DNA from: Gemmatimonadales bacterium
GTDB taxonomy: Bacteria > Gemmatimonadota > Gemmatimonadetes > Gemmatimonadales > GWC2-71-9
Reading direction: 5' to 3'
DNA: 64,000 bases
NCBI GenBank assembly: GCA_019637315.1
Contig: JAHBVU010000003.1
Location: 124,001-188,000 of the forward strand
Of this stretch, positions 1-64,000 are shown in pieces. Within the stretch, counting starts at the first letter, position 1, and each line of letters starts with the position of its first letter. Below the pieces are notes generated by a model. It searched no databases and had not been told where the DNA came from. It saw only the letters and a list, made by a program, of their open reading frames with translations. The position numbers were made by a program, and so were the translations under genes.

Positions 1-1031
1 GCAAAAGCCCCCTCCAGATCGTCCGGGCTGCGCTTGACCTGCTCCACGAACTCGAGGCAGTCCTCGAACCCCGCGTTGGCGCCCTGGCCGTAGAACGGCA
101 CGATGGCATGGGCGGCATCCCCAATCAGGACGGCCGTGCTGCCAACATGCCACGGGTAGGTCCGAACCGTCACCATCGCGCCGGTGCGATTGGCAAAGAA
201 GTCATCCACCAGCGTGGGCATGATGGGCAGCGCGTCGGGAAACTCCCGCCGAAAGAAGGCCTCGACATCGGCCGGGGTCTTGAGGCGATCGAAACCGTTC
301 GGCCCGGTCATCGGCAGGTAGAGCGTTACTGTGAAGGAGGCATCCAGATTGGCCATGGCCATCATCATGAACGGACCGCGGGGCCAAATGTGCATCGCGT
401 TACGCTCGAGCGCCGCCGTGCCGTCGGGGCGCGCCGGGATGTGCAGCTCCTTGTAGCCCTGCTCCAGAAAACTCTGCGAATAATCCTGGTACTCGCGCTT
501 CTGAAGTACGCCGCGAACAACCGAGAACGCTCCATCCGCTCCGACGACGACCCCACGCTCAGTGCGTACGTCGCCGCCGCTCGCGCCGTCGACGTGACTG
601 ACGCTCCCGGCGGTCAGGTCGACGTCGACCACCCGCCGCTCGAAGTACAGCTCGACGTTCGGTGTCGCGCCCGCCGCCTGGACCAGGCCGCGATTGAGAT
701 CACCCCGGGAAAACGAGTTGATTGCCTGGGTACCCACACCATAGGGCTGATAGCTGACGTCGCCAGCCGGTGAGTGAATGGCACGGCGATAGAGCGGCAC
801 CCCGAGCGACAAGATGTCGTCGTCGAGTTCCAGGCGGCCGAGCGCGTCGAGACCGCGGGCCGAGATCGCGAGGTTGATGCTGCGGCCGCTCTCCATCCGA
901 TCGGCTCGAGGATCGCCTCGGCGCTCGACGACGACGACCCGAAAACCAGCCCGGCCCAGCAGGGCAGCCAGCATCGAGCCGACCAATCCGGCCCCGACGA
1001 TGATGAAGGGCGGGCGCCCGGTCTCAGGCAC
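1..1031 (-). CDS. kmo: Kynurenine 3-monooxygenase, C-terminus beyond window edge
   Basis: This FAD- and NADPH-dependent enzyme hydroxylates L-kynurenine to 3-hydroxykynurenine. The visible 343 residues start with a Rossmann FAD-binding stretch (IIVGAGLVGSMLAALLGRAG, residues about 8-27). They also show the flavin-hydroxylase motif IGDAAHAIVPFYGQGAN near residue 305, the second FAD signature. The start is a GTG whose first bases overlap the kynU stop by 8 bp, which implies translational coupling. About 100 C-terminal residues of a normal ~450-residue KMO lie outside the window. It is the last visible gene of the kynurenine operon, directly after kynU. The family call is confident; GTG as start is inferred from the overlap and from the position of the FAD motif. 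Confidence 0.93.
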   Translation of the reverse strand, partial: MPETGRPPFIIVGAGLVGSMLAALLGRAGFRVVVVERRGDPRADRMESGRSINLAISARGLDALGRLELDDDILSLGVPLYRRAIHSPAGDVSYQPYGVGTQAINSFSRGDLNRGLVQAAGATPNVELYFERRVVDVDLTAGSVSHVDGASGGDVRTERGVVVGADGAFSVVRGVLQKREYQDYSQSFLEQGYKELHIPARPDGTAALERNAMHIWPRGPFMMMAMANLDASFTVTLYLPMTGPNGFDRLKTPADVEAFFRREFPDALPIMPTLVDDFFANRTGAMVTVRTYPWHVGSTAVLIGDAAHAIVPFYGQGANAGFEDCLEFVEQVKRSPDDLEGAF

Positions 1032-2304
1032 GAAGCACCTCGGCCAGGGCGGCGGCCGTTCGCCAGACGTCGTGGAAGCTGTTGTAGAGCGGAACCGGCG
1101 CCATTCGAATCACATCCGGCTGTCGGAAGTCGGGCACCACTCCGCGGGCCCTAATGGCATCGAACGCTTGCCGCGCGCCTTCCCGCACGAGGAGCGACAG
1201 CTGAGCGCCCCGGGCGGCCGGGTCGCGTGGGGTGATCCGCTCGATCCGGCCGCCCGGGATCCGGTCGATGAGATACTCGAGGTACGCCGTCAGCTCCAGC
1301 GACTTGGTCCGCAGCGCCTGAGTGCCGACCCGATCGAACAGCTCAAGCGAGGCCACGAGGGGCGTCATCGAGAAAATCTGAGGATTGCTGATCTGCCATC
1401 CCTCGGCTCCGGCCTGTGGAACGAAGTCGCTGTTCAAATGCATTCGGAAGCGGGTTGCCGGGTCATTACCCCACCACCCGGCGTAGCGTTGAATCGTGAG
1501 ATTCTGTCCGTGTCGATCGTGAACGTAGCAGGCACCAACCGCCCCCGGACCGGCGTTCAGATACTTGTACGAGCACCAAGCGGCAAAGTCGACGTTCCAG
1601 TCATGCAAGGCCAGCGGGACATTACCGGCCGTATGGGCAAGATCAAAGCCCGCAACTGCACCCGCGCGATGGGCCGCCGCCGTAATGCGTTCGATGTCGA
1701 AGAGCTGTCCGGTGTAGTACTGCACCCCGGGCCAGAGGACCAGGGCAATCTCATCGCCTTGTTCCCGGAGCATGCGCTCGATGGCTTCGGTAGCGATGAG
1801 TTGCTCGCCCGGCTCCGGGCCCAGCACGACCATACCTTCCCTGGGATCGATGCCACGCGTCGCCAGGTGCGTCGCGACCGCATAGGTGTCGGAGGGAAAG
1901 GCCGACTCCTCGATCAGGATCTTGCGACGACGTCCCTCCGGGCGATAGAAGCTGACCATCATGAGATGGAGGTTGACGGTCAGCGAGTTCATGAACACGA
2001 CCTCACCGGGGCGCGCCCCGACGAGACGTGCGCCTGTCTCCCTGAAATTCTCGTGGTAGCTGAGCCAGGGCCGCACCGCATCGTGATGGCCTTCGACGCC
2101 GAGCCTGGCCCAGGCGTCAAACTCCTCGGCCATCAGGGCTGGGACCTGCTTGGGCATCAGGCCGAGCGAATTGCCGCAGAGGTACACGAGGGGACGGCCG
2201 TCCGGACCGACCGGCATGGCAAACTCGTCGCGGTACCCGGCAAGCGGATCTGCGGCGTCTCGAGCCAGTGCCCAGGCCTCGGTCGGCTCAAAGGAATAGG
2301 TCAT
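1024..2304 (-). CDS. kynU: Kynureninase
   Basis: This 426-residue PLP enzyme cleaves kynurenine or 3-hydroxykynurenine to (3-hydroxy)anthranilate plus alanine. The N-terminal LCGNSLGLMPKQ substrate/PLP region and the lysine-bearing motif CSYKYLNAGPGAVGACYV around residue 240 are typical of bacterial kynureninase, as is the length. The chosen ATG (MTYSFEPTEAW) overlaps the stop of the upstream decarboxylase by ATGA. A longer frame upstream would run deep into that gene and is rejected. It lies between the decarboxylase and kmo. Together these genes can take kynurenine through 3-hydroxyanthranilate to 2-aminomuconate semialdehyde. Confidence 0.95.
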   Translation of the reverse strand: MTYSFEPTEAWALARDAADPLAGYRDEFAMPVGPDGRPLVYLCGNSLGLMPKQVPALMAEEFDAWARLGVEGHHDAVRPWLSYHENFRETGARLVGARPGEVVFMNSLTVNLHLMMVSFYRPEGRRRKILIEESAFPSDTYAVATHLATRGIDPREGMVVLGPEPGEQLIATEAIERMLREQGDEIALVLWPGVQYYTGQLFDIERITAAAHRAGAVAGFDLAHTAGNVPLALHDWNVDFAAWCSYKYLNAGPGAVGACYVHDRHGQNLTIQRYAGWWGNDPATRFRMHLNSDFVPQAGAEGWQISNPQIFSMTPLVASLELFDRVGTQALRTKSLELTAYLEYLIDRIPGGRIERITPRDPAARGAQLSLLVREGARQAFDAIRARGVVPDFRQPDVIRMAPVPLYNSFHDVWRTAAALAEVLRA

Positions 2305-3314
2305 AGAAAGGCGCCCAACGGCCGATCGAGAAACTCGAGCGCCGTCTTGTAGAGAAGCCAATCCCGCGTTTCCGCGGAGAGGTCGTTCATCGACTCGATC
2401 ATCTGGCCGGGGACCGTCTCACCGAGCGGGAACGGATAGTCGGTTCCCAAGGCAACCCGATTCGCTCCCATCAGCCGAATCAGCCAGCGAAGCAGTTCCG
2501 GGTCGTGCGTCAGCGAGTCGACATAAAAGCGGTCGAGATACCGGGTGGGCGGGTAGGGGTTGTCGATCGCCACGAGATCGGGGCGCGCCTCGAAACCATG
2601 GGTCAGGCGGCCCAGAATTCCGACGAAGCTGCCGCCACCGTGCGCAAAGCAGATGCGCAGCTTCGGCAGCCGCTCGAGCACACCGCCAAAGATGATCGAC
2701 GCGATGGCCAGCGCCGACTCCGTTGGCATCCCGACGAGCCACGGCAACCAGTACCTGCGCATCCGCTCGGGGGCGAGCATTTCCCACGGGTGCACGAAGA
2801 CCGCGGCACCGAGGTCTGCCGCTGCTTCGAAGAACGGAAACAGCTCCGGGGCGTCGAAGTTCCACGCATTGACGTGGGTGCCGATCTGCACCCCGGCCAG
2901 ACGCAGATCCTTGACGCAGCGCTCGAGCTCCCGGATGGCCAGGTCGGGGTCCTGCATCGGCACGGTACCCAGGCCCACGAACCGCCTCGGATTGGTGGCC
3001 ACGACCCAGGCGAGATGATCGTTGAGCAGCTTGGACAGATCGTCGGCATGCGCCGGCGCCGCCCAGTAGCTGAACATGACCGGGACGGTGGACAGAACTT
3101 GCACGTGCACGCCGTCGCGATCGCAGTCCTCGAGTCGCCGACGAGGGTCCCAGCAGCTGTCGTCGATTTCCCGAAACATCTTGCCATCGACGAACAGTTG
3201 CGCCCGACACGGCGCAACGTGCTGCATCTCGAGAAAGCCGCCGTACCCGTACCGATCGCGCAGGTTCGGCCAGGACTCGGGAAGGATGTGGGTGTGAAGG
3301 TCGATCTTGAGCAA
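2301..3314 (-). CDS. 2-amino-3-carboxymuconate-6-semialdehyde decarboxylase (amidohydrolase family)
   Basis: ACMSD decarboxylates the unstable product of 3-hydroxyanthranilate dioxygenase, steering the pathway to 2-aminomuconate and catabolism and away from quinolinate/NAD. The protein opens with the metal-binding motif DLHTH (His7, His9). It also carries FVHPWEM and FAHGGGS histidine segments and ends with the LGTDYPFPLGE aspartate motif, the expected order for ACMSD. I start it at TTG 3314 (337 residues). That places DLHTH at the usual distance from the N-terminus and matches the family length of about 336. An in-frame ATG at 3377 would overlap the dioxygenase gene. The gap to the upstream gene is 14 bp and the downstream overlap with kynU is ATGA. 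TTG is an inference. Confidence 0.9.
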   Translation of the reverse strand: MLKIDLHTHILPESWPNLRDRYGYGGFLEMQHVAPCRAQLFVDGKMFREIDDSCWDPRRRLEDCDRDGVHVQVLSTVPVMFSYWAAPAHADDLSKLLNDHLAWVVATNPRRFVGLGTVPMQDPDLAIRELERCVKDLRLAGVQIGTHVNAWNFDAPELFPFFEAAADLGAAVFVHPWEMLAPERMRRYWLPWLVGMPTESALAIASIIFGGVLERLPKLRICFAHGGGSFVGILGRLTHGFEARPDLVAIDNPYPPTRYLDRFYVDSLTHDPELLRWLIRLMGANRVALGTDYPFPLGETVPGQMIESMNDLSAETRDWLLYKTALEFLDRPLGAFL

Positions 3315-3328
3315 GCGGCGCCGCGACC

Positions 3329-3853
3329 CTACTTCTTGGCGATCGGCGGCGGCATTACCGTGCCGCACTTCTTGCACGTCCGCTTCGCCTCGTCGGCCGA
3401 AAAGGCCTCGATCAGCGGCTTGAGTTGCTTGCCCAGGTCGACCAGTTCGAAGCTGGCATCGTAGAGCATCTCTCCGCAGTTGTCACAGAACCAACGGAGG
3501 TGGTCGACTTCACCGTCCGCGCGCTTTCGCTCGATGACCAAACCGACGGTGTTGGCAGGTCGCTGCGGAGAATGCGGGATCCCGGCCGGAAGGAGAAACA
3601 TCTCGCCCTCGCGGATCGGAATGTCCCTCACCTCGCCATCCTGAATCGTGCGGACGACGATGTCGCCTTCGATCTGGTAGAAGAACTCCTCGCCGTCCTC
3701 GACGTGGAAGTCCTTGCGCTGGTTCGGACCGCCCACCACCATGACAAGGAACTCCGCATCCTGCCATACCATCTTGTTGCCGACCGGCGGCTTGAGCAGT
3801 TCGCGGTGCTCGTCAATCCAGCGCTTGAGGTTGATCGGGGGCAAGACCGGCAT
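3329..3853 (-). CDS. 3-hydroxyanthranilate 3,4-dioxygenase
   Basis: This cupin iron enzyme opens the ring of 3-hydroxyanthranilate. The 174-residue protein carries the expected Fe ligands His50, Glu56 and His94 and the substrate residues Arg46 and Glu109. It also has a C-terminal rubredoxin-like metal site of two CxxC pairs (Cys123/126 and Cys160/163), found in the bacterial form. A GGAG stands six bases before the ATG. It is the first gene of the haaO-ACMSD-kynU-kmo run. A TATAAT hexamer lies 47 bases upstream of the start. Confidence 0.96.
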   Translation of the reverse strand: MPVLPPINLKRWIDEHRELLKPPVGNKMVWQDAEFLVMVVGGPNQRKDFHVEDGEEFFYQIEGDIVVRTIQDGEVRDIPIREGEMFLLPAGIPHSPQRPANTVGLVIERKRADGEVDHLRWFCDNCGEMLYDASFELVDLGKQLKPLIEAFSADEAKRTCKKCGTVMPPPIAKK

Positions 3854-3899
3854 GATCGACTCCGTCGGTTTCCAGGGCGTAATACTATGGTCGATTTTT

Positions 3900-3905
3900 A
3901 TTATA
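3900..3905 (-). promoter_or_regulatory. Candidate -10 element for the kynurenine operon
   Basis: Read on the minus strand, 3905-3900 is a perfect TATAAT inside an AT-rich patch (3890-3906) that stands out against the GC-rich surroundings, 47 bases before the dioxygenase start. The hexamer 17 bases upstream (TACCTC) does not resemble TTGACA. The promoter is therefore weak, activator-dependent or spurious. It would separate the dioxygenase-to-kmo unit from the two genes further upstream. Confidence 0.4.
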
Positions 3906-3992
3906 TCGCATCACCGTTCCGCGAGGTAGCGGCCCGCCGCCGAGAAGAACGCTACCTGCCCTGGCTCACGAAGACACCCCGAATGTAACGGC

Positions 3993-5111
3993 TCATCCGG
4001 AGCCGACGACCCTCCGGAAGTGCGCCTGGTCGATGGCGCCCTGGGTGCAAACGACCAGTACCGTCCGATCCGGCCCGAGCCCAAGGCGCTCCCGAAGGGC
4101 GGGGTCGACTCCTCCGGCAGCGAGTCCGGCCAACGCCCCTGTCGTCGACGCGCCTGAGCTGCCGGCTTCGAGCGAGATCTCGCCGCGGGCAGCGGCGAAC
4201 AGCAACCGCATTCCCTGCTCAGCAACCGCATCGTCGACTCCGACCATGGCATCGATCCCGTCACGAATCGCCGGCCACGACGAAAGAGATACCTCGGCGC
4301 AATTGAGATACGACATCGTCGTCTTGCCGTTGCCTGCCGACACAGCCGGGGCGCCATCGTCCGATTGCAGCGACGCCGAAAGGCAGTCGCCGGCCACCGG
4401 CTCGACGCCGATGATGCGCGGCGGACGGGCCCGTCGGCGGTAGTGCTCGACGCCGGCATGGAGAATGCCACCGACACCCGCCGGAATCAGAACCGCATCG
4501 GGCTCGCGCCACCCGGCCTGCGCGAGTTGCTCGTCGATCTCGGCGAAGACGGTGCTGTAACCCTCGACAACCAACGGGGGAATCTCGAGGTAGCCGGGAT
4601 ATCCGACGTCGCTGATGACCTGCCATCCCTGCGCCTGACTGACCCGGGCACAATGCTGAACGGCGTCCTCGTAGCTCCCTTCGACCAGCTCCACCCGGGC
4701 GCCCTCACCCCGAATGGCGTCGACCTGAGCCGGCGTCGCTCCACTGGGCAGAAAGATCACACAGGGCAGACCCGCGAGCCGGGCCGCCCATGCGACTGCG
4801 CGACCGTGATTGCCGGCGCTGGCAGCCGAAACGGTACCGAGTGGCGCACTCCGCTCCGTCTGCAGCCGGTGGAGCGCCCAAGACGCGCCGAGCCCCTTGA
4901 AGGCGCCAAGCCCGAACCGAGGCGCCTCGTACTTGACATAGAGACCACCGAGCCCGAGCGCCACTGCAAGCGCAGGTCGCGACACCAGCGGGGTTGCTGC
5001 GTAGCCCGGCAGGGTCCGGTGAAAAGCCCGAACCGGCGCCCGGGATGGTGCCTCGATGACGCCCGGCCGACGGAACCGATTGAAGACCACCCTGACTTGT
5101 GCGTCAGTCAT
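3993..5111 (-). CDS. Diaminopropionate ammonia-lyase-like PLP enzyme
   Basis: This 372-residue fold-type II PLP enzyme resembles diaminopropionate ammonia-lyase, a threonine-dehydratase relative that forms pyruvate and ammonia from 2,3-diaminopropionate. The PLP lysine sits in FGLGAFKGLGAS near residue 75, SAASAGNHGRA matches the substrate/PLP loop, and PAGVGGILHAG is the phosphate-binding glycine loop. The ATG at 5111 overlaps the stop of the upstream gene by 8 bp. An upstream in-frame extension lies wholly inside that gene and is not used. The neighbour is an ornithine-cyclodeaminase-family enzyme, so both may act on the same small amino acid. Threonine/serine dehydratase is the alternative; the substrate cannot be read from sequence. 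Confidence 0.75.
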   Translation of the reverse strand: MTDAQVRVVFNRFRRPGVIEAPSRAPVRAFHRTLPGYAATPLVSRPALAVALGLGGLYVKYEAPRFGLGAFKGLGASWALHRLQTERSAPLGTVSAASAGNHGRAVAWAARLAGLPCVIFLPSGATPAQVDAIRGEGARVELVEGSYEDAVQHCARVSQAQGWQVISDVGYPGYLEIPPLVVEGYSTVFAEIDEQLAQAGWREPDAVLIPAGVGGILHAGVEHYRRRARPPRIIGVEPVAGDCLSASLQSDDGAPAVSAGNGKTTMSYLNCAEVSLSSWPAIRDGIDAMVGVDDAVAEQGMRLLFAAARGEISLEAGSSGASTTGALAGLAAGGVDPALRERLGLGPDRTVLVVCTQGAIDQAHFRRVVGSG

Positions 5112-6105
5112 GCCGGAGGCCACCGATCTCGAGCACCACCCCGACACCCCGCTCTGCCGCCCGCCGGTTGACGAAATGCGCCGCCGCAAGGTCTTCGATC
5201 GCGAGGCCAAGCGACTTGAAGAGCGTGATGTCGCCGGGGGCGGTGCGCCCCGGCACGAGCCCCTCGAGCACCTCGCCAACTTCGCCGATCAGATGCTCGT
5301 CGCCATAGCGACCCTCGCCGCGAGGAATCAGGAAATCGCCGCTCTCCGCAAAGAGCGACTCGCGTCGATCGGCGTAGACCCGCGCCGCCGCTACCGTGTC
5401 GCTGTCGATTTCGCGCGCCGCCGCGACGGATGCGCCAACGGCATTGAGATGGGCGCCATCGGCAACCCAGGAACGTTGGATGACCGGTTCACGCGCCGAC
5501 GTGACCGTACAGATGATGTCGGCGCCCCGGAGCGCCCCCTCCGCACTGTTGGCGACTTCGATCGGAAAGGGATAGCGACCCTGAACCGCCGCGACACACT
5601 TGGCCGCGTTGGCGGGGTTGCGGCTCCAGATCCGCACCCTCCGTAGCTTGCGTACTGCCGCAACGGCATCGAGATGGGTTCGCGCCTGTACCCCGCTGCC
5701 AAGAATGGCCAGATCGCCGGCGTCCGGGTTGGCCAACGCCCCGGTTGCCACCCCGGACACGGCAGCCGTGCGGATGGCCGTGACCGAGGCCGCGTCGAGG
5801 ATAGCCTCGAGCGAACCATGCTGCGCCTCGAACAGCAACACGACGCCCTGATGGGAGTCGAAACGGGTTCCCTCGTTACCAGGGAATACCGTGATGGCCT
5901 TGAGACCGATGGCCTTGGGCGGATCGAGGTATGACGGCATCGAACCGAAGATCCCCTTCCCCTCCGGCAGGCGCAGGATCGTGCGCAGTGGCAGCAGGGC
6001 CCCACCTCGCGTCATGGTGCGGAGCGTTCCCTCCATCAAGGGGACGCAGTCGACCATCGGGAGCAACTCAGTCACCTGCTGTTGAGTAAGGATCCGTACT
6101 GACAT
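5104..6105 (-). CDS. Ornithine cyclodeaminase / mu-crystallin family protein
   Basis: This 333-residue NAD(P)-dependent enzyme belongs to the OCD/alanine dehydrogenase/mu-crystallin family. A Rossmann motif, LAILGSGVQARTHLDAV, lies near residue 130. GLKAITVFPGN and GSMPSYLD match the conserved N-terminal substrate half, and VGASVAAAREID lies in the C-terminal part. Family members deaminate ornithine, reduce cyclic imines or oxidise amino acids, so no single reaction is assigned. It starts at ATG 6105 and overlaps the downstream PLP lyase by 8 bp, so the pair is co-translated. The pairing suggests breakdown or salvage of an unusual amino acid. A link to the kynurenine genes is only positional. 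Confidence 0.8.
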   Translation of the reverse strand: MSVRILTQQQVTELLPMVDCVPLMEGTLRTMTRGGALLPLRTILRLPEGKGIFGSMPSYLDPPKAIGLKAITVFPGNEGTRFDSHQGVVLLFEAQHGSLEAILDAASVTAIRTAAVSGVATGALANPDAGDLAILGSGVQARTHLDAVAAVRKLRRVRIWSRNPANAAKCVAAVQGRYPFPIEVANSAEGALRGADIICTVTSAREPVIQRSWVADGAHLNAVGASVAAAREIDSDTVAAARVYADRRESLFAESGDFLIPRGEGRYGDEHLIGEVGEVLEGLVPGRTAPGDITLFKSLGLAIEDLAAAHFVNRRAAERGVGVVLEIGGLRHD

Positions 6106-6237
6106 GGGGAGCCCGGGAAGCGTGGAACACGAGCGGCATCACGCCGCAGAACGATCCCCAACTTGAGGCCCCTCAACACGTGACGCAACTGCCCTCCTCG
6201 ATGCAGGCGGGCAATGGTGGCAATCGCTGTCGGTACG

Positions 6238-6855
6238 CTACTGCGAAATGGCGGGGGCGTTCCCACTTCGGTGCCAGCGAACCCCGGGCTGATTGACCAG
6301 GCGGATCTGTGGCGTGGGCTGAGCAAGGTAGGCAACCGACATGGCGACCGACTGCCCTTCCTGCTTGTAGTCGATGGTCAGGAATAGGGTGTCGGCAACC
6401 TCGCTCCGTTGAATCCGGGTAATCGGGTGCACCGAGAACTGCGTGTTGGCGGTACCGTTCTGAAAGGCAACCGACGTTTGATTGAGCCAGAAACTTCGAC
6501 CGGCGTACCGGCCGTCAGAGGTGGACCACGTGCCAGCGATTTCGGCCGGCAACGGAATGCTCCGGACGAACTGCCGGTAACCCGTCAACGCGACCGCGCC
6601 GATGGCGACGGCAGCAAGAACCCGAACAATGAGACCGACCGGCAGCACAAAACGCCGTGCTTCGCGCTCCGCCTCGGCCTTCGCTGCTGCCTTCTCTTTC
6701 TTTCGGTTGCGCTTGGGAAGCCGGAAGACGACGCCGACACCCGTGAGATAGTCGCGAAGGCGAACGGGCGTTGCCAGGTTGCCGTCGGCAATACCTGTGA
6801 CGTACCCCTGGTCCTCGGTTTCAGACGATGATTTCCCGGCAGTCGGATTGGTCAT
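6238..6855 (-). CDS. Single-span membrane protein of unknown function
   Basis: I do not recognise this 205-residue protein. It has a soluble N-terminus, then a Lys/Arg/Glu/Ala-rich stretch (about residues 47-67) that looks helical and cytoplasmic. One membrane segment follows (VLPVGLIVRVLAAVAIGAVALTG, about 70-92), and then a ~110-residue extracytoplasmic domain with IAGTWSTSDGRYAGRSFW, the pattern of a small beta-rich lipocalin-like or META-like domain. It follows the pseudopilin gene after a 3-bp gap and is almost certainly co-transcribed with it. The pairing may mean a role in pilus or secretion machinery, but nothing in the sequence proves this. Confidence 0.75.
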   Translation of the reverse strand: MTNPTAGKSSSETEDQGYVTGIADGNLATPVRLRDYLTGVGVVFRLPKRNRKKEKAAAKAEAEREARRFVLPVGLIVRVLAAVAIGAVALTGYRQFVRSIPLPAEIAGTWSTSDGRYAGRSFWLNQTSVAFQNGTANTQFSVHPITRIQRSEVADTLFLTIDYKQEGQSVAMSVAYLAQPTPQIRLVNQPGVRWHRSGNAPAISQ

Positions 6856-6858
6856 CGC

Positions 6859-7362
6859 TCAATACCTCGAGGCGCGGCCGATGAAGCCGCCGTCGTTGCC
6901 GAGCACGATATCGTCCAGACCAGGTCCCGAAGTAATCGACGTCGCGGTGGACCCGTCCTTCCCAACGCTGTAGATGTCGTACAGCGTGTTCAGTTCGACA
7001 CCGAACACATCAGTCCGCGGCGTACCACCCAATGTCAGATTCACATAGACGTAGGGGCGACCCCAGGGGTCGAGCATTCCGGCCCGGTCGATCGCGGCGA
7101 GTGAGGGGGGCGGGCTGTTGTTGCTCGATGCGGCCACGTAGCCCTGGGCGTCGATTGCCAGCGCCCGGATATCACCGATGGCGCGCGCGATCTTGGCCTG
7201 GTCGACGGTGTACTGCGTCCGAACCACCGCAAAGGAGGCCAGCGCACCGAGAACGACGGTAACGGTAAGAAGTTCGATCAGCGTGAAGCCTCGGTTTCCT
7301 TCCGTACAGGCAAGCAAACCGGGCAGCCGATCGGTGCCCAGACTCGACTCGTCCCTTCGCAT
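6859..7362 (-). CDS. Type II secretion / type IV pilin-like pseudopilin
   Basis: The N-terminal region carries the prepilin peptidase site NRG|FTLIELLTVTVVLGALASF with Glu at position +5, followed by a hydrophobic alpha-helix. The rest, with PWGRPYVYVN and YDIYSVGKDG, resembles the globular domain and calcium-loop region of GspG-like major pseudopilins. I use ATG 7362 (167 residues, 25-residue leader); a start at 7431 would add 23 residues and cannot be excluded. No other secretion or pilus gene is in the window, so it would work with a machine encoded elsewhere. The downstream membrane protein begins 3 bp after the stop. Confidence 0.82.
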   Translation of the reverse strand: MRRDESSLGTDRLPGLLACTEGNRGFTLIELLTVTVVLGALASFAVVRTQYTVDQAKIARAIGDIRALAIDAQGYVAASSNNSPPPSLAAIDRAGMLDPWGRPYVYVNLTLGGTPRTDVFGVELNTLYDIYSVGKDGSTATSITSGPGLDDIVLGNDGGFIGRASRY

Positions 7363-7443
7363 GCCCGCGACCCTACGCAAGCTATGAGCCCATTGCCTCA
7401 ACAGCAGCAATTTCAACAACTTAGCTCTCAAGCCGGAGACCGC

Positions 7444-7468
7444 CTACCGTCGCGTTCTGCGACGGTAG
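7444..7468 (-). terminator. Perfect 10-bp hairpin after the lipoprotein gene
   Basis: CTACCGTCGC (7444-7453) and GCGACGGTAG (7459-7468) are exact reverse complements around a 5-base loop. The hairpin lies 38 bases beyond the stop of the 7506-8069 gene and before the pseudopilin start, so it may terminate the first transcript or shape the leader of the second. No T-run follows on the minus strand, so terminator function is uncertain. Confidence 0.5.
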
Positions 7469-7505
7469 ACTGAAATCGGGCCCACCCGGCCGTGACCCGC
7501 CAGTC

Positions 7506-8069
7506 TTAGTTCATCGACAAGAGACGCCGGGCGTCCGCCACTTTGGTTTTGAGCTGAGCGGCGGCAGACATAGCCTGGGCAAGGTTGCCCGCGTCGAAGT
7601 CCTGTTTGGCCGCGGCCCAGGCCCCGGGCCAGGTTGGGGCCTCGGCTTTCAGCGCGTCGAATCGGGCCTGATCGATTCCTGGGGGGAGTCGGCGCATCGC
7701 ACCGAGCTGGGTGACTCGGGCCACCACGGCTTCCAGCTGTGGTGGCAACTCATTCGCGGTGGCGGTGAACCCGGTGGTCAGTTGCTGGCGGCGGTTTCCG
7801 AGATTGGCACGGAGGTCCCGAACGGAGAGCCCCAGGTTGCGGGCGCCTCTCGACGCAGCGGAGTACTCGCCCGCGGCAACGTGGGCCTTCATGGCCGCCA
7901 CACTGTCGACCAGCACCGCCAGCTCCACCGGGGCGACCTTCTCTGCCTCCGGACGCACAGCCGCAATGTCCTGTTCAGCCCTGGCGATGGCCTTTTCGGC
8001 GGATTGCTTGGCGCAGCCGACGAGACCGCTGCTCAGCAGCAGCACCAGCCCAATGGTCCGTGTTCGCAT
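7506..8069 (-). CDS. Predicted lipoprotein with alpha-helical domain
   Basis: This 187-residue protein begins with a short signal peptide ending in the lipobox LVGC (Cys19), so it should be lipid-anchored in the envelope. A strong GGAGGA ribosome site stands four bases before the ATG at 8069, which decides the start. The mature part is Ala/Glu/Lys-rich with long amphipathic helices (KAIARAEQDIAAVRPEAEKV and similar) and may be a helical bundle. I recognise no named family. It is a single-gene unit between the hairpin at 7444-7468 and the tRNA-Ala promoter region. Confidence 0.78.
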   Translation of the reverse strand: MRTRTIGLVLLLSSGLVGCAKQSAEKAIARAEQDIAAVRPEAEKVAPVELAVLVDSVAAMKAHVAAGEYSAASRGARNLGLSVRDLRANLGNRRQQLTTGFTATANELPPQLEAVVARVTQLGAMRRLPPGIDQARFDALKAEAPTWPGAWAAAKQDFDAGNLAQAMSAAAQLKTKVADARRLLSMN

Positions 8070-8331
8070 GATTCCTCCGGCGTGTGATACGGATCGCTCG
8101 TGAACACCCTCCTGCCGCCTGGCCAAAGGCCGGGCGCGCAACATAGACCTCATGCGGCGGCGCGCCGTCACGAGGAAACCGAGGCAATATCGAAACCTGC
8201 CAGGCGCATGCGAGCCACCACGCCCGAATGGCCCGAACCGGGATGTCGCAATCTACACCCGCACCGGCGAATCGCCGAGATTTGTCGAGCCGCAGTGTAC
8301 GCGCGGGAGCGGACCCGCGCGGGGAGCGCGA
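8070..8331. other. Intergenic region without a recognised gene
   Basis: Together with the tRNA promoter that follows, this makes a gene-free stretch of about 320 bases between the lipoprotein start and tRNA-Ala. It must hold the lipoprotein promoter on the minus strand, but I see no convincing -35/-10 pair there. No small ORF with a ribosome site and no repeat was found. Confidence 0.5.
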
Positions 8332-8361
8332 TTGACAAGAGAAAGCCCGGGACAGTAACCT
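8332..8361 (+). promoter_or_regulatory. Promoter of tRNA-Ala
   Basis: A perfect TTGACA (8332-8337) is followed after 18 bases by TAACCT (8356-8361). A near-consensus -35 with a TAACCT-like -10 is typical of stable-RNA promoters. The tRNA begins 32 bases downstream. Confidence 0.7.
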
Positions 8362-8392
8362 TCCCCGATCCAGCGCACGGGTCGCGCTGCGC

Positions 8393-8465
8393 GGGGCCTT
8401 AGCTCAGTTGGGAGAGCGATTGCTTTGCAAGCAATAGGTCGCCGGTTCGATCCCGGCAGGCTCCA
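8393..8465 (+). tRNA. tRNA-Ala (anticodon UGC)
   Basis: The full cloverleaf can be drawn. The acceptor stem is GGGGCCT with AGGCTCC (one G-U pair) and the D-stem is GCTC/GAGC. The anticodon stem ATTGC/GCAAT carries loop TTTGCAA with anticodon TGC, and the T-arm is GCCGG-TTCGATC-CCGGC. The discriminator is A8465, and the CCA tail is not encoded (TTC follows). The gene stands alone, not in an rRNA spacer. Confidence 0.96.
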
Positions 8466-8495
8466 TTCACCGCATCAGGCCGTCCTCAACGTCTG

Positions 8496-8519
8496 CGCCC
8501 CAGCCCTCAGGCTGGGGCG
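8496..8519 (+). terminator. Hairpin terminator after tRNA-Ala
   Basis: CGCCCCAGCC (8496-8505) pairs perfectly with GGCTGGGGCG (8510-8519) around a CTCA loop. It lies 30 bases after the tRNA and 33 bases before the stop of the convergent aldo/keto reductase gene, so it may serve both strands. There is no strong T-run. Confidence 0.6.
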
Positions 8520-8552
8520 TCGTGCGTTCCGGGACTTGCGCCGGACTCCCCG

Positions 8553-9584
8553 TCAAACAGGTCGGGGGTTTCGCTCGACGAAGCCGCGCTGATGGAAGTA
8601 CGGATAAGCCATCGGCGTGGCGCTGGCCGCATCGAGGCGGGCGATCTGTTCGGACGTCAGGTTCCACCCGATGGCACCGAGATTGTGCTCCAACTGTGCC
8701 TCGGTACGAGCACCGACAATCACTGTTGCCACAGTCGGGCGCTGGAGCAGCCAGTTGATGGCGATCTGGGGAACGGTCTTGCCGGTCTCCGCCGCCACCT
8801 GGTCGATGGCATCGACGACGCGATAGAGGTACTCGTCATCGACCGGAGGCGCGGCCGCCATGGTCGCCCGCGACCGCATTCTGGTGGTCTCGGGCTGAGG
8901 CTGGCCCCTGCGCAGCTTCCCGGTCAATCGGGCCCAGCCGAGCGGACTCCAGACCATCCCCCCGACCTTTTGATCCAGGGCCAGGGGCATCAGTTCCCAC
9001 TCGTAGCTCCGCCCGACCAGCGAGTAGTATACCTGGTGCGCGACGTATCGCGCCCAACCGTACCGTTCGGACACCGCCAGCGACTTCATCAGGTGCCAGC
9101 CCGAGAAGTTCGAACAGGCGATATAGCGCACCTTGCCGCTGCGCACCAAATCGTCCAGGGCGCGCAGCGTTTCCTCCACGGGCGTCAGGGCGTCGAATCC
9201 GTGAAGATGGTAGATATCGATGTAGTCCGTGCCGAGCCGTCGCAAGCTCGCCTCGCAAGAGGCAATCAGGTGCATCCGAGACGATCCGACGTCGTTCGGC
9301 CCGTCTCCCATGCGAAAGGAGCATTTGGTGGAGATCAGCGCGCGATTCCGACGGCCGGCGAGGGCTCGCCCGAGCATCTCTTCGGATCGGCCGGCAGAAT
9401 AGGTGTTGGCCGTGTCGAATAGAGTGATGCCGGCGCCGAGGCAGACATCGACCATCCGGATCGCCTCATCGACCTCGGTTTCCCCAAACCCGCGGAAGTA
9501 GTCTCCCTGTCCACCAAACGTGGCCGTTCCGAGACTGAGGGCTGGTACCTTGAGTCCCGAGCTTCCCAGCAGTCTGTATTCCAT
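8553..9584 (-). CDS. Aldo/keto reductase
   Basis: This 343-residue cytosolic NADPH-dependent oxidoreductase has an AKR TIM-barrel. The catalytic tetrad is visible: Asp and Tyr in LFDTANTYSAGRSEE, Lys in ALISTKCSF and His in IYHLHGFD. YIACSNFSGWHL and the C-terminal VIVGARTEAQLEHNLGAIGW are the usual nucleotide-binding segments. Overall it resembles the YghZ/YajO type, acting on unspecified aldehydes or ketones. ATG 9584 is preceded by GAGGA at 11 bases and by a good promoter; the longer upstream frame would absorb that promoter and lacks family similarity. It is divergent from the biotin operon. Confidence 0.9.
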   Translation of the reverse strand: MEYRLLGSSGLKVPALSLGTATFGGQGDYFRGFGETEVDEAIRMVDVCLGAGITLFDTANTYSAGRSEEMLGRALAGRRNRALISTKCSFRMGDGPNDVGSSRMHLIASCEASLRRLGTDYIDIYHLHGFDALTPVEETLRALDDLVRSGKVRYIACSNFSGWHLMKSLAVSERYGWARYVAHQVYYSLVGRSYEWELMPLALDQKVGGMVWSPLGWARLTGKLRRGQPQPETTRMRSRATMAAAPPVDDEYLYRVVDAIDQVAAETGKTVPQIAINWLLQRPTVATVIVGARTEAQLEHNLGAIGWNLTSEQIARLDAASATPMAYPYFHQRGFVERNPRPV

Positions 9585-9621
9585 ATCTGGCGCATCCTCG
9601 GATTGGCGCAGGGTGGACTCG

Positions 9622-9650
9622 ATTGTATGGGAGGCGGCAGACCCTGGCAA
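9622..9650 (-). promoter_or_regulatory. Promoter of the aldo/keto reductase gene
   Basis: On the minus strand TTGCCA (9650-9645) and TACAAT (9627-9622) are separated by exactly 17 bases, one mismatch from each consensus hexamer. Transcription would begin about 30 bases before the ATG at 9584. Confidence 0.65.
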
Positions 9651-9816
9651 TCCCCCGTGCGGACGCCGGCGAGGGCTCGAGCACCCGTAGTCCCGTGATG
9701 CCGCTCCGGTGTACATTCCGACCCGTCTTGTCCGGATACTCACCCTCCCCGGGAGCCATCGTGTGGGAGGGGGCACGCGCCCCACCGGCCCTGCGTTTCG
9801 AAAGGTTTGACCTGAC

Positions 9817-10797
9817 ATGAGCTGGGATCAACTCGCCGACCGTGTTCTCGACGGCTCCGAAGCTAGCGCTGATGACGCGCGAGCCATTCTGACCTCGTCC
9901 GATGAGCAACTCGACGATCTGCTGCAAGCCGCCTTTCGCATCCGCGAGCGGTACCACGGGCGCACGGTTCGGATTCATGTGCTGCGCAACGCCAAGAGCG
10001 GTCTCTGCCCGGAGGACTGTGCCTTCTGCAGCCAGTCCGTCACCAATGCGTCGCCCGTCGAACGGTATAAGCTGCAGACCGTCGACGACCTGGTAGCGGG
10101 CGCGCGCGAGGCCCACCGGCGCGGTGCCGTCAAGTACTGCATGGTGACCAGTACCCGGGGGCCAGCCGAGCGCGAGCTGGACGTGATTTGCGAAGCAACG
10201 CGCCAGATCAAGGCGGAGCTCAACATCAAGGTGTGCGCCTCGCTCGGTTTGCTCGAGCAGCACCAGGCCGATCGCCTGGCGGCCGCCGGGGTCGACCGTT
10301 TCAATCACAACCTCGAATCGTCGCGGCGCTTTTACCCCGAGATCTGCTCGACCCATGACTTCGAGGACCGCGTCACGACCGTCAAGCGCGCCAGGCAAGC
10401 CGGTATGGAAGCCTGTTGTGGCGGCATCATGGGCATGGGAGAAACCATCGATGACCGCGTCGCTCTCGCGCTCGAACTGCGGGCCCTTCAGGTCGAGTCC
10501 ATTCCGGTCAACTTCCTCAACCCGCGACCCGGCACACCGCTCGCCGACGTCGAACGCCTGGCCCCGGAGGATTGCCTCCGCGCACTGGCCATGATGCGCT
10601 TCGTCAACCCGACGCGGGATATTCGCGTCGCCGGCGGACGCGAGGTCAACCTGCGGGAGCAGCAGCACCGCGCGCTGCTGCCAGCCAACTCGATGTTCAT
10701 CGACGGCTACCTGACGACGCCTGGCGCCGGATGGGAAGCCGACCTCAAGATGATCCAGGACGCCGGCTTCACGGTTGCCGCGCTGTCGGTGACCTGA
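9817..10797 (+). CDS. bioB: Biotin synthase
   Basis: This radical-SAM enzyme inserts sulfur into dethiobiotin. The SAM-binding [4Fe-4S] cysteines are in CPEDCAFC (Cys64, Cys68, Cys71). YKLQTVDDLV, RFNHNLESS and the C-terminal FIDGYLTTPGA region match BioB, and 326 residues is the normal length. It is the first gene of bioB-bioD-bioF-bioA and starts at ATG 9817, with a weak AAAGG upstream. bioD begins 8 bases after its stop. No BirA-type operator was recognised in the divergent intergenic region. Confidence 0.96.
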   Translation: MSWDQLADRVLDGSEASADDARAILTSSDEQLDDLLQAAFRIRERYHGRTVRIHVLRNAKSGLCPEDCAFCSQSVTNASPVERYKLQTVDDLVAGAREAHRRGAVKYCMVTSTRGPAERELDVICEATRQIKAELNIKVCASLGLLEQHQADRLAAAGVDRFNHNLESSRRFYPEICSTHDFEDRVTTVKRARQAGMEACCGGIMGMGETIDDRVALALELRALQVESIPVNFLNPRPGTPLADVERLAPEDCLRALAMMRFVNPTRDIRVAGGREVNLREQQHRALLPANSMFIDGYLTTPGAGWEADLKMIQDAGFTVAALSVT

Positions 10798-10805
10798 CGG
10801 CCGCG

Positions 10806-11486
10806 ATGCCGCAATTTGTCGTCATCACGGGGTCCGACACGGGTGTCGGCAAGACCGTGGTGACGACCGCCTTGGGTCGAAGCCTCGCCGCCGCCGGCCG
10901 GCGCGTGGTCGCGATCAAGCCGATCGAAAGCGGCTGCCCTGCCGAGGTGCCCGTCGCCACCGAGGATGGCGTCCGGATTGCACGCGCCACTGGGCAGCAG
11001 CGTCCAACCGCCGCGCTCCGGCGCTATCGCGCCGCGGTAACACCAGCGGTCGCAGCCGACCTCGAGGGGCGCCCGGTCCCCCTGGCGGACCTGCTCGACG
11101 AAATCCATCATCAGAGTCGCGACGCCGACATCGTGCTCCTCGAGGGGGCGGGCGGTTTGCTGTCGCCGCCAGCCTGGGACTGGAGCTATCTCGACCTGGC
11201 CCGAGAGCTTGGCGCCGCTGTCCTGGTCGTCGTCGCCAACCGGCTGGGCTGCCTGAGCCACACCCTGCTCACGGTGTCTGCGCTGACGGCGGCCGGCGTG
11301 CCCGTAATCGGTCTCGTGATGTCCGAGGTGTCCGAAGTGTCCGCAGCCGACGAATCGACCAGCTCGAATCAGGCCGCCTTGGCGCGCCTGCTGCCGGCTG
11401 CCCGGATCGCAGCACTCGATTACCTCACACCCGACCGGATTGATACCGCGAGACTCGACGCCCTGCTGCCTTGGTTCGACAGATGA
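10806..11486 (+). CDS. bioD: Dethiobiotin synthetase
   Basis: This ATP-dependent carboxylase closes the ureido ring of 7,8-diaminopelargonate. The N-terminal P-loop GSDTGVGKT (residues 9-17), the AIKPIESGC motif and the EGAGGLLSPP motif are all present in 226 residues. The start ATG at 10806 places the P-loop at its usual distance. Longer in-frame extensions overlap bioB and are ignored. Its stop overlaps the bioF start as ATGA. Confidence 0.95.
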   Translation: MPQFVVITGSDTGVGKTVVTTALGRSLAAAGRRVVAIKPIESGCPAEVPVATEDGVRIARATGQQRPTAALRRYRAAVTPAVAADLEGRPVPLADLLDEIHHQSRDADIVLLEGAGGLLSPPAWDWSYLDLARELGAAVLVVVANRLGCLSHTLLTVSALTAAGVPVIGLVMSEVSEVSAADESTSSNQAALARLLPAARIAALDYLTPDRIDTARLDALLPWFDR

Positions 11487-12667
11487 CGAGCAGGCGCTTC
11501 GCACAATCCCTCCGCAGCGAATTGGACGCCTTGGCACAACACGCCATGCTGCGACAGCTCCGGACCGTCGAACACCGTAAGGGTGCCTCAATCGAGCTGG
11601 AGGGGCGAGCCGTACTGGACTTCTCGTCGAACGATTACCTCGGGCTGGCCACCGATCCTCGACTCGCCGCTCGGGCGCGGGCCGCCTTCGCGACGCCCCA
11701 TGTTGGCGCCACGGCATCTCGCAGTCTCGGCGGCAACCACGCCCCGCACGACCAGCTCGAGGCCGCGCTCGCTGCGCTCAAGGGCACCGAGGCCGCCCTC
11801 CTCTTTTCCACGGGCTTCGCTGCCAACACCGGCATCCTGCCGGCACTGGCGGGGCGCGATGACGTGATCTACTCGGATGCGCTCAATCATGCCTCCATCG
11901 TCGACGGCTGCCGGCTCGCCAGGGCAACGACGCGGATCGTGGCCCACTGCGACCTGAGCGCGCTCGAGCAGCAGCTCTCGGCCGATGAGGGCAAGTACCG
12001 GCGCAGTCTGATCGTAGTCGAGGGCGTCTTCTCGATGGACGGCGATCTCTATCCCCTGGCCGAGCTGGTACCACTCGCCGAGCGGTTCGACGCCGCGATC
12101 CTCCTCGACGACGCCCACGCGACCGGAGTGCTCGGCCCGAATGGACGCGGCTCCGCCGAGCACTGGGGTGTCGAAGGGGCGATCGACGTGACGGTCGGCA
12201 CGCTCGGCAAGGCATTCGGCACCTCCGGCGCATTCGTCGCCGGCTCCGAGACCCTTCGGACCCATCTGCTCAACCGGGCGCGGTCGTTCATCTTCTCGAC
12301 CGGCACACCCCCCAGTCTCTGCTCGGTGACCCTCGAAGCGCTCGCCATCGCCGCCAGCGAACCGGATCGGCGGACTCGACTGTTCGAGGCTGCTCGTCAC
12401 CTGCGCAACGGCCTGGCGCGCCTCGGGTTGATGCCCGCAACGGATGGACCGGGCCATATCGTCCCGATCGTCCTCGGCGATCCGGCCCGAACCATGGCGA
12501 TCGGCCGCGCCCTGTTCGAGCGGGGGTATCTGGTCGGCGCGATTCGCCCGCCCAGCGTACCGACCGGAGGTTCACGCCTCCGTATCACCGTCTCGGCTGC
12601 ACACACGGAGGGCGACATCGACGGCCTGCTCGCCGCGCTGGCCGAGACCCTTCGGAGTTCCGGATGA
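11483..12667 (+). CDS. bioF: 8-amino-7-oxononanoate synthase
   Basis: This PLP enzyme condenses pimeloyl-CoA/ACP with L-alanine. Key segments are DFSSNDYLGLA near the N-terminus, GFAANTGIL, the PLP-contacting DDAHATGVLG and the lysine motif VGTLGKAFGTSGAFV. At 394 residues it is family-sized. ATG 11483 overlaps the bioD stop (ATGA) and is preferred to an in-frame TTG four codons earlier. bioA follows with another ATGA overlap. Confidence 0.95.
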   Translation: MTSRRFAQSLRSELDALAQHAMLRQLRTVEHRKGASIELEGRAVLDFSSNDYLGLATDPRLAARARAAFATPHVGATASRSLGGNHAPHDQLEAALAALKGTEAALLFSTGFAANTGILPALAGRDDVIYSDALNHASIVDGCRLARATTRIVAHCDLSALEQQLSADEGKYRRSLIVVEGVFSMDGDLYPLAELVPLAERFDAAILLDDAHATGVLGPNGRGSAEHWGVEGAIDVTVGTLGKAFGTSGAFVAGSETLRTHLLNRARSFIFSTGTPPSLCSVTLEALAIAASEPDRRTRLFEAARHLRNGLARLGLMPATDGPGHIVPIVLGDPARTMAIGRALFERGYLVGAIRPPSVPTGGSRLRITVSAAHTEGDIDGLLAALAETLRSSG

Positions 12668-13932
12668 CGCCTTCACCAGCCTGGCTCACGCTCGACGACC
12701 TTCACGTCTGGCATCCGTACACTCAGCACGGGCTGGGCGCCCCGGTCCGACCGATCGTACGCGCGTCGGGAGCCTATCTCCACGACGCCAATGGCCAGCG
12801 TTACCTCGACGCCATCTCGTCATGGTGGGTCACCTTGCACGGTCATGCCCACCCTGCAATTGCCGATGCCGTTGCTGAGCAGGCCCACACCCTCGAGCAG
12901 GTCATCTTTGCCGGATTTGCGCATGAACCTGCCAGCCGCCTTGCGGCAGAGCTCGTTGCGCACCTTCCCGAGGGCCTTTCGCGCGTCTTCTACTCCGATA
13001 ATGGATCGACCGCCGTCGAGGTCGCCCTCAAGATGGTGCTGCAACTCTGGTGGAACCGGGGCGAGCCGAGGCGGCTGATCGTTGCGCTGGACAACGCCTA
13101 CCATGGAGACACCTTCGGCGCCATGAGTACGAGTGGCACCGGTCTGTTCACGTCGCCCTTTGCCGACCACCTGTTCGAGACCGTCCGCCTCCCCGATCCG
13201 ACCGAGGGCGACACCGCCGGCGCGCTCGAACGATTGCTGGAGGAACGGGGACGTGAGGTTGCGGGAGTCATCGTCGAACCGCTGCTGATGGGAGCAAGCG
13301 GGATGCGGATCTGGTCGATCGATACCCTGCGCGCGATCCGTGTCGCAACCCGAGCCCACGGCATTCCACTGATTGCGGACGAGGTTCTGACGGGATTCGG
13401 CCGAACCGGGCCCCTCTTTGCCTCGTCGGACGTCGGTCCGGACCTGATCTGTCTCTCCAAGGGGCTGACCGGCGGCTTTCTTCCGCTCGGCGTAACCGCG
13501 GTGCGCGAAGAGATCTTCGAGGTGTTCCGGAGCACCGACCGGCACAAGACCTTCTTTCACGGACACTCCTTCACCGCGAATCCGATATCCTGCGCAGCAG
13601 CTCGGGCCAGCCTTGCCCTGCTGGACGACGCCTGCGCCGAACGTCGCAGGGTCATCGAGGCAGCCCATCGAGCCGGGCTCGAACGGATCGCCTCCGCTCC
13701 AGGGGTCAGCCACCCGCGGGTCCTCGGCACGGCAGCCGCCTTCGACCTTGCCGGGGGTGGGAACTATCTCGACCCGATCGGGGCGCGGCTCACCGCCTTC
13801 GCCTTCGAGGCAGGCGTATTTCTGCGCCCACTCGGCAATGTGGTCTACCTGCTGCCTCCGTACTGCGTAACCCGGGCTGAGCTGGAGCACGCCTACGATA
13901 CGATCGCGCAGTTCCTCGCCACGACGGGCTGA
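12664..13932 (+). CDS. bioA: Adenosylmethionine-8-amino-7-oxononanoate aminotransferase
   Basis: This class III aminotransferase (422 residues) uses SAM as amino donor. HVWHPYTQ at the N-terminus, SSWWVTLHGHAHP and YSDNGSTAVEVALKM are BioA hallmarks. ADEVLTGFGRTG and the PLP lysine in CLSKGLTGG complete the active site. It is the last gene of the biotin operon. bioC and bioH, needed for pimeloyl formation, are not in the window. Confidence 0.95.
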   Translation: MTPSPAWLTLDDLHVWHPYTQHGLGAPVRPIVRASGAYLHDANGQRYLDAISSWWVTLHGHAHPAIADAVAEQAHTLEQVIFAGFAHEPASRLAAELVAHLPEGLSRVFYSDNGSTAVEVALKMVLQLWWNRGEPRRLIVALDNAYHGDTFGAMSTSGTGLFTSPFADHLFETVRLPDPTEGDTAGALERLLEERGREVAGVIVEPLLMGASGMRIWSIDTLRAIRVATRAHGIPLIADEVLTGFGRTGPLFASSDVGPDLICLSKGLTGGFLPLGVTAVREEIFEVFRSTDRHKTFFHGHSFTANPISCAAARASLALLDDACAERRRVIEAAHRAGLERIASAPGVSHPRVLGTAAAFDLAGGGNYLDPIGARLTAFAFEAGVFLRPLGNVVYLLPPYCVTRAELEHAYDTIAQFLATTG

Positions 13933-13956
13933 TGCCGCGGTTATCTTCATCCTCCC

Positions 13957-14832
13957 ATGCGCGCGCCTGACCCCAACCGACCGTCCGCCGACACCTCGCC
14001 TTCTCCCCGCCGCGAGCAGCAGCGCGCATTCGCGCGGTACGTGGCAATCGGCGACAGTTCGACCGAGGGTCTCGACGACCCCGATACCAATGGCGGCTAC
14101 CGCGGCTGGGCCAATCGGCTGGCGGAGCGGCTCGCCGCCGCTCAGGGCGGCATCCTCTACGCCAACCTGGCCGTTCGCGGTCGGCGAACCCGGCAGATTC
14201 GCGAGCAGCAGCTCGACGCCGCGCTGGCTATGCAGCCGGACCTTGCCACCCTGTTCACGGGCACCAATGACGTCGTGGCGCGCGGGTTCGACGCCGACCG
14301 GGTTGGTGAGGACGTCGAGTTCATGCAGCGCGCACTGATCAGGCAGGGCGCCAAGGTGCTGACGTTTACCCTTCCCGACCTTGGCCCCGTGATGCCGATT
14401 GCGCGCTTCATTACCGCTCGGGTCGAGGTGCTCAATCAGACCCTTCGGACGGCATCGGCTAACAGCGGAGCCCGCCTGGTCGATCTGGCGGTTCATCCCG
14501 TCGCCTCCGATCCGCGACTTTGGAGTGAGGACCGGCTCCATGCCAACGCACTGGGCCACGAACGGATCGCAGCGGCGTTGGCGCAGGCAATCGACCTCCC
14601 CGGTAGCTGCGGCAGCTGGGCTCTGCCGTTGCCGCAGCTGAGTCCACCCGGATTCCGAGCACGTCTCGCCGGCGAGGTGACTTGGATCCGCCGCTACCTG
14701 CTGCCCTGGATCTGGCGGCATGCACGAGGCAGGTCATCGGGTGACGGTATTCGCGCCAAGCGGCCGGAACTCAGCCCGCTTCCCGCCGAGCTTGTGCACA
14801 CCCCCCGCGCTCCCGCGTCACCACCTACATAG
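13957..14832 (+). CDS. SGNH/GDSL-family hydrolase
   Basis: This 291-residue esterase/lipase-like protein shows all four SGNH blocks. Ser is in AIGDSSTEGL (about residue 34), Gly in NLAVRGR, Asn in LFTGTNDVV, and the Asp-His pair in SEDRLHANALGH. No signal peptide is visible; the N-terminus is Pro/Ser/Arg-rich. The ~70 residues after the catalytic domain (WIRRYLLPWIWRH and a Pro-rich end) are family-untypical. The gene starts 24 bases after bioA, but its product is not a known biotin enzyme; a role in pimeloyl-ester cleavage would be speculation. Confidence 0.86.
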   Translation: MRAPDPNRPSADTSPSPRREQQRAFARYVAIGDSSTEGLDDPDTNGGYRGWANRLAERLAAAQGGILYANLAVRGRRTRQIREQQLDAALAMQPDLATLFTGTNDVVARGFDADRVGEDVEFMQRALIRQGAKVLTFTLPDLGPVMPIARFITARVEVLNQTLRTASANSGARLVDLAVHPVASDPRLWSEDRLHANALGHERIAAALAQAIDLPGSCGSWALPLPQLSPPGFRARLAGEVTWIRRYLLPWIWRHARGRSSGDGIRAKRPELSPLPAELVHTPRAPASPPT

Positions 14833-14976
14833 CAGGCGCTCTTCGAGCCGCCGGACCAGAAGTACTCCACGCCTGATCGAGGGGCTGCAGGCGAGCCCCC
14901 AGGTAGAAGGCGCGAATCCGTCCGCATCGGACGCGTTCGCGCCTTTGTCGTCTTCACCCTTCCTACGGAGGATCAG

Positions 14977-15195
14977 ATGAACAAGGATCGCATCGAAGGC
15001 CGTTGGACCCAGGTCAAGGGCCGCATCAAAGAGAAGTGGGGCAAGCTGACCGATGATCAGCTCGACCAGGCCGAAGGCAAGTGGGATCAGATTGCTGGCT
15101 TGGTGCAGGAACAGTACGGCATCGCCCGTGACGAGGCGCGGCGTCAGCTCAAAGAGTTCGAGGACATGGACGACTCGGTGACCCGGCGTACCTGA
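14977..15195 (+). CDS. CsbD-family stress protein
   Basis: This 72-residue hydrophilic protein opens with the typical MNKDRIEGRWTQVKGRIKEK pattern and has the LTDDQLDQAEGKWDQ repeat found in CsbD proteins, small general-stress proteins of unknown mechanism. A strong GGAGGA lies 5 bases before the ATG. It stands just upstream of another small envelope gene with a similarly strong ribosome site. Confidence 0.92.
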   Translation: MNKDRIEGRWTQVKGRIKEKWGKLTDDQLDQAEGKWDQIAGLVQEQYGIARDEARRQLKEFEDMDDSVTRRT

Positions 15196-15241
15196 GCGGA
15201 TCGGGCAGACCGCTACCTTTCCACTGCTGTAAGGAGGAAGT

Positions 15242-16018
15242 ATGTCATTGACCAAAGCTGCTGCGCTACTTGCAGTCGGCGTCATGGGCACTGGCTGCAT
15301 GCGAAGCGACGATCGCGCCGTCATCAGCCACATGGACAACGATTCGATCATCACGCCATCGAGCGACGCGGCACGCCAGAACGACCGTACCCTGGTTCGG
15401 GTGATTCATGCCGTACCGGGGGCGCCGACGGTCGATGTCCAAGCCGGCGATGGGGCCGTGTTCAACGCGGTCGCCTTCAAGGCGGTAACACCGTATCAGG
15501 CGATTGCCGACAACCGCCCGCATATCAAGCTGCGTTCGTCAGCGGAGCCGGCAGGAGAACCGCTCGCCGAAAGCCGGGAACTCGTGATGGACGGGGCTCA
15601 CTACACCGTCGTCGCCATTCCGAACGAGAACGGTGGCTCGGTCGAACTCGAGGCCGTCCGGGATGACCTGACCCCATCGGACCCCAACAAAGCCCGCATT
15701 CGGGTCATCAATGCGGCTCCTCGGGCCAGCGAGGTCAAAGTGACAGCGCAGGCCAATCCGCTGTTCGACGATATCGCGTTCAAGGAAGCGGCCGGGTTCA
15801 AAGAAGTCGAGGCAGGTACCGTCACCCTGGTCGTAACGCGCGAAGATGGCGGACAGGTACTGCTCCGTCTGCCCAACATCGAGCTGCATCCGGGACAGAG
15901 TCTGACGGTCGTGCTCACCCACCCTTCGGCGACCAGCAACCGGGTCGAGGCGATTCAGGTGATCGACGAGTTGAGCACGGTAGCGGCTGCGCTCCCGGTC
16001 GACCCACCACCGCCGTAA
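15242..16018 (+). CDS. DUF4397-domain lipoprotein
   Basis: This 258-residue protein has a signal peptide ending in a lipobox-like MGTGC (Cys19), so it is probably an anchored surface or periplasmic protein. Two related beta-rich units, one at VRVIHAVPGAPTVDVQAGD and one at IRVINAAPRASEVKVTAQ, match the DUF4397 repeat. Each is followed by YQAI/FKEV and a TLVV-like strand. A strong AAGGAGG ribosome site precedes the ATG. Function is unknown; the domain is common in extracellular proteins. A bidirectional terminator follows. Confidence 0.85.
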   Translation: MSLTKAAALLAVGVMGTGCMRSDDRAVISHMDNDSIITPSSDAARQNDRTLVRVIHAVPGAPTVDVQAGDGAVFNAVAFKAVTPYQAIADNRPHIKLRSSAEPAGEPLAESRELVMDGAHYTVVAIPNENGGSVELEAVRDDLTPSDPNKARIRVINAAPRASEVKVTAQANPLFDDIAFKEAAGFKEVEAGTVTLVVTREDGGQVLLRLPNIELHPGQSLTVVLTHPSATSNRVEAIQVIDELSTVAAALPVDPPPP

Positions 16019-16043
16019 GGCTGGGTAGTCCAGCCCAAATGAA

Positions 16044-16077
16044 CGAAGGCCCGCAGGGATGTCCCTGCGGGCCTTCG
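16044..16077. terminator. Strong bidirectional terminator hairpin
   Basis: CGAAGGCCCGCAGGGA (16044-16059) pairs perfectly with TCCCTGCGGGCCTTCG (16062-16077), allowing for a small loop. It sits between two convergent genes (stops at 16018 and 16112) and would serve both. Confidence 0.8.
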
Positions 16078-16111
16078 TCATTCGGCGCTGTCTCCAGCGC
16101 TAGAGCCAGAG

Positions 16112-16717
16112 CTACAGCCCAACGCCCAACAGGATCATGAAGGTCCGGTTCTTGAAGCTCTGATTGTCCGTCAGCGTCGTCAGGTTGAGGTCCTTGAGAC
16201 CATAGACGTACCGCCCTTCAACCGAGAGACCCAGGGAGCCACCCAGGCGGACGCCGCCGCCGATGACGCCGGCATAGTCGGTCTTGCTGTCGCCGTCACG
16301 ATTGCCACACCCGGTGCCATTGCCGCGCTGGCACTTGACCTCGAAGGAGAACTGCGGCCCCGCGAACAGGTACGGACGTACGCCGGGGGTCGGAAGGTTG
16401 ACCTTCAGGAACACCGGGATGTCGAGGTAGTCGAGCCTGGTCTTCGCGGTAGCCAGCGTCTGAGATGATTTCGCGCCACGCTGCGCATAGAGCGCCTCCG
16501 CACCGAAACCGACCACGCCCGAGTTGACGCCCAGGTAAAGACCGACTGCCCCGCCATTTCGCGTATCGAGCGATCCGGGCAAGACGCCCTTGTTCGAGAT
16601 ATCGCCGAACGTGATACCGGCCTTGAGGCCGACTTCCGGTCGTGATTGGGCTTGTGCGTGGGCCGCGAGACCGATACCCGCCACTGCAGCGAAAAGAAGA
16701 GCCGAGCGCGAAATCAT
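16112..16717 (-). CDS. PorT-like outer-membrane beta-barrel protein
   Basis: This 201-residue exported protein has a clear signal peptide (cleavage after AHAQA). It then has alternating beta-strands typical of small eight-stranded barrels of the PorT/OmpW-like outer-membrane group: VGLKAGITFG at the start, GGAVGLYLGV, VPVFLKVNLP-like strands and a terminal MILLGVGL. A KCQRGNGTGC loop may form a disulfide. GGAGG precedes the ATG at 16717, which fixes the start against a longer frame. Confidence 0.82.
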   Translation of the reverse strand: MISRSALLFAAVAGIGLAAHAQAQSRPEVGLKAGITFGDISNKGVLPGSLDTRNGGAVGLYLGVNSGVVGFGAEALYAQRGAKSSQTLATAKTRLDYLDIPVFLKVNLPTPGVRPYLFAGPQFSFEVKCQRGNGTGCGNRDGDSKTDYAGVIGGGVRLGGSLGLSVEGRYVYGLKDLNLTTLTDNQSFKNRTFMILLGVGL

Positions 16718-16833
16718 AGTGCCTCCATGTGGGATGTTCCGAACAGCTGTGGAGTCGGACGGCCGACCTGCGCAGCTCTTGCACACCCCACAATCGTCCA
16801 TCCCACCAGCCGTCGGCAATGCGGCACGTCGAT

Positions 16834-17559
16834 TCAGACCGTGCTGAGCAGCACCTCCAGCTGCCGTCGCAACGTCGCGAGTGTCTTGGAGCGGAATGCG
16901 CCCTTGGTTTCCTCCAGCACCTGCACAGTTTCGCGCACTGCCTCCTGGAGTTGCAACCCCCTCGGACAGTTGACCAGCTGACAGGCGTGCGGCCCTTGCT
17001 GGGTCTGCGCCAGCGCGCGACTCAGTTCACCGAGATCCGTCAGCGAGCCCATCACGTTGCGAAGCGTCAGGGTCAGGAACGCATCGATCGACTCCGGACC
17101 GCCGGATGCGCTCGGAGCAGCGACCGCTGCCACCTCACGGTTCCAGTCCCGCAGACGCTCTTCCGTCCGCCGCATGGCGAGGTACGATCGAAAGCGGGCC
17201 ACGGCCGCGTCCACCTTGCCCAGCAACTGATCGAAACCGACCGGCTTGACGAGGTATGCCACGACGGGCAGCTCGATACAGGCAATGGCCGACCGGGTCG
17301 AGGGAAAACCGGTCAGGATGATGATCGGCAAGCCACCGACCCGCTGAGACACCTGCCGGACCAGGGCCAGGTCCTCGTTACCCGGCATCTCGAGGTCGCT
17401 GATCAGGAGATCGTAGCTGCCCTGCCCCACCCTGGCCAGCGCCGTCTCGCCGTCCGGCACGACGTCACAGCTGTACCCCTGCCGGCGCAGCAGATCCGCT
17501 GTCGACGCTCCGAAGACCTCTTCGTCGTCCGCGAGAAGAATCTGACCTCGCTCGCTCAT
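16834..17559 (-). CDS. Response regulator with C-terminal helical domain
   Basis: An N-terminal receiver domain (residues 5-120) carries the acidic pair DDEE (11-14), phospho-acceptor Asp55 in LLISDLEMPG, a Thr in ILTGFPS and Lys in YLVKPVGF. The remaining ~120 residues form no recognisable DNA-binding or output enzyme domain. They are helix-rich, with two cysteines (HACQLVNCPRG). It overlaps the upstream histidine kinase by ATGA and is its obvious partner. The output is unknown. Confidence 0.88.
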   Translation of the reverse strand: MSERGQILLADDEEVFGASTADLLRRQGYSCDVVPDGETALARVGQGSYDLLISDLEMPGNEDLALVRQVSQRVGGLPIIILTGFPSTRSAIACIELPVVAYLVKPVGFDQLLGKVDAAVARFRSYLAMRRTEERLRDWNREVAAVAAPSASGGPESIDAFLTLTLRNVMGSLTDLGELSRALAQTQQGPHACQLVNCPRGLQLQEAVRETVQVLEETKGAFRSKTLATLRRQLEVLLSTV

Positions 17560-20500
17560 ACCGACTCCTCTTCGTTGATCGGGAGGCGCACCACAAACTC
17601 CGCGCCGCCTCCTTTGGGTTCAGTCACTTCGATCTCTCCGCCTAACGCGCGTACCGAGCTCCGAACGATCGAGAGCCCGAGCCCCATCCCCCCGGTCCGG
17701 AGCCCGCTCTTGGTGCTGTAGAAGTCCTGGAATACCTGCTCCTTGAGCGCGTCCGGAACTCCGCTGCCCTGGTCTCGAACAGCGAGCCGAAAGGCGCGCT
17801 GCGCGCCATGATCCGCGACGTCAGCGGTCACAAACACCACACCGCGTGGTGGCGAAGCCTCAACGGCGTTCTGGACCAGGTTGAAGACGACCTGACGGAT
17901 CAGCGCATCCGGAAACGGCAGGATGGTCGGCGCCCCGGCGAGGTCGGCCCTGATTTCGACATCGGCGGCCCGGTTGACCTGCTTGAGCAGTTCGACCGCA
18001 TCCGTGATGGCAGTCGCTACCGACGTCTGCTCCTTGTGGGCATGCTCAGCCCGGTAGAGCCCGTACAGCTCACGCGTGACGCTCGCGATCCGGTCGATCT
18101 CACGACCGATGGCGCCGACGTACCGATGGTAGGGGTGGTCGGGCGATACGGCGTCCTTGATCAGCATGAATGAGTTCTGGATTCCAGCCAGCGGATTGTT
18201 GATCTCGTGGGCAACCCGAGCCGCAAGCCGACCCATCGTGCTCAGCGTGTCGAGTTCCTTCAGCGCGTCCTCGGCGCGCTTTCGCTCGGTCACGTCGCGC
18301 CCCTCTGCCAACAACTGCCCCACCGGGCCGTCGGAGGTCCGGATCGGCTTGACCGAGAACTCGATCGTCGCGCGACGCCCTCCGACGCCCGTGACCTCGT
18401 CCTGATACTGGATCGTCTTACCGTTTGCTGCGCTCTGACAGGCATCGGCCAGCCGGGCCCTGCCCTCTTCGTTTGCCTCAGCCCACCACGCTGTCTCCCA
18501 GAGCCTGCTGCCGCGAACGGCGTCCAGGGGCACACCGGCAAACTCGAGGGCGGTGCGGTTGGCCAGCAGCAGGCGCCCATCGAGGTCGAGCAAGGCCTGA
18601 AACTGAAAGGCACTGTCGAAGATGGTACGAAAGCGCTCTTCGCTGGTGCGCACCTGATCGACCGCGCGGCGGCGTTCGGTCACGTCGCCATGGATACCGA
18701 GCATCCGTTGGGGCGACCCCCAGCCGCTTCGCTCGGTGATCCGCGCGCGATCGATGATCCAGTGCCACTGGCCCCAGGCATCGCGAATCCGGTACTCGAG
18801 ACTCAACCCCTCCGCTCCACCGCGGAGGTAGTCGTCGACGGCGCGGCGGACCCCGTCGACGTCCTCGGGATGGATCAGGGCTTCCCACCCGGAACGGTCG
18901 GTTTCCGAGAACGGGTAGCCGAGCCCGCGCCACATCGCCCGACGAGCCATCGGTCCATCGGGCAGCTCCCATTCCCAAAGACCATCGGTTGCCGTTTCGA
19001 GCGCGCGGGTAACCTGCCGCCGCTCGACTTCACGGGCCAACCCCCATGATCGCTGCGCCAGCCGCAAGCTGACCGTCAACAACGCACTCACCACGACCCC
19101 CAGGCTCAACACGACCGCCGAAAGCGCCGATCCGGCAGAGGCCAGCATCGCACTGGTTGGAGCCGCGGTAATCGTCCACGACATCGACCCGACCGCCAGG
19201 TACGCTGCCACGCCGCGTGCCGTGACACACTCCGGTCTGGGGTCCGTCAACAGGTCGACCCCGCCGGTCGAGATCGAGAGACAGATCTCCCGGCGCGGCG
19301 CCGACAACCCGGATCGAAGCGTGGCCGCAAGATCAAAGAACCCCACCATGTCGCCCGCGCACCGGGCGTCGTCGCACGACGCGACTCTGAGCGCGAGGAA
19401 CCGTCCACCCTGGAGCAACCCGGCGGACGCTGTCTGGGCTGGATACCGGAGCAAGCGTACGGTATCGGCGACCGGCGTGATCCCCTCTTCGATGATCTGT
19501 GCGATCACCGGCGCGGCGGTCGTCGGCGCCGCCCGCCGCACCGACCCGTCCTCGCCGACCCACCCGACCGCAGCGTACACACTGCCCTCGCGAAGCGCCG
19601 CCTGTGCGTCCGCATCCCAGAGCGCCGGCACTCGGACGGCACGCCGAGCCAGGCGGTCGAGATCCTTGACCAGGCCGTCGATCTCCACCGCGATTCGCTG
19701 GCGTACCACGGTTGCCTCGACGCCGAGACGGTCCTCCAGCCGATCGGCCTCGAGACTCGTCAACGCCTTCCAGACCAACAGCGCAGTCGTCAGCCCGCCG
19801 ACGCCCACTGCCGGCGCCAGCCAGGACGGTAGCGAGCGAACCGGACGATCGTGCTCCCACGCGTACCCGACCATGCCCCAGCCGAGCAGCAGGAACGCAA
19901 TCGCCTCATACGCCGACATGCCGGCAACGACGCCGTGCCGCAGATCCGTCAGGGCGCCCGTCGCGTACCCGACCACGACCGTGCCGCCTAACGTTCCGAT
20001 CGTAGCCCCGGCAACGCCCGCAAGAATCGCCAGGGTGCTGCTACGCACCTCGGCCAGCAGTGCCAGCAGCCCGACCCCCGCCAGCGTCAGCGACAGCGCA
20101 GAGACCGCAGCCATCCGGCCCGGGATGCGCCCCGCCACCAGAGTCGGCGCTTCGCGCGGGAGGAAGATGCCATCGATCCCGAGCCCGAGACCCACGAGAT
20201 GATCGGCGAACGTCAGGAGCCCGATCAGCAGCGCAAGGCTCGCCCCGACCCTGGCGACCTCGCCGCGATCTCGCTCGAGGCCGGTCAGACCCAAACCCGC
20301 GCCAACCAGCGCTATTGCTGCATTGGGCACCAGTGGCGGATACCCGTCCAGCATGCGTACCAGACCGGGTGAGTCGATGGCCCAACCCGTCAGGACAAGA
20401 GCTCCGAGCGCGCTCACGACCCGACCCACGATGCCCGCGACGCGGCGAGGATCGTAGCGAGAGGGCAGCGTCACGCGAAAGGATCCCAGCGACAACCTCC

Positions 20501-20564
20501 CAGTTTGCGCGGTCGAGTCTGACCGATTCCGGACACCACGCCGCACCTTGCGCTCGCTCAGCAT
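17556..20564 (-). CDS. Multi-span PAS histidine kinase
   Basis: This is a 1002-residue membrane sensor kinase. About seven N-terminal membrane helices (residues ~43-262) precede an extracytoplasmic region of ~190 residues resembling a CHASE-type sensor, closed by another helix near 480. Two PAS/PAC units follow (about 505-620 and 635-745). The HisKA domain has phospho-acceptor His in LAARVAHEINNPLAG (near 786), and an HATPase domain has NLVQNAVEAS and the G-box GGMGLGLSIV. The downstream receiver protein overlaps by 4 bp. The stimulus is unknown. Confidence 0.92.
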   Translation of the reverse strand: MLSERKVRRGVRNRSDSTAQTGRLSLGSFRVTLPSRYDPRRVAGIVGRVVSALGALVLTGWAIDSPGLVRMLDGYPPLVPNAAIALVGAGLGLTGLERDRGEVARVGASLALLIGLLTFADHLVGLGLGIDGIFLPREAPTLVAGRIPGRMAAVSALSLTLAGVGLLALLAEVRSSTLAILAGVAGATIGTLGGTVVVGYATGALTDLRHGVVAGMSAYEAIAFLLLGWGMVGYAWEHDRPVRSLPSWLAPAVGVGGLTTALLVWKALTSLEADRLEDRLGVEATVVRQRIAVEIDGLVKDLDRLARRAVRVPALWDADAQAALREGSVYAAVGWVGEDGSVRRAAPTTAAPVIAQIIEEGITPVADTVRLLRYPAQTASAGLLQGGRFLALRVASCDDARCAGDMVGFFDLAATLRSGLSAPRREICLSISTGGVDLLTDPRPECVTARGVAAYLAVGSMSWTITAAPTSAMLASAGSALSAVVLSLGVVVSALLTVSLRLAQRSWGLAREVERRQVTRALETATDGLWEWELPDGPMARRAMWRGLGYPFSETDRSGWEALIHPEDVDGVRRAVDDYLRGGAEGLSLEYRIRDAWGQWHWIIDRARITERSGWGSPQRMLGIHGDVTERRRAVDQVRTSEERFRTIFDSAFQFQALLDLDGRLLLANRTALEFAGVPLDAVRGSRLWETAWWAEANEEGRARLADACQSAANGKTIQYQDEVTGVGGRRATIEFSVKPIRTSDGPVGQLLAEGRDVTERKRAEDALKELDTLSTMGRLAARVAHEINNPLAGIQNSFMLIKDAVSPDHPYHRYVGAIGREIDRIASVTRELYGLYRAEHAHKEQTSVATAITDAVELLKQVNRAADVEIRADLAGAPTILPFPDALIRQVVFNLVQNAVEASPPRGVVFVTADVADHGAQRAFRLAVRDQGSGVPDALKEQVFQDFYSTKSGLRTGGMGLGLSIVRSSVRALGGEIEVTEPKGGGAEFVVRLPINEEESV

Positions 20565-20666
20565 CAGGGCGCGTCACGGCAACCCCATGTGATCGAAGTG
20601 GCGACGGTTTGCGGCCGGAAATCTTGCACCGATTGGCGCTCGCTCCGCGCGACCGAAATCCGGCTA
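20565..20666. other. Intergenic region upstream of the kinase gene
   Basis: This is the first part of a 324-base gene-free stretch between two divergent genes. It must carry the kinase promoter on the minus strand, but I see no clear hexamer pair. The rest of the stretch is described under the promoter and candidate RNA that follow. Confidence 0.4.
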
Positions 20667-20695
20667 TTGACGTACGCTGCGCGGCTGCCTACTGT
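20667..20695 (+). promoter_or_regulatory. Promoter upstream of candidate RNA / exported protein
   Basis: TTGACG (20667-20672) and TACTGT (20690-20695) are separated by exactly 17 bases. Transcription should start near 20702, giving a 5' leader of almost 190 bases before the next ATG at 20889. Confidence 0.6.
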
Positions 20696-20701
20696 GTGAG
20701 T

Positions 20702-20820
20702 GGCAGGACAATTCGGCGGCTCGACATCAGGTCGAGCCGGCCTCATGGGCGGATCATCAGGATTCGTCTTTGGCAGGCGCGAAGTCGAGCTCTTCGGGGC
20801 TCGAATCGCGCCTTTTCCGT
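20702..20820 (+). ncRNA. Candidate small RNA or transcription-attenuating leader
   Basis: Between the promoter and the 20889 gene lie two hairpins. The first is CGGCTCGAC (20717-20725) with GTCGAGCCG (20731-20739). The second is GGCGCGA plus TCGAGC pairing with GCTCGA plus TCGCGCC (20776-20812), followed directly by TTTT and then TCCGTTTTC. The second looks like an intrinsic terminator. The unit could be a free ~115-nt RNA or a regulated leader. I match it to no known RNA family. The boundaries are inferred from the promoter and the T-run. Confidence 0.45.
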
Positions 20821-20888
20821 TTTCTGGATGTAATCGGGTTGCAGCAGGTTTTGGAGTGAAGTTTCGCCAGATTCCTCAGGAGGAGCAC

Positions 20889-21365
20889 ATGCGTATTCGA
20901 AACGTAACTGCCGTCTTCAGCGCCGCCGGCTTGCTCATCGCGGCCTCATTCGGGGCCGCCTCATGGAGCGCCACCCTCGCCGCCGTCGACGGCTCGTCGA
21001 TCGCCGGCCGAGCCACGGTTCAGAGCGCGGCCGGACCGAGCATGCCGACCGACACGACGGCCACGCCGTCGGCTGCGCAGAGTTACACCGCGACGATTTC
21101 GGTCACGGGTGGACCGGCCAACACCTCGCTCGCGTGGCAGATCCACCAGGGCCGCTGTGGCTCCGGCGGGCAGACGGTCGGTTCGGCATCGGCCTACTCG
21201 GCCTTGCGCACCGATGCGCAGGGCGCGGCCACCTCGACGGCCACCATTGCCGGTCCGCTCAGCGAAGGCAGCGAGTACGCGGTGAGCGTCCACAGCGGCA
21301 GCGCGGGCTCCCCGGCGATCGCGTGTGGCGATCTGCGAGCCAGCGCGGGCGGAACGGGCCAGTAA
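20889..21365 (+). CDS. Exported protein of unknown function
   Basis: This 158-residue protein has a signal peptide (hydrophobic core SAAGLLIAASFGAASWSA). Its mature domain is Ser/Thr/Gly/Ala-rich and predicted beta-rich (SYTATISVTGGPANTSLAWQ, YAVSVHSG), with two cysteines (GRCGSGG and IACGDL) that may form a disulfide. CAGGAGGAG precedes the ATG closely, which excludes a longer upstream frame. I recognise no family; an Ig-like or CHRD-like fold is possible. It is a single-gene unit between a candidate attenuator and a strong terminator. Confidence 0.75.
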   Translation: MRIRNVTAVFSAAGLLIAASFGAASWSATLAAVDGSSIAGRATVQSAAGPSMPTDTTATPSAAQSYTATISVTGGPANTSLAWQIHQGRCGSGGQTVGSASAYSALRTDAQGAATSTATIAGPLSEGSEYAVSVHSGSAGSPAIACGDLRASAGGTGQ

Positions 21366-21391
21366 TCGTCCGGCCCCTCGCACTGCGATGA

Positions 21392-21425
21392 ACACCGCCC
21401 CTCGGCTTCAGTCGAGGGGCGGTGT
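21392..21425 (+). terminator. Intrinsic terminator
   Basis: ACACCGCCCCTCG (21392-21404) pairs perfectly with CGAGGGGCGGTGT (21413-21425), followed by CGTTT. It ends the exported-protein transcript and may also act on the convergent kinase gene at 21486. Confidence 0.8.
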
Positions 21426-21485
21426 CGTTTCAGCCAGCCTGGTGTCGGGTCGGTGCGAAGGTGTGGCGCAGACGGTTGACGAGGG

Positions 21486-23450
21486 TCACCGCTCCGGTTC
21501 GACGGCGGTCGGGTCCGACAGTCCGGCCAGGGCGGCGCGAACATGCTCCAGGAGCACGAAGGGCGTAAAGGGCTTCCGCAGGAACCGCTGATTGTCGCGC
21601 AGCTCACCCGACAGATCGTCACCGGGGTAACCGGACATCAGTAGAACACGAAGGTTGGGGCGCTTCGTGCGAAGGCTGCGGGCCAGCTCGACACCGCTCA
21701 TCCCCGGCATGACGACGTCAGTCAGCAGCAGGTCGATCGGAAACGGCGCAGTACCCGCGAGGGTGACTCCTTCCTCGGCGTCGGCGGCCACCAGCACGCG
21801 ATAGCCCTCCCGCGCCAGCACCTTGTGGGCAATCTCCCTGAGCGCGGCCTCATCTTCGACGAGCAGGATCGTCGCCGCAAAGCGAGGCGGACCTGCCGCA
21901 TCGTGGCCTGCGGCAGCCCCGGCGGGCACGGGCGCTTCAGGCTCCGGCGCGACCCAGGCAAAGAAGACGGAAAACGTGCTACCCTTCCCTGGGGCACTTC
22001 GAACCACAAGGCCGGCGCCGCTCTGTTTGACGATTCCGTACACGCTGGCGAGCCCGAGCCCGGTGCCCCGACCGATCGGCTTGGTGGTAAAGAACGGCTC
22101 GAAAATGCGCGCCTGTGTCGCGGGGTCCATGCCCATTCCGGTATCGATGACCTCGACGACGATACACCGGCCCTGCGGCGGCGGAATCACCGCGTCGGCG
22201 AGAGGACCCGGCACGATCGTGGTACGTGCCTGGATGGTCAGCTTGCCGCCATCGGGCATGGCGTCGCGCGCGTTGACGGCAAGATTGAGCACGACCTGCT
22301 CCAGCTGGGAGGGATCGACCCGCACCTGGCCCAAGTCGCGAGGCACCTCGAGCGCGATCTCGACATGCTCTTTGATCAGTCGGCGCAGCAAGCGGGCTAC
22401 CTGGTCGAGCGACACGCTGACATCGACGAGGCGCGGCTCGACCACCTGCTTCCGGCTGAAGGCAAGGAGCTGACGGGTCAACGAGGCCGCGAGCTCGCTG
22501 GCCCGGCGGATCTGGGTCAGATCCTCGCGAACCGGATGACCCTCTTCGAGCTCTTCCAGGCCCACCTCGGTATGACCCAGGATAGTCGTAAGCAGGTTAT
22601 TGAAATCGTGGGCGACTCCGCCCGCCAACTGACCCACCGCCTCCATCTTCTGCGCCTGCGCCAGCTGTTCCTCGAGCTGAATCCGCTCGGTCTGGTCGCG
22701 CATGGTGATCACGATGCCGTGAACCGATGGCTCGTGCAACAGGCTGACGGCTACGGCCTCGATCCGGCGTGAGCTGCCATCCGGACCCGGGACGCGAACC
22801 CGGGCCAGATCGGTTTGACCAGGGCGAGCCAGCCGCTCGGACAGGAGGCGGGTGACCTCGCGCCGGCTGGTGGCCTCGACCAGGGTGGTCAGGTCCTGCC
22901 CGACCAGGGCGCTGGCCGCTCGGCCCCAGAGCGCCTCCGAGGAGGGAGATGCGTACCTGACGATGAGCTGCTCGTCGACCACCATGATGACGTCCGACGT
23001 GTGGCGCACCAAGGCGGCGATCTTGGCATCGGCCAGCAGGTTGGCCCGTTCGGCCTGGAGTTCGACGTTGTGGCGCATCGTCATCGCCTGGCGAACCACG
23101 AGCAGCAGCATCGTCAGAACCGCTCCGATGACGATGACGCCAACCCCGGTCGAGAGCTGCTCGATTCCGATCTTGAGGACGAATAACCCAATGGCCAGAA
23201 CCGCAATCCACGGGATCGGGTTGCCCCCTTCCGTCGGCCGCGCAGCCGTCAAACCGTTAAATCGAAGGCGCAGGGACTCTGCGGCAAGTACCGGAAGGAC
23301 GAAGCTGGCCAGCCCGAGCAAGACCGCCCATCTTTGCAGCGATTGATTGGATAGTGGGAACAATGCCAAGCCAAAGTTCACAACGAACCCAACTGCTGTC
23401 CAAACAACCACAAGCATGAAAGACAAAGCGTACTCTGGCGCAGGACGCCG
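21486..23450 (-). pseudogene. Hybrid histidine kinase, C-terminal part split off by an IS3 insertion
   Basis: This fragment encodes 654 residues. It has several membrane helices at the start, then a PAS domain (HTSDVIMVVDEQ...). HisKA follows with His in AGGVAHDFNNLLTTILGH, then HATPase (NLAVNARDAMPDGG, GRGTGLGLASVYG) and a C-terminal receiver domain with Asp in LLLTDVVMPGMSG. The reading frame runs open into the insertion boundary. It joins in frame to the fragment at 24760-25347 once the IS and one GAG copy are removed, giving an ~850-residue kinase. Residual expression from a TTG at 23426 or an ATG at 23417 cannot be excluded, but the first half of the membrane sensor would be missing. Confidence 0.88.
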
Positions 23451-23453
23451 GAG
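23451..23453. repeat. Target-site duplication, left copy (GAG)
   Basis: GAG directly abuts the left inverted repeat and is repeated at 24760-24762 directly after the right one. A 3-bp duplication fits IS3-family insertion. Confidence 0.8.
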
Positions 23454-23480
23454 TGAATCGCCCCGGGTTTGCAGGAGACT
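23454..23480 (+). repeat. Left terminal inverted repeat of the IS3 element
   Basis: Twenty-seven bases are the exact reverse complement of 24733-24759. The following bases diverge (CC here, GG at the other end). Confidence 0.93.
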
Positions 23481-23503
23481 CCAAAATGTGAGAGGTTGGA
23501 GTC

Positions 23504-24729
<1,226 letters not shown>

Positions 24730-24732
24730 CCC

Positions 24733-24759
24733 AGTCTCCTGCAAACCCGGGGCGATTCA
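24733..24759 (-). repeat. Right terminal inverted repeat of the IS3 element
   Basis: This is an exact reverse complement of 23454-23480 and is followed by the second GAG copy of the target duplication (24760-24762). Confidence 0.93.
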
Positions 24760-25347
24760 GAGTACAGCAAGGCTCAATCCAGCGAGAAGTACGGCCGACG
24801 TTGTCAAGACACCGAGTTCGTCCGTCGACGCAGCCCCATGGGCGGAAGGGCCGAAACGGACATACCAGACGAAGAGGACAACTGCGATTGAGATAATTCC
24901 GACATCAATTGCCAGATACTGACGACGCAAATGACTGCCAAGTGCACGTGGCCATAGAAGCAGGGCGGTCACGAGCAGCGGGCAGGCCGCCCACGCGAGC
25001 ACTCCGATAACCTGGACCAAACTTCCACGAACGCCCCCCACCACGACCAAGGCGCTACTGACCAGCCACACTAACCCTGCTGCAAAAACCACAAAGGCGG
25101 GGCGCCGGATGGGAGAACCGGGCCTCAGCGTGCGAATAGCTCGCCACCAAAAGGCGGCAATCAGTAAGTTGAACGAAACCGTTAAGGGACCGTAAGCAGT
25201 GGGCGGCAACAGGTGTGGCTGGAGGGATGCGACTGAATGGAACGCTATACCCGCGACGACCGCGAGAAAAGGAACGAGACCTCCGTTGGCTATCCAAGCC
25301 ACGAAGGACTTCCACACGGTCGCGGGCGTCATCGGGCCAGAAGGCAT
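24760..25347 (-). pseudogene. Hybrid histidine kinase, N-terminal membrane part
   Basis: This fragment codes 196 residues, with five to six hydrophobic helices (VPFLAVVAGIAFHSV, PLTVSFNLLIAAFWW, AFVVFAAGLVWLVSSALVVV and others). It ends LAGLSLAVL exactly at the IS boundary. Removal of the insertion joins this to RRPAPEYALSFMLVVV in the same frame, so the original sensor had about ten membrane segments. Start ATG 25347 is provisional; ATG 25332 is an alternative. No good ribosome site is seen. Confidence 0.82.
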
Positions 25348-25418
25348 TGCGCGGGTGCAGTTGGGGTCACCCTAGCAATCTACAATCAGCACCCGTCATT
25401 TGAATAGGATGCGCCTAG

Positions 25419-25457
25419 AGCCCCGCTCCGAACCCATTCTAGTCCGGGAGCGGGGCT
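25419..25457 (-). terminator. Hairpin after the lasso precursor gene
   Basis: AGCCCCGCTCC (25419-25429) pairs perfectly with GGAGCGGGGCT (25447-25457) around a 17-base loop. It lies 17 bases beyond the precursor stop on the minus strand and would end the lasso operon before the kinase gene. A T-run is absent. Confidence 0.6.
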
Positions 25458-25473
25458 TCAGGAGCACGCGTTC

Positions 25474-25593
25474 TCAGTTCGCGGCGCGCAGCGAAAACAT
25501 TTCCATGATCTCAGCCTTGAAGCCACCCTCGGTCTTCTCGGTCACGGAACCCATCTTGGTCACCGACGGCTTGACATACGTAAGCTTGGACAT
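25474..25593 (-). CDS. Lasso peptide precursor (A peptide)
   Basis: This 39-codon gene starts two bases after the cyclase stop, with GAGGAG about nine bases before the ATG inside the cyclase 3' end. The leader (residues 1-22) has Tyr6, Pro9, Val11, Gly15 and Thr21, matching the lasso pattern YxxPxLxxxGxxxxxTxG with Val for Leu. Thr21 is the penultimate leader residue. The inferred core is GGFKAEIMEMFSLRAAN (17 residues). An amide from Gly1 to Glu9 would close a nine-residue ring, leaving an eight-residue tail. The calculated monoisotopic mass of the cyclised core is about 1852.9 Da. Leader, spacing and neighbours all agree; ring and thread are inferred. Confidence 0.9.
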   Translation of the reverse strand: MSKLTYVKPSVTKMGSVTEKTEGGFKAEIMEMFSLRAAN

Positions 25594-25595
25594 TG

Positions 25596-27467
25596 CTACA
25601 ACTCCTCAGAAAAGTTAGGTACAGGTTGATTTGGAACCACTTTGGGCAGTTGGGCTACCTGACGCGCCCACCGCCCTGAACGCACTGCAAACCACATTTC
25701 CAGCGAGAGCGTGAAGAAGAGCGTCGTGACAAATTCCGTCGCACCGCGACGGGCCTGATCCAGCGCCTGTTTGAGCTTCTCGCGACAGACATATCCCAGC
25801 TCAGCCAGGTGCGATCCCTCCACCAGGCGCTCGAGCATCCCGTGGTGCTGCTGCAAGGACCAGATGAGCCGCCCGTCGATCGCTCCCTTGCCCGGCCGGT
25901 TCCGCACCACATCGGGCAAGGCGTCTCCCATTGCTTCGCGCAGAATCCACTTGGCGCGGCCAGGCCGGAAACGGAGCTCGAGCGGCAGCCGGAGGCAGAA
26001 CTCGACCAGCGGTCGATGCAGGAACGGATAGCGGACCTCGACCCCCTCCTCGAACACGCCTCGCTCGAGAGCCATGTCGATGCTGCCGATCTCCTCGGCT
26101 TGAAGCCGAGCATAGATCTCCCCGGGGGCGCCGTCGGCGTTGCCGGTCAGGATCCGCTCATCGAGGCGCTGCTCCCGGACCAGATCCGGAGCAAACCAGC
26201 TCGGCAGCTCGCGACCCCGAATGGCGCGGCGGCGCTTGAGCCACATCGGGCCGAGCGGCACCAGGATATGGTCGATCCCGAGTCCCCAGAACGACCGTCG
26301 TGAGGCCACCGCGAGATTGACCAGATCGCCCAACGCATCCTTGATCCTGCCGCGGACGATCCAGTCTGCGAGGTAGTCGTAGGTTCCCGCCAGATAGTTG
26401 TCGGCTCCGTAGCCGCTGAGCAGCACCTGCCCCCCGGCGTTGCGCACGACATCGCGCAGGGCCCGGTCGCGGGCATAGAAGGGCAGGAAGAGGCGGGGAT
26501 CGGAAAAGTCGGGCGGCGGCTGGCCATCGTCCTGCCAGGCGGCGTAGTCGGCGATCCGTTCGTTCCGAAGGCCGTACTGCCGAACCACCGCATCGGAATA
26601 ACGGGTCTCGTCGCCTTCGGCGAGCGAATCGACGACCGTCTGAGTGCCTGCGAGTGGCGCGACGAGCCCTTCACGCGCCAGGCCCTGGGCCATGGCCACA
26701 ACCGACGAGGAATCGAGGCCGCCCGACAACTGCGCCCAAGTCGAGACCCCATCATCCAGCTGAGCCAGCACGGCCTCACGAAAGAGCCGCCGGAACTCGG
26801 CAATCGCTTCACGCTCGCTGGGCACTGCGTCGGCCGCAACGAACTCCGCCGGATCCCAGTACCGTCGAGTCCGAACCCCCAACGCGTCCGCCGTAAGCGA
26901 GGTCCCCGGAAGCAACCGGGTGACGTCGGCAAAGACGGTCCGTTCGGTCCCCCGACGCAGCCCGAGGAGCATGTCGCCCAGGAACGACCGGTCGTAGCGT
27001 GCCGACTCGAAGCATTCGAGATGCGAACCAACCACGAGGCGATTGCCGGTGCGCTGATAGAAGAGCGTCTTGACGCCCAGCGCATCGCGAACCGCAACCA
27101 GACGATGCGCCCGGGTGTCCCACAGCACGACCGCAAAGTCGCCCACCACGTCGCGGAAGCCGGCCGTATCATGTTCGAGATAGCGCTCGATGATCAGCTC
27201 GAGATCGCCACCCCCGGTCCGAGAGCCGCCCGGACGCAACGCCGCCCGATTGGTGATGCGCGCGCTGCCCAGCGCCAGGATACCGTCCCGATGCGCGATG
27301 GCTGGACGACCAAAGCTCTCGGCGGGAACCCAGGCGGCGCCCCAGGCGCCGTGCAGCATCACCTCGGTCTGCTCCCCGGCACGCCCCACCGCGGGAAGCG
27401 CCGCAACCAGGGCATCGATGCCGACCGTGTCGCCGCTCAAGTCGACCACGCACATGAACGGATTCAT
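25596..27467 (-). CDS. Lasso peptide macrolactam cyclase (asparagine-synthetase-like, C protein)
   Basis: This 623-residue protein has asparagine synthetase B architecture: an N-terminal glutaminase-like domain (residues 1-190) and a C-terminal ATP-dependent synthetase domain with P-loop SGGLDSSSVV near residue 250. In lasso systems such proteins adenylate the ring Asp/Glu side chain so that the core N-terminus can attack it. Flanking leader peptidase, RRE and precursor genes point to the cyclase rather than true asparagine synthetase. The ATG at 27467 overlaps the B2 stop (ATGA). A second in-frame ATG four codons later would place Cys at position 2, as in AsnB, so the start deserves checking. 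Confidence 0.9.
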   Translation of the reverse strand: MNPFMCVVDLSGDTVGIDALVAALPAVGRAGEQTEVMLHGAWGAAWVPAESFGRPAIAHRDGILALGSARITNRAALRPGGSRTGGGDLELIIERYLEHDTAGFRDVVGDFAVVLWDTRAHRLVAVRDALGVKTLFYQRTGNRLVVGSHLECFESARYDRSFLGDMLLGLRRGTERTVFADVTRLLPGTSLTADALGVRTRRYWDPAEFVAADAVPSEREAIAEFRRLFREAVLAQLDDGVSTWAQLSGGLDSSSVVAMAQGLAREGLVAPLAGTQTVVDSLAEGDETRYSDAVVRQYGLRNERIADYAAWQDDGQPPPDFSDPRLFLPFYARDRALRDVVRNAGGQVLLSGYGADNYLAGTYDYLADWIVRGRIKDALGDLVNLAVASRRSFWGLGIDHILVPLGPMWLKRRRAIRGRELPSWFAPDLVREQRLDERILTGNADGAPGEIYARLQAEEIGSIDMALERGVFEEGVEVRYPFLHRPLVEFCLRLPLELRFRPGRAKWILREAMGDALPDVVRNRPGKGAIDGRLIWSLQQHHGMLERLVEGSHLAELGYVCREKLKQALDQARRGATEFVTTLFFTLSLEMWFAVRSGRWARQVAQLPKVVPNQPVPNFSEEL

Positions 27468-27853
27468 GCGAACGCCTCGGGAAACGCCACGAACTTCACC
27501 AGCTCGTCGTCGTTCTCGAGCAGGGGCCGACCGTCGAGTTCAACCCAGGCGTGGGCTCGAAACGGGTAGGGCTGCACCCCGACCCGCAGGGCCACATCAT
27601 GACCCCAGCGGCGGAGCAACAGATAGCCTGCGACCGACTGTTCCAGACAGATGGCTCGCCCGGGAAAGAACGCCGCCGCAACGGCCACGCTGCGGACGAT
27701 GTCCTCAGCAGTACCTCGGGGCGAACGACGGGCCAGCCGGGGTGCCACGCGAGTAACCCAAGCCAGCGTGCGACTGAACCCGGCGAGGCGGAGCGACAGG
27801 CGCGCCACCGACACGGTGAAGAAAGCGCTCACGAAACCCGGACGTGCGCTCAT
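27464..27853 (-). CDS. Lasso leader peptidase (transglutaminase-like B2 protein)
   Basis: This 129-residue cysteine protease belongs to the transglutaminase-like superfamily and cuts the precursor after its leader. The catalytic triad can be placed at Cys69 (RAICLEQS), His101 (FRAHAWVEL) and Asp107. GHDVALRVGVQPYPFRAHAWVELDG... is the typical lasso B2 C-terminal half. It overlaps both neighbours by ATGA: the RRE gene upstream and the cyclase downstream. Confidence 0.92.
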   Translation of the reverse strand: MSARPGFVSAFFTVSVARLSLRLAGFSRTLAWVTRVAPRLARRSPRGTAEDIVRSVAVAAAFFPGRAICLEQSVAGYLLLRRWGHDVALRVGVQPYPFRAHAWVELDGRPLLENDDELVKFVAFPEAFA

Positions 27854-28149
27854 CGGCCAGCCAGCACCAGGCCGCCACGGGTCAAGTCGTCGAGACAGGC
27901 GGTTACATCCCGGCGCGCCACCTCGACGGGCACCTCGAACTCGGCCACTACGAGACCTGACAGGCGCTCGGCGGTGGTCGGTTGAGCCAGGTGATCCCAG
28001 ATCCGAACGGCAACACCATCCAGCGAATAGAACTGCTCGCCCCGGAGGTCCATCAGCACGAGCTTGTCGCCGTGCGCCACCGATTTCACATGCGGCGACC
28101 GACGGAAGCGGTCAGACGGCGTGCGGCGGAAAATGGACAGCAGTCCCAT
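27850..28149 (-). CDS. Lasso RiPP recognition element (PqqD-like B1 protein)
   Basis: This is a small PqqD-fold protein that binds the leader peptide and presents it to the B2 protease and the cyclase. The core ALHGDKLVLMDLRGEQFYSLDG-type strand pattern (seen here as KLVLMDLRGEQFYSLDG) and RIWDHLAQPTTAERLSGLVV are typical of RRE/PqqD domains. I use ATG 28149 (99 residues); an upstream ATG at 28266 would add 39 residues without family similarity. It is the first gene of the B1-B2-C-A unit and overlaps B2 by 4 bp. Confidence 0.85.
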   Translation of the reverse strand: MGLLSIFRRTPSDRFRRSPHVKSVAHGDKLVLMDLRGEQFYSLDGVAVRIWDHLAQPTTAERLSGLVVAEFEVPVEVARRDVTACLDDLTRGGLVLAGR

Positions 28150-28431
28150 TGCGATCGAACCCACCCGGTGGAAGACTGGCGCGGCTCGTGCACTCTGGAG
28201 GCGGCCGCAATCGACAGGGCACAATCTTCCCGATCGGGGGCGCACCAACAAGGCGACCCCGGGCAAGTAGTTGCCAGGATCCTGTATTACGGACCTAGCG
28301 ATATGCTCGAGCGGCGAGACGGCAGCGCAATCTGCCGTGGCGGATATCCATCAACCTGTTGGACCGGCTCCAGAGAACCACCCGGCCACAATTGCCGATG
28401 GTGAAGAAAGTGTGAATCGAGAATGAGGGCT
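28150..28431. other. Leader region of the lasso operon
   Basis: This is about 280 bases between the inverted repeat and the B1 start, and it should contain the operon promoter on the minus strand. I see AT-richer hexamers (a TAATAC and a CATATC around 28285-28310) but no convincing paired -35, and no second precursor-like small ORF. If the longer B1 start is real, the first 117 bases are coding. Confidence 0.4.
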
Positions 28432-28477
28432 TCGTTCAACCGGCAGCGCAAGACACCCTGCACCACCGGTTGAACGA
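28432..28477. repeat. 12-bp inverted repeat between amidohydrolase and lasso operon
   Basis: TCGTTCAACCGG (28432-28443) and CCGGTTGAACGA (28466-28477) are perfect reverse complements separated by 22 bases. The pair begins 11 bases after the stop of the 28488-30041 gene and lies upstream of the lasso genes. It could be a terminator stem with a long loop or a two-site operator. Confidence 0.6.
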
Positions 28478-28487
28478 TGGGGAACGA

Positions 28488-30041
28488 CTAGCGACGCGCC
28501 GGTCGCGCCAGCGCACGCCCGGCCAGCGTACCGTTGGGCTTGCCGCCGTCGACGGCAACGCGACCATTCACGAGCACGAAAACAACTCCTTCCGCAAGCT
28601 CCTCTGGCGCCTCGTAGGTCGATCGATCCGTCAGACGCGTCGAGTCGAGCACCACGACGTCGGCGTACTTGCCGGCCGCAAGAACGCCCCGATCAGCGAT
28701 ACCGACGATCTCCGCCGTTTGACGGCTGCTCGCCTCGACGGCCCGGGCAAAGGAGATAACGCCTCGATCGAGCACGTAACGCCGGAGTTTGCGCGGAAAG
28801 GTCCCGAACTTCCGAGGATGGCCACCGGACCCGTCCGATCCCGTGACCACGAAGTCCTGACGCATGAAATTGTCGATGTCGGCCTCCTGCATATTGAAGG
28901 ACGCCACACCCGCGTCACCGGCCGCGACAATCGTGATCGCGGCGTCGATCGGATCGACCCCCGTCTCTCGGGCTACCTCAGACAGGCGGCGACCCTTCCA
29001 CTGCCCGGCGGTGATCAACAAAGCATCTGCCCCGCCGCGGCGGCGCAGGTTGTTGCGCATCTCGGCCACCAGGGTATCGCGAATGGTGCGGTCCGCGAGG
29101 CGCCGACGGAGTGAATCACGCCCACCGGCTTCGGCCCAGCGGGGCAGCAACGATGCGCCGATGCTGCTGCCCGATGCCGTATAGGGGTACTGATCCGCCG
29201 TAACTCGCTGCCCCGCCTTGCGAGCGGCCTGGATCGCCGCAATCACGTCTCCGCTCTTGCCCCAGACATCGACACCCAATGCCTTGATGTGGGCAATATG
29301 GGTGGGAAGCCCGGCCTCCCGGCCGATCCGAAGCACCTCCTCGACAGCGGCAAGCAACCCGATCGAATAGCTCGACTCATCCCGAATGTGCGAGTCGTAG
29401 TATCCACCTGCCTCGGCGGCCACCTTCGACAGGGCGATCACTTCCTCGGTCGATGCATAGCTTGCCGGCGCATAGTACAAGCCGGTCGAGATGCCGAAGG
29501 CGCCTTCGCGCATCCCTTTGGCAATCAGGGCCCGCATGCTGTCGAGCTGCGCCGCAGTGGGGGCCGCCGCCGACCCGCCGAGTACCCGCTGACGCGCCGT
29601 GGTGTGCCCGACCAGAAACGCGACGTTCGTACCCGCACCGTCCCGATCAACCGCGGCCCGTGCGTCGGTAACCTCGATGGGACCGCGCCCGTCACTTCCG
29701 ACGATGACCGTGGTAACACCCTGCAGCAGAAACCCCGGCAGGCCGCGTCGCTCGCTGGAGCGGAGGTCTCCATCCACATGAGTGTGCGGATCGATGAACC
29801 CCGGCGCCACGACCAGCCCCTTGGCGTCGATGGTTCGCCCCGCCGTCAGACCGGCAGGCGCCCGGCCCACGAACACGATCCGGTCGCCGCGCACTCCAAG
29901 GTCGGCCAGGCGCGGAGCGGCTCCTGTACCGTCATAGACGCTGCCGTTGCGAATCCAGACATCGACGCGATCCTGTGCCGCGGCCGTATCCGCACCGGCC
30001 GCGACAGAGAAGGCGAGGAACCACGCAAGCCTCATCCGCAT
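28488..30041 (-). CDS. Exported D-aminoacylase-like amidohydrolase
   Basis: This 517-residue metal-dependent amidohydrolase is of the N-acyl-D-amino-acid deacylase group. It has a signal peptide ending near AAAQ and a beta-sandwich start (VWIRNGSVYDGTG). The metal motif FIDPHTHVDGD is followed by YYDSHIRDES, HIAHIKALG and the catalytic Asp in VTGSDGSGGHPRKFGTF. In this group the enzyme removes acyl groups from D-amino acids or cleaves D-residue dipeptides. It is the last of five exported hydrolase genes before the lasso genes. Confidence 0.88.
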   Translation of the reverse strand: MRMRLAWFLAFSVAAGADTAAAQDRVDVWIRNGSVYDGTGAAPRLADLGVRGDRIVFVGRAPAGLTAGRTIDAKGLVVAPGFIDPHTHVDGDLRSSERRGLPGFLLQGVTTVIVGSDGRGPIEVTDARAAVDRDGAGTNVAFLVGHTTARQRVLGGSAAAPTAAQLDSMRALIAKGMREGAFGISTGLYYAPASYASTEEVIALSKVAAEAGGYYDSHIRDESSYSIGLLAAVEEVLRIGREAGLPTHIAHIKALGVDVWGKSGDVIAAIQAARKAGQRVTADQYPYTASGSSIGASLLPRWAEAGGRDSLRRRLADRTIRDTLVAEMRNNLRRRGGADALLITAGQWKGRRLSEVARETGVDPIDAAITIVAAGDAGVASFNMQEADIDNFMRQDFVVTGSDGSGGHPRKFGTFPRKLRRYVLDRGVISFARAVEASSRQTAEIVGIADRGVLAAGKYADVVVLDSTRLTDRSTYEAPEELAEGVVFVLVNGRVAVDGGKPNGTLAGRALARPARR

Positions 30042-30074
30042 AGGTTGTCCTCTCCGAACTCGAGACGCATCGCG

Positions 30075-32084
30075 CTAGGGAACCAGCGCAGCAGGCGCCG
30101 GCTCGACTCCGAGAACATGCTTCGCAAAGAAGTTGTACTCCCGTCGGATCTTGTCGAGCGCGTGACGGGGCTCGTTGAGACCGTGCCCTTCTCTCGGATA
30201 GAACACCAGCTCGACCGGAATGCCGTTCTTGCGGAGCCCCATGTACAGCTCCTGCGCCTGTCCGACCGGCACCCGCAGGTCCTGCTGCCCATGCAGAATC
30301 AGGGTCGGGGTCTTGGCCTGCTTGATGTGCACCATGGCCGACGCCCGGCGATAGGCTTCCTCATCATTCCAGGGCTCGTCACCGAAATAGTCCTCGAGCA
30401 CCATCTGCAGATCGTTGGTCGAATACATGGAGTACATGTTGGTCAGGCCGGCGCCGACCATGATGGCCTTGAACCGATCGGTCTGGGTCAGGGTCCAGGC
30501 ACTCATATAGCCGCCGTAGCTCCAGCCACCCTGCGCCATCCGAGCGGGGTCCGCAATACCGCGTCGGACCAGCTCGTCGAGTCCGGTCTGAATATCCTGA
30601 TAGTCGCCGCCGCCCCAATCGCGGAGGTTTGCGGCCAGGAATATCTCGCCGTAGCCGCTCGATCCGCGGGGATTGGGCAGGAATGCCACCCAGCCCTGCG
30701 AAGCATAGACCTGGGCCGGATTGTACCAGCTCGACCCGAAGCCCTGATCCCAGACCCCGGAGGGCCCGCCATGGATCAGCGCCACCGTTGGATAGCGGCG
30801 ACCCGCCTGATACCCGGCCGGATAGATCAGGACCCCCTCGATCTCCATGCCGTCCTTGCTCTTCCAACGAACCACCTCGCCCTTCCCCAGCGTGGCGTCG
30901 GCGAGCTCCGGGTTGACCGTCGTAAGCTTGGTCATGGCCCATGGCGCATCGGTGCGCGCAACGTAGACATCCTCCGGGGTGTCCATCGCCGAGCGGCCAA
31001 AGGCAACCATGCGGCGATCACTCGAGAGCGACGGCGTCGAACCACCGAACCAGCCACGCGCGCCCCGGAAGTCGGAGAGCTGCCTGGCAGGGCCGCCATC
31101 GATCGGTGCGTGAAAGAGCTCGGTGCTGGTTCGCACCGAGGCCCAGAAGTAGACGCTTTTCCCGTCCGCTGCCCAGGTAACGGTCCCCGGCTGATAGAGA
31201 AAGTCCCGCGCCAGCGGGCGGGGCGTACCACCTGCTGCCGGAATAACCATCAGGCGCGACTGCGAAATGGCGACGGCTTTGCTGGAGGTCGAGGAGAACG
31301 CAATCGAAGCACCGTCCGGCGACCAGCGCGGGCCAACATCAGGCCCCGGATTCTCGTACAGCTTCCTCGTCGCGCCGGTTGCGACATCGGCGATCAGGAT
31401 ATCGGCAAACCGGTTGTCATCCGCCCGAGGCGTCGGGACCGACACGAACGCAATCTCCCGACCACTGGGCGACCAGTCGAGCGAGGAGATCTGGTAGTCA
31501 CCCTTGACCACCTCGCTGCTCTTGCGTGTGGCAACGTCGATCAAGTGGAGGCGGGCCGGAATGAAGTTCTGATCCACGACAATCGCGTCGTCTTTTTCCT
31601 TCTGACGCTTCTCTTCCTCCGGAGTCGGCTCTCGCTGCGCAACGTAGGCAATGCGATTGCCGTCCGGTGCCCACGCGAAAGATTGAATTCCGGTCTTCGA
31701 GTCCGTCAGCTTCTCCGCTTCGCCGCCGAAGGGGGAGATCAGAAAAATCTGCGGCTTGCCCTCCCGCGCCGAGACAAATGCGATCCGTCTGCCATCCGGC
31801 GACCACGCCGGTTGATCATCCATTGCCTTGGAACTGGTGAGGCGGATCGACTCCCCGCCCGCCGATGGCACCAGCCAGATATCGGAGTTGGTCGTGCTCT
31901 CCGTCAGGTTGGGCACCGTAACGCTGTAAACGACATGCCGACCATCCGGCGAGATCGCAACGGGACCGAGGGTCCGCATGGCGGCCGCCCGCTCCGGTGT
32001 CAGCGCCTTCTGCGCATCGACCGAGCCCACCACGAGGCCAAGGAGGACGACACCAGCCAGCCACCCAACAGACTTTGCGCGCAT
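30075..32084 (-). CDS. Exported S9-family prolyl oligopeptidase-like peptidase (copy 1)
   Basis: This 669-residue serine peptidase has an N-terminal signal peptide and a WD40-like/TolB beta-propeller with repeated SPDGRxIAF units. A C-terminal alpha/beta hydrolase domain follows, with nucleophile Ser in GGWSYGGYMSAW (near 521), Asp in HGQQDLRVP (near 600) and His in EGHGLNEP (near 634). The family covers dipeptidyl and acylaminoacyl peptidases. It shares long identical stretches with the next gene upstream, so the two are a tandem duplication. ATG 32084 is chosen for the signal peptide; ATG 32108 is possible. Confidence 0.92.
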   Translation of the reverse strand: MRAKSVGWLAGVVLLGLVVGSVDAQKALTPERAAAMRTLGPVAISPDGRHVVYSVTVPNLTESTTNSDIWLVPSAGGESIRLTSSKAMDDQPAWSPDGRRIAFVSAREGKPQIFLISPFGGEAEKLTDSKTGIQSFAWAPDGNRIAYVAQREPTPEEEKRQKEKDDAIVVDQNFIPARLHLIDVATRKSSEVVKGDYQISSLDWSPSGREIAFVSVPTPRADDNRFADILIADVATGATRKLYENPGPDVGPRWSPDGASIAFSSTSSKAVAISQSRLMVIPAAGGTPRPLARDFLYQPGTVTWAADGKSVYFWASVRTSTELFHAPIDGGPARQLSDFRGARGWFGGSTPSLSSDRRMVAFGRSAMDTPEDVYVARTDAPWAMTKLTTVNPELADATLGKGEVVRWKSKDGMEIEGVLIYPAGYQAGRRYPTVALIHGGPSGVWDQGFGSSWYNPAQVYASQGWVAFLPNPRGSSGYGEIFLAANLRDWGGGDYQDIQTGLDELVRRGIADPARMAQGGWSYGGYMSAWTLTQTDRFKAIMVGAGLTNMYSMYSTNDLQMVLEDYFGDEPWNDEEAYRRASAMVHIKQAKTPTLILHGQQDLRVPVGQAQELYMGLRKNGIPVELVFYPREGHGLNEPRHALDKIRREYNFFAKHVLGVEPAPAALVP

Positions 32085-32122
32085 AGATGGATTCCGTTCA
32101 GGATGCATAGGGATAGCTAGCG

Positions 32123-34114
32123 TCATGGGATCAGCGCGGGCTTGTCGGACACATCGACCCCAAGCACGCGCTTCGAGAAGAAGGCATACTCGCGCCGCAT
32201 CCGGTCGAGCTGATGCCGCGGCTCGGACAACCCGTGCCCCGCTCGGGGGTAGAAGACGAGCTCGACCGGCACGCCGTTCTTCTTGAGCCCCATGTAGAGC
32301 TCCTGCGCCTGCCCGATCGGCACCCGGAGGTCCTGCTGCCCGTGCAGAATCAGGGTCGGCGTCTTGGCCTGCTTGATGTAGACCATCGCCGAGGCCCGCC
32401 GATAGGCTTCCTCGTCGTCCCACGGCTCGGCACCGAAATAGTTCTCGAGGGTCGTCTGGAGATCGTTGGTCGAGTACATCGAATACATGTTGGTAAGCCC
32501 GGCGCCGACCATCAGCGCCTTGAAGCGATCGGTCTGCGTCAGGGTCCACGCCGTCATGTATCCGCCGTAGCTCCAGCCACTCTGGCCCAGCCGATCAGGG
32601 TCGGCCACGCCACGACGCACCAGTTCGTCCAAACCCGTCTGAATGTCCTGGTAGTCGCCGCCGCCCCAATCCCGCACGTTGGCCTTCATGAAGGCGTCGC
32701 CGTAGCCGCTCGACCCCCGCACATTCGGATAGAAGCTGACCCAACCGCGTCCGGCCCAGATATGGCCATAGTTACCGGACGAGCCCGGGAAACCCTGGGT
32801 CCACACCCCGGACGGCCCGCCGTGAATGAACGCCATGGTCGGATACCGCTTGGACGGATCATAGTCCGGCGGGTAGATCAGGACGCCTTCGATTTCCATC
32901 CCGTCCTTGCTCTTCCAGCGGTACAGCTCTCCCCGACCGAGCGCAATCTCGGCCAGCTGCGGATTGTGGTCGGTGAGCTTGACCGGAGCGAACCGTGCCG
33001 GATCGCGGACCACATAGACGTCGTTCGGCCGGGTGACGTCCGAGACGGTAAAGGCGATGGTCCGGCCGTCGTCGGACATCGTGGCGCCGCTCATCGTCCC
33101 GTTGTGCGAGGTCAGCTGCTTCGGTTCGCCGCCGGCCACCGGCACCGAGAAGAGCTGGTTGGTGGTGCGCACCGACGCCGTGAAGAACAGGGTCCGACCA
33201 TCCGCCGACCAGGTTGCCGCTCCGGGCTGATAGAGGAAACGTGTGGCAACGGTCCGCGGCGTGCCGCCGGCGGCGGGAATCACCTTGAGTTCGGTCTGAC
33301 CGAAGCCGTCGGGCCGGCTCGAGAAGGCGATCCACCGGCCATCGGGTGACCAGCGCGGATTGTTGTCGATACCGGGGTTCTCGAAGAGCTTCCGCTTCTC
33401 TTTACTCGCCAGCGTGATGATGTACACGTCCGACCGGGCGCCGTCGTCAGCCGCAGGCGTGGGGCGGACCTCGTAGGCCAGCTGCGTGCCGTCCGGCGAC
33501 CATTGCGGGTTCGAGGGATGGAAATCGCCCGCGACGACCTCGGCGGCCTTCTTGGTCGCGACATCGATGGTCCAGATCCGGCCGAATCGGTGATCCTGAT
33601 CGACCACGATCGCGTCATCGCGGTCCTTCTGCTTCTTCTCTTCCTCCGCCGTCCACTCGCGAAGAGCCGTGTAAGCAATCGTCTTGCCATCCGGCGACCA
33701 GACGAGACTCTGGACCCCGCTCTTCGACGAGGTCAGCTTCTCCGCTTCACCTCCGTTAGGCCGGATCAACCAGATCTGCGGCCGTTCTTCACGCGCCGAG
33801 ATGAAGGCAATCCACTTGCTGTCCGGTGACCAGCGCGGGGACCCATCGGCCCGGGGACTGGTGGTCAAGCGAACCGGCTCCCCCCCGGCAGTGGCCACGA
33901 GCCAGACGTCGGTGTTAATGGTGTTCTGCTCGAGTTCGGTCTGACTGACGACATACGCGACCCAGCGCCCGTCAGGCGAGACCTGCGGATCGGACACCTG
34001 CTTGAGAGCCAGAATGTCCTCGGGCGTCATCGGACGTTGTGCCACGGCCGACCCGACCCCAAGCACGACCAGGAACGTGAGGACGGCGATCAACTGCTTC
34101 AGTCGGTTCATCAT
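32123..34114 (-). CDS. Exported S9-family prolyl oligopeptidase-like peptidase (copy 2)
   Basis: This 663-residue paralogue of the gene downstream has the same order: signal peptide (ending AVAQ), beta-propeller with SPDGRW/SPDSKW blades, then the hydrolase domain. The catalytic residues are Ser in GWSYGGYMTAW (near 513), Asp in HGQQDLRVP and His in AGHGLSEP. Stretches such as WGGGDYQDIQTGLDELVRRG are identical in both copies. Residues around 400-460 and the propeller differ more, as expected if substrate choice has diverged. The stop lies 38 bases before copy 1. Confidence 0.92.
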   Translation of the reverse strand: MMNRLKQLIAVLTFLVVLGVGSAVAQRPMTPEDILALKQVSDPQVSPDGRWVAYVVSQTELEQNTINTDVWLVATAGGEPVRLTTSPRADGSPRWSPDSKWIAFISAREERPQIWLIRPNGGEAEKLTSSKSGVQSLVWSPDGKTIAYTALREWTAEEEKKQKDRDDAIVVDQDHRFGRIWTIDVATKKAAEVVAGDFHPSNPQWSPDGTQLAYEVRPTPAADDGARSDVYIITLASKEKRKLFENPGIDNNPRWSPDGRWIAFSSRPDGFGQTELKVIPAAGGTPRTVATRFLYQPGAATWSADGRTLFFTASVRTTNQLFSVPVAGGEPKQLTSHNGTMSGATMSDDGRTIAFTVSDVTRPNDVYVVRDPARFAPVKLTDHNPQLAEIALGRGELYRWKSKDGMEIEGVLIYPPDYDPSKRYPTMAFIHGGPSGVWTQGFPGSSGNYGHIWAGRGWVSFYPNVRGSSGYGDAFMKANVRDWGGGDYQDIQTGLDELVRRGVADPDRLGQSGWSYGGYMTAWTLTQTDRFKALMVGAGLTNMYSMYSTNDLQTTLENYFGAEPWDDEEAYRRASAMVYIKQAKTPTLILHGQQDLRVPIGQAQELYMGLKKNGVPVELVFYPRAGHGLSEPRHQLDRMRREYAFFSKRVLGVDVSDKPALIP

Positions 34115-34186
34115 GTACCCGCTTCCCCGCGACTTCGAAAAGGTGAAACCGATAACGCATCCGGCCGAGAGTGACCGAATGCCCTG

Positions 34187-35278
34187 CTAATCTCGCGGCG
34201 TGGCGGCCGGGAGGCCGAGCACGAGCCGAGCCAGCGCAGCGCCCAAACCAGAGGCCTGACCGTTGGCGGTGTTGGTCAGCACGACCACCGTGAGCCGGTC
34301 GTCCGGATAATTGGCGAGCCACGCACTAAAACCGTTGATTCCGCCACTGTGGGCCACCTGCCGATGCCCCTGGAGTGCGCCGATGCTGACACCGTAGCCA
34401 TACTCACCGCTTGCTCCGGACTTGAGGTGCCCCGTGCGCATGGCGGTCAGCCATTGCGGCCCCAGAACTCGACCCCCATCGAGCGCCCGTTGCCAGGCGA
34501 GCAGATCGAGGACGTTCGAGCAGAGCGATCCGGCGCCGGCAGGAATGTTCATACTGATCGGGCGGTCGTTGACAACCGCGCCCTGGTCGATTGCGTAGCC
34601 GTGCGCTCGCTTGGGGATCAGTCTGGAGTTATGGCAATAGGATGACGACCCGAGACCCTGCGGAGCAATCAAGGCCTGCTCGACTAGGGTCGGGTACGGC
34701 GTGCCCGTCACCTTGCCGGCAATCACACCAAGCAGGAAGTACCCCGAGTTGTTGTAGCGATACTGCGCGCCTGGCTCGAAGTCGAACGGCTGATTGGCAA
34801 ACTCGGCAATCAGCTGATCTTCGGTCAGGTCGAGTCGCGAAAGGGTGGCATAGCGCGGCCCGAGTGCGGTGTAGCTCCGGATCCCCGAGCTATGGGTCAG
34901 CAAGTGGCGGATGGTCATCCGCCGGCCCTGGGTCGGATAGTCGGGAAGAAAGCGGGTGATCTCATCATCGAGACGGATCTTACCCTGCTCCACCAGTTGC
35001 AGAATCAGCGCCGCGGTAAACTGCTTGGTAACCGATCCGATGCGATACACCGTCTCAGCCGTTGCCGGGGCCGAGCTTTCCAGGTCGGCCGCGCCGTACC
35101 CCCTGGCGACCAGCAATTCGCCCCGATACTCGATCCCGATCGAGACGCCGACGTTCTGATGCCGTGCCATGTGGGCCGAGACGACCGAGTCGACCCGACC
35201 GAGCAAGGCGCTACGAGACTGAGCCTCGACGCCGCCAGCCAAGACAATCAGGCATCCCAGGAAAAGTTGCGTCTTCAT
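34187..35278 (-). CDS. Exported serine beta-lactamase-family hydrolase (copy 1)
   Basis: This 363-residue protein has a signal peptide (cleavage near VEAQ) and a class C beta-lactamase/penicillin-binding-like domain. The Ser82-x-x-Lys85 catalytic motif is in RIGSVTKQF, the Tyr-Asn-Asn element in QYRYNNSGYFLLG, and a C-terminal HSGGINGF takes the KTG position. Such proteins are often esterases, D-aminopeptidases or peptidases and not resistance enzymes. A GGAG precedes the ATG. The gap to the upstream homologue is only 4 bp. Confidence 0.9.
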   Translation of the reverse strand: MKTQLFLGCLIVLAGGVEAQSRSALLGRVDSVVSAHMARHQNVGVSIGIEYRGELLVARGYGAADLESSAPATAETVYRIGSVTKQFTAALILQLVEQGKIRLDDEITRFLPDYPTQGRRMTIRHLLTHSSGIRSYTALGPRYATLSRLDLTEDQLIAEFANQPFDFEPGAQYRYNNSGYFLLGVIAGKVTGTPYPTLVEQALIAPQGLGSSSYCHNSRLIPKRAHGYAIDQGAVVNDRPISMNIPAGAGSLCSNVLDLLAWQRALDGGRVLGPQWLTAMRTGHLKSGASGEYGYGVSIGALQGHRQVAHSGGINGFSAWLANYPDDRLTVVVLTNTANGQASGLGAALARLVLGLPAATPRD

Positions 35279-35282
35279 GGGC

Positions 35283-36671
35283 TCACTCCACCCGCTGGCC
35301 GCGCATAGGACCGTCGACCGGATGCTCGAGTTCAATGACCGATGGGCGGCCGGCCCCGCCTGTGAACCGAAGCAGCGGGCTGAGACCGTAGAACCCGAAC
35401 GCCTGCCCACCGAGCGCCAGATAACGATCATCGCCCTGCCAGGCCAGACGGCTCCAACCGGCTCCGCCGCGCCCGATGACCAGACGCCCCTCCTCCTCCT
35501 TCACCTCGAATACGGTCCCGGCCAGACGGTAACGGCCCACCAGCGAGGATCGACGATCGGCCGGGAGCACTTGCTCCCCGGCCGGAGGCAGATCCACACC
35601 AAGTATCCCTGCGACGATTCCGTCGGAGAGTCCGACCGGATCTGAACCCATCGTGTTTGCCAGCACGCTGACGACAAGATCGCGCTCAGGAACGTACAGC
35701 AGATTGGCCTGGAATCCCGTGATCGTACCCCCATGCCGGATGACCCGGTACGGCCCGATGTGATAGAGCGCGACCCCGTAGCCGTAATTCGTCTTCCAGC
35801 CATCGGCCAGCCGAGCCGGTGTGATCATCCGCTGGTATGTCGCGGTAGAAAGGAGCCGGCCCTTGGCCAAGGCATCCCGGAATCGAACCAGGTCGATTGG
35901 GGTTGAGCACAATGCCCCGGCTCCACGGGGAATCGACATGCTCTCCCCGACCGCCCGCTCGAAACCCGCCGCCGCCCGGCGGTATCCCTTGGCACGATTC
36001 GGCACCACGGCGTGTTCGTCGCACCATGACGTCCTGGTCAGGCCGAGCGGCTCCGTGATCCCGCGGGCCAGCACCTCCGCAAGCGAGCTTCCGGTGATCC
36101 GCTCGACCAGCATGCCCGCGAGCAGATACCCGGTGTTGTTGTACTGCCAGGAGGTCCCCGGCTCGAAATCGGGAGGCACGTTGCGCAGCAGGCCGATCAG
36201 ACGATCCGTCGTCAGATCGAGTCGGAAGCTGTCGCGGGAAACGGCCTGCCCCAGGTTGGTAAAGCTCCGGATGCCCGAGGTGTGGTCGAGCAGTTGGGCC
36301 ACCGTGACGCTGCGACCGCTGGTCGGCGCATCGGGCAGATAGGTCCGGATATCGGCGTCGAGATCGACTTTACCCTGATCGACCAGCTGGCCGAGCAGCA
36401 CAGTCGTGACCTGCTTGGTGACGGAGCCGACTTTGAAAATCGTCTCGACGTTGATCGCCGCCGGATTCTCGAGGTCCGCCTGCCCGTACCCGCGCGCAAA
36501 GAGCACCACGCCGCCCTGCATGACGGCGACAGAGACACCCGCCGTCGGACCCGCGCGGAGTTCTCGCGCGGCCAGACTGTCGACCAGCACCGGCAGTCGA
36601 GCGGGATCGACGGCGGATGCCGCAACGGGCGCTGCCGCCTGGATCAGGGCGGTAAACAAGACCAGAAGCAT
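35283..36671 (-). CDS. Exported serine beta-lactamase-family hydrolase (copy 2)
   Basis: This 462-residue relative of the next gene has signal peptide MLLVLFTALIQAAAPVAASA. Catalytic Ser83 and Lys86 are in KVGSVTKQV, YNN in WQYNNTGYLLAG, and RHGGTITGF in the third box. Unlike copy 1 it has an extra C-terminal ~100-residue beta-rich domain (SSLVGRYRLAGTVFEVKEEEGRLVIG), a DUF3471-like extension common in this family. It is the promoter-proximal gene of the hydrolase run and divergent from the aminotransferase at 36839. Confidence 0.9.
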   Translation of the reverse strand: MLLVLFTALIQAAAPVAASAVDPARLPVLVDSLAARELRAGPTAGVSVAVMQGGVVLFARGYGQADLENPAAINVETIFKVGSVTKQVTTVLLGQLVDQGKVDLDADIRTYLPDAPTSGRSVTVAQLLDHTSGIRSFTNLGQAVSRDSFRLDLTTDRLIGLLRNVPPDFEPGTSWQYNNTGYLLAGMLVERITGSSLAEVLARGITEPLGLTRTSWCDEHAVVPNRAKGYRRAAAGFERAVGESMSIPRGAGALCSTPIDLVRFRDALAKGRLLSTATYQRMITPARLADGWKTNYGYGVALYHIGPYRVIRHGGTITGFQANLLYVPERDLVVSVLANTMGSDPVGLSDGIVAGILGVDLPPAGEQVLPADRRSSLVGRYRLAGTVFEVKEEEGRLVIGRGGAGWSRLAWQGDDRYLALGGQAFGFYGLSPLLRFTGGAGRPSVIELEHPVDGPMRGQRVE

Positions 36672-36838
36672 GAATGATAGTTCCAATAGTGCGGTCGGAA
36701 GCGAATCCAGGCAACCTTCGCCGCGGTCGATCCCACTGCATCCCATTACGCACGACGCCCGACGTTCGCTGAAGCCGAGAAGTTTCGCGACATTGGGGGG
36801 CCCTAAGCCCTGGAGCGGGCGGGCGTTACGTTTCCGAA

Positions 36839-38002
36839 ATGACAAAACTTGCCTCGGCCCGATCACAGTTCGACCTGCCAGACGACGTGACCTACCTCAA
36901 CTGCGCCTACATGTCACCGCTATCCCGGCGGGTCGCCCAGGCTGGCCGGGCGGGGATCGACGCCAAACAACGGCCGTGGGAGGTCACACCGGCCGACTTC
37001 TTTGTGACGGCCGATCGCGGCCGGGCCGCTTTTGCCCGGCTGCTCGGTACCCCCGCGACAGCGGACGACCTCGCCATCGTTCCGGCCGCAAGCTACGGCA
37101 TGGCGACAGCCGCGGCCAACCTGCCGCTCCGCCCGACGCAACGAGTCCTGGTGCTGGCCGAGGAGTTTCCCTCGACGATTCTCACCTGGCGAACCCGGGC
37201 AGAGCAGGTCGGCGCAGACCTGGTCACCATTCCGCGGCCGTCTGACGACGACTGGACCGCCGCCGTGCTCTCCGCAATCGACTCCCGTACCGCGGTTGCT
37301 GCGTTGCCGGCGTGCCACTGGATCGATGGGGTCCGACTCGACCTCGCGGTGATCCGGTCCCGCCTGCGTGAGGTCGGCGCCGCCCTGGTGCTCGACCTGA
37401 CACAGTCGCTCGGCGTGATGCCCTTCGACCTTGCCGCGGTCGATCCCGACTACCTCGTGGCGGCCTGCTACAAATGGCTGCTTGGGCCCTACAGCATCGG
37501 CCTGCTCTACGTCGCGCCCCGGCATCAGAACGGCACGCCGCTGGAGCACCACTGGTTCGGTCGCGCCGGCTCAGAGAACTTCAGCGCCCTGCTCGGCTAC
37601 CCGGAGCAGTTCCAGCCCGGCGCGCGCCGCTTCGACATGGGAGAACCGGCCAACTTTGCCCTGATTCCCCCTGCGGTGGCGGCGATCGAGGGGATCCTGG
37701 AGTGGGGCGTCGAGAACCTCTCGGAGACGATCGGCGCCTTCAACGCTGCAATTCTCGCACGCGCGGAGTCGATCGGCGCGACGGCCGTTGCAGCGCGCCT
37801 GCGGGCGCCGCACTACCTCTCACTGCGAGTGCCCGGCAGCACACCCTCGCTTGCCGAGCAGCTGGCGGCCGAGCGCGTATACGTCAGCGTGCGGGGAGGC
37901 GGAACTCTGCGAATCACCCCGCACCTCTACAACGAACCGCGTGACATCGAGCGGCTCTTTGCCGTCCTGGAACCAGCGATGCGCCGTTCCGGCCGCCCTT
38001 GA
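36839..38002 (+). CDS. Class V aminotransferase-fold PLP enzyme
   Basis: This 387-residue fold-type I PLP protein is related to cysteine desulfurases and kynureninases. N-terminal YLNCAYMSPLS, VPAASYGMATAA, an LVLDLTQSLG aspartate motif and the PLP lysine in AACYKWLLGPY are seen. No conserved cysteine-loop typical of desulfurases is evident, so the reaction is left open; isopenicillin-epimerase-like or selenocysteine-lyase-like annotation is common for this group. It ends where the trp promoter -35 begins, and no shared regulation is implied. Confidence 0.82.
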   Translation: MTKLASARSQFDLPDDVTYLNCAYMSPLSRRVAQAGRAGIDAKQRPWEVTPADFFVTADRGRAAFARLLGTPATADDLAIVPAASYGMATAAANLPLRPTQRVLVLAEEFPSTILTWRTRAEQVGADLVTIPRPSDDDWTAAVLSAIDSRTAVAALPACHWIDGVRLDLAVIRSRLREVGAALVLDLTQSLGVMPFDLAAVDPDYLVAACYKWLLGPYSIGLLYVAPRHQNGTPLEHHWFGRAGSENFSALLGYPEQFQPGARRFDMGEPANFALIPPAVAAIEGILEWGVENLSETIGAFNAAILARAESIGATAVAARLRAPHYLSLRVPGSTPSLAEQLAAERVYVSVRGGGTLRITPHLYNEPRDIERLFAVLEPAMRRSGRP

Positions 38003-38028
38003 CCGGGCACGGACTCGGGGTCTATACT
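37999..38028 (+). promoter_or_regulatory. Promoter of the trp operon
   Basis: TTGACC (37999-38004) and TATACT (38023-38028) are 18 bases apart, one mismatch from each consensus. The -35 overlaps the stop of the aminotransferase gene. Seven bases after the -10 comes the A of the leader-peptide ATG, so the transcript probably starts at the start codon. Confidence 0.8.
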
Positions 38029-38034
38029 CCCGCC

Positions 38035-38109
38035 ATGCAACATCTCGTGACGCTCAACCTCTGGTGGTGGCCCTGGCGCAATTCCGCGGTAGGGCGAGCA
38101 TCCGTTTGA
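38035..38109 (+). CDS. trpL: trp operon leader peptide
   Basis: A 24-residue leader peptide gene contains LWWWPW: Trp codons at 38062-38070 (three in a row) and 38074-38076. This is the sensor of ribosome-mediated attenuation: stalling at Trp codons during starvation alters downstream RNA folding. No ribosome site can exist, because the predicted transcription start is at or within a base or two of the ATG, so translation should be leaderless. It is followed by an antiterminator and a terminator, then by DAHP synthase and the trp genes. Confidence 0.9.
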   Translation: MQHLVTLNLWWWPWRNSAVGRASV

Positions 38110-38169
38110 GCTGATCGAGACCTGAACGATCGCAACCGACGAGCCCACCGCGATTCGCGGTGGGCTTTC
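38070..38169 (+). promoter_or_regulatory. trp attenuator (alternative hairpins and terminator)
   Basis: Terminator: AGCCCACCGCG (38142-38152) pairs with CGCGGTGGGCT (38156-38166) and is followed by TTC. Antiterminator: CGCGGTAGGGC (38085-38095), inside the leader gene, pairs with GCCCACCGCG (38143-38152) with one bulged A. Protector: GCCCT (38070-38074), overlapping the fourth Trp codon, pairs with AGGGC (38091-38095). Stalling at the Trp codons would block the protector and free 38085-38095 to antiterminate. This is the classical 1:2, 2:3, 3:4 layout. Confidence 0.85.
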
Positions 38170-38219
38170 GTGCGTTTGCAGCCTGCCGCAGGTATCGGGG
38201 TCAACCTGAAAGGCAGGCT

Positions 38220-39233
38220 ATGATCATCGTACTCAAGCCAGGCGCCTCGGCCGACCATGCCGACGAGCTGATCCGACAGATCGCGTCGCTTGGCCTCCGC
38301 CCCCTCCACATGCCTGGCAGCGAACGGGTCGTGCTGGGCGCTCTCGGCGACGAGCGGGAGCTCGAACGGCTGCAGCTCGACAGCCACCCCATGGTGGAGA
38401 GCATCAAACCGATCCTCGCCCCCTACAAACTCGTCGGACGCGACATGCACCCCGCCGATACCGTTGTCGACCTCGGTGGGGTGGCAATCGGCGGCGACCG
38501 GATCGTGGTCATTGCCGGCCCGTGTTCGATCGAGGGTCGGGAGCTGTTTCGCCAGAGCGCCGCAGCTGCCACTTCGGCTGGTGCGCACGCCCTCCGCGGC
38601 GGCGCCTTCAAGCCGAGGACCAGCCCCTACTCGTTTCAGGGCATGGGACGCCAGGGCCTCGAGATCCTGCAAGCCGTGTCGCGCGAACTCGGGGCGCCCA
38701 CCCTGACCGAGGTCGTCGACCTGGCCGACCTCGATCTGGTCGATCAGTACGCAGACGGCTTCCAGGTCGGCGCCCGGAACATGCAGAACTTCCGGCTGCT
38801 CCAGGCACTCGGCCAGCGTCGCAAGCCCGTTGTTCTCAAGCGCGGAATGGCCGCGCGAATCGACGATCTGCTGCTCGCCGCGGAGTACATCCTGGCCGAG
38901 GGGAATCCCAATGTGATTCTCTGCGAACGGGGTATCCAGGGATTCGACAGCACCACCCGCAACACGCTGGACCTTGCCGCCATCCCCGCGATCAAAGCAC
39001 GCAGCCACCTCCCTGTACTGGTCGACCCGTCGCATGGCACCGGAGTGCGAGACCTGGTCGCTCCGATGGCCAAGGCCGCCATTGCCTGCGGTGCGGACGG
39101 CCTGCTGATCGAGGTGCATCACGATCCGCAGGTCGCGCTTTCCGACGGCAAGCAATCGCTCTACCCCGACCAGTTCGCCGCCCTGATGCGCGAGCTCGGC
39201 CCGTTTGCCCGCGCAGCCGGACGGTCATTGTGA
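38220..39233 (+). CDS. 3-deoxy-7-phosphoheptulonate (DAHP) synthase, type I-beta
   Basis: This enzyme condenses phosphoenolpyruvate and erythrose 4-phosphate, the first step of aromatic synthesis. The 337-residue protein has an N-terminal ferredoxin-like regulatory domain (residues 1-70). The catalytic TIM barrel carries IAGPCSIEG, RGGAFKPRTSPYSFQG, the VGARNMQN motif, KRGMAA and LVDPSHGTG. Placed behind the Trp attenuator and before trpE, it makes entry of carbon into the pathway respond to tryptophan. ATG 38220 follows a weak AAAGG. The frame upstream runs through the terminator and is not coding. Confidence 0.95.
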   Translation: MIIVLKPGASADHADELIRQIASLGLRPLHMPGSERVVLGALGDERELERLQLDSHPMVESIKPILAPYKLVGRDMHPADTVVDLGGVAIGGDRIVVIAGPCSIEGRELFRQSAAAATSAGAHALRGGAFKPRTSPYSFQGMGRQGLEILQAVSRELGAPTLTEVVDLADLDLVDQYADGFQVGARNMQNFRLLQALGQRRKPVVLKRGMAARIDDLLLAAEYILAEGNPNVILCERGIQGFDSTTRNTLDLAAIPAIKARSHLPVLVDPSHGTGVRDLVAPMAKAAIACGADGLLIEVHHDPQVALSDGKQSLYPDQFAALMRELGPFARAAGRSL

Positions 39234-40822
39234 CTCCGCAAGCTCCGGCCGCCGGGACGGTACTCCCTCTGGTACGAAGGCTCGCCGCCACGGTCGATCC
39301 GCTGGCTCTTTATCGCACGCTCGCGGACGGCGGCGAGCGACCCCATACCTTCCTGCTCGAGTCGGCCGATGGCAGCGAGCGTCAAGGGCAGCGCAGTCTC
39401 ATCGGCGTCCGCGCGGCCGCTCGGATCGCGGCCGACCTCGAATCGGTTCGGATCGAGCCACTCTCGCCCAACGGCGCGGCGATTGCCGCACTGGTTGCCG
39501 CGCATCACCCCACCGCCTCCACCGATGGCAACGTCCTCGTTGTTCCGATCGCGCCAGTGCCCGCCCGAATCGACGAGCGCGAGCGCTTTCGGCACGGCAC
39601 CGCATTCGACGTTCTCCGCACCCTGACATTCGGAATCGCGCTGGCGGCAACCCCCAATCCCTGGGGTCACTTGCTCGTCGGGGCTTTCGGGTATGACGCG
39701 ATCGACTACTTCGAACGGTTACCGCTCGGCTATGCCGACCCGCTGGCCCAGCCGGTGCTCGAGTTCTGGATCCCCGATCGACTGATCGTGGTCGACCATC
39801 CGACGGCCTCCGTAACGGTGGTCGCAACCGCGTGGGGCGGAACCGGCTTCGATGCCAGATACCACGACGCCAGCCGGGCCGTCGAACAACTGGTAGCTGC
39901 CCTGACCAGCGTCGGCACAGCCCAGCACCGCGACGAGAGGGGTTCCCCGGACGCCGCCTTGGCAGACGTTTCCGTCGACCAGAGCGATGACGAGTTTGCG
40001 CGTACAGTTGCAGGTCTGCAGCAGCATATTCTGGCCGGCGACGTCTATCAGATCGTGCCGTCCCGGACCTTCTCGCTACCCTGCCCCGACCCGCTGGCCG
40101 CGTACGGCGAGCTGCGCGCTCGCAACCCGAGTCCGTACCTCTTCTACCTCCGGGGTCCGGAACGAGCCCTGTTCGGCGCCTCGCCCGAGACCTGCCTTCG
40201 CATTGATGCGGCGACCCGCACCGCAACCATCACGCCGATTGCAGGCACCGTCGGCCGCGGACGGGACGCGCGCGGCGCCCTCGACCTCGAGGCCGACGCC
40301 CGCGCCGAGGTGATGCTTCGCCTCGACGGGAAAGAGCTGGCCGAGCACCTCATGCTGGTCGATCTGGCCCGCAACGACATCGCCCGAATCAGTACCCCCG
40401 GAACTCGCGCCGTTACCCGGCTGCTCGAGGTCGAACGATACACCCATGTGATGCATCTCGTGTCCGAAGTGTCAGGTAGGCTCGCTCCGCATACGGACGC
40501 ACTGGAAGCGTACGCCGCCACCATGAACATGGGCACGCTGGTTGGCGCCCCCAAGGTTCGTGCCGCCGAACTCCTGCGACACTCCGAGGTCTCCCGTCGG
40601 GGCAGTTACGGCGGGAGCGTCGGGTACCTGCGCAGCGATGGCACCCTGGAAACGGCGATTGTGATTCGCTCTGCCGTCGTGGTCGACGGCATTGCCCACG
40701 TCCGCGCGGGCGCTGGTGTCGTGATGGACTCGGATCCGGCCGCGGAGGCCCTCGAAACCCGGCGCAAGGCGCGCGCCGTCGTCGAGGCGATCCGCCATGC
40801 GGAGGCCCCCGCCCATGTCTGA
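39230..40822 (+). CDS. trpE: Anthranilate synthase component I
   Basis: This 530-residue enzyme forms anthranilate from chorismate, with ammonia supplied by TrpG. The N-terminal FLLESADG segment corresponds to the LLES tryptophan feedback-binding motif. The C-terminal chorismate-binding domain has QIVPSRTF, FGASPETCLR, TPIAGTVGRGR and VDLARNDIARIS, then the GSVGYLRSDG motif. GTG 39230 overlaps the DAHP synthase stop as GTGA. A much longer upstream frame runs inside that gene and is ignored. Confidence 0.95.
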   Translation: MTPQAPAAGTVLPLVRRLAATVDPLALYRTLADGGERPHTFLLESADGSERQGQRSLIGVRAAARIAADLESVRIEPLSPNGAAIAALVAAHHPTASTDGNVLVVPIAPVPARIDERERFRHGTAFDVLRTLTFGIALAATPNPWGHLLVGAFGYDAIDYFERLPLGYADPLAQPVLEFWIPDRLIVVDHPTASVTVVATAWGGTGFDARYHDASRAVEQLVAALTSVGTAQHRDERGSPDAALADVSVDQSDDEFARTVAGLQQHILAGDVYQIVPSRTFSLPCPDPLAAYGELRARNPSPYLFYLRGPERALFGASPETCLRIDAATRTATITPIAGTVGRGRDARGALDLEADARAEVMLRLDGKELAEHLMLVDLARNDIARISTPGTRAVTRLLEVERYTHVMHLVSEVSGRLAPHTDALEAYAATMNMGTLVGAPKVRAAELLRHSEVSRRGSYGGSVGYLRSDGTLETAIVIRSAVVVDGIAHVRAGAGVVMDSDPAAEALETRRKARAVVEAIRHAEAPAHV

Positions 40823-41408
40823 AGGTCTCCAGGTAGTTCTGCTCGACAACTTCGACTCGTTCTCCTACAACCTGGTCGACGAGTTTGCCCGGCGCGGCCC
40901 GAAGGTGACCGTCTTTCGCAACGACGTGCCCGCCGATCGGATCCTCGAGCGGGCCGCCGGTACCCGGGCACTGGTCGTCATCTCTCCCGGCCCCGGCCAT
41001 CCGCGAGACGCCGGCTCCTCGCTCGAGGTGATTCGCCGGGCACTCGGCCGCATTCCGCTCCTCGGCGTCTGTCTCGGTCACCAGGCGCTGATCGAGGCCA
41101 CCGGCGGAACCGTCGTTGCGGCCGCGCTGCCTGTGCACGGCAAGGCGAGTCGCCTCACCCACGATGGTTCGGGCCTGTTCGAGGGTCTTCCCTCGCCGAC
41201 CGCTGTGGGCCGCTACCACTCGCTGGCGGCCGGGACCCTTCCAGCCGAGCTGGTGCCGACAGCTTCGGCGGACGGCGTGGTGATGGCCGTCCGCCATCGC
41301 ACCGCTCCGGCGTTAGGCGTTCAGTTTCATCCCGAGTCGGTTCTGACACCCGCGGGCGGACAAATGATCGACAACGTGATTCGGTGGGCTGCCGATGCTC
41401 GCCGCTAG
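40815..41408 (+). CDS. trpG: Anthranilate synthase component II (glutamine amidotransferase)
   Basis: This 197-residue class I glutamine amidotransferase supplies ammonia to TrpE. LLDNFDSFSYNLVDEF opens the protein. The nucleophile Cys86 is in LLGVCLGHQAL and the His-Glu pair in VQFHPESVLTP. The 8-bp overlap with trpE fixes ATG 40815. It is a separate gene, not fused to trpE or trpD. Confidence 0.95.
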   Translation: MSEGLQVVLLDNFDSFSYNLVDEFARRGPKVTVFRNDVPADRILERAAGTRALVVISPGPGHPRDAGSSLEVIRRALGRIPLLGVCLGHQALIEATGGTVVAAALPVHGKASRLTHDGSGLFEGLPSPTAVGRYHSLAAGTLPAELVPTASADGVVMAVRHRTAPALGVQFHPESVLTPAGGQMIDNVIRWAADARR

Positions 41409-42408
41409 CGTGCTCGATACGTTGAGTCGGCGGAGCCTCGACCAGACCGAGAGCTTTGCCGCCTTTACCGGACTGATTGCCGGCGACCTGACCGACATCG
41501 AGATCGCCGCCCTGCTCGGTGCGCTCAAGGCGCGCGGCGAAACGCCCGCCGAGATTGCGGGGGCGGCGCTGGCGCTTCGTCGGGCGGCTCTGCCATTTCC
41601 GAAGCCAGACTATCCGGTCGCGGACACCTGCGGCACCGGCGGCGACGGAGCCGGCACTGTCAACATCTCAACCGCATCGGCGTTTGTTGCGGCGGCCGCC
41701 GGCGTTCGGGTCGCCAAGCATGGCAACCGGGCCAGCTCCTCCCGCTGCGGCTCGGCCGATCTGCTGGAAGCCCTCGGCGTCAGGCTGGAAACGGCGCCAG
41801 ACACCGCCCGACGCTGCCTCGATCAGGCGGGCATTTGTTTCCTGTTTGCGCCGGCCTATCACCCGGGCGTACGCCGCGCCACCGGCGTTCGTCAGACGCT
41901 TCGAACCCGCACCGTGTTCAACCTGCTGGGTCCCCTGGCCAACCCGGCGCAGCCCGAGTGCCAGGTGATGGGAGTGTATGCGGAGCGGCTGGTGGTTCCG
42001 CTGGCCGAGACGCTGGGGATGCTCGGCTGCCGCGACGCCCTCGTCGTGCACGGGTCGGGCATGGATGAAATCGCCCTGCATGGCCCGACGGCAGCCGCCC
42101 GGCTGCATCGCGGCTCGGTGCAGCGTCTCACACTGACACCTGCCATGGCCGGGTGTGCGGTTGCTCCGGTTGAAGCACTGGCCGGTACCGGTCCCGAGGA
42201 GGGAGCCCGCTGGCTACGACGCCTGCTTGCCGGGCACGCACCGGCGGCTCACTTGGACGCCGTCGCGCTCAACAGCGGGGCGATGCTCTGGATTGCCGGG
42301 CTGGCCACCGATCTCCGCCAGGGCGCCGACGCGGCCCGGGACATCCTGGCCGATGGGCGGGCACTGCGCCACCTCGACGCACTGATCGAGTACTCCCATG
42401 GCGCTTGA
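41395..42408 (+). CDS. trpD: Anthranilate phosphoribosyltransferase
   Basis: This 337-residue enzyme transfers phosphoribose to anthranilate. The glycine-rich PRPP loop DTCGTGGDGAGTVNIST, AKHGNRASSSRCGSADLLE and the NLLGPLANPA motif are diagnostic. The start at ATG 41395 overlaps the trpG stop by 14 bp, and its own stop overlaps trpCF by 11 bp. Confidence 0.96.
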   Translation: MLAASVLDTLSRRSLDQTESFAAFTGLIAGDLTDIEIAALLGALKARGETPAEIAGAALALRRAALPFPKPDYPVADTCGTGGDGAGTVNISTASAFVAAAAGVRVAKHGNRASSSRCGSADLLEALGVRLETAPDTARRCLDQAGICFLFAPAYHPGVRRATGVRQTLRTRTVFNLLGPLANPAQPECQVMGVYAERLVVPLAETLGMLGCRDALVVHGSGMDEIALHGPTAAARLHRGSVQRLTLTPAMAGCAVAPVEALAGTGPEEGARWLRRLLAGHAPAAHLDAVALNSGAMLWIAGLATDLRQGADAARDILADGRALRHLDALIEYSHGA

Positions 42409-43786
42409 CGCGATTCTGGCCGCGAAGCGGCGGGACCTCGCGCGTCGCCAGGCGGCGCGCCCACTCAGTGATCTTCTCGAAGGTCTCCTGCCGTCCGATC
42501 GCGGCTTCGAAGCAGCACTCCGGTCCCGAACCCCGGCGTTCATCTTCGAGATCAAACCCGCCTCGCCATCGGAGGGCAAGCTGCGCGCGGTCGACGAGAT
42601 GGCTCCGGCCATCGACGCCTACGCTCGCCATGCCGATGCCGTCAGCGTGCTGACCGACGGTCCTTTTTTCGGCGGCTCGCACGCCCTGCTGGCTCGAGTA
42701 CGCGCCGCGGTGTCGCAACCGGTACTCTGCAAAGACTTCGTGCTCGACCCGTATCAGGTCTATGAAGCGCGTCGCGCGGGGGCCGATGCAGTTCTGCTGA
42801 TGTTGTCGATCCTGGACGATCGCACCTATCGAGCCTGTGCCGACGCGGCCGGTTCGGTCGGTATGGGCGTGCTGACCGAGGCGCACACGGCCGGGGAGGT
42901 CATCCGGGCCAGGAACCTGGGGGCCAGAGTCATCGGCATCAACAACCGCGACCTCAGCACCCTCGAAGTCAAGCTCGAAACGACGGCGGCGTTGGCTGGT
43001 CTTGCCGGCCCCGATGCTCTGCTGATCGCAGAGTCCGGCATTCGTACCCGCCGCGACGTTCGCTCGCTGGCCGATACCGTCGACGGGTACCTGATCGGCA
43101 CCGCGACCATGCGCTCGACGAACATCGACGCGACCGTCAAGGAGCTGGTCTACGGATCGACCAAAGTCTGCGGACTGACCCGAGCCCGCGACATCCTCGC
43201 AGCATCCGCCGCTGGCGCGACCCATGGAGGCTTCATCTTGGCGCCGGAATCGCCGCGGTGCCTCAGTCTTCGCCTCGCACGCGAGTTGCGCCATGCCGCT
43301 CCGCTCGCATGGGTCGGCGTGTTCGTCAACGACGCGCCTCAGCGAATCGCAGAGGCAGCCGACCTGCTCGGCCTGGCGGCCGTGCAGCTCCATGGCGAAG
43401 AGACCGACGCGGAGCTCGAGACCCTCAGACCGCTGCTGCCATCCCAATGCGAAATCTGGAAGGCCATCCGGATTCGTGACCGGCTGCCCCCGTTCCCCGC
43501 ACGAGCAGATCGCCTGCTGCTGGACAGCTACCACCCCGCTCGTCGCGGCGGAACGGGACAGGCGTTCGACTGGACCCTGCTCGGGCCGGAGGCCGGGTCG
43601 GGCCGGCTGGTGCTGTCCGGCGGAATCGCCGCCGACAATCTCGACCGGGCCCACGCAACCGGGATCGACTTTCTCGACATCAACTCGGGCGTCGAACTCT
43701 CACCCGGCATCAAGTCCCTCGCCGCACTCGACCACTTCTTTTCCATCCGGCGCAGCTGCCCGGATCGCCGGAGAACTGCTCAATGA
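42398..43786 (+). CDS. trpCF: Indole-3-glycerol phosphate synthase / phosphoribosylanthranilate isomerase fusion
   Basis: This single 462-residue protein joins two TIM barrels. Residues 1-245 are IGPS ([48 protein letters not shown]). Residues 255-450 are PRAI ([47 protein letters not shown]). The fused order C then F is the enterobacterial arrangement; many phyla keep trpC and trpF separate. The trpB start overlaps its stop by ATGA. Confidence 0.95.
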
Positions 43787-44958
43787 AACTTGCCACGCGT
43801 TTCGGCAGCTACGGAGGAACCTTCGTGCCCGAAATTCTGATGCCGGCGCTCGAGGATCTCGAGCAAGCCTATCTCGATCTTCGGAGCGACCCTGCCTTTC
43901 AGACGGAGCTGGCCGATCTGCTGGCCACCTATGCGGGACGACCAACCCCTCTCTACCGCTGCCGCCGTTTCGGCGCCGATGCTGGAGCAGCCATCTGGCT
44001 CAAGCGTGAGGATCTGCTGCACGGCGGCGCCCACAAGACCAACCAGGCCCTTGGCCAGGGCTTGCTGGCCCGGAGGCTCGGCAAGCGACGGCTGATTGCC
44101 GAGACCGGGGCCGGGCAGCATGGGGTGGCCACTGCATTTACCGGCGCACGCCTGGGCCTCGAAACCGTGATCTACATGGGTGCCAAGGACGTGGAGCGGC
44201 AGCAATCCAACGTCGAACGGATGCGCCTCTTCGGGGCGAGCGTCATACCCGTCAGCGCAGGAAGCGGCACCCTCAAGGATGCCATCAATGAAGCCTTACG
44301 GGACTGGTCGGCCTCGTATGATACGACGCACTATCTGCTCGGAACCGTGGCTGGCCCCCATCCGTTCCCGACCATGGTGCGCGACTTTCAGCGTGTCATC
44401 GGTGACGAGGCGCGACAGCAGTTCCTGGCCGCCGAGGGAGAGCTGCCCGACATCGTGATTGCTGCGGTCGGTGGTGGCTCCAATGCGATCGGCATCTTCA
44501 CCGCGTTCCTGGACGACCCGATCGAACTGCTCGGGGTCGAACCCGCCGGACGCGGCCTGCACACCGGCGCTCACGGGGCCACCTTGCAGCGGGGCACGGT
44601 GGGCGTTCTCCACGGCGCCCTGACACTCGCGCTCCAGGATGACGATGGACAGATCCAGGAATCGCATTCGATCTCCGCAGGCCTCGACTATCCCGCGGTC
44701 GGTCCCGAGCATGCGTACCTGCAGGAGCGGGGCCGGGTCCGCTACACCGGCTGCGACGACGCTCAGGCAGTTGCCGCCTACCAGGATCTCGCTCGGGAGG
44801 AAGGCATCCTGCCCGCACTCGAAAGCGCTCACGCTCTCGCCGCCGCCCGTCTGCTCGGCCCCGACGGGCGCCGCCGACGCATCCTGGTCAACCTGTCGGG
44901 GCGAGGCGACAAGGACCTCGCCACGGTCCAACGCTGGCTCTCGGAGCAATCCGCATGA
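43783..44958 (+). CDS. trpB: Tryptophan synthase beta chain
   Basis: This 391-residue PLP enzyme makes tryptophan from indole and serine. [16 protein letters not shown] begins the protein. The PLP lysine is in [27 protein letters not shown] lies in the channel region, and the phosphate loop is VGGGSNAIG. It overlaps trpCF upstream and trpA downstream, both ATGA. Confidence 0.96.
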
Positions 44959-45839
44959 ATACCCGGTACGATCGCATGTTTGCGCGGCTTTCGGCTCGCG
45001 GCGAAGGCGCGTTCATTCCCTTTCTCACCCTCGGCGACCCCGATCTGGCAACCTCGGCGCGGCTGCTCGCCGCATTGCTTGCTGCGCGGGCAGATGCGCT
45101 CGAGCTTGGCCTCCCGTTTTCCGATCCGGTGGCCGACGGCCCGGTCATCCAGGCCTCAGCCCGCCGTGCGCTCGCCTCGGGCACCCGGGTGGCAGATTGC
45201 CTGGCGCTGATCGCGACGGTTCGGCGCGCGGCGCCCGAACTGCCGATCGGCCTCCTCGTTTATGCCAACCTGGTGGTCCGCCGCGGTGTCGGGACCTTCT
45301 ATCGAGAAGCCGCGCAGGCGGGCGTCGACTCAGTACTGATTGCCGACGTCCCGCTCGCCGAGGCCGATCGGTTCGGAGAAGCGGCCGCAGCAGCGGGCGT
45401 TGCCGCCGTCCTGATTGCCCCGCCCAACGCCTCCCCATCGCAGCTGGCAAGGATTGGACGGCAAAGCCGAGGCTACACCTATGTCACCGCTCGGGACGGG
45501 GTGACCGGAGACGATCGAGCACCGGCCGCCGACCTCCGCGCGCGGCTGGCCACGCTGCGGCAGGCGCGTGCCGCACCGTCCGTCGTCGGGTTTGGTATTT
45601 CGACTGCTGACCAGGTTCGCTCCGCGCTCGCAGCAGGCGCTCGGGGCGTCATCGCGGGCTCGGCGCTGATCCGGCGGATCGAGGCCCAGCTCGACCAGCC
45701 TGACAGGCTGGTCGCTGACGTCGAGGCCTTCGCAACGGAACTCAAGGCGGCGACCCGCGGGGGGCACTCGACCAGCGAACGCGACGCGTATCTCGAGCAC
45801 GTCGGGATTGTCTCGGGGAGCCGATCGGCCGACTATTAA
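44955..45839 (+). CDS. trpA: Tryptophan synthase alpha chain
   Basis: This 294-residue TIM-barrel lyase releases indole from indole-3-glycerol phosphate. [15 protein letters not shown] contains the catalytic Glu-equivalent region and [18 protein letters not shown] the catalytic Asp. The phosphate-binding part is [28 protein letters not shown]. It is somewhat longer than usual because of a Ser/Arg-rich C-terminal tail. It is the last gene of the operon and is followed by a hairpin. Confidence 0.95.
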
Positions 45840-45845
45840 ATGGAG

Positions 45846-45866
45846 CGGGGCGCAACCGGCGCCCCG
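45846..45866 (+). terminator. Hairpin after trpA
   Basis: CGGGGCGC (45846-45853) pairs with GCGCCCCG (45859-45866) around AACCG, seven bases after the trpA stop. No T-run follows, so termination may be partial. Confidence 0.5.
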
Positions 45867-45892
45867 CCCGACAATCCACTCCAGACTGTCCC

Positions 45893-46417
45893 ATGGCCTC
45901 GATTTCTCCGATCCAGGTGCCCGGTACGGCCCGTCCCGGCGGTCACTACTCTCAGGCAATCGTTCACAACGGGCTCGTCTATGTCGCCGGACAGCTGCCG
46001 GTCGACTTGGCCACCGGCAAGCCCTTGCTCGGCACGGTCGAGGAGCAAACCCGCCGGGTGCTGGACAACATGGATCAGATTCTCCGCACCGCCGGCAGCG
46101 GCCTCCAGCATATCGTGCAGGTCACAGCCTATATCACGAAACTCGACGACTGGGATGCGATCAACGCCACCTACGCCTCGATCATGGGAGCACACCGGCC
46201 GGCGCGCGCGATCGTACCGGTGCCGGAGCTTCACTACGGCGTGGCGCTCGAGGTAACCTGCATCGCATCGGTGGCACCCGCGCGCCGCCGCCGCACCCGA
46301 GGCAAGACTAGGGCCCCAGCCCGTCGGTCCGCGCCCCCGACCAAGGCGGCTCGGAAGTCGGGCAAGTCGGGTAGGGGTGCCAAATCCACTTCCAGCCGGC
46401 GACCGAGGGCCCGGTGA
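45893..46417 (+). CDS. RidA-family protein with basic C-terminal tail
   Basis: Residues 1-128 form a RidA/YjgF domain (HYSQAIVHNGLVYVAGQLPVD, LDNMDQILRTAGSGL, VQVTAYITKLDDW, RPARAIVPVPELHYGVALEVTC). Such proteins hydrolyse reactive enamines released by PLP enzymes. Residues 129-174 are an unusual extension almost wholly of Arg, Lys, Ala, Ser, Pro and Gly (ARRRRTRGKTR, KAARKSGKSGRG). It resembles a histone H1-like nucleic-acid-binding tail, not part of the family. The stop overlaps the next start by GTGA. Confidence 0.85.
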   Translation: MASISPIQVPGTARPGGHYSQAIVHNGLVYVAGQLPVDLATGKPLLGTVEEQTRRVLDNMDQILRTAGSGLQHIVQVTAYITKLDDWDAINATYASIMGAHRPARAIVPVPELHYGVALEVTCIASVAPARRRRTRGKTRAPARRSAPPTKAARKSGKSGRGAKSTSSRRPRAR

Positions 46418-47652
46418 AGCGGCTGGCGCTGGGCATCGGCCTGGTCGCGGCAGCGCCACTCGGCGTGGCTGCCCAGCTACCGGACAATCCGGCTCTTCGC
46501 AACGCGCTCTCGATCCTCCAGCGCGACAATGCCTGGACCCTCGAGCAACAGGTGTCGATCTGCGAGATTCCGGCCCCGCCCTTCAAGGAAGAGCGTCGTG
46601 CGGCCGAATATGCGCGACGTTTCCGGACCCTGGGGTACCAGCCAACGGTCGACTCCATCGGCAACGTGATTGCAATTCGGAAGGGCAGCGGACGGGGTCG
46701 GCGGATCATGATCTCAGCGCACCTCGATACGGTCTTCCCGGAAGAAACGGACGTGACGGTCAAACGGCAGGGCAACCGGTACCTGGGACCCGGAATCGGC
46801 GACGACTGCCGCGGGCTTGCCGTCGTGCTCGCCGTGGCGCGCGCCGTCGCCCTCGCCGATGTCACCACCGAGGGAGACATCCTCTTCGTCGGTACGGTTG
46901 GCGAGGAGGGGCCCGGCAACCTGCGCGGGGTGCGCCACCTCTTCGAACGCAAGCCCGTCGGAACGGTCGATGCGTTCATTTCGGTCGACGGCATCGGCCT
47001 GGGACTGGTGTCCGGTGGAGTTGGCAGCAACCGGTATCGGGTCGACTTCACGGGACCTGGTGGGCACAGCTACGGCCACTTCGGCATGCCGAATCCAATC
47101 CACGCGATGGGTCGAGCGATTGCCGCAATTGCCGACCTCGAGGTACCGGGCGCCCCCCGCACCACGTTCAACGTGGGCATCGTCGAGGGCGGCACCTCGA
47201 TCAACTCGATTGCCTTCCGCGGATCGATGCAGGTGGATCTCCGGTCGGTGTCGGCGCCAGTGCTCGCCCGACTGGACAGCGCGTTTCGGCGGGCGGTTCA
47301 TCAGGCGGTCGACGCCGAGCGGCGGCGGTGGCCGCAATCGAGCGCGGGCCTGGTCGTCGAGATCGTCGACATGGGCCGGCGTCCGGCCGGTACCCAACCT
47401 GATTCCCTCTGGCTGGTACGGGGTGCCCGGCAAGCGGCGTCCGCGCTCGGATTCGCGGCCCCGGCCCCGGGGGTGGGCAGCACGGATGCCAACCTACCGA
47501 TCAGTCTGGGCATCCCCGCCATCACGATCGACGGGGGCGGGACCGGCGGCGGGACGCATTCGCTGGCAGAATGGTACGAAGACGGCCCGAGGGGCTACCT
47601 CGGGCCGCAGTGGGCACTCCTGACGGTGTGGAACGCCGCTCGGGCTCGTTGA
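46414..47652 (+). CDS. Exported M20-family metallopeptidase
   Basis: This 412-residue protein has a signal peptide (cleavage near VAAQ) and an M20/PepT-like di-zinc peptidase domain. ISAHLDTVFPE carries the first ligand and catalytic Asp. GPGIGDDCRG has the bridging Asp, FVGTVGEEGPGNLRG the catalytic and ligand Glu, SVDG a further ligand, and GGGTGGGTHSLAEW the final His. A dimerisation domain lies between. It starts at GTG overlapping the ridA stop. An aminopeptidase, carboxypeptidase or amidase activity is possible. Confidence 0.9.
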   Translation: MKRLALGIGLVAAAPLGVAAQLPDNPALRNALSILQRDNAWTLEQQVSICEIPAPPFKEERRAAEYARRFRTLGYQPTVDSIGNVIAIRKGSGRGRRIMISAHLDTVFPEETDVTVKRQGNRYLGPGIGDDCRGLAVVLAVARAVALADVTTEGDILFVGTVGEEGPGNLRGVRHLFERKPVGTVDAFISVDGIGLGLVSGGVGSNRYRVDFTGPGGHSYGHFGMPNPIHAMGRAIAAIADLEVPGAPRTTFNVGIVEGGTSINSIAFRGSMQVDLRSVSAPVLARLDSAFRRAVHQAVDAERRRWPQSSAGLVVEIVDMGRRPAGTQPDSLWLVRGARQAASALGFAAPAPGVGSTDANLPISLGIPAITIDGGGTGGGTHSLAEWYEDGPRGYLGPQWALLTVWNAARAR

Positions 47653-47671
47653 GCGGCAGCAGTCCGTCCGA

Positions 47672-48139
47672 CTAGAGGGGCCAACCGTCCGGCACTCCGG
47701 CGTCGGTCAGCAGGACGATCGGCGCCCGCAGGTCTCCGGCAAAAACGGTCGACTCGAGCGCCATGGTGCGGTCGAGGTCTTCGACCGTTGTTCCGATTCT
47801 GCACGTCAGCATCAAGTGTAAAACAGGCTGATCCAGCAACGCCGGCGGAGGAACCGATCGGCGAGGTCCAAAGGCCATTCCGTCGCGAATAATGGCCGGA
47901 ACCCGGCCGCTGACCGCCACCGGAATCTCCATCAGCGCCTGAAGCATTCGGTAGGTCAGCGTTGTGGACTCCCCGCCACAGGTGACGACTCCAAACACCG
48001 GCGCGTCGAACCGACCCGTCCGCGGGAAGATGGCCACCCCCCAGTTGTAGCGGGGCTCCCGCTCGTTGGCGTACGCCATGGTCTCAGCGAGCAGGTCGTG
48101 GACCGCGACGATGTTCTGCGGGATCGGATCGACGTTCAC
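47672..48139 (-). CDS. Protein of unknown function
   Basis: I do not recognise this 155-residue protein. It has no signal peptide or membrane segment and looks globular with mixed alpha/beta pattern (NIVAVHDLLAETMAYAN, WGVAIFPRTGRF, ESTTLTYRMLQALM, LHLMLTCRIGTTVED). GTG 48139 has a GGAG eight bases upstream and is preferred to an ATG at 48250 whose extra 37 residues look non-coding. It converges on the M20 peptidase gene with 19 bases between stops. Confidence 0.65.
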   Translation of the reverse strand: MNVDPIPQNIVAVHDLLAETMAYANEREPRYNWGVAIFPRTGRFDAPVFGVVTCGGESTTLTYRMLQALMEIPVAVSGRVPAIIRDGMAFGPRRSVPPPALLDQPVLHLMLTCRIGTTVEDLDRTMALESTVFAGDLRAPIVLLTDAGVPDGWPL

Positions 48140-48393
48140 AGGGTAAACTCCGGCCTGGGTTGGGGTTCGGTACCCTGACGAGGCACAACCTGGGCCGAGC
48201 CGTCTGGGGTTCCCCAATCGCGCCACCGACGCTATCGCCCGAAACGCCAACCCGCTACCCCCCGCAAGACTTTGCAGTTCGGATCCGCGGGCGTCACATA
48301 ATCGGACAATCCGGACCCTCCACCCCGCCCCCTGTCCTCAAGTCGGACACTCCGAGGCCGATACTCCTGGTTCCAAGGGAGCCGATCACGCAA

Positions 48394-48720
48394 ATGCAAG
48401 TCAGCATCGAACAGCTTCGTCCCGACCTCGTGCTGGGTGCCGATCTTTCCGACGCCTCCGGGCGCCTGCTGCTGCCGAGTGGGACCGTGCTGACGGACAA
48501 GCACATCCGGTACTGTCAGATGTGGGGCATTGCGGCGGTCGAGATTCAAGTCGATGACCCCACCGCCGTGACCGACGAACAGCCGATCGATCCGGCAGCA
48601 TGGGCTGCTGCCGAGGAGGCTCTGGCTCCGCGCTTTGCCCATGTGGATCGCGAGCACCCGGCGATCGCCGCGCTCTTTGCCCACTGTGTGGCCGCGAGGC
48701 TCGGGTACGGCCAGGTATGA
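48394..48720 (+). CDS. Small protein related to N-termini of HD-GYP/HDOD proteins
   Basis: This 108-residue protein has LRPDLVLGADLSDASGRLLLPSGTVLTDKHIRYCQMWGIAAVEI. That beta-rich pattern is often seen at the N-terminus of HD-GYP or HDOD signalling proteins and here is encoded alone. The stop overlaps the HDOD gene by ATGA, so the two act together. The N-terminal start is uncertain because the best AGGGAG lies 14 bases upstream of the ATG. Confidence 0.7.
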   Translation: MQVSIEQLRPDLVLGADLSDASGRLLLPSGTVLTDKHIRYCQMWGIAAVEIQVDDPTAVTDEQPIDPAAWAAAEEALAPRFAHVDREHPAIAALFAHCVAARLGYGQV

Positions 48721-49574
48721 CGCCACGCCACCCCGAGGATCTGATCCGCGGTGCCGTCGAAGTCGGCACGATCCAAAGCATGTATGAGCGGCTGGTCCAG
48801 GTGATCGACCACCCGCTCAGCTCGGCCTCCGATGTCGGGCGGGTGATTGCCGAGGACCCCGGACTGACGGCCCGCTTGCTGCGACTGGTCAACAGCCCGA
48901 TCTACGGGTTCCCGACTCGGATTGCCACTGTCACCCAGGCAATCAGCATCGTCGGGATGGCGCAGCTGCGGGACCTGGCAATCGGCACCTCCTTCATGCG
49001 GCTCTTTTCCAAGGTTCCGGCCGATCTGGCCGACATGAACTCGTTCTGGCGGCACAGTATTACCTGTGGACTGGTGGCGCGCCAGCTGGCCGCGGGGCGC
49101 CGCGAGGCCAATCTCGAACGCTTCTTCATTGCCGGCCTGCTGCACGATATCGGTCGCCTGATTCTCTATACGCGAGCGCCGATGGAGGCGGCGACGGCCC
49201 TGCTCGATGCCGGACGGACCAACGAGCCCCTCTTTCAGGTCGAGCGCCGGGTGTTCGGGTTCCATCACGGCGCCGTTGGCGCCGCCCTGCTCGAGCAGTG
49301 GCGGCTGCCCAGCGTCCTCGTCGAAACTGCCGCCTGGCACCACGCCCCCGCGATGGCCAGCCACTTCCCCGTCGAAGCAGCCATCATTCACGTCGCGGAT
49401 GTCTTTGCCAATGCCCTGGCTTTCGGTTCGAGCGGAGAACACCTGGTGCCGACCTTCGAGGTTGCGGCCTGGGAGCTGATCCAGTTCTCGCCTGACGCCA
49501 TTGCACCGATGCTTCGCCAGGTCGAGGTCCAGTTCGAGCACGCGGTCAAGGCCATCATGGACACCGACGCATGA
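48717..49574 (+). CDS. HDOD-domain signalling protein
   Basis: This 285-residue protein is a single HDOD domain, an HD-like helical fold used in signalling without clear catalysis. [23 protein letters not shown]-type motifs ([31 protein letters not shown]), [12 protein letters not shown] and [14 protein letters not shown] are visible. It overlaps both neighbours by ATGA, forming a three-gene unit with the upstream small protein and the downstream hybrid kinase. Confidence 0.9.
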
Positions 49575-51346
49575 GTCCGGCGATGCCCGCGGTGCCCGGA
49601 GTCGACCGTGTCACCGCAGCCGCCGCTGCCGAGGCGGCTCGGAGCATGAATCGATGGCTGCTCGACGCCCTCGATCATGTGGCATCAGTTGGGGTGACCC
49701 AGCCCGGTGAGGATGAGAAGTCGGGCCGCACAGCGGTTCTCCGCCAGGCGGGGTCGGTCATCCGGCGGATCTGCCCGGTCGACGGAGGGGCGTTCTTCCT
49801 GCTGGATCCTTCGGCGGTCGACTTCCCCATCGCCTGGTGCGATCCCCCCGAACTCGCTGACGCCCTTCAAGCGGAGTTGAACGGACAGATTGCCGACGGC
49901 GTCTTTGCCTGGGCCCTGCAGACCAGTCATCCGATCCTGGTGCCCAGAAAGGACGGCAGCGGCACCGCGATGCTACACGCACTAGCCACGCGGAACGGAC
50001 CGCTGGGCATGTACCTCGGCACCATTCCGGAGCGCGCGCCGTTCATTCCGCATGGCTGCCAGAAGCTCGTCACTATCGTCCTGACCACGTGCGCAACTCA
50101 CCTCCGCTCCGAGGACTTGCGCGCCGAGCTTCTCGAAACCAACCGCGGACTGGAAGCCGCCATCGAAGAGCGGACGACGGAACTTCGCCTGGCCCGCGAT
50201 GCCGCCTTCAAGGCCGCGCAAGTCAAATCCGAGTTTCTGGCCAACATGAGCCACGAGATTCGCACCCCGATGAACGCGGTGCTCGGAACGGCAGCCATGC
50301 TGATGGACACGGAGCTCGAGCCCGAGCAACGCAGCCTGGCAGAGACGATCGAGCGATCGGGCCGCGATCTGCTCACCATCATCAACGACATCCTCGACTT
50401 CTCGAAACTCGAGGCCGGCAAGCTGCGGGTCGAATCGATTCCCTTCGACCTGCACGACACCGTCGAGAACGTGATCTCCCTCCTCAACGCCAAGGCGGAA
50501 GCCAAGCACGTTCGCTTGCGGATGAAGATTGCGGACGGCACGCCCCGCGAGGTGATCGGCGATGCCGGGCGTTTGCGACAGGTCCTGACCAACCTGATCG
50601 ACAACGCGATCAAGTTTACGCTCGAAGGGTTTGTGATGGTGCAGGTCTCGCCGAAACCGGGGCCTCCAGGGATCCACCCTGTCGCGATCACCGTCAGAGA
50701 CTCCGGTATCGGGATGACGCCGGCGCAGCTCGACAATGTGTTCGAGAAATTCACCCAAGCCGACGCCTCGACCACCCGACGCTTCGGCGGCACCGGGCTC
50801 GGTCTGACGATCTGCCGTCAGCTGACGGAGTTGATGGGAGGAAACATTTCGGCAAGCAGCGAGCCGGGCGTCGGCAGCACCTTCACCCTGACCTTCCCCT
50901 TCAAGACGCCGGACCCGGTCGCAGCCGCCGCAGCGACCACCGCAACTCTGCCGACCAAGCTGAACGGCCGGGTCCTCCTCGCGGAAGACTACCCGGCCAA
51001 CCAGAAGATTGCCCGCTGGATGCTGGAGCGACTCGGTCTTCAAGTCAGCATCGCCCAGGATGGGAAAGAGGTGCTTGCCAAGCTCGTGTCGGAGGGTCCC
51101 TTCGACGCCGTCCTGATGGATTGCCAGATGCCGGAGATGGACGGCTACGAAGCGACCAAGGCGATCCGCACGGGCGACGACTCGACAGCCAAGCTGCCGA
51201 TCATTGCGATGACCGCCGCGGCTCTCGCGTCGGACCGCGATCGCTGCCTGGCAAGCGGCATGAACGACTATATCAGCAAGCCCGTCCAGCAAGGCGAACT
51301 GGCCCGGGTCCTGGCGCGCTGGCTGCCCTCACCCGTCGCGGGGTAA
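49571..51346 (+). CDS. Soluble hybrid histidine kinase
   Basis: This 591-residue kinase has no membrane segments. Residues ~40-190 look like a GAF-type sensor, followed by a coiled coil ([23 protein letters not shown]). HisKA has His228 ([18 protein letters not shown]), and HATPase has [16 protein letters not shown] and [13 protein letters not shown]. The C-terminal receiver domain carries phospho-acceptor Asp near 517 ([16 protein letters not shown]) and Lys in YISKPVQ. It is co-translated with the HDOD gene. The 3' end overlaps the convergent kinase gene by 18 bp. Confidence 0.93.
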
Positions 51347-54300
51347 TGGCGTTGCCTCGCGGAAGCGGATCGTGATGGTGGTGCCGCGATCCAATTCACT
51401 CTCCACCCCGATCACAGCACCCCACCCTTCGACCAACCGCTTGACGATGGCCAGCCCGAGCCCGGAACCGCTGGTCGTGGTCGAGAACCGCGGCTCGAAG
51501 ATCCGTTCGAGTTCTTCCGGAGCGATCCCACACCCGTCGTCGACGACTCTGAGCACCGGCCCGTCGAGCAGGACGGTCACGGTTCGGGCATCCGCGTTGC
51601 GCGAGTTCTCGAGCAGGTTGACCAGAGTCTCTTTGACCTCGTCGCGATGGGCCAGCACGAGCGCATCGCGCTCGATGGACAGGCTGACGCCGCCCGCATC
51701 CGGCGCCAGACCGTAGAGGGCCACGACCTCGCGGCAGACCTCACCGAGCGGCGTGGGCTCGGGAGCCGGACGCCCCTCGGCCGGCGCGGCGAAGCGGCTG
51801 AAGGCACGGGCAATCGTATCGAGCCGATCGATCTCACCGAGAATCCGGCGAGAGGTGTCTTCGAGACTCGGACCAAGCGGCCGCCCGTCCCGATACACCC
51901 GCTGCAAATGCTGGATGCCGAGCCGCATCGGCGTCAGCGGGTTCTTGATTTCGTGGGCGATCTGATTGGCCATCTCACCCCAGGCCAGCACGCGGGCCGC
52001 CCGCTCCTGCGCTTCCTGGGTAGCGCGGACATCGTCCGCCATCTTTTCCAGGGCTGCGAAGACCGGTGTGAACTCGGCGGGCGGATCGCTGGCCGGCGGC
52101 GGCATGGCCTGCCCCTGCCCGAAGGCCAGCGCGGCGTCACGCAGCTCCCGTACCGGGCGGGACAGGGCACGGGCAGATAGCTGCGCACCGACGATCGCGG
52201 CAAAGAGACCGAGGACGATCGCGAGCACCAGCACGTAGGCCAGATCGAGCTGACGTCGAATGATGTCGGGATCACCGGTACTCTGTGGCGAAGCCAGCAT
52301 GGCCGCATCGCCGGTGGGTAAACGGATGGCCCGAACCCCGAGACGGGTCCGGGCCGTCGCGGACGGGCCGTCGGTCACCGCGGTCTGCTCGCCCTCGATC
52401 TGGACTCGACGGAATACGTCCGGGTGGACCAGCGTATTGACGACGCCAAAATCCTCGAGGACGCCGCCCCCATTGGCCGCGATCAGCCGCCCGTCACGGT
52501 ACAGCACGAGATTGGCGTCGACGCGCTCGCTCAGCACCTCCAGGGTGCTGTCGACTGTCATCGGGCCGGCCAGTGGCAGCATGCTTCCCGGCGCGGCGTC
52601 GCGAAGCGTCTGCGCAATCATCAGATCACGACGGTTTCGGCCGCCGTCGGCCAGCTCGAAGATGTTGATCAGCGCAAACCCGGCGGCCGGGACCAGGAAG
52701 AACGCACCGAGTGCCATGGCAATCCGAGTGCGGAAGGCCCGCCATTCGGGCCACCAGCCTGGGCGCTCGACTCGACCGTTTGCCAGCCAGCTCGCCAGCC
52801 CGGCCAGACAGAAGACGATCAGCAGATTGAGCACCACGAGCAGAGTGCCGCGCACCAGCAGCGCACCGGGGCGCCCCAACTCGGCCACCCCAGACACGTC
52901 GCGAGCGCCGTCGCCCATCGCGACGGTCCGGGAGCCACGGGCCGTCCAACCCTCGCGCCGCCACAGGGCTACGCCATCGCGCGGCTGCTCGAGCGAACCG
53001 GTCGGGGAGAGGATCAGACGATAGAGCGGTTGATGCGGCGGTGTCGGCACCAGCAGGCGTCCCAGCCGTGCTCGTGGTATCAGGTTGGAGCGCGGGCCGA
53101 GCCCGACCGTCAGCACCGTTCCCGCATCGACCCGAACCACGCCGAGATAATGCACTGAGGGAATTCGCTGGAGCGGAACGATGGTTCGCGACACGCCCTC
53201 CGGCAGCTCGCCGATGACCCGACGCACCAGCGTATCAGGCAGGTCGAGTTCGTCGAGACGAAGCTGCGCTCTCGGCTGACCGTCGACCGTCCAGAGCCCG
53301 AGTACCGCGGGAAACGACTGCCGAGCCAGCGGCGACGACTGCCAGATCTGGAACAATTCGGAGGTGGTGCGCGGCGCCGCCCCCTCGTCCACCTGGTCGA
53401 TGAAGATCTCCAGGAGCGGCACCACGATCGGATCGGCCCGGCTGCCAAGCGCTCCCAAGTCGGCCCGGGCCGCCGCCACCCGCCCTTCGACCTCGGCACC
53501 CCAGACCATCAATGACGCGGCGCTCCCGACCGCCACACCGATCCCGGCCAGGCCGACGATCCGTCGCGCCGGCCAGACGACCAGCGTGATCGCCACCGCC
53601 CAAAGCACAGGATACCAGTCCGGCCATCCGTACCTGGCGTTCCAGATCCCGAGCCCGATCACGGTGGCGGCGATCGCGATGGCGGCCCCGAGCGCGACCG
53701 GCGTACGGCGACCCGAAGCCCGCCGCGGCAACAGGGCCGCCGCAACCATCACGATGGCAAACGCCACGAGAAACACGACCAGTTGCCAGACGACCCAGAG
53801 CTCGGCGGACACACCGTCGAGCGGCACCTGGATGCCGCGACCCAGGCGACTGACGAGATACGGAGCCGCCAGGAGCAACACACCCGCCACCGGCATGCCG
53901 AGCCATCGTGGCACATCGAGACGAGGCCGGATCGCCAGCGCCAGGAGCGCCACCACCACACTCACCGCAGCAAGCGGAGCTGCCGACTCCGACAACGGGC
54001 CGAGCAACGGGTGATGAAACGCATAGGAGGAGAAGAGCGCGGGCACGTCCAGCGCCCCGTCAAGCGGAGCGCGGGTCAGGATGGCAACCGGAAGGCCCAG
54101 CAGCGCAAAACGGGCCCAGCCCGGCGCCGCAACCACCAGCGCAACCAACAGGGCCAGTACCGCCGCCAGCAGGAGGCGCGGCACCGCCGAACGATAGGTC
54201 CGCTCATGCGCCTCGGTCTGACTGGGCGGCGCCAGCTGCACACTGAAGAGAAGCCGGCTGCCGCCATCGGCCGTCGGCTCCAGGTAATCGAAAACGTCCG

Positions 54301-55006
54301 AGGTGTCTGGCGCGATGCCGGTCAGCAGGACTTCGACGCCGACGCCAGCCCGCCGCTCGAACCGGCGCGCCAGACTCCGCCCTTGATCCGGCACGGTCGA
54401 GTCCGCCGCCAGCAGCAGGGAGACGATGGCGGTCCGCTGATTGGGAAGTTCGCGGCGGCCCTCGAGGACCGCGTAGTATGGAGCCCGGCGAAAATCGATC
54501 GAGCCGCCCTGCGATTCGGGAGGAAGACGGTGCCGTCCCGCCCAGGCAAACGGGGTCCCATCGGCTTCGACAATGACGACGCCCGTTTCGACAGGAGCAT
54601 CCGCGACGGCCCGCGCCAGCCGGCCCAGCGCCCGGTCGCGCGGCAGCATTTCCGCCTGAGCCGCCTCCTCCAGCACCCGGCCGATCGAAGCTCGAGAGGC
54701 CTTGATCTCCCGTAGCCACTCCGCCGCCGCCCGCGTAATTTGGCTCTCGCGGACCGCAGGCCAAGACCGCCTGATACGTTCGATGCTGACGTGGCTGAAG
54801 CCGAGCAGAAGGGTCTGACCGACCAGTACGGCTGCGAGCAGCAGACTGGCCCCGCGACGTCGCGGCAGCGCCAGCGCGGCACCTAGCCAGGCAACGACCG
54901 CGGCCAGCGCCAGGCCAAAGCCAGGCGCGCGGATCCATTCGGCCAGCAACAGATACCCGGCAAGCAGGAGCAACAGCCAGCGATGACGCCAGACCAGGTC
55001 GATCAC
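51329..55006 (-). CDS. Very large NtrY-like membrane histidine kinase
   Basis: This 1225-residue sensor kinase has more than ten membrane helices in two groups, separated by extracytoplasmic regions near residues 85-280 and 500-740. A further sensor segment lies at about 800-910 and is followed by a helix and a HAMP-like region. HisKA has phospho-acceptor His near 1018 in [20 protein letters not shown], the NtrY/PilS-type motif. HATPase has [15 protein letters not shown] and [15 protein letters not shown] 55006 is the only reasonable start, though it overlaps the divergent gene. No response regulator adjoins it. Confidence 0.88.
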
Positions 55007-55615
55007 CCGAAGCCGGTGCTTCTCGCCTGCATGACCGCCCTCGCGGTCCGCCGCATTCTCAGCTCGAATCCCCGCCTCCTGATCCCCGCAGGAACCCTGA
55101 TTGCCAGGGGTCCGGAATTACCGCTTGGTGCGGATACGCTGATCGTCGAACGGCTGGCGCACGACCTCTCCGCCCGCCTTCAGATTGCCTGCAGTCCGGT
55201 CATTCCGTTCGGAGTCCATGCCGACCGCGACCCGGAGGCCCCCGGCAGCGCATCCCTGACCCGCAAGACCCTGCACCGCATGCTCAACGAACTTATTGCC
55301 GCCTGGGAGACGGAAGCAAAGGTCGACGACGTCGTCATCCTGACGGCCCATGCAGCCGACGCCCACCTCGAAGCCCTGAGCACCATCCGCGCCCTCGGAC
55401 GGGTTACCCTGATCGACATCTTTGCCGCCCCGCTCCCCGAGGTGAGCCCCGCCCTGATCACGACCAGCATCCTGCTCGCCATTGCCCCGGATACCGTCGA
55501 CACCACCCTACTGCCGCCCGGCCTGGCCGAGACCCGCGCCACCGGCGACCACTACTACGAGATCATCATGCAGTACCTGCTCGAACGGGTCGAACGATCC
55601 GCCGAAGCGTCCTGA
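54983..55615 (+). CDS. Creatininase-fold protein with degenerate metal site
   Basis: This 210-residue protein resembles the creatininase/MftE-like family in its core (LIPAGTLIARGPELPLGADTL). However, the family pattern GSTEQHGPHLPLGTD has lost its metal-binding Glu (Ile here) and His (Arg here). The later NGHGGN element reads TAHAADA, and the usual ETS glutamate appears replaced in ITTSILLAIAP. A binding or regulatory role is more likely than hydrolysis. The start may be ATG 54983 (AGGAG 13 bases upstream) or ATG 55031. The first choice overlaps the divergent kinase start by 24 bp. Confidence 0.7.
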   Translation: MTPDQVDHPKPVLLACMTALAVRRILSSNPRLLIPAGTLIARGPELPLGADTLIVERLAHDLSARLQIACSPVIPFGVHADRDPEAPGSASLTRKTLHRMLNELIAAWETEAKVDDVVILTAHAADAHLEALSTIRALGRVTLIDIFAAPLPEVSPALITTSILLAIAPDTVDTTLLPPGLAETRATGDHYYEIIMQYLLERVERSAEAS

Positions 55616-55910
55616 TGCCGGGACACCCGTCCCAAGAGCGGTCACCCCAGCGCACCAGGTCCGCCAGGCGAAGATAACCTAAGCAACCTGATGACAACGG
55701 TTTAGATTCCAAGACATCAAGGCACGAACCCTTCATCGGTGGTCCAGGTTACCGGCCCGATCCGGGCTTCGTCCAACCTGCGTTTGATGAATGGACAAAC
55801 CGATGCGATTGAACGACTTGCTCCGCATTCGTCCCAAGTTGAAACCGCGAACCAGTGGTGTCCGTACGAGTGCCCGTCGACTGTTCGGTTCAACGAAAGG
55901 AATGAACGCG

Positions 55911-57440
55911 ATGACGCCCAGGGCCCTCGCCCTTGCGCTGCTACTGCTGGCACCCGCTTCCGGTCTCGGACAGGCCCCACCGTCCTCGCTGACGCTCGAG
56001 CAGGCGCTGAGTCAGGCCTCCCGTCACAGCCCGACCTACCGTCAGACGCTGAATGACGCCACCGCGGCGCGCTGGAGTGTGCGCAATGCCTACGCCACGA
56101 CGATGCTGCCGTCGCTGTCCGTCTCCGGCAGCATGTCGTACACGGGGCCTGGCTCGGCCACCTTCGCGGGCTCCGTCTTCAACCAGTCGTCGCCCACCCT
56201 CTCGTCGGGATACGGCATCGACCTGAACTGGCAGTTGTCCGGCAGCACGCTCTCGGCGCCGGGTCAGCAGCGAGCCAACCAGACCGCCATTTCGGAGGAC
56301 ATCGTCGGGGCAGAAGTGTCCCTCCGCTTCGACGTCACCTTCCAGTATCTCACCGCGCTGCAAGCCTCGGCGCAGACCGAGGTGGCGCGCCAGCAAGTGG
56401 CCCGGAACGCCGAGTTCCTGACCCTGGCCGAGGCCCGGTTCCAGGTCGGCCAGGCCACCATACTCGACGTCAAGCAGGCGCAGGTTCAGAAGGGCCAGGC
56501 CGACATTGCGCTCTTGCGCGCCGAGCAGACCGAGGCCGAGGCCAAGCTCGAACTCTTCCGCCGGATCGGGCTCAACGCGCCGGTGGCGGTCCGCGAGGTG
56601 TCGCTCCCCGACTCGTTCCCGGTGACCGCCCCCGCCTGGCAGCTCGACGGCCTGCTGGGCGTGGCAGGTGAGCAGAACCCCCAGATCCGGGCGGCGCGCG
56701 CGCGTGAAGGGGCGGCGGCACACGCGGTCCGTGCGCAGCGATCGCGCTATCTGCCCACCTTGAGCTTCCAGGCGGGCTGGCAAGGGTACACCCAGCAGTT
56801 CACCAACGACAACGTGCTGCTGACGCAGGCGCTCAGTGGTGCCACCAGTCAGTTCAACAACTGCCAGTTCCAGAACAGCCTGATCACCAGCCTGCCGGGC
56901 GGCGGCATCGGCGGTCAGCCGGGCAACGGCACCATCGCCGACTGCCGCGGCTTTGCCGGGCTCGACGCAACCGGCGAGGCCCTGCTCCCCGAAGTCCGCA
57001 ACGCCATCATCTCGCGCAACAGCGCCTTCCCGTTCAGCTTCACGAGCCAGCCGTTCAGCGCCGGCGTCCGGATTTCGCTGCCGATTTTCGACGGGTTCCA
57101 GCGCGACCTCAACATTGCCCAGGCGCGTGCGCAGCGGGACGACCTGCGGGAAGCCGCACGGGCCCGTGAGCTGCAGGTGCGCACCGAGGTGCAGGGGCGC
57201 CACCTGGCGGTGGAGACGGCCTTTCGCGCCATCGCCGTCCAGGAAGCCAACCGGGAAGCTGCCCGCGATCAGCGCCAGCTGGCGCAGGATCGCTACCGGC
57301 TGGGCGCCGGCAGCGCACTTGACGTCACCGACGCCGAGAACAACGTCCAGCGGGCCGAGGGCGACTACGTCAACGCAGTGTACGACTATCACAAGGCCGT
57401 GGCGGCGCTCGAGCTTGCCGTCGGCCGACCACTCCGCTGA
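55911..57440 (+). CDS. TolC-family outer-membrane efflux protein
   Basis: This 509-residue outer-membrane channel subunit has a signal peptide (cleavage near GLGQA) and two related OEP repeats rich in coiled-coil heptads. Typical are LTLEQALSQASRHSP near the start, AEARFQVGQATILDVKQAQVQ and the C-terminal AQDRYRLGAGSALDVTDAENNVQRAEGDYVNAVYDYHKAVAALE. An inserted Asn/Gly/Gln-rich loop lies around 310-360. AAAGGA nine bases before ATG 55911 fixes the start. It is the first gene of a five-gene export operon. Confidence 0.93.
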   Translation: MTPRALALALLLLAPASGLGQAPPSSLTLEQALSQASRHSPTYRQTLNDATAARWSVRNAYATTMLPSLSVSGSMSYTGPGSATFAGSVFNQSSPTLSSGYGIDLNWQLSGSTLSAPGQQRANQTAISEDIVGAEVSLRFDVTFQYLTALQASAQTEVARQQVARNAEFLTLAEARFQVGQATILDVKQAQVQKGQADIALLRAEQTEAEAKLELFRRIGLNAPVAVREVSLPDSFPVTAPAWQLDGLLGVAGEQNPQIRAARAREGAAAHAVRAQRSRYLPTLSFQAGWQGYTQQFTNDNVLLTQALSGATSQFNNCQFQNSLITSLPGGGIGGQPGNGTIADCRGFAGLDATGEALLPEVRNAIISRNSAFPFSFTSQPFSAGVRISLPIFDGFQRDLNIAQARAQRDDLREAARARELQVRTEVQGRHLAVETAFRAIAVQEANREAARDQRQLAQDRYRLGAGSALDVTDAENNVQRAEGDYVNAVYDYHKAVAALELAVGRPLR

Positions 57441-57458
57441 GCGCGGGAATCGGAAGCC

Positions 57459-58730
57459 ATGTCGAAGCGCACGAAATGGGGTTTGGCCGCGGTGGTTGTC
57501 GTTGCCGCAGCAGCGGTGTTCGCCTTCCAGGCGTCCAAGCGGGATGGGAAAGCCACCGAAGTCCGGCTGGAATCGGTCGAACCTCGCCGTCTGGTGTCGA
57601 TCGTAACGGCCAGTGGCAAGATCGAGGCGGAAGCCCAGGTGGACATTTCCGCCGACATTACCGGCCGCATCGTGCAGCTCGGCGTCAAGGAAGGCGACCT
57701 CGTCAAGAAGGGCCAGTTTCTGGTTCTGATCGATCCGGCCCAGTATGAATCCGCCGTGCGACGGCTCGAGGGCCTGCTGGCCTCGAACCAGGCGGGACTG
57801 GTGCAGGCGCAGACCAATCGCGATCAGGCCAAGCGGCAGCTCGACCGCTGGATCGAGATGCGAAAGCTCAACGCCGCCCTGGTTTCGACCGAGCAGGTCG
57901 AGCAGGCGCAGCAGCAGTACGACGTGGCCGTCGCGTCGTACAATGCCTCGTCGGCCAACGTCGACCAGGCCCGCGGCTCACTCTCGGAAGCTCGCGATCA
58001 GCTGAGCAAGACCCGGATCGTTTCGCCGATCAACGGCCGAGTCGTCCGCCTGCCGGTCGAGGTCGGCGAAGTGGCGGTCCCGGGCACGTTCTCTCGTGAA
58101 ACCGGCCGACTGATGACGATCGCCGACTTGGGCACCATCCTCGCCAAGGTCCGGGTCGACGAAACCGACATGGTCCGGGTCAGCCTCGGCGACTCGGTCG
58201 AGGTGTCGATCGACGCCTTTCCCGACAGCGCGTTCGTCGGGCGCGTCACCAAGATCTCCCACAGCGCCACGGTTGCTGCACAGTCGACGAGCTCTGCTGC
58301 GCAGTCGGTCGACTTCGATGTCGAAGTCACCCTCGAAAGCCCCCCGGCCGCCGTCCGACCGGACCTGTCGGCCACCGCGCGGATCGTCACGGATACCCGG
58401 GAGGAGGCGCTGTCGATTCCGATCATTGCGTTGACCGTCAGGCAGCACGAAGAGGTGCCCAGCGAGCTCAAGCCGGCGGGGTCCGGCGCCGGCCGATTGC
58501 GCGGCCGCGACCGGGAGGGCGTCTTCGTCGTCCGCAACGGGATCGCGATGTTCAAGCCGGTCCGGATCGGCATTACCGGCGAAGAACACTTCGAAGTGCT
58601 CGACGGACTGGCTCGGGGCGACTCGATCGTTGCCGGCCCGTTCCAGGCGGTCCGCGACCTCAAGGACTCGACCAGAGTTCGGCCACCGAAGTCAGGGACT
58701 CCAGCGGCACCTGTCCCGGCCCGATCGTGA
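57459..58730 (+). CDS. HlyD/MacA-type periplasmic adaptor subunit
   Basis: This 423-residue membrane-fusion protein has one N-terminal membrane anchor ([17 protein letters not shown]). A biotinyl-lipoyl-like hairpin follows ([38 protein letters not shown], with the family IxGVVEPxxxVxVxSxxxGxV layout). Then come a long alpha-helical coiled coil, beta-barrel ([23 protein letters not shown]) and membrane-proximal domains. It links the inner-membrane ABC transporter to the TolC channel. The stop overlaps the ATPase GTG as GTGA. Confidence 0.93.
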
Positions 58731-59431
58731 GCGAGAACGTGATTCGGATCGACTCGCTGGTCCGGGAGTACCGGATGGGCGAGGAGCTGGTCCAGGCGCT
58801 GCGCGGCGTGACCCTCGAGATTCGTCGCAACGAATACGTGGCCATCATGGGGCCGTCCGGCTCAGGCAAGTCGACCATGATGAACATGCTCGGCTGCCTC
58901 GATACGCCCACCTCGGGCGAGTACTGGCTCAACGGCCAGGAAGTGTCGCGAATGACGGACGATGAGCTGGCGCGGGTCCGCAACCGCGAGATCGGCTTCG
59001 TCTTTCAGACTTTCAACCTGCTGCCCCGCGCCACCGCACTCGAGAACGTCGAGCTGCCGCTCGTCTATGCCGGGTTGTCGGGCAAGGTCCGTCGCGATCG
59101 CGCCCGGGCGGCGCTCGAACGCGTCGGGCTGGGTAACCGGATGGATCATCGCCCCAATGAGATGTCGGGCGGACAGCGGCAGCGGGTCGCGATTGCCCGC
59201 GCCCTGGTCAATGAGCCGTCGATCCTGCTGGCCGACGAGCCGACCGGCAACCTCGACAGCGCCACCAGCACAGACGTCATGCGAGTCTTCGGCCTGCTGC
59301 ACGGGCAGGGCCAGACCATCATCGTGGTGACCCACGAGGCCGACATCGCGGCCCACGCCGAGCGCATCGTCACCCTGCGCGACGGTCGGGTTGCCAGCGA
59401 TGTCCGCCCCGAGCGAACCGAGGCCGCCTGA
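58727..59431 (+). CDS. MacB/LolD-type ABC transporter ATPase
   Basis: This 234-residue nucleotide-binding protein has Walker [10 protein letters not shown], a Q-loop in FVFQTFNLL, signature [15 protein letters not shown], Walker [13 protein letters not shown] and the switch His in VVTHEAD. It follows the LolD/MacB/FtsE pattern. It drives the two permeases encoded just downstream. It starts at GTG overlapping the adaptor stop, and the next gene begins 3 bases after its stop. Confidence 0.96.
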
Positions 59432-59434
59432 GCC

Positions 59435-60676
59435 ATGCCGTTCCTTGAAGCGGTTCGGATGGCGCTGACCACCCTGTGGACTCAGAAGCTGAAGAGCTTC
59501 TTCAGTCTGATCGGGGTGCTGATCGGCGTCACCTTCCTGATCGCGGTGGTGTCGATCGTCCAGGGGATGAACGTGTACATGGAGGACGAGTTCGCCAACC
59601 GACTGGTCGGACTCAACACCTTCAAGCTGCGCCGGACACCCGACATCAACATGGGCAACATCTCGGACGAGACCTGGCGCGAGTGGTCCCGCCGGCCGCG
59701 CATCGACTACGGTGATGCCGACTGGGTCATGGCCAAGCTCAAGACGCCCGCAATCTTTGCCCGCGCCTGCGATGGCGGCACCAACGTGATCGCGGGCGGA
59801 CGAACCGCCTCCGGCGTGCGCGTGGTTGCTGCGGATCCGCCGATATTCACGATTCGCAACTACGACCTGGCGTCCGGGCGTCCCTTCTCGACCCACGAGG
59901 CGAAGCAAGGCTCCCTGGTTGCGGTGATTGGCTTCGAACTCGCCGAGCGCCTCTTTCCCGGCGTCGACCCGCTCGGTCGCTCCGTCACCGTGGGCGGGCT
60001 GCCCTATCGCATCATTGGGGTGGTCGAGAAGCAGGGAACGCTGTTCGGCTTCTCGATGGACAACTTCGTGATCACGCCCTTCGAGTCGCCCGCCAACCGG
60101 CTGACCTGCCGACTGGGATACATGGACGAGCTGAACGTCCAGACCCCCTCGATCGACCACCTGGTATCAGCCGTGGCCGAAGCCGAAGAGCTGATGCGCA
60201 TCCGCCGGCGGCTCCGGCCCAACCAGGAGAACAACTTTGCCCTGGAAACCGCCGAGGGCGCCCTCGAAGGATGGCGTCGGATCTCGGCGGTGCTGTTCAC
60301 CGCTCTTCCGGGCCTGGTGGCGATCTCGCTGGTCGTCGGCGGGATTGTGATCATGAACATCATGCTGATGGCAGTGAGCGAACGCACTCGGGAAATCGGC
60401 ATCCGCAAGGCGCTGGGGGCCAAGCGGCGCGACATCCTGGCGCAGTTCATCATCGAATCGGCCACGATTTCCACCGTCGGAGCTTCGATCGGCATCGGGC
60501 TCGGCATTCTGTTGGCCTATGTGGTCAAGGCAACGACCCCGCTTCCAGCCAGCGTGGCACCGTGGTCGATCGGGGTGGGCGTCTTCGTCGGCGTGTTCGT
60601 TGGCATGGTGGCCGGCGTGTACCCCGCCAGCCGCGCGTCGAAGCTGGACCCGATTCAGGCACTGAGGTCTGAATGA
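59435..60676 (+). CDS. MacB-type ABC permease (first)
   Basis: This 413-residue protein has one N-terminal membrane helix (FFSLIGVLIGVTFLIAVVSIV), a large MacB-PCD extracytoplasmic domain and three C-terminal helices of the FtsX domain. The FtsX region shows VIMNIMLMAVSERTREIGIRKALGAKRRDI and the end YPASRASKLDPIQALR. MacB-type transporters push substrates through TolC by mechanotransmission. The stop overlaps the second permease by ATGA. Confidence 0.93.
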   Translation: MPFLEAVRMALTTLWTQKLKSFFSLIGVLIGVTFLIAVVSIVQGMNVYMEDEFANRLVGLNTFKLRRTPDINMGNISDETWREWSRRPRIDYGDADWVMAKLKTPAIFARACDGGTNVIAGGRTASGVRVVAADPPIFTIRNYDLASGRPFSTHEAKQGSLVAVIGFELAERLFPGVDPLGRSVTVGGLPYRIIGVVEKQGTLFGFSMDNFVITPFESPANRLTCRLGYMDELNVQTPSIDHLVSAVAEAEELMRIRRRLRPNQENNFALETAEGALEGWRRISAVLFTALPGLVAISLVVGGIVIMNIMLMAVSERTREIGIRKALGAKRRDILAQFIIESATISTVGASIGIGLGILLAYVVKATTPLPASVAPWSIGVGVFVGVFVGMVAGVYPASRASKLDPIQALRSE

Positions 60677-62001
60677 GTAACGCCGCCTTGCCCCCCCGCT
60701 GGCCGCCGATCCCGGGCGCGTTGCCGCCGGCCGCGCGCCGCAAGCTCGCCAAGGTCAGCCTGCTCGACCCGGCGCGCCTCTTCGAAGGCGTGCTGATTGC
60801 GCTCGAGTCGATCCGGGTCAACAAGGCCAGGGCCGCCTTGACCATCCTCGGCGTGGCCATCGGCGTGATGGTCGTGATCGCGATGGCGTCGATGATCACC
60901 GGCATCAACCGGTCCGTCAGCGGGATGCTCGAGCAGGCCGGGCCGACCACCTTCATGGTGATGCGACATTTCCAGGGTGGCGTCAACGTCTCGGACGGCA
61001 CCGAGCGTCCCTGGGAACGAAATCCGTTCGTCACCGCCGACGAAGGGCGAATGATTCGCCGCTTGCCGGGCATTGCGCAGGTGGCCTGGCGTGAGGAAAC
61101 CAGCGGTCCGGTCAGTGTCGGCCCGGTCAGCCTCAGTTCCGTCTTCGTGATCGGCGCCACCCCCAACATGCTGGACGCTGCGGGCGGCACCCTGGTCCAG
61201 GGCCGCAACTTCACCGAGGTGGAAGCGGCCGCCGGCAGTCACGTGGCCATCATCAACGATCGACTGGCCGAACGGGTCTTTCCCGGACTGGACCCGCTGC
61301 AGCGACGGGTCAAGATCTTCGGGGTTCCCTTCACCGTCGTCGGGATCTATGCCGAGGCCGCCAGCTTGTTCGGCGGCGCCGCTCAAAACCCGATCGCGGT
61401 CATGCCTCACGGCACCTTCACCAAGGTGGCCCAGTATCGCCGGGGCGGGATGTGGATCATGATCAAGCCGGCCGATACGGTCACCGTGGCTGAGGCTCAG
61501 GATCGGGTCATCTCGGCGCTGCGGATGTCTCGCGGCCTGCGCCCCAAAGAGGAGAACAACTTCGCCATCGTGACGCAGGACAAGATGCTCGAGGTCTACA
61601 ACAAGGTCACGGGCGGCTTCTTCCTGGTCATGCTGGCGCTGTCGAGCGTCGGCCTTCTGGTCGGCGGTGTTGGTGTTGTCGCCATCATGATGATCTCGGT
61701 CACCGAGCGGACCAAGGAAATCGGGGTTCGCAAAGCGCTCGGTGCCACCCGACGGGAAATCATGTTCCAGTTCCTGGTCGAGGCCGCGACGCTGACGGTG
61801 CTGGGTGGCATCATTGGTATGGCCATGGGCGGATCGATCGCCTGGCTGGTCAGCAACTACACGCCGATTCCAGCCGCGGTGCCCCTCTGGTCGGTCGTCG
61901 CCGCTCTGGGCGCCAGTATCGTGACCGGCATCTTTTTCGGCCTCTACCCGGCCAGCAAGGCCGCCAAGCTCGACCCGGTCGACGCCCTCCGCTACGAGTA
62001 G
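60673..62001 (+). CDS. MacB-type ABC permease (second)
   Basis: This 442-residue paralogue of the preceding gene has an N-terminal helix (ALTILGVAIGVMVVIAMASMI), a MacB-PCD domain and FtsX helices with VAIMMISVTERTKEIGVRKALGATRREIM and YPASKAAKLDPVDALRYE. Two different half-permeases with a separate ATPase suggest a heterodimeric transporter. The substrate (peptide, lipoprotein, siderophore or drug) cannot be read from sequence. Confidence 0.93.
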   Translation: MSNAALPPRWPPIPGALPPAARRKLAKVSLLDPARLFEGVLIALESIRVNKARAALTILGVAIGVMVVIAMASMITGINRSVSGMLEQAGPTTFMVMRHFQGGVNVSDGTERPWERNPFVTADEGRMIRRLPGIAQVAWREETSGPVSVGPVSLSSVFVIGATPNMLDAAGGTLVQGRNFTEVEAAAGSHVAIINDRLAERVFPGLDPLQRRVKIFGVPFTVVGIYAEAASLFGGAAQNPIAVMPHGTFTKVAQYRRGGMWIMIKPADTVTVAEAQDRVISALRMSRGLRPKEENNFAIVTQDKMLEVYNKVTGGFFLVMLALSSVGLLVGGVGVVAIMMISVTERTKEIGVRKALGATRREIMFQFLVEAATLTVLGGIIGMAMGGSIAWLVSNYTPIPAAVPLWSVVAALGASIVTGIFFGLYPASKAAKLDPVDALRYE

Positions 62002-62008
62002 CAGGTCC

Positions 62009-62035
62009 AGGCTGCGCCCGTGCCGGACGCAGCCT
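62009..62035 (+). terminator. Hairpin after the ABC permease operon
   Basis: AGGCTGCG (62009-62016) pairs perfectly with CGCAGCCT (62028-62035) around an 11-base loop, eight bases after the permease stop. No T-run follows. Confidence 0.5.
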
Positions 62036-62104
62036 CCCCGCAGTACCTTTCCATCGTACCACAGCTGACTCGCCGGTTCTACGACTTGCCAAGTGGAGCG
62101 TCCC

Positions 62105-62455
62105 ATGCTGCGTACCTCTCGCCCTCGCGCCGGATCGCCCTTCCTGCTGGCCATGGCCGCAGTGTTCTTTCTCAAGTCCTGCGGCACCACCTCGATCCAG
62201 AGCCTGCTCGACGAGCCCGGTAAGTACGAAGGGCAGACGGTGCGAGTGGCCGGCTCGGTGACCGGCTCGGTGGGGATTCTGGGCGTCGGTGCTTACCAGA
62301 TCGACGACGGGACGGGCAAAGTCACCATCGTGACTCAGAGCGGCGTTCCGCGGGAAGGATCCAAAGCAGGCGTCGAGGGCAAGTTCCATTCCGCGTTCAC
62401 ACTCGGTACGCAGACGGCGGCCGTGATCGTGGAAGAGCGCCGGAAGACCCAGTGA
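62105..62455 (+). CDS. Exported OB-fold-like protein, possible lipoprotein
   Basis: This 116-residue protein has a signal-like hydrophobic stretch ending FFLKSC, a weak lipobox because of Lys at -2. The mature part, with LLDEPGKYEGQTVRVAGSVTGSV, YQIDDGTGKVTIVTQSGVPREGSKAGVEGKF, is a small OB-fold pattern of the bacterial OB-fold (tRNA_anti-like) type. GGAG seven bases before ATG 62105 decides the start. The stop overlaps the next gene by GTGA. Function unknown. Confidence 0.75.
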   Translation: MLRTSRPRAGSPFLLAMAAVFFLKSCGTTSIQSLLDEPGKYEGQTVRVAGSVTGSVGILGVGAYQIDDGTGKVTIVTQSGVPREGSKAGVEGKFHSAFTLGTQTAAVIVEERRKTQ

Positions 62456-63174
62456 CCCAGTCGGTTCATGTTCTGGCGGTTGCCGCTCATCGGGATGACG
62501 TCGAGCTGACCTGTGCCGGCACCCTGATCAAAGCGGCTGATCAGGGATACCGAACCGGAATTCTCGATCTCACGGCCGGCGAAACCGGCACCCGCGGATC
62601 CGCCGCACTCCGCGCCAGTGAAGCAGAGGCCGCCGCCCGGATCATGGGGGTGGCTGAACGGCGCAATGCAGGGTTGCCCGACGCCGGACTGCACAACTCC
62701 GACGAGGCGCGCCGGATCGTGGTCGAAGCGATCCGCCATTTCGCGCCCAGGGTCGTGATCCTGCCCTTTCCCGTCGGACGACACCCCGACCACCGAATCG
62801 CCTCGGAACTGGCCCGGGATGCCTGTTTCCTGGCCGGTCTGGCCAAGTATCCGGCCGGTGGAATGCCCCATCGCCCGTTCAAGATCCTCTACGCCCTGGC
62901 GTATCGGGAAGACCCGGTCAAGCCGACGTTCGTGGTGGATATTACACCACAGTTCGACCGAAAAATGGCCGCGATCCGCTGCTACGCGAGCCAGTTTGAT
63001 GGGGCAACCAACGCTGGAGAGATCTTTCCCACCGGCCAGGACCTCTACAGCCTGGTGGGAACCCAGAACGCCCACTACGGCTCGCTGATCCGGGCCCGGT
63101 TCGGGGAACCGTATTTCACCCACGAGACGGTCGAGATCGACGACATCGTCCAGCTGGGGGTTCAGAGCATGTAG
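62452..63174 (+). CDS. PIG-L family deacetylase, BshB1-like
   Basis: This 240-residue zinc deacetylase is of the bacillithiol-biosynthesis BshB1 type, which removes acetyl from GlcNAc-malate. The metal motif AAHRDDVELTCAGTL stands for the usual AHPDDxE, with Arg replacing Pro. DLTAGETGTRG, PDAGLHNSDEARR and the histidine pair in GRHPDHRIA follow, and the C-terminal YGSLIRARFGEPYFTHE is typical for BshB1. It starts at GTG overlapping the upstream stop. Other bacillithiol genes are not in the window. Confidence 0.85.
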   Translation: MTQSVHVLAVAAHRDDVELTCAGTLIKAADQGYRTGILDLTAGETGTRGSAALRASEAEAAARIMGVAERRNAGLPDAGLHNSDEARRIVVEAIRHFAPRVVILPFPVGRHPDHRIASELARDACFLAGLAKYPAGGMPHRPFKILYALAYREDPVKPTFVVDITPQFDRKMAAIRCYASQFDGATNAGEIFPTGQDLYSLVGTQNAHYGSLIRARFGEPYFTHETVEIDDIVQLGVQSM

Positions 63175-63202
63175 GGGGCTCATCGGCCTCCCGATCCGGG
63201 GT

Positions 63203-63208
63203 TATAAT
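63203..63208 (+). promoter_or_regulatory. -10 element for a near-leaderless transcript of the desulfurase gene
   Basis: A perfect TATAAT is followed after eight bases by the ATG at 63217, so transcription should begin at or 1-2 bases before the start codon. The hexamer 17 bases upstream (TCATCG) is not a -35 consensus. No ribosome site fits between. Confidence 0.55.
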
Positions 63209-63216
63209 CCCTGTCT

Positions 63217-64000
63217 ATGCCGGTACGACCCGTCTACCTCGACCATGCGGCCACCACCCCGGTGCGCCCTGAGGTGCTCGAAGCAATGCTCCCCTATCTG
63301 GGCAGCGGCGCCTTCGGCAATCCGTCCAGCGCCCACCATTTCGGGCGGACCGCCCGCGCCGGGATCGAGCAGGCCCGGCGCCAGGTCGCCACCGCGGTCG
63401 GTGCCGAGCCGAACCAGGTTGTTTTCACGTCGGGGGGCACCGAGGCCGACAATCTGGCCATCATCGGCAGCGCGCTCGCTGCGCGCAACCGGGGCCGCCC
63501 GATGCGGGTGGTCACCTCGGCCATCGAGCACAAGGCCGTGCTGGCAGCTGCGCACCATGTGGTCACGCTTGGCGGCGAAGAAGACATTCTCCCGGTCGAC
63601 GGCAGCGGACTGATCGACCAGGCGGCGTTTGCGACCTCCCTGACGCGCGCGCCGGCTATTGCCTCGTTCATGTGGGTCAACAACGAAACGGGGGTCCGCC
63701 AGCCGATCGAGGCAATGAGTCGAGCCGCCCGCGAGGCGGGCGTGCCGTTCCACTCCGACGCGGTCCAGGCCTTCGGCAAGCTGCCGATCAATCTCGCCGA
63801 CGCCTGCTGCACCCTGCTCACGTTGTCCGGGCACAAGATCGGCGCGCCCAAGGGCATCGGCGCGCTGATCGTGTGCGACCGCGGGGTAGTCGACGCCCTG
63901 ATCCATGGCGGAGGCCAGCAGTTCGGCATCCGTCCGGGCACCGAGAATGTGGCTGGCGCGGTGGCGCTCGGCAAAGCAGCGATCCTGGCAGCGGCGGAGG
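63217..64000 (+). CDS. Cysteine desulfurase, C-terminus beyond window edge
   Basis: This class V PLP enzyme mobilises sulfur from cysteine for Fe-S cluster, thiamine or tRNA modification. The first 261 residues show YLDHAATTPVRPEV, FGNPSSAHHFGR, VFTSGGTEADNLAI, the cofactor His in SAIEHKAVL, FHSDAVQAFGKL and the PLP lysine in LSGHKIGAPKGIG, all typical of IscS/NifS. The active-site cysteine region is outside the window. It has its own -10 element and apparently no ribosome binding site. Confidence 0.94.
   Translation, partial: MPVRPVYLDHAATTPVRPEVLEAMLPYLGSGAFGNPSSAHHFGRTARAGIEQARRQVATAVGAEPNQVVFTSGGTEADNLAIIGSALAARNRGRPMRVVTSAIEHKAVLAAAHHVVTLGGEEDILPVDGSGLIDQAAFATSLTRAPAIASFMWVNNETGVRQPIEAMSRAAREAGVPFHSDAVQAFGKLPINLADACCTLLTLSGHKIGAPKGIGALIVCDRGVVDALIHGGGQQFGIRPGTENVAGAVALGKAAILAAAE

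Follow-up and report, generated by a model that had tools for sequence, protein, structure and literature searches.

In the trp attenuator of E. coli, tandem Trp codons in a leader ORF, the 1:2/2:3/3:4 logic of alternative RNA helices and a terminator ahead of the first structural gene are combined with a long 5' leader that carries a Shine-Dalgarno site, and with a TrpR operator. Other attenuator leaders dispense with the ribosome site: the mycobacterial poly-cysteine ORFs described by Canestrari in 2020 are reportedly leaderless. In S. meliloti, the 5' end of the small RNA rnTrpL coincides with the trpL ATG (PMC7298713), Ribo-seq shows that trpL is translated as a leaderless mRNA (PMC10117765), and trans-acting roles have been shown for both the RNA and its peptide, peTrpL (PMC7298713, PMC10117765). 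Leaderless and Shine-Dalgarno-carrying trpL::egfp fusions accumulated similarly under tetracycline (PMC7298713), which argues, in that organism, against sensitivity to leaderless-specific factors. TrpL1 and TrpL2 of S. lividans, located before trpE and trpS, respectively, are transcribed leaderless (PMC8079986). Finally, formation of the C. glutamicum ilvBNC leader was reported in 2000 to proceed without a ribosome binding site (cited in PMC4046766; see also PMC11857589).

The locus considered here lies in a 64,000-nucleotide stretch of a Gemmatimonadales genome (hereafter the window, meaning the whole stretch that was analysed). The region ahead of its aroF-trpEGDC(F)BA operon is very likely a ribosome-mediated attenuator whose leader peptide is read from a leaderless mRNA, a reading drawn from sequence comparison. 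The features that compose it are the following.

37999-38004, + strand: -35 element, TTGACC (direct sequence reading and promoter scan)
38023-38028, + strand: -10 element, TATACT, separated from TTGACC by an 18-nt spacer (promoter scan)
38029-38034, + strand: CCCGCC, the 6 nt between TATACT and the leader ATG (38035-38037)
38035, + strand: transcription start as predicted, at the A that opens the leader ATG (conserved geometry, 7 nt past TATACT)
38035-38109, + strand: Trp leader peptide ORF of 24 codons, MQHLVTLNLWWWPWRNSAVGRASV and a stop codon (ORF translation; homologous leaders in eight other species)
38062-38070 and 38074-38076, + strand: leader Trp codons, in the WWWPW stretch 38062-38076
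38070-38079, + strand: attenuator region 1, pairs with region 2 (90% of the 1:2 cells paired in nine species)
38085-38095, + strand: attenuator region 2, pairs with region 1 (via 38086-38095) or with region 3
38143-38152, + strand: attenuator region 3, antiterminator with region 2 and 5' arm of the terminator
38156-38165, + strand: attenuator region 4, 3' arm of the terminator, followed by the interrupted T tract TTTCGTGCGTTT
38220-39233, + strand: aroF-type DAHP synthase gene, the first structural gene of the operon (NF006421, 457 bits)
39242-45839, + strand: trpE, trpG, trpD, trpC(F) fusion, trpB and trpA

The closest likeness is to S. meliloti, where the ATG of a Trp leader ORF is also the RNA 5' end (as predicted here), attenuation is ribosome-mediated and termination yields a leader RNA that is in turn a small leaderless mRNA; unlike the 14-aa S. 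meliloti peptide, which precedes trpE(G) only, the present leader precedes aroF and the entire trp operon. With S. lividans it shares a Trp leader that is leaderless, here by prediction (TrpL1 has a WWW run), a high-GC genome and a TANNNT leaderless class, whereas the S. lividans targets are monocistronic and the phylum is different. The ilvBNC leader and the poly-cysteine ORFs are likewise read without a ribosome binding site, although they concern other amino acids and another phylum. The locus has the tandem Trp codons, the helix logic and the terminator before the first gene in common with E. coli trp, and departs from it by a predicted 5' UTR of 0 nt and by aroF as the first gene; the contrast drawn by the first-pass annotation with the E. 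coli model, where a ribosome site is present, is thus a fair one. A WWW leader ORF and a terminator were also observed ahead of a related DAHP synthase gene at two Ferrimonas loci (L008 and L010), so that aroF is probably under Trp attenuation in Gammaproteobacteria too.

The prediction of a leaderless start originates in the promoter. The first-pass annotation placed TATACT six bases before the leader ATG, and reading of the sequence bears this out: the distance is exactly 6 nt. A scan of 36800-38300 gives no sigma-70-like site other than TTGACC/TATACT, which matches at 10 of 12 positions (expected number 0.2 from shuffled sequence, and 0.0 for the 901-base region). The pattern TTGAC-N19-TANNNT-N6-ATG occurs once without mismatch in the 64-kb window, at the trp leader, and twice when one mismatch is allowed, versus 0.09 expected. 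Position 38035 is the sole purine 5-8 nt past TATACT, and the two bases that precede this A are both pyrimidines. The TGA inside TTGACC doubles as the stop codon of a PLP-enzyme gene that runs in the same direction and ends at 38002, 32 nt ahead of the leader ATG. TACGTT ends 6 nt ahead of the ATG of this upstream gene (window position 36839), which may be leaderless as well. Elsewhere in the window, TTGACA-N18-TAACCT, some 30 nt ahead of a tRNA gene (8393-8465; together 8332-8465, + strand), is a probable tRNA promoter, and 23782-23898 on the + strand strongly matches the ALIL pseudoknot (Rfam RF01497, E 5e-25), which serves IS3-family insertion sequences as their -1 frameshift element.

Conservation of this geometry was assessed in nine species, the source genome (G000) and G001, G002, G003, G005, G007, G022, G033 and G038. 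A homologous Trp leader stands ahead of the same aroF in all eight further Gemmatimonadales species, seven of which came from a protein search, by which a close aroF is present in 8 of the 288 genomes of the order. The eighth, G001, came from a search of 395 genomes with the pattern TGGTGGTGG, which also picked up those known leaders that have three TGG codons in tandem; the G001 leader is located at a contig end, with the terminator and the start of aroF also visible. A TTGAC-N-ATG-N-TGGTGG pattern run over 288 genomes gave mostly chance matches and was left out of the counts. No Trp leader was found at the more distant aroF loci L005-L007. TTGAC is invariant in the nine species, and its distance to the ATG is 36 nt in seven of them, 35 in G005 and 38 in G007, while mean identity of the intervening spacer across species is only 34%: the spacing is kept while the sequence drifts. 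Since TTGAC is also kept in G001, G033 and G038, where it does not overlap an upstream stop codon, it is no by-product of that codon.

The -10 element is clear in five species (G000, G001, G002, G007, G038), ambiguous in G003 and weak in G022, G033 and G005. In eight of the nine species, 6-7 nt separate the best-fitting or runner-up hexamer from the ATG, and in G007 the distance is 9 nt; the A of the ATG is the seventh base past the hexamer in G000, G001, G022 and G005, and, under the 17-nt spacer, the eighth in G002, G003, G038 and G033. The predicted 5' UTR is accordingly 0-1 nt in most species and about 3-4 nt in G007. This stub, together with the weak or ambiguous -10 elements of G003, G005, G022 and G033, indicates that strict leaderlessness is not universal. 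In none of the nine species does the stretch past the -10 element leave space for a Shine-Dalgarno site. The source assembly yielded no 16S 3' end; the 16S of relatives carries GGATCACCTCC, and the anti-Shine-Dalgarno sequence is therefore normal.

Zheng et al. (2011, PMC3160421) recognized leaderless mRNAs by a TANNNT -10 element some 12 bp ahead of the start codon. The trp leader has such an element at about this distance, with no Shine-Dalgarno site in the predicted transcript, and its start codon is ATG in all nine species, in keeping with the AUG expected of leaderless mRNAs. The same signal was sought in 864 kb of the source genome, about 22% of the 3.9-Mb draft, with 642 gene calls made by a simple GC-phase method. 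TANNNT ends exactly 6 nt before 19 candidate ATG starts, whereas the background count is 4.6 (mean at distances 11-30; Poisson P 4e-7, uncorrected for the 31 distances), and GTG starts in this sample show no peak. This peak gives evidence that leaderless starts form a regular minority class in the source genome, with the spacing found at the trp leader. Counts are also raised at 7, 8 and 9 nt (8, 6 and 12 versus 4.6); the excess at 9 nt possibly corresponds to genes with 3-nt 5' UTRs. A further motif, TTGACG...CTA(G/C)NNT-TCGCC(C)-ATGCG, recurs in several genera ahead of what is apparently one orthologous gene, probably another conserved leaderless gene (genomes G065, G068, G071, G077, G080, G082 and G084; loci L139, L142, L144, L150, L151, L153 and L156). 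In the open-access literature, to which the search was confined, no paper tying Gemmatimonadota to mapped leaderless starts was found.

The proposal of the first-pass annotation that transcription starts at about the A of the ATG thus agrees with the promoter geometry, with its retention in nine species and with the genome-wide class. That the trp leader mRNA is leaderless, with its 5' end at this A, is a strong prediction. The annotation's further suggestions, that 70S ribosomes would initiate on this leader and that the switch could respond to factors acting on leaderless translation, are conjectural, and the S. meliloti fusions under tetracycline lend the latter no support.

As in other Trp attenuators, trp genes are preceded by a small leader ORF in which Trp codons stand in tandem. 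Two other starts for this ORF were rejected: an in-frame TTG at 37999, which sits inside the promoter (within the -35 element), and a GTG at 38047, a codon that is not conserved. The leader RNA folds with a minimum free energy z of -4.6 into the 1:2 and 3:4 helices, and the segment bounded by region 2 and the first terminator arm folds as the 2:3 antiterminator. Consensus folding and pair counts in the nine species show that the three helices are mutually exclusive and conserved; the 2:3 cells form standard pairs in 87% of cases, and a shift of the alignment by 1-3 columns lowers this to 29-55%. There is little covariation, since region 2 has to fit both of its partners and is nearly invariant; for 2:3 it is nil, and the support for this helix is conserved pairing. 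The terminator stem is a perfect, GC-rich 10-bp helix, and the T tract that is interrupted in the source genome reads TTTTT in G001, G002, G033 and G038. A terminator scan of the 901-base region did not report this stem.

In the proposed mechanism, a sigma-70-type promoter would place the transcription start at the A of the leader ATG, and a ribosome would bind the 5'-terminal AUG without Shine-Dalgarno contact and then read the leader of 24 codons. Under a shortage of charged tRNA-Trp, the ribosome would stall at WWWPW and mask region 1, so that regions 2 and 3 pair, the terminator is blocked and the operon is transcribed. With ample Trp, or with no ribosome loaded, 1:2 and 3:4 would form and transcription would end at about 38170. 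Since the terminator would be favoured without initiation, the leaderless start would have to be efficient enough for derepression.

The rival explanations differ in where the transcript begins and in whether the leader regulates anything. It is very improbable that the main trp transcript starts further upstream, from another promoter or by read-through from the PLP-enzyme gene, with initiation on a leadered mRNA being coupled or independent of a Shine-Dalgarno site. The upstream gene is indeed co-directional and close enough for read-through to add leadered transcripts, a homologous gene occupies this position in G001, G002 and G003, and a weak anti-Shine-Dalgarno match (-5.2 kcal/mol) exists upstream of the leader ATG. 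This match is at a poor distance, however, lies before the predicted start and is not conserved among relatives, and the distance from TTGAC to the ATG is kept where the upstream gene differs or stops elsewhere (G038, G033, G001). Moreover, a second promoter would be needed for transcription to begin over 15 nt before 38035, and the sigma-70-like scan revealed none in 36800-38300. A start only 1-5 nt upstream of the ATG, which would leave a stub of a 5' UTR unable to hold a Shine-Dalgarno site, appears improbable: such a start would suit the four relatives in which the -10 element ends 7 nt before the ATG, the 9 nt of G007 and the raised genome-wide counts at 7-9 nt, but in the source genome the spacing is exactly 6 nt and pyrimidines occupy the two positions ahead of the A.

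That there is no attenuator at all, the ORF being a chance Trp-rich one ahead of a constitutive operon, is scarcely credible. The interrupted U tract of the source genome would fit this possibility, as would the lack of any match to the Rfam covariance model of the enterobacterial trp leader at E up to 10. Against it, the Trp runs, the three alternative helices and the position before aroF-trp are kept in nine species. The attenuator with a leaderless leader peptide is therefore retained as the preferred reading. An improbable extension of it is that the 0-nt leader is a selected regulatory input: because the leader could be entered only by leaderless initiation, Trp supply and the state of the ribosome pool would together set the operon, and the RNA released at the terminator would act in trans, as in S. 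meliloti.

Leaderless trp leaders are already established in S. meliloti and S. lividans. The Gemmatimonadales case extends the set of Trp leaders that dispense with a ribosome binding site to another phylum and contributes a nine-species comparison, which shows that the distance from promoter to start codon is preserved despite drift of the intervening sequence.
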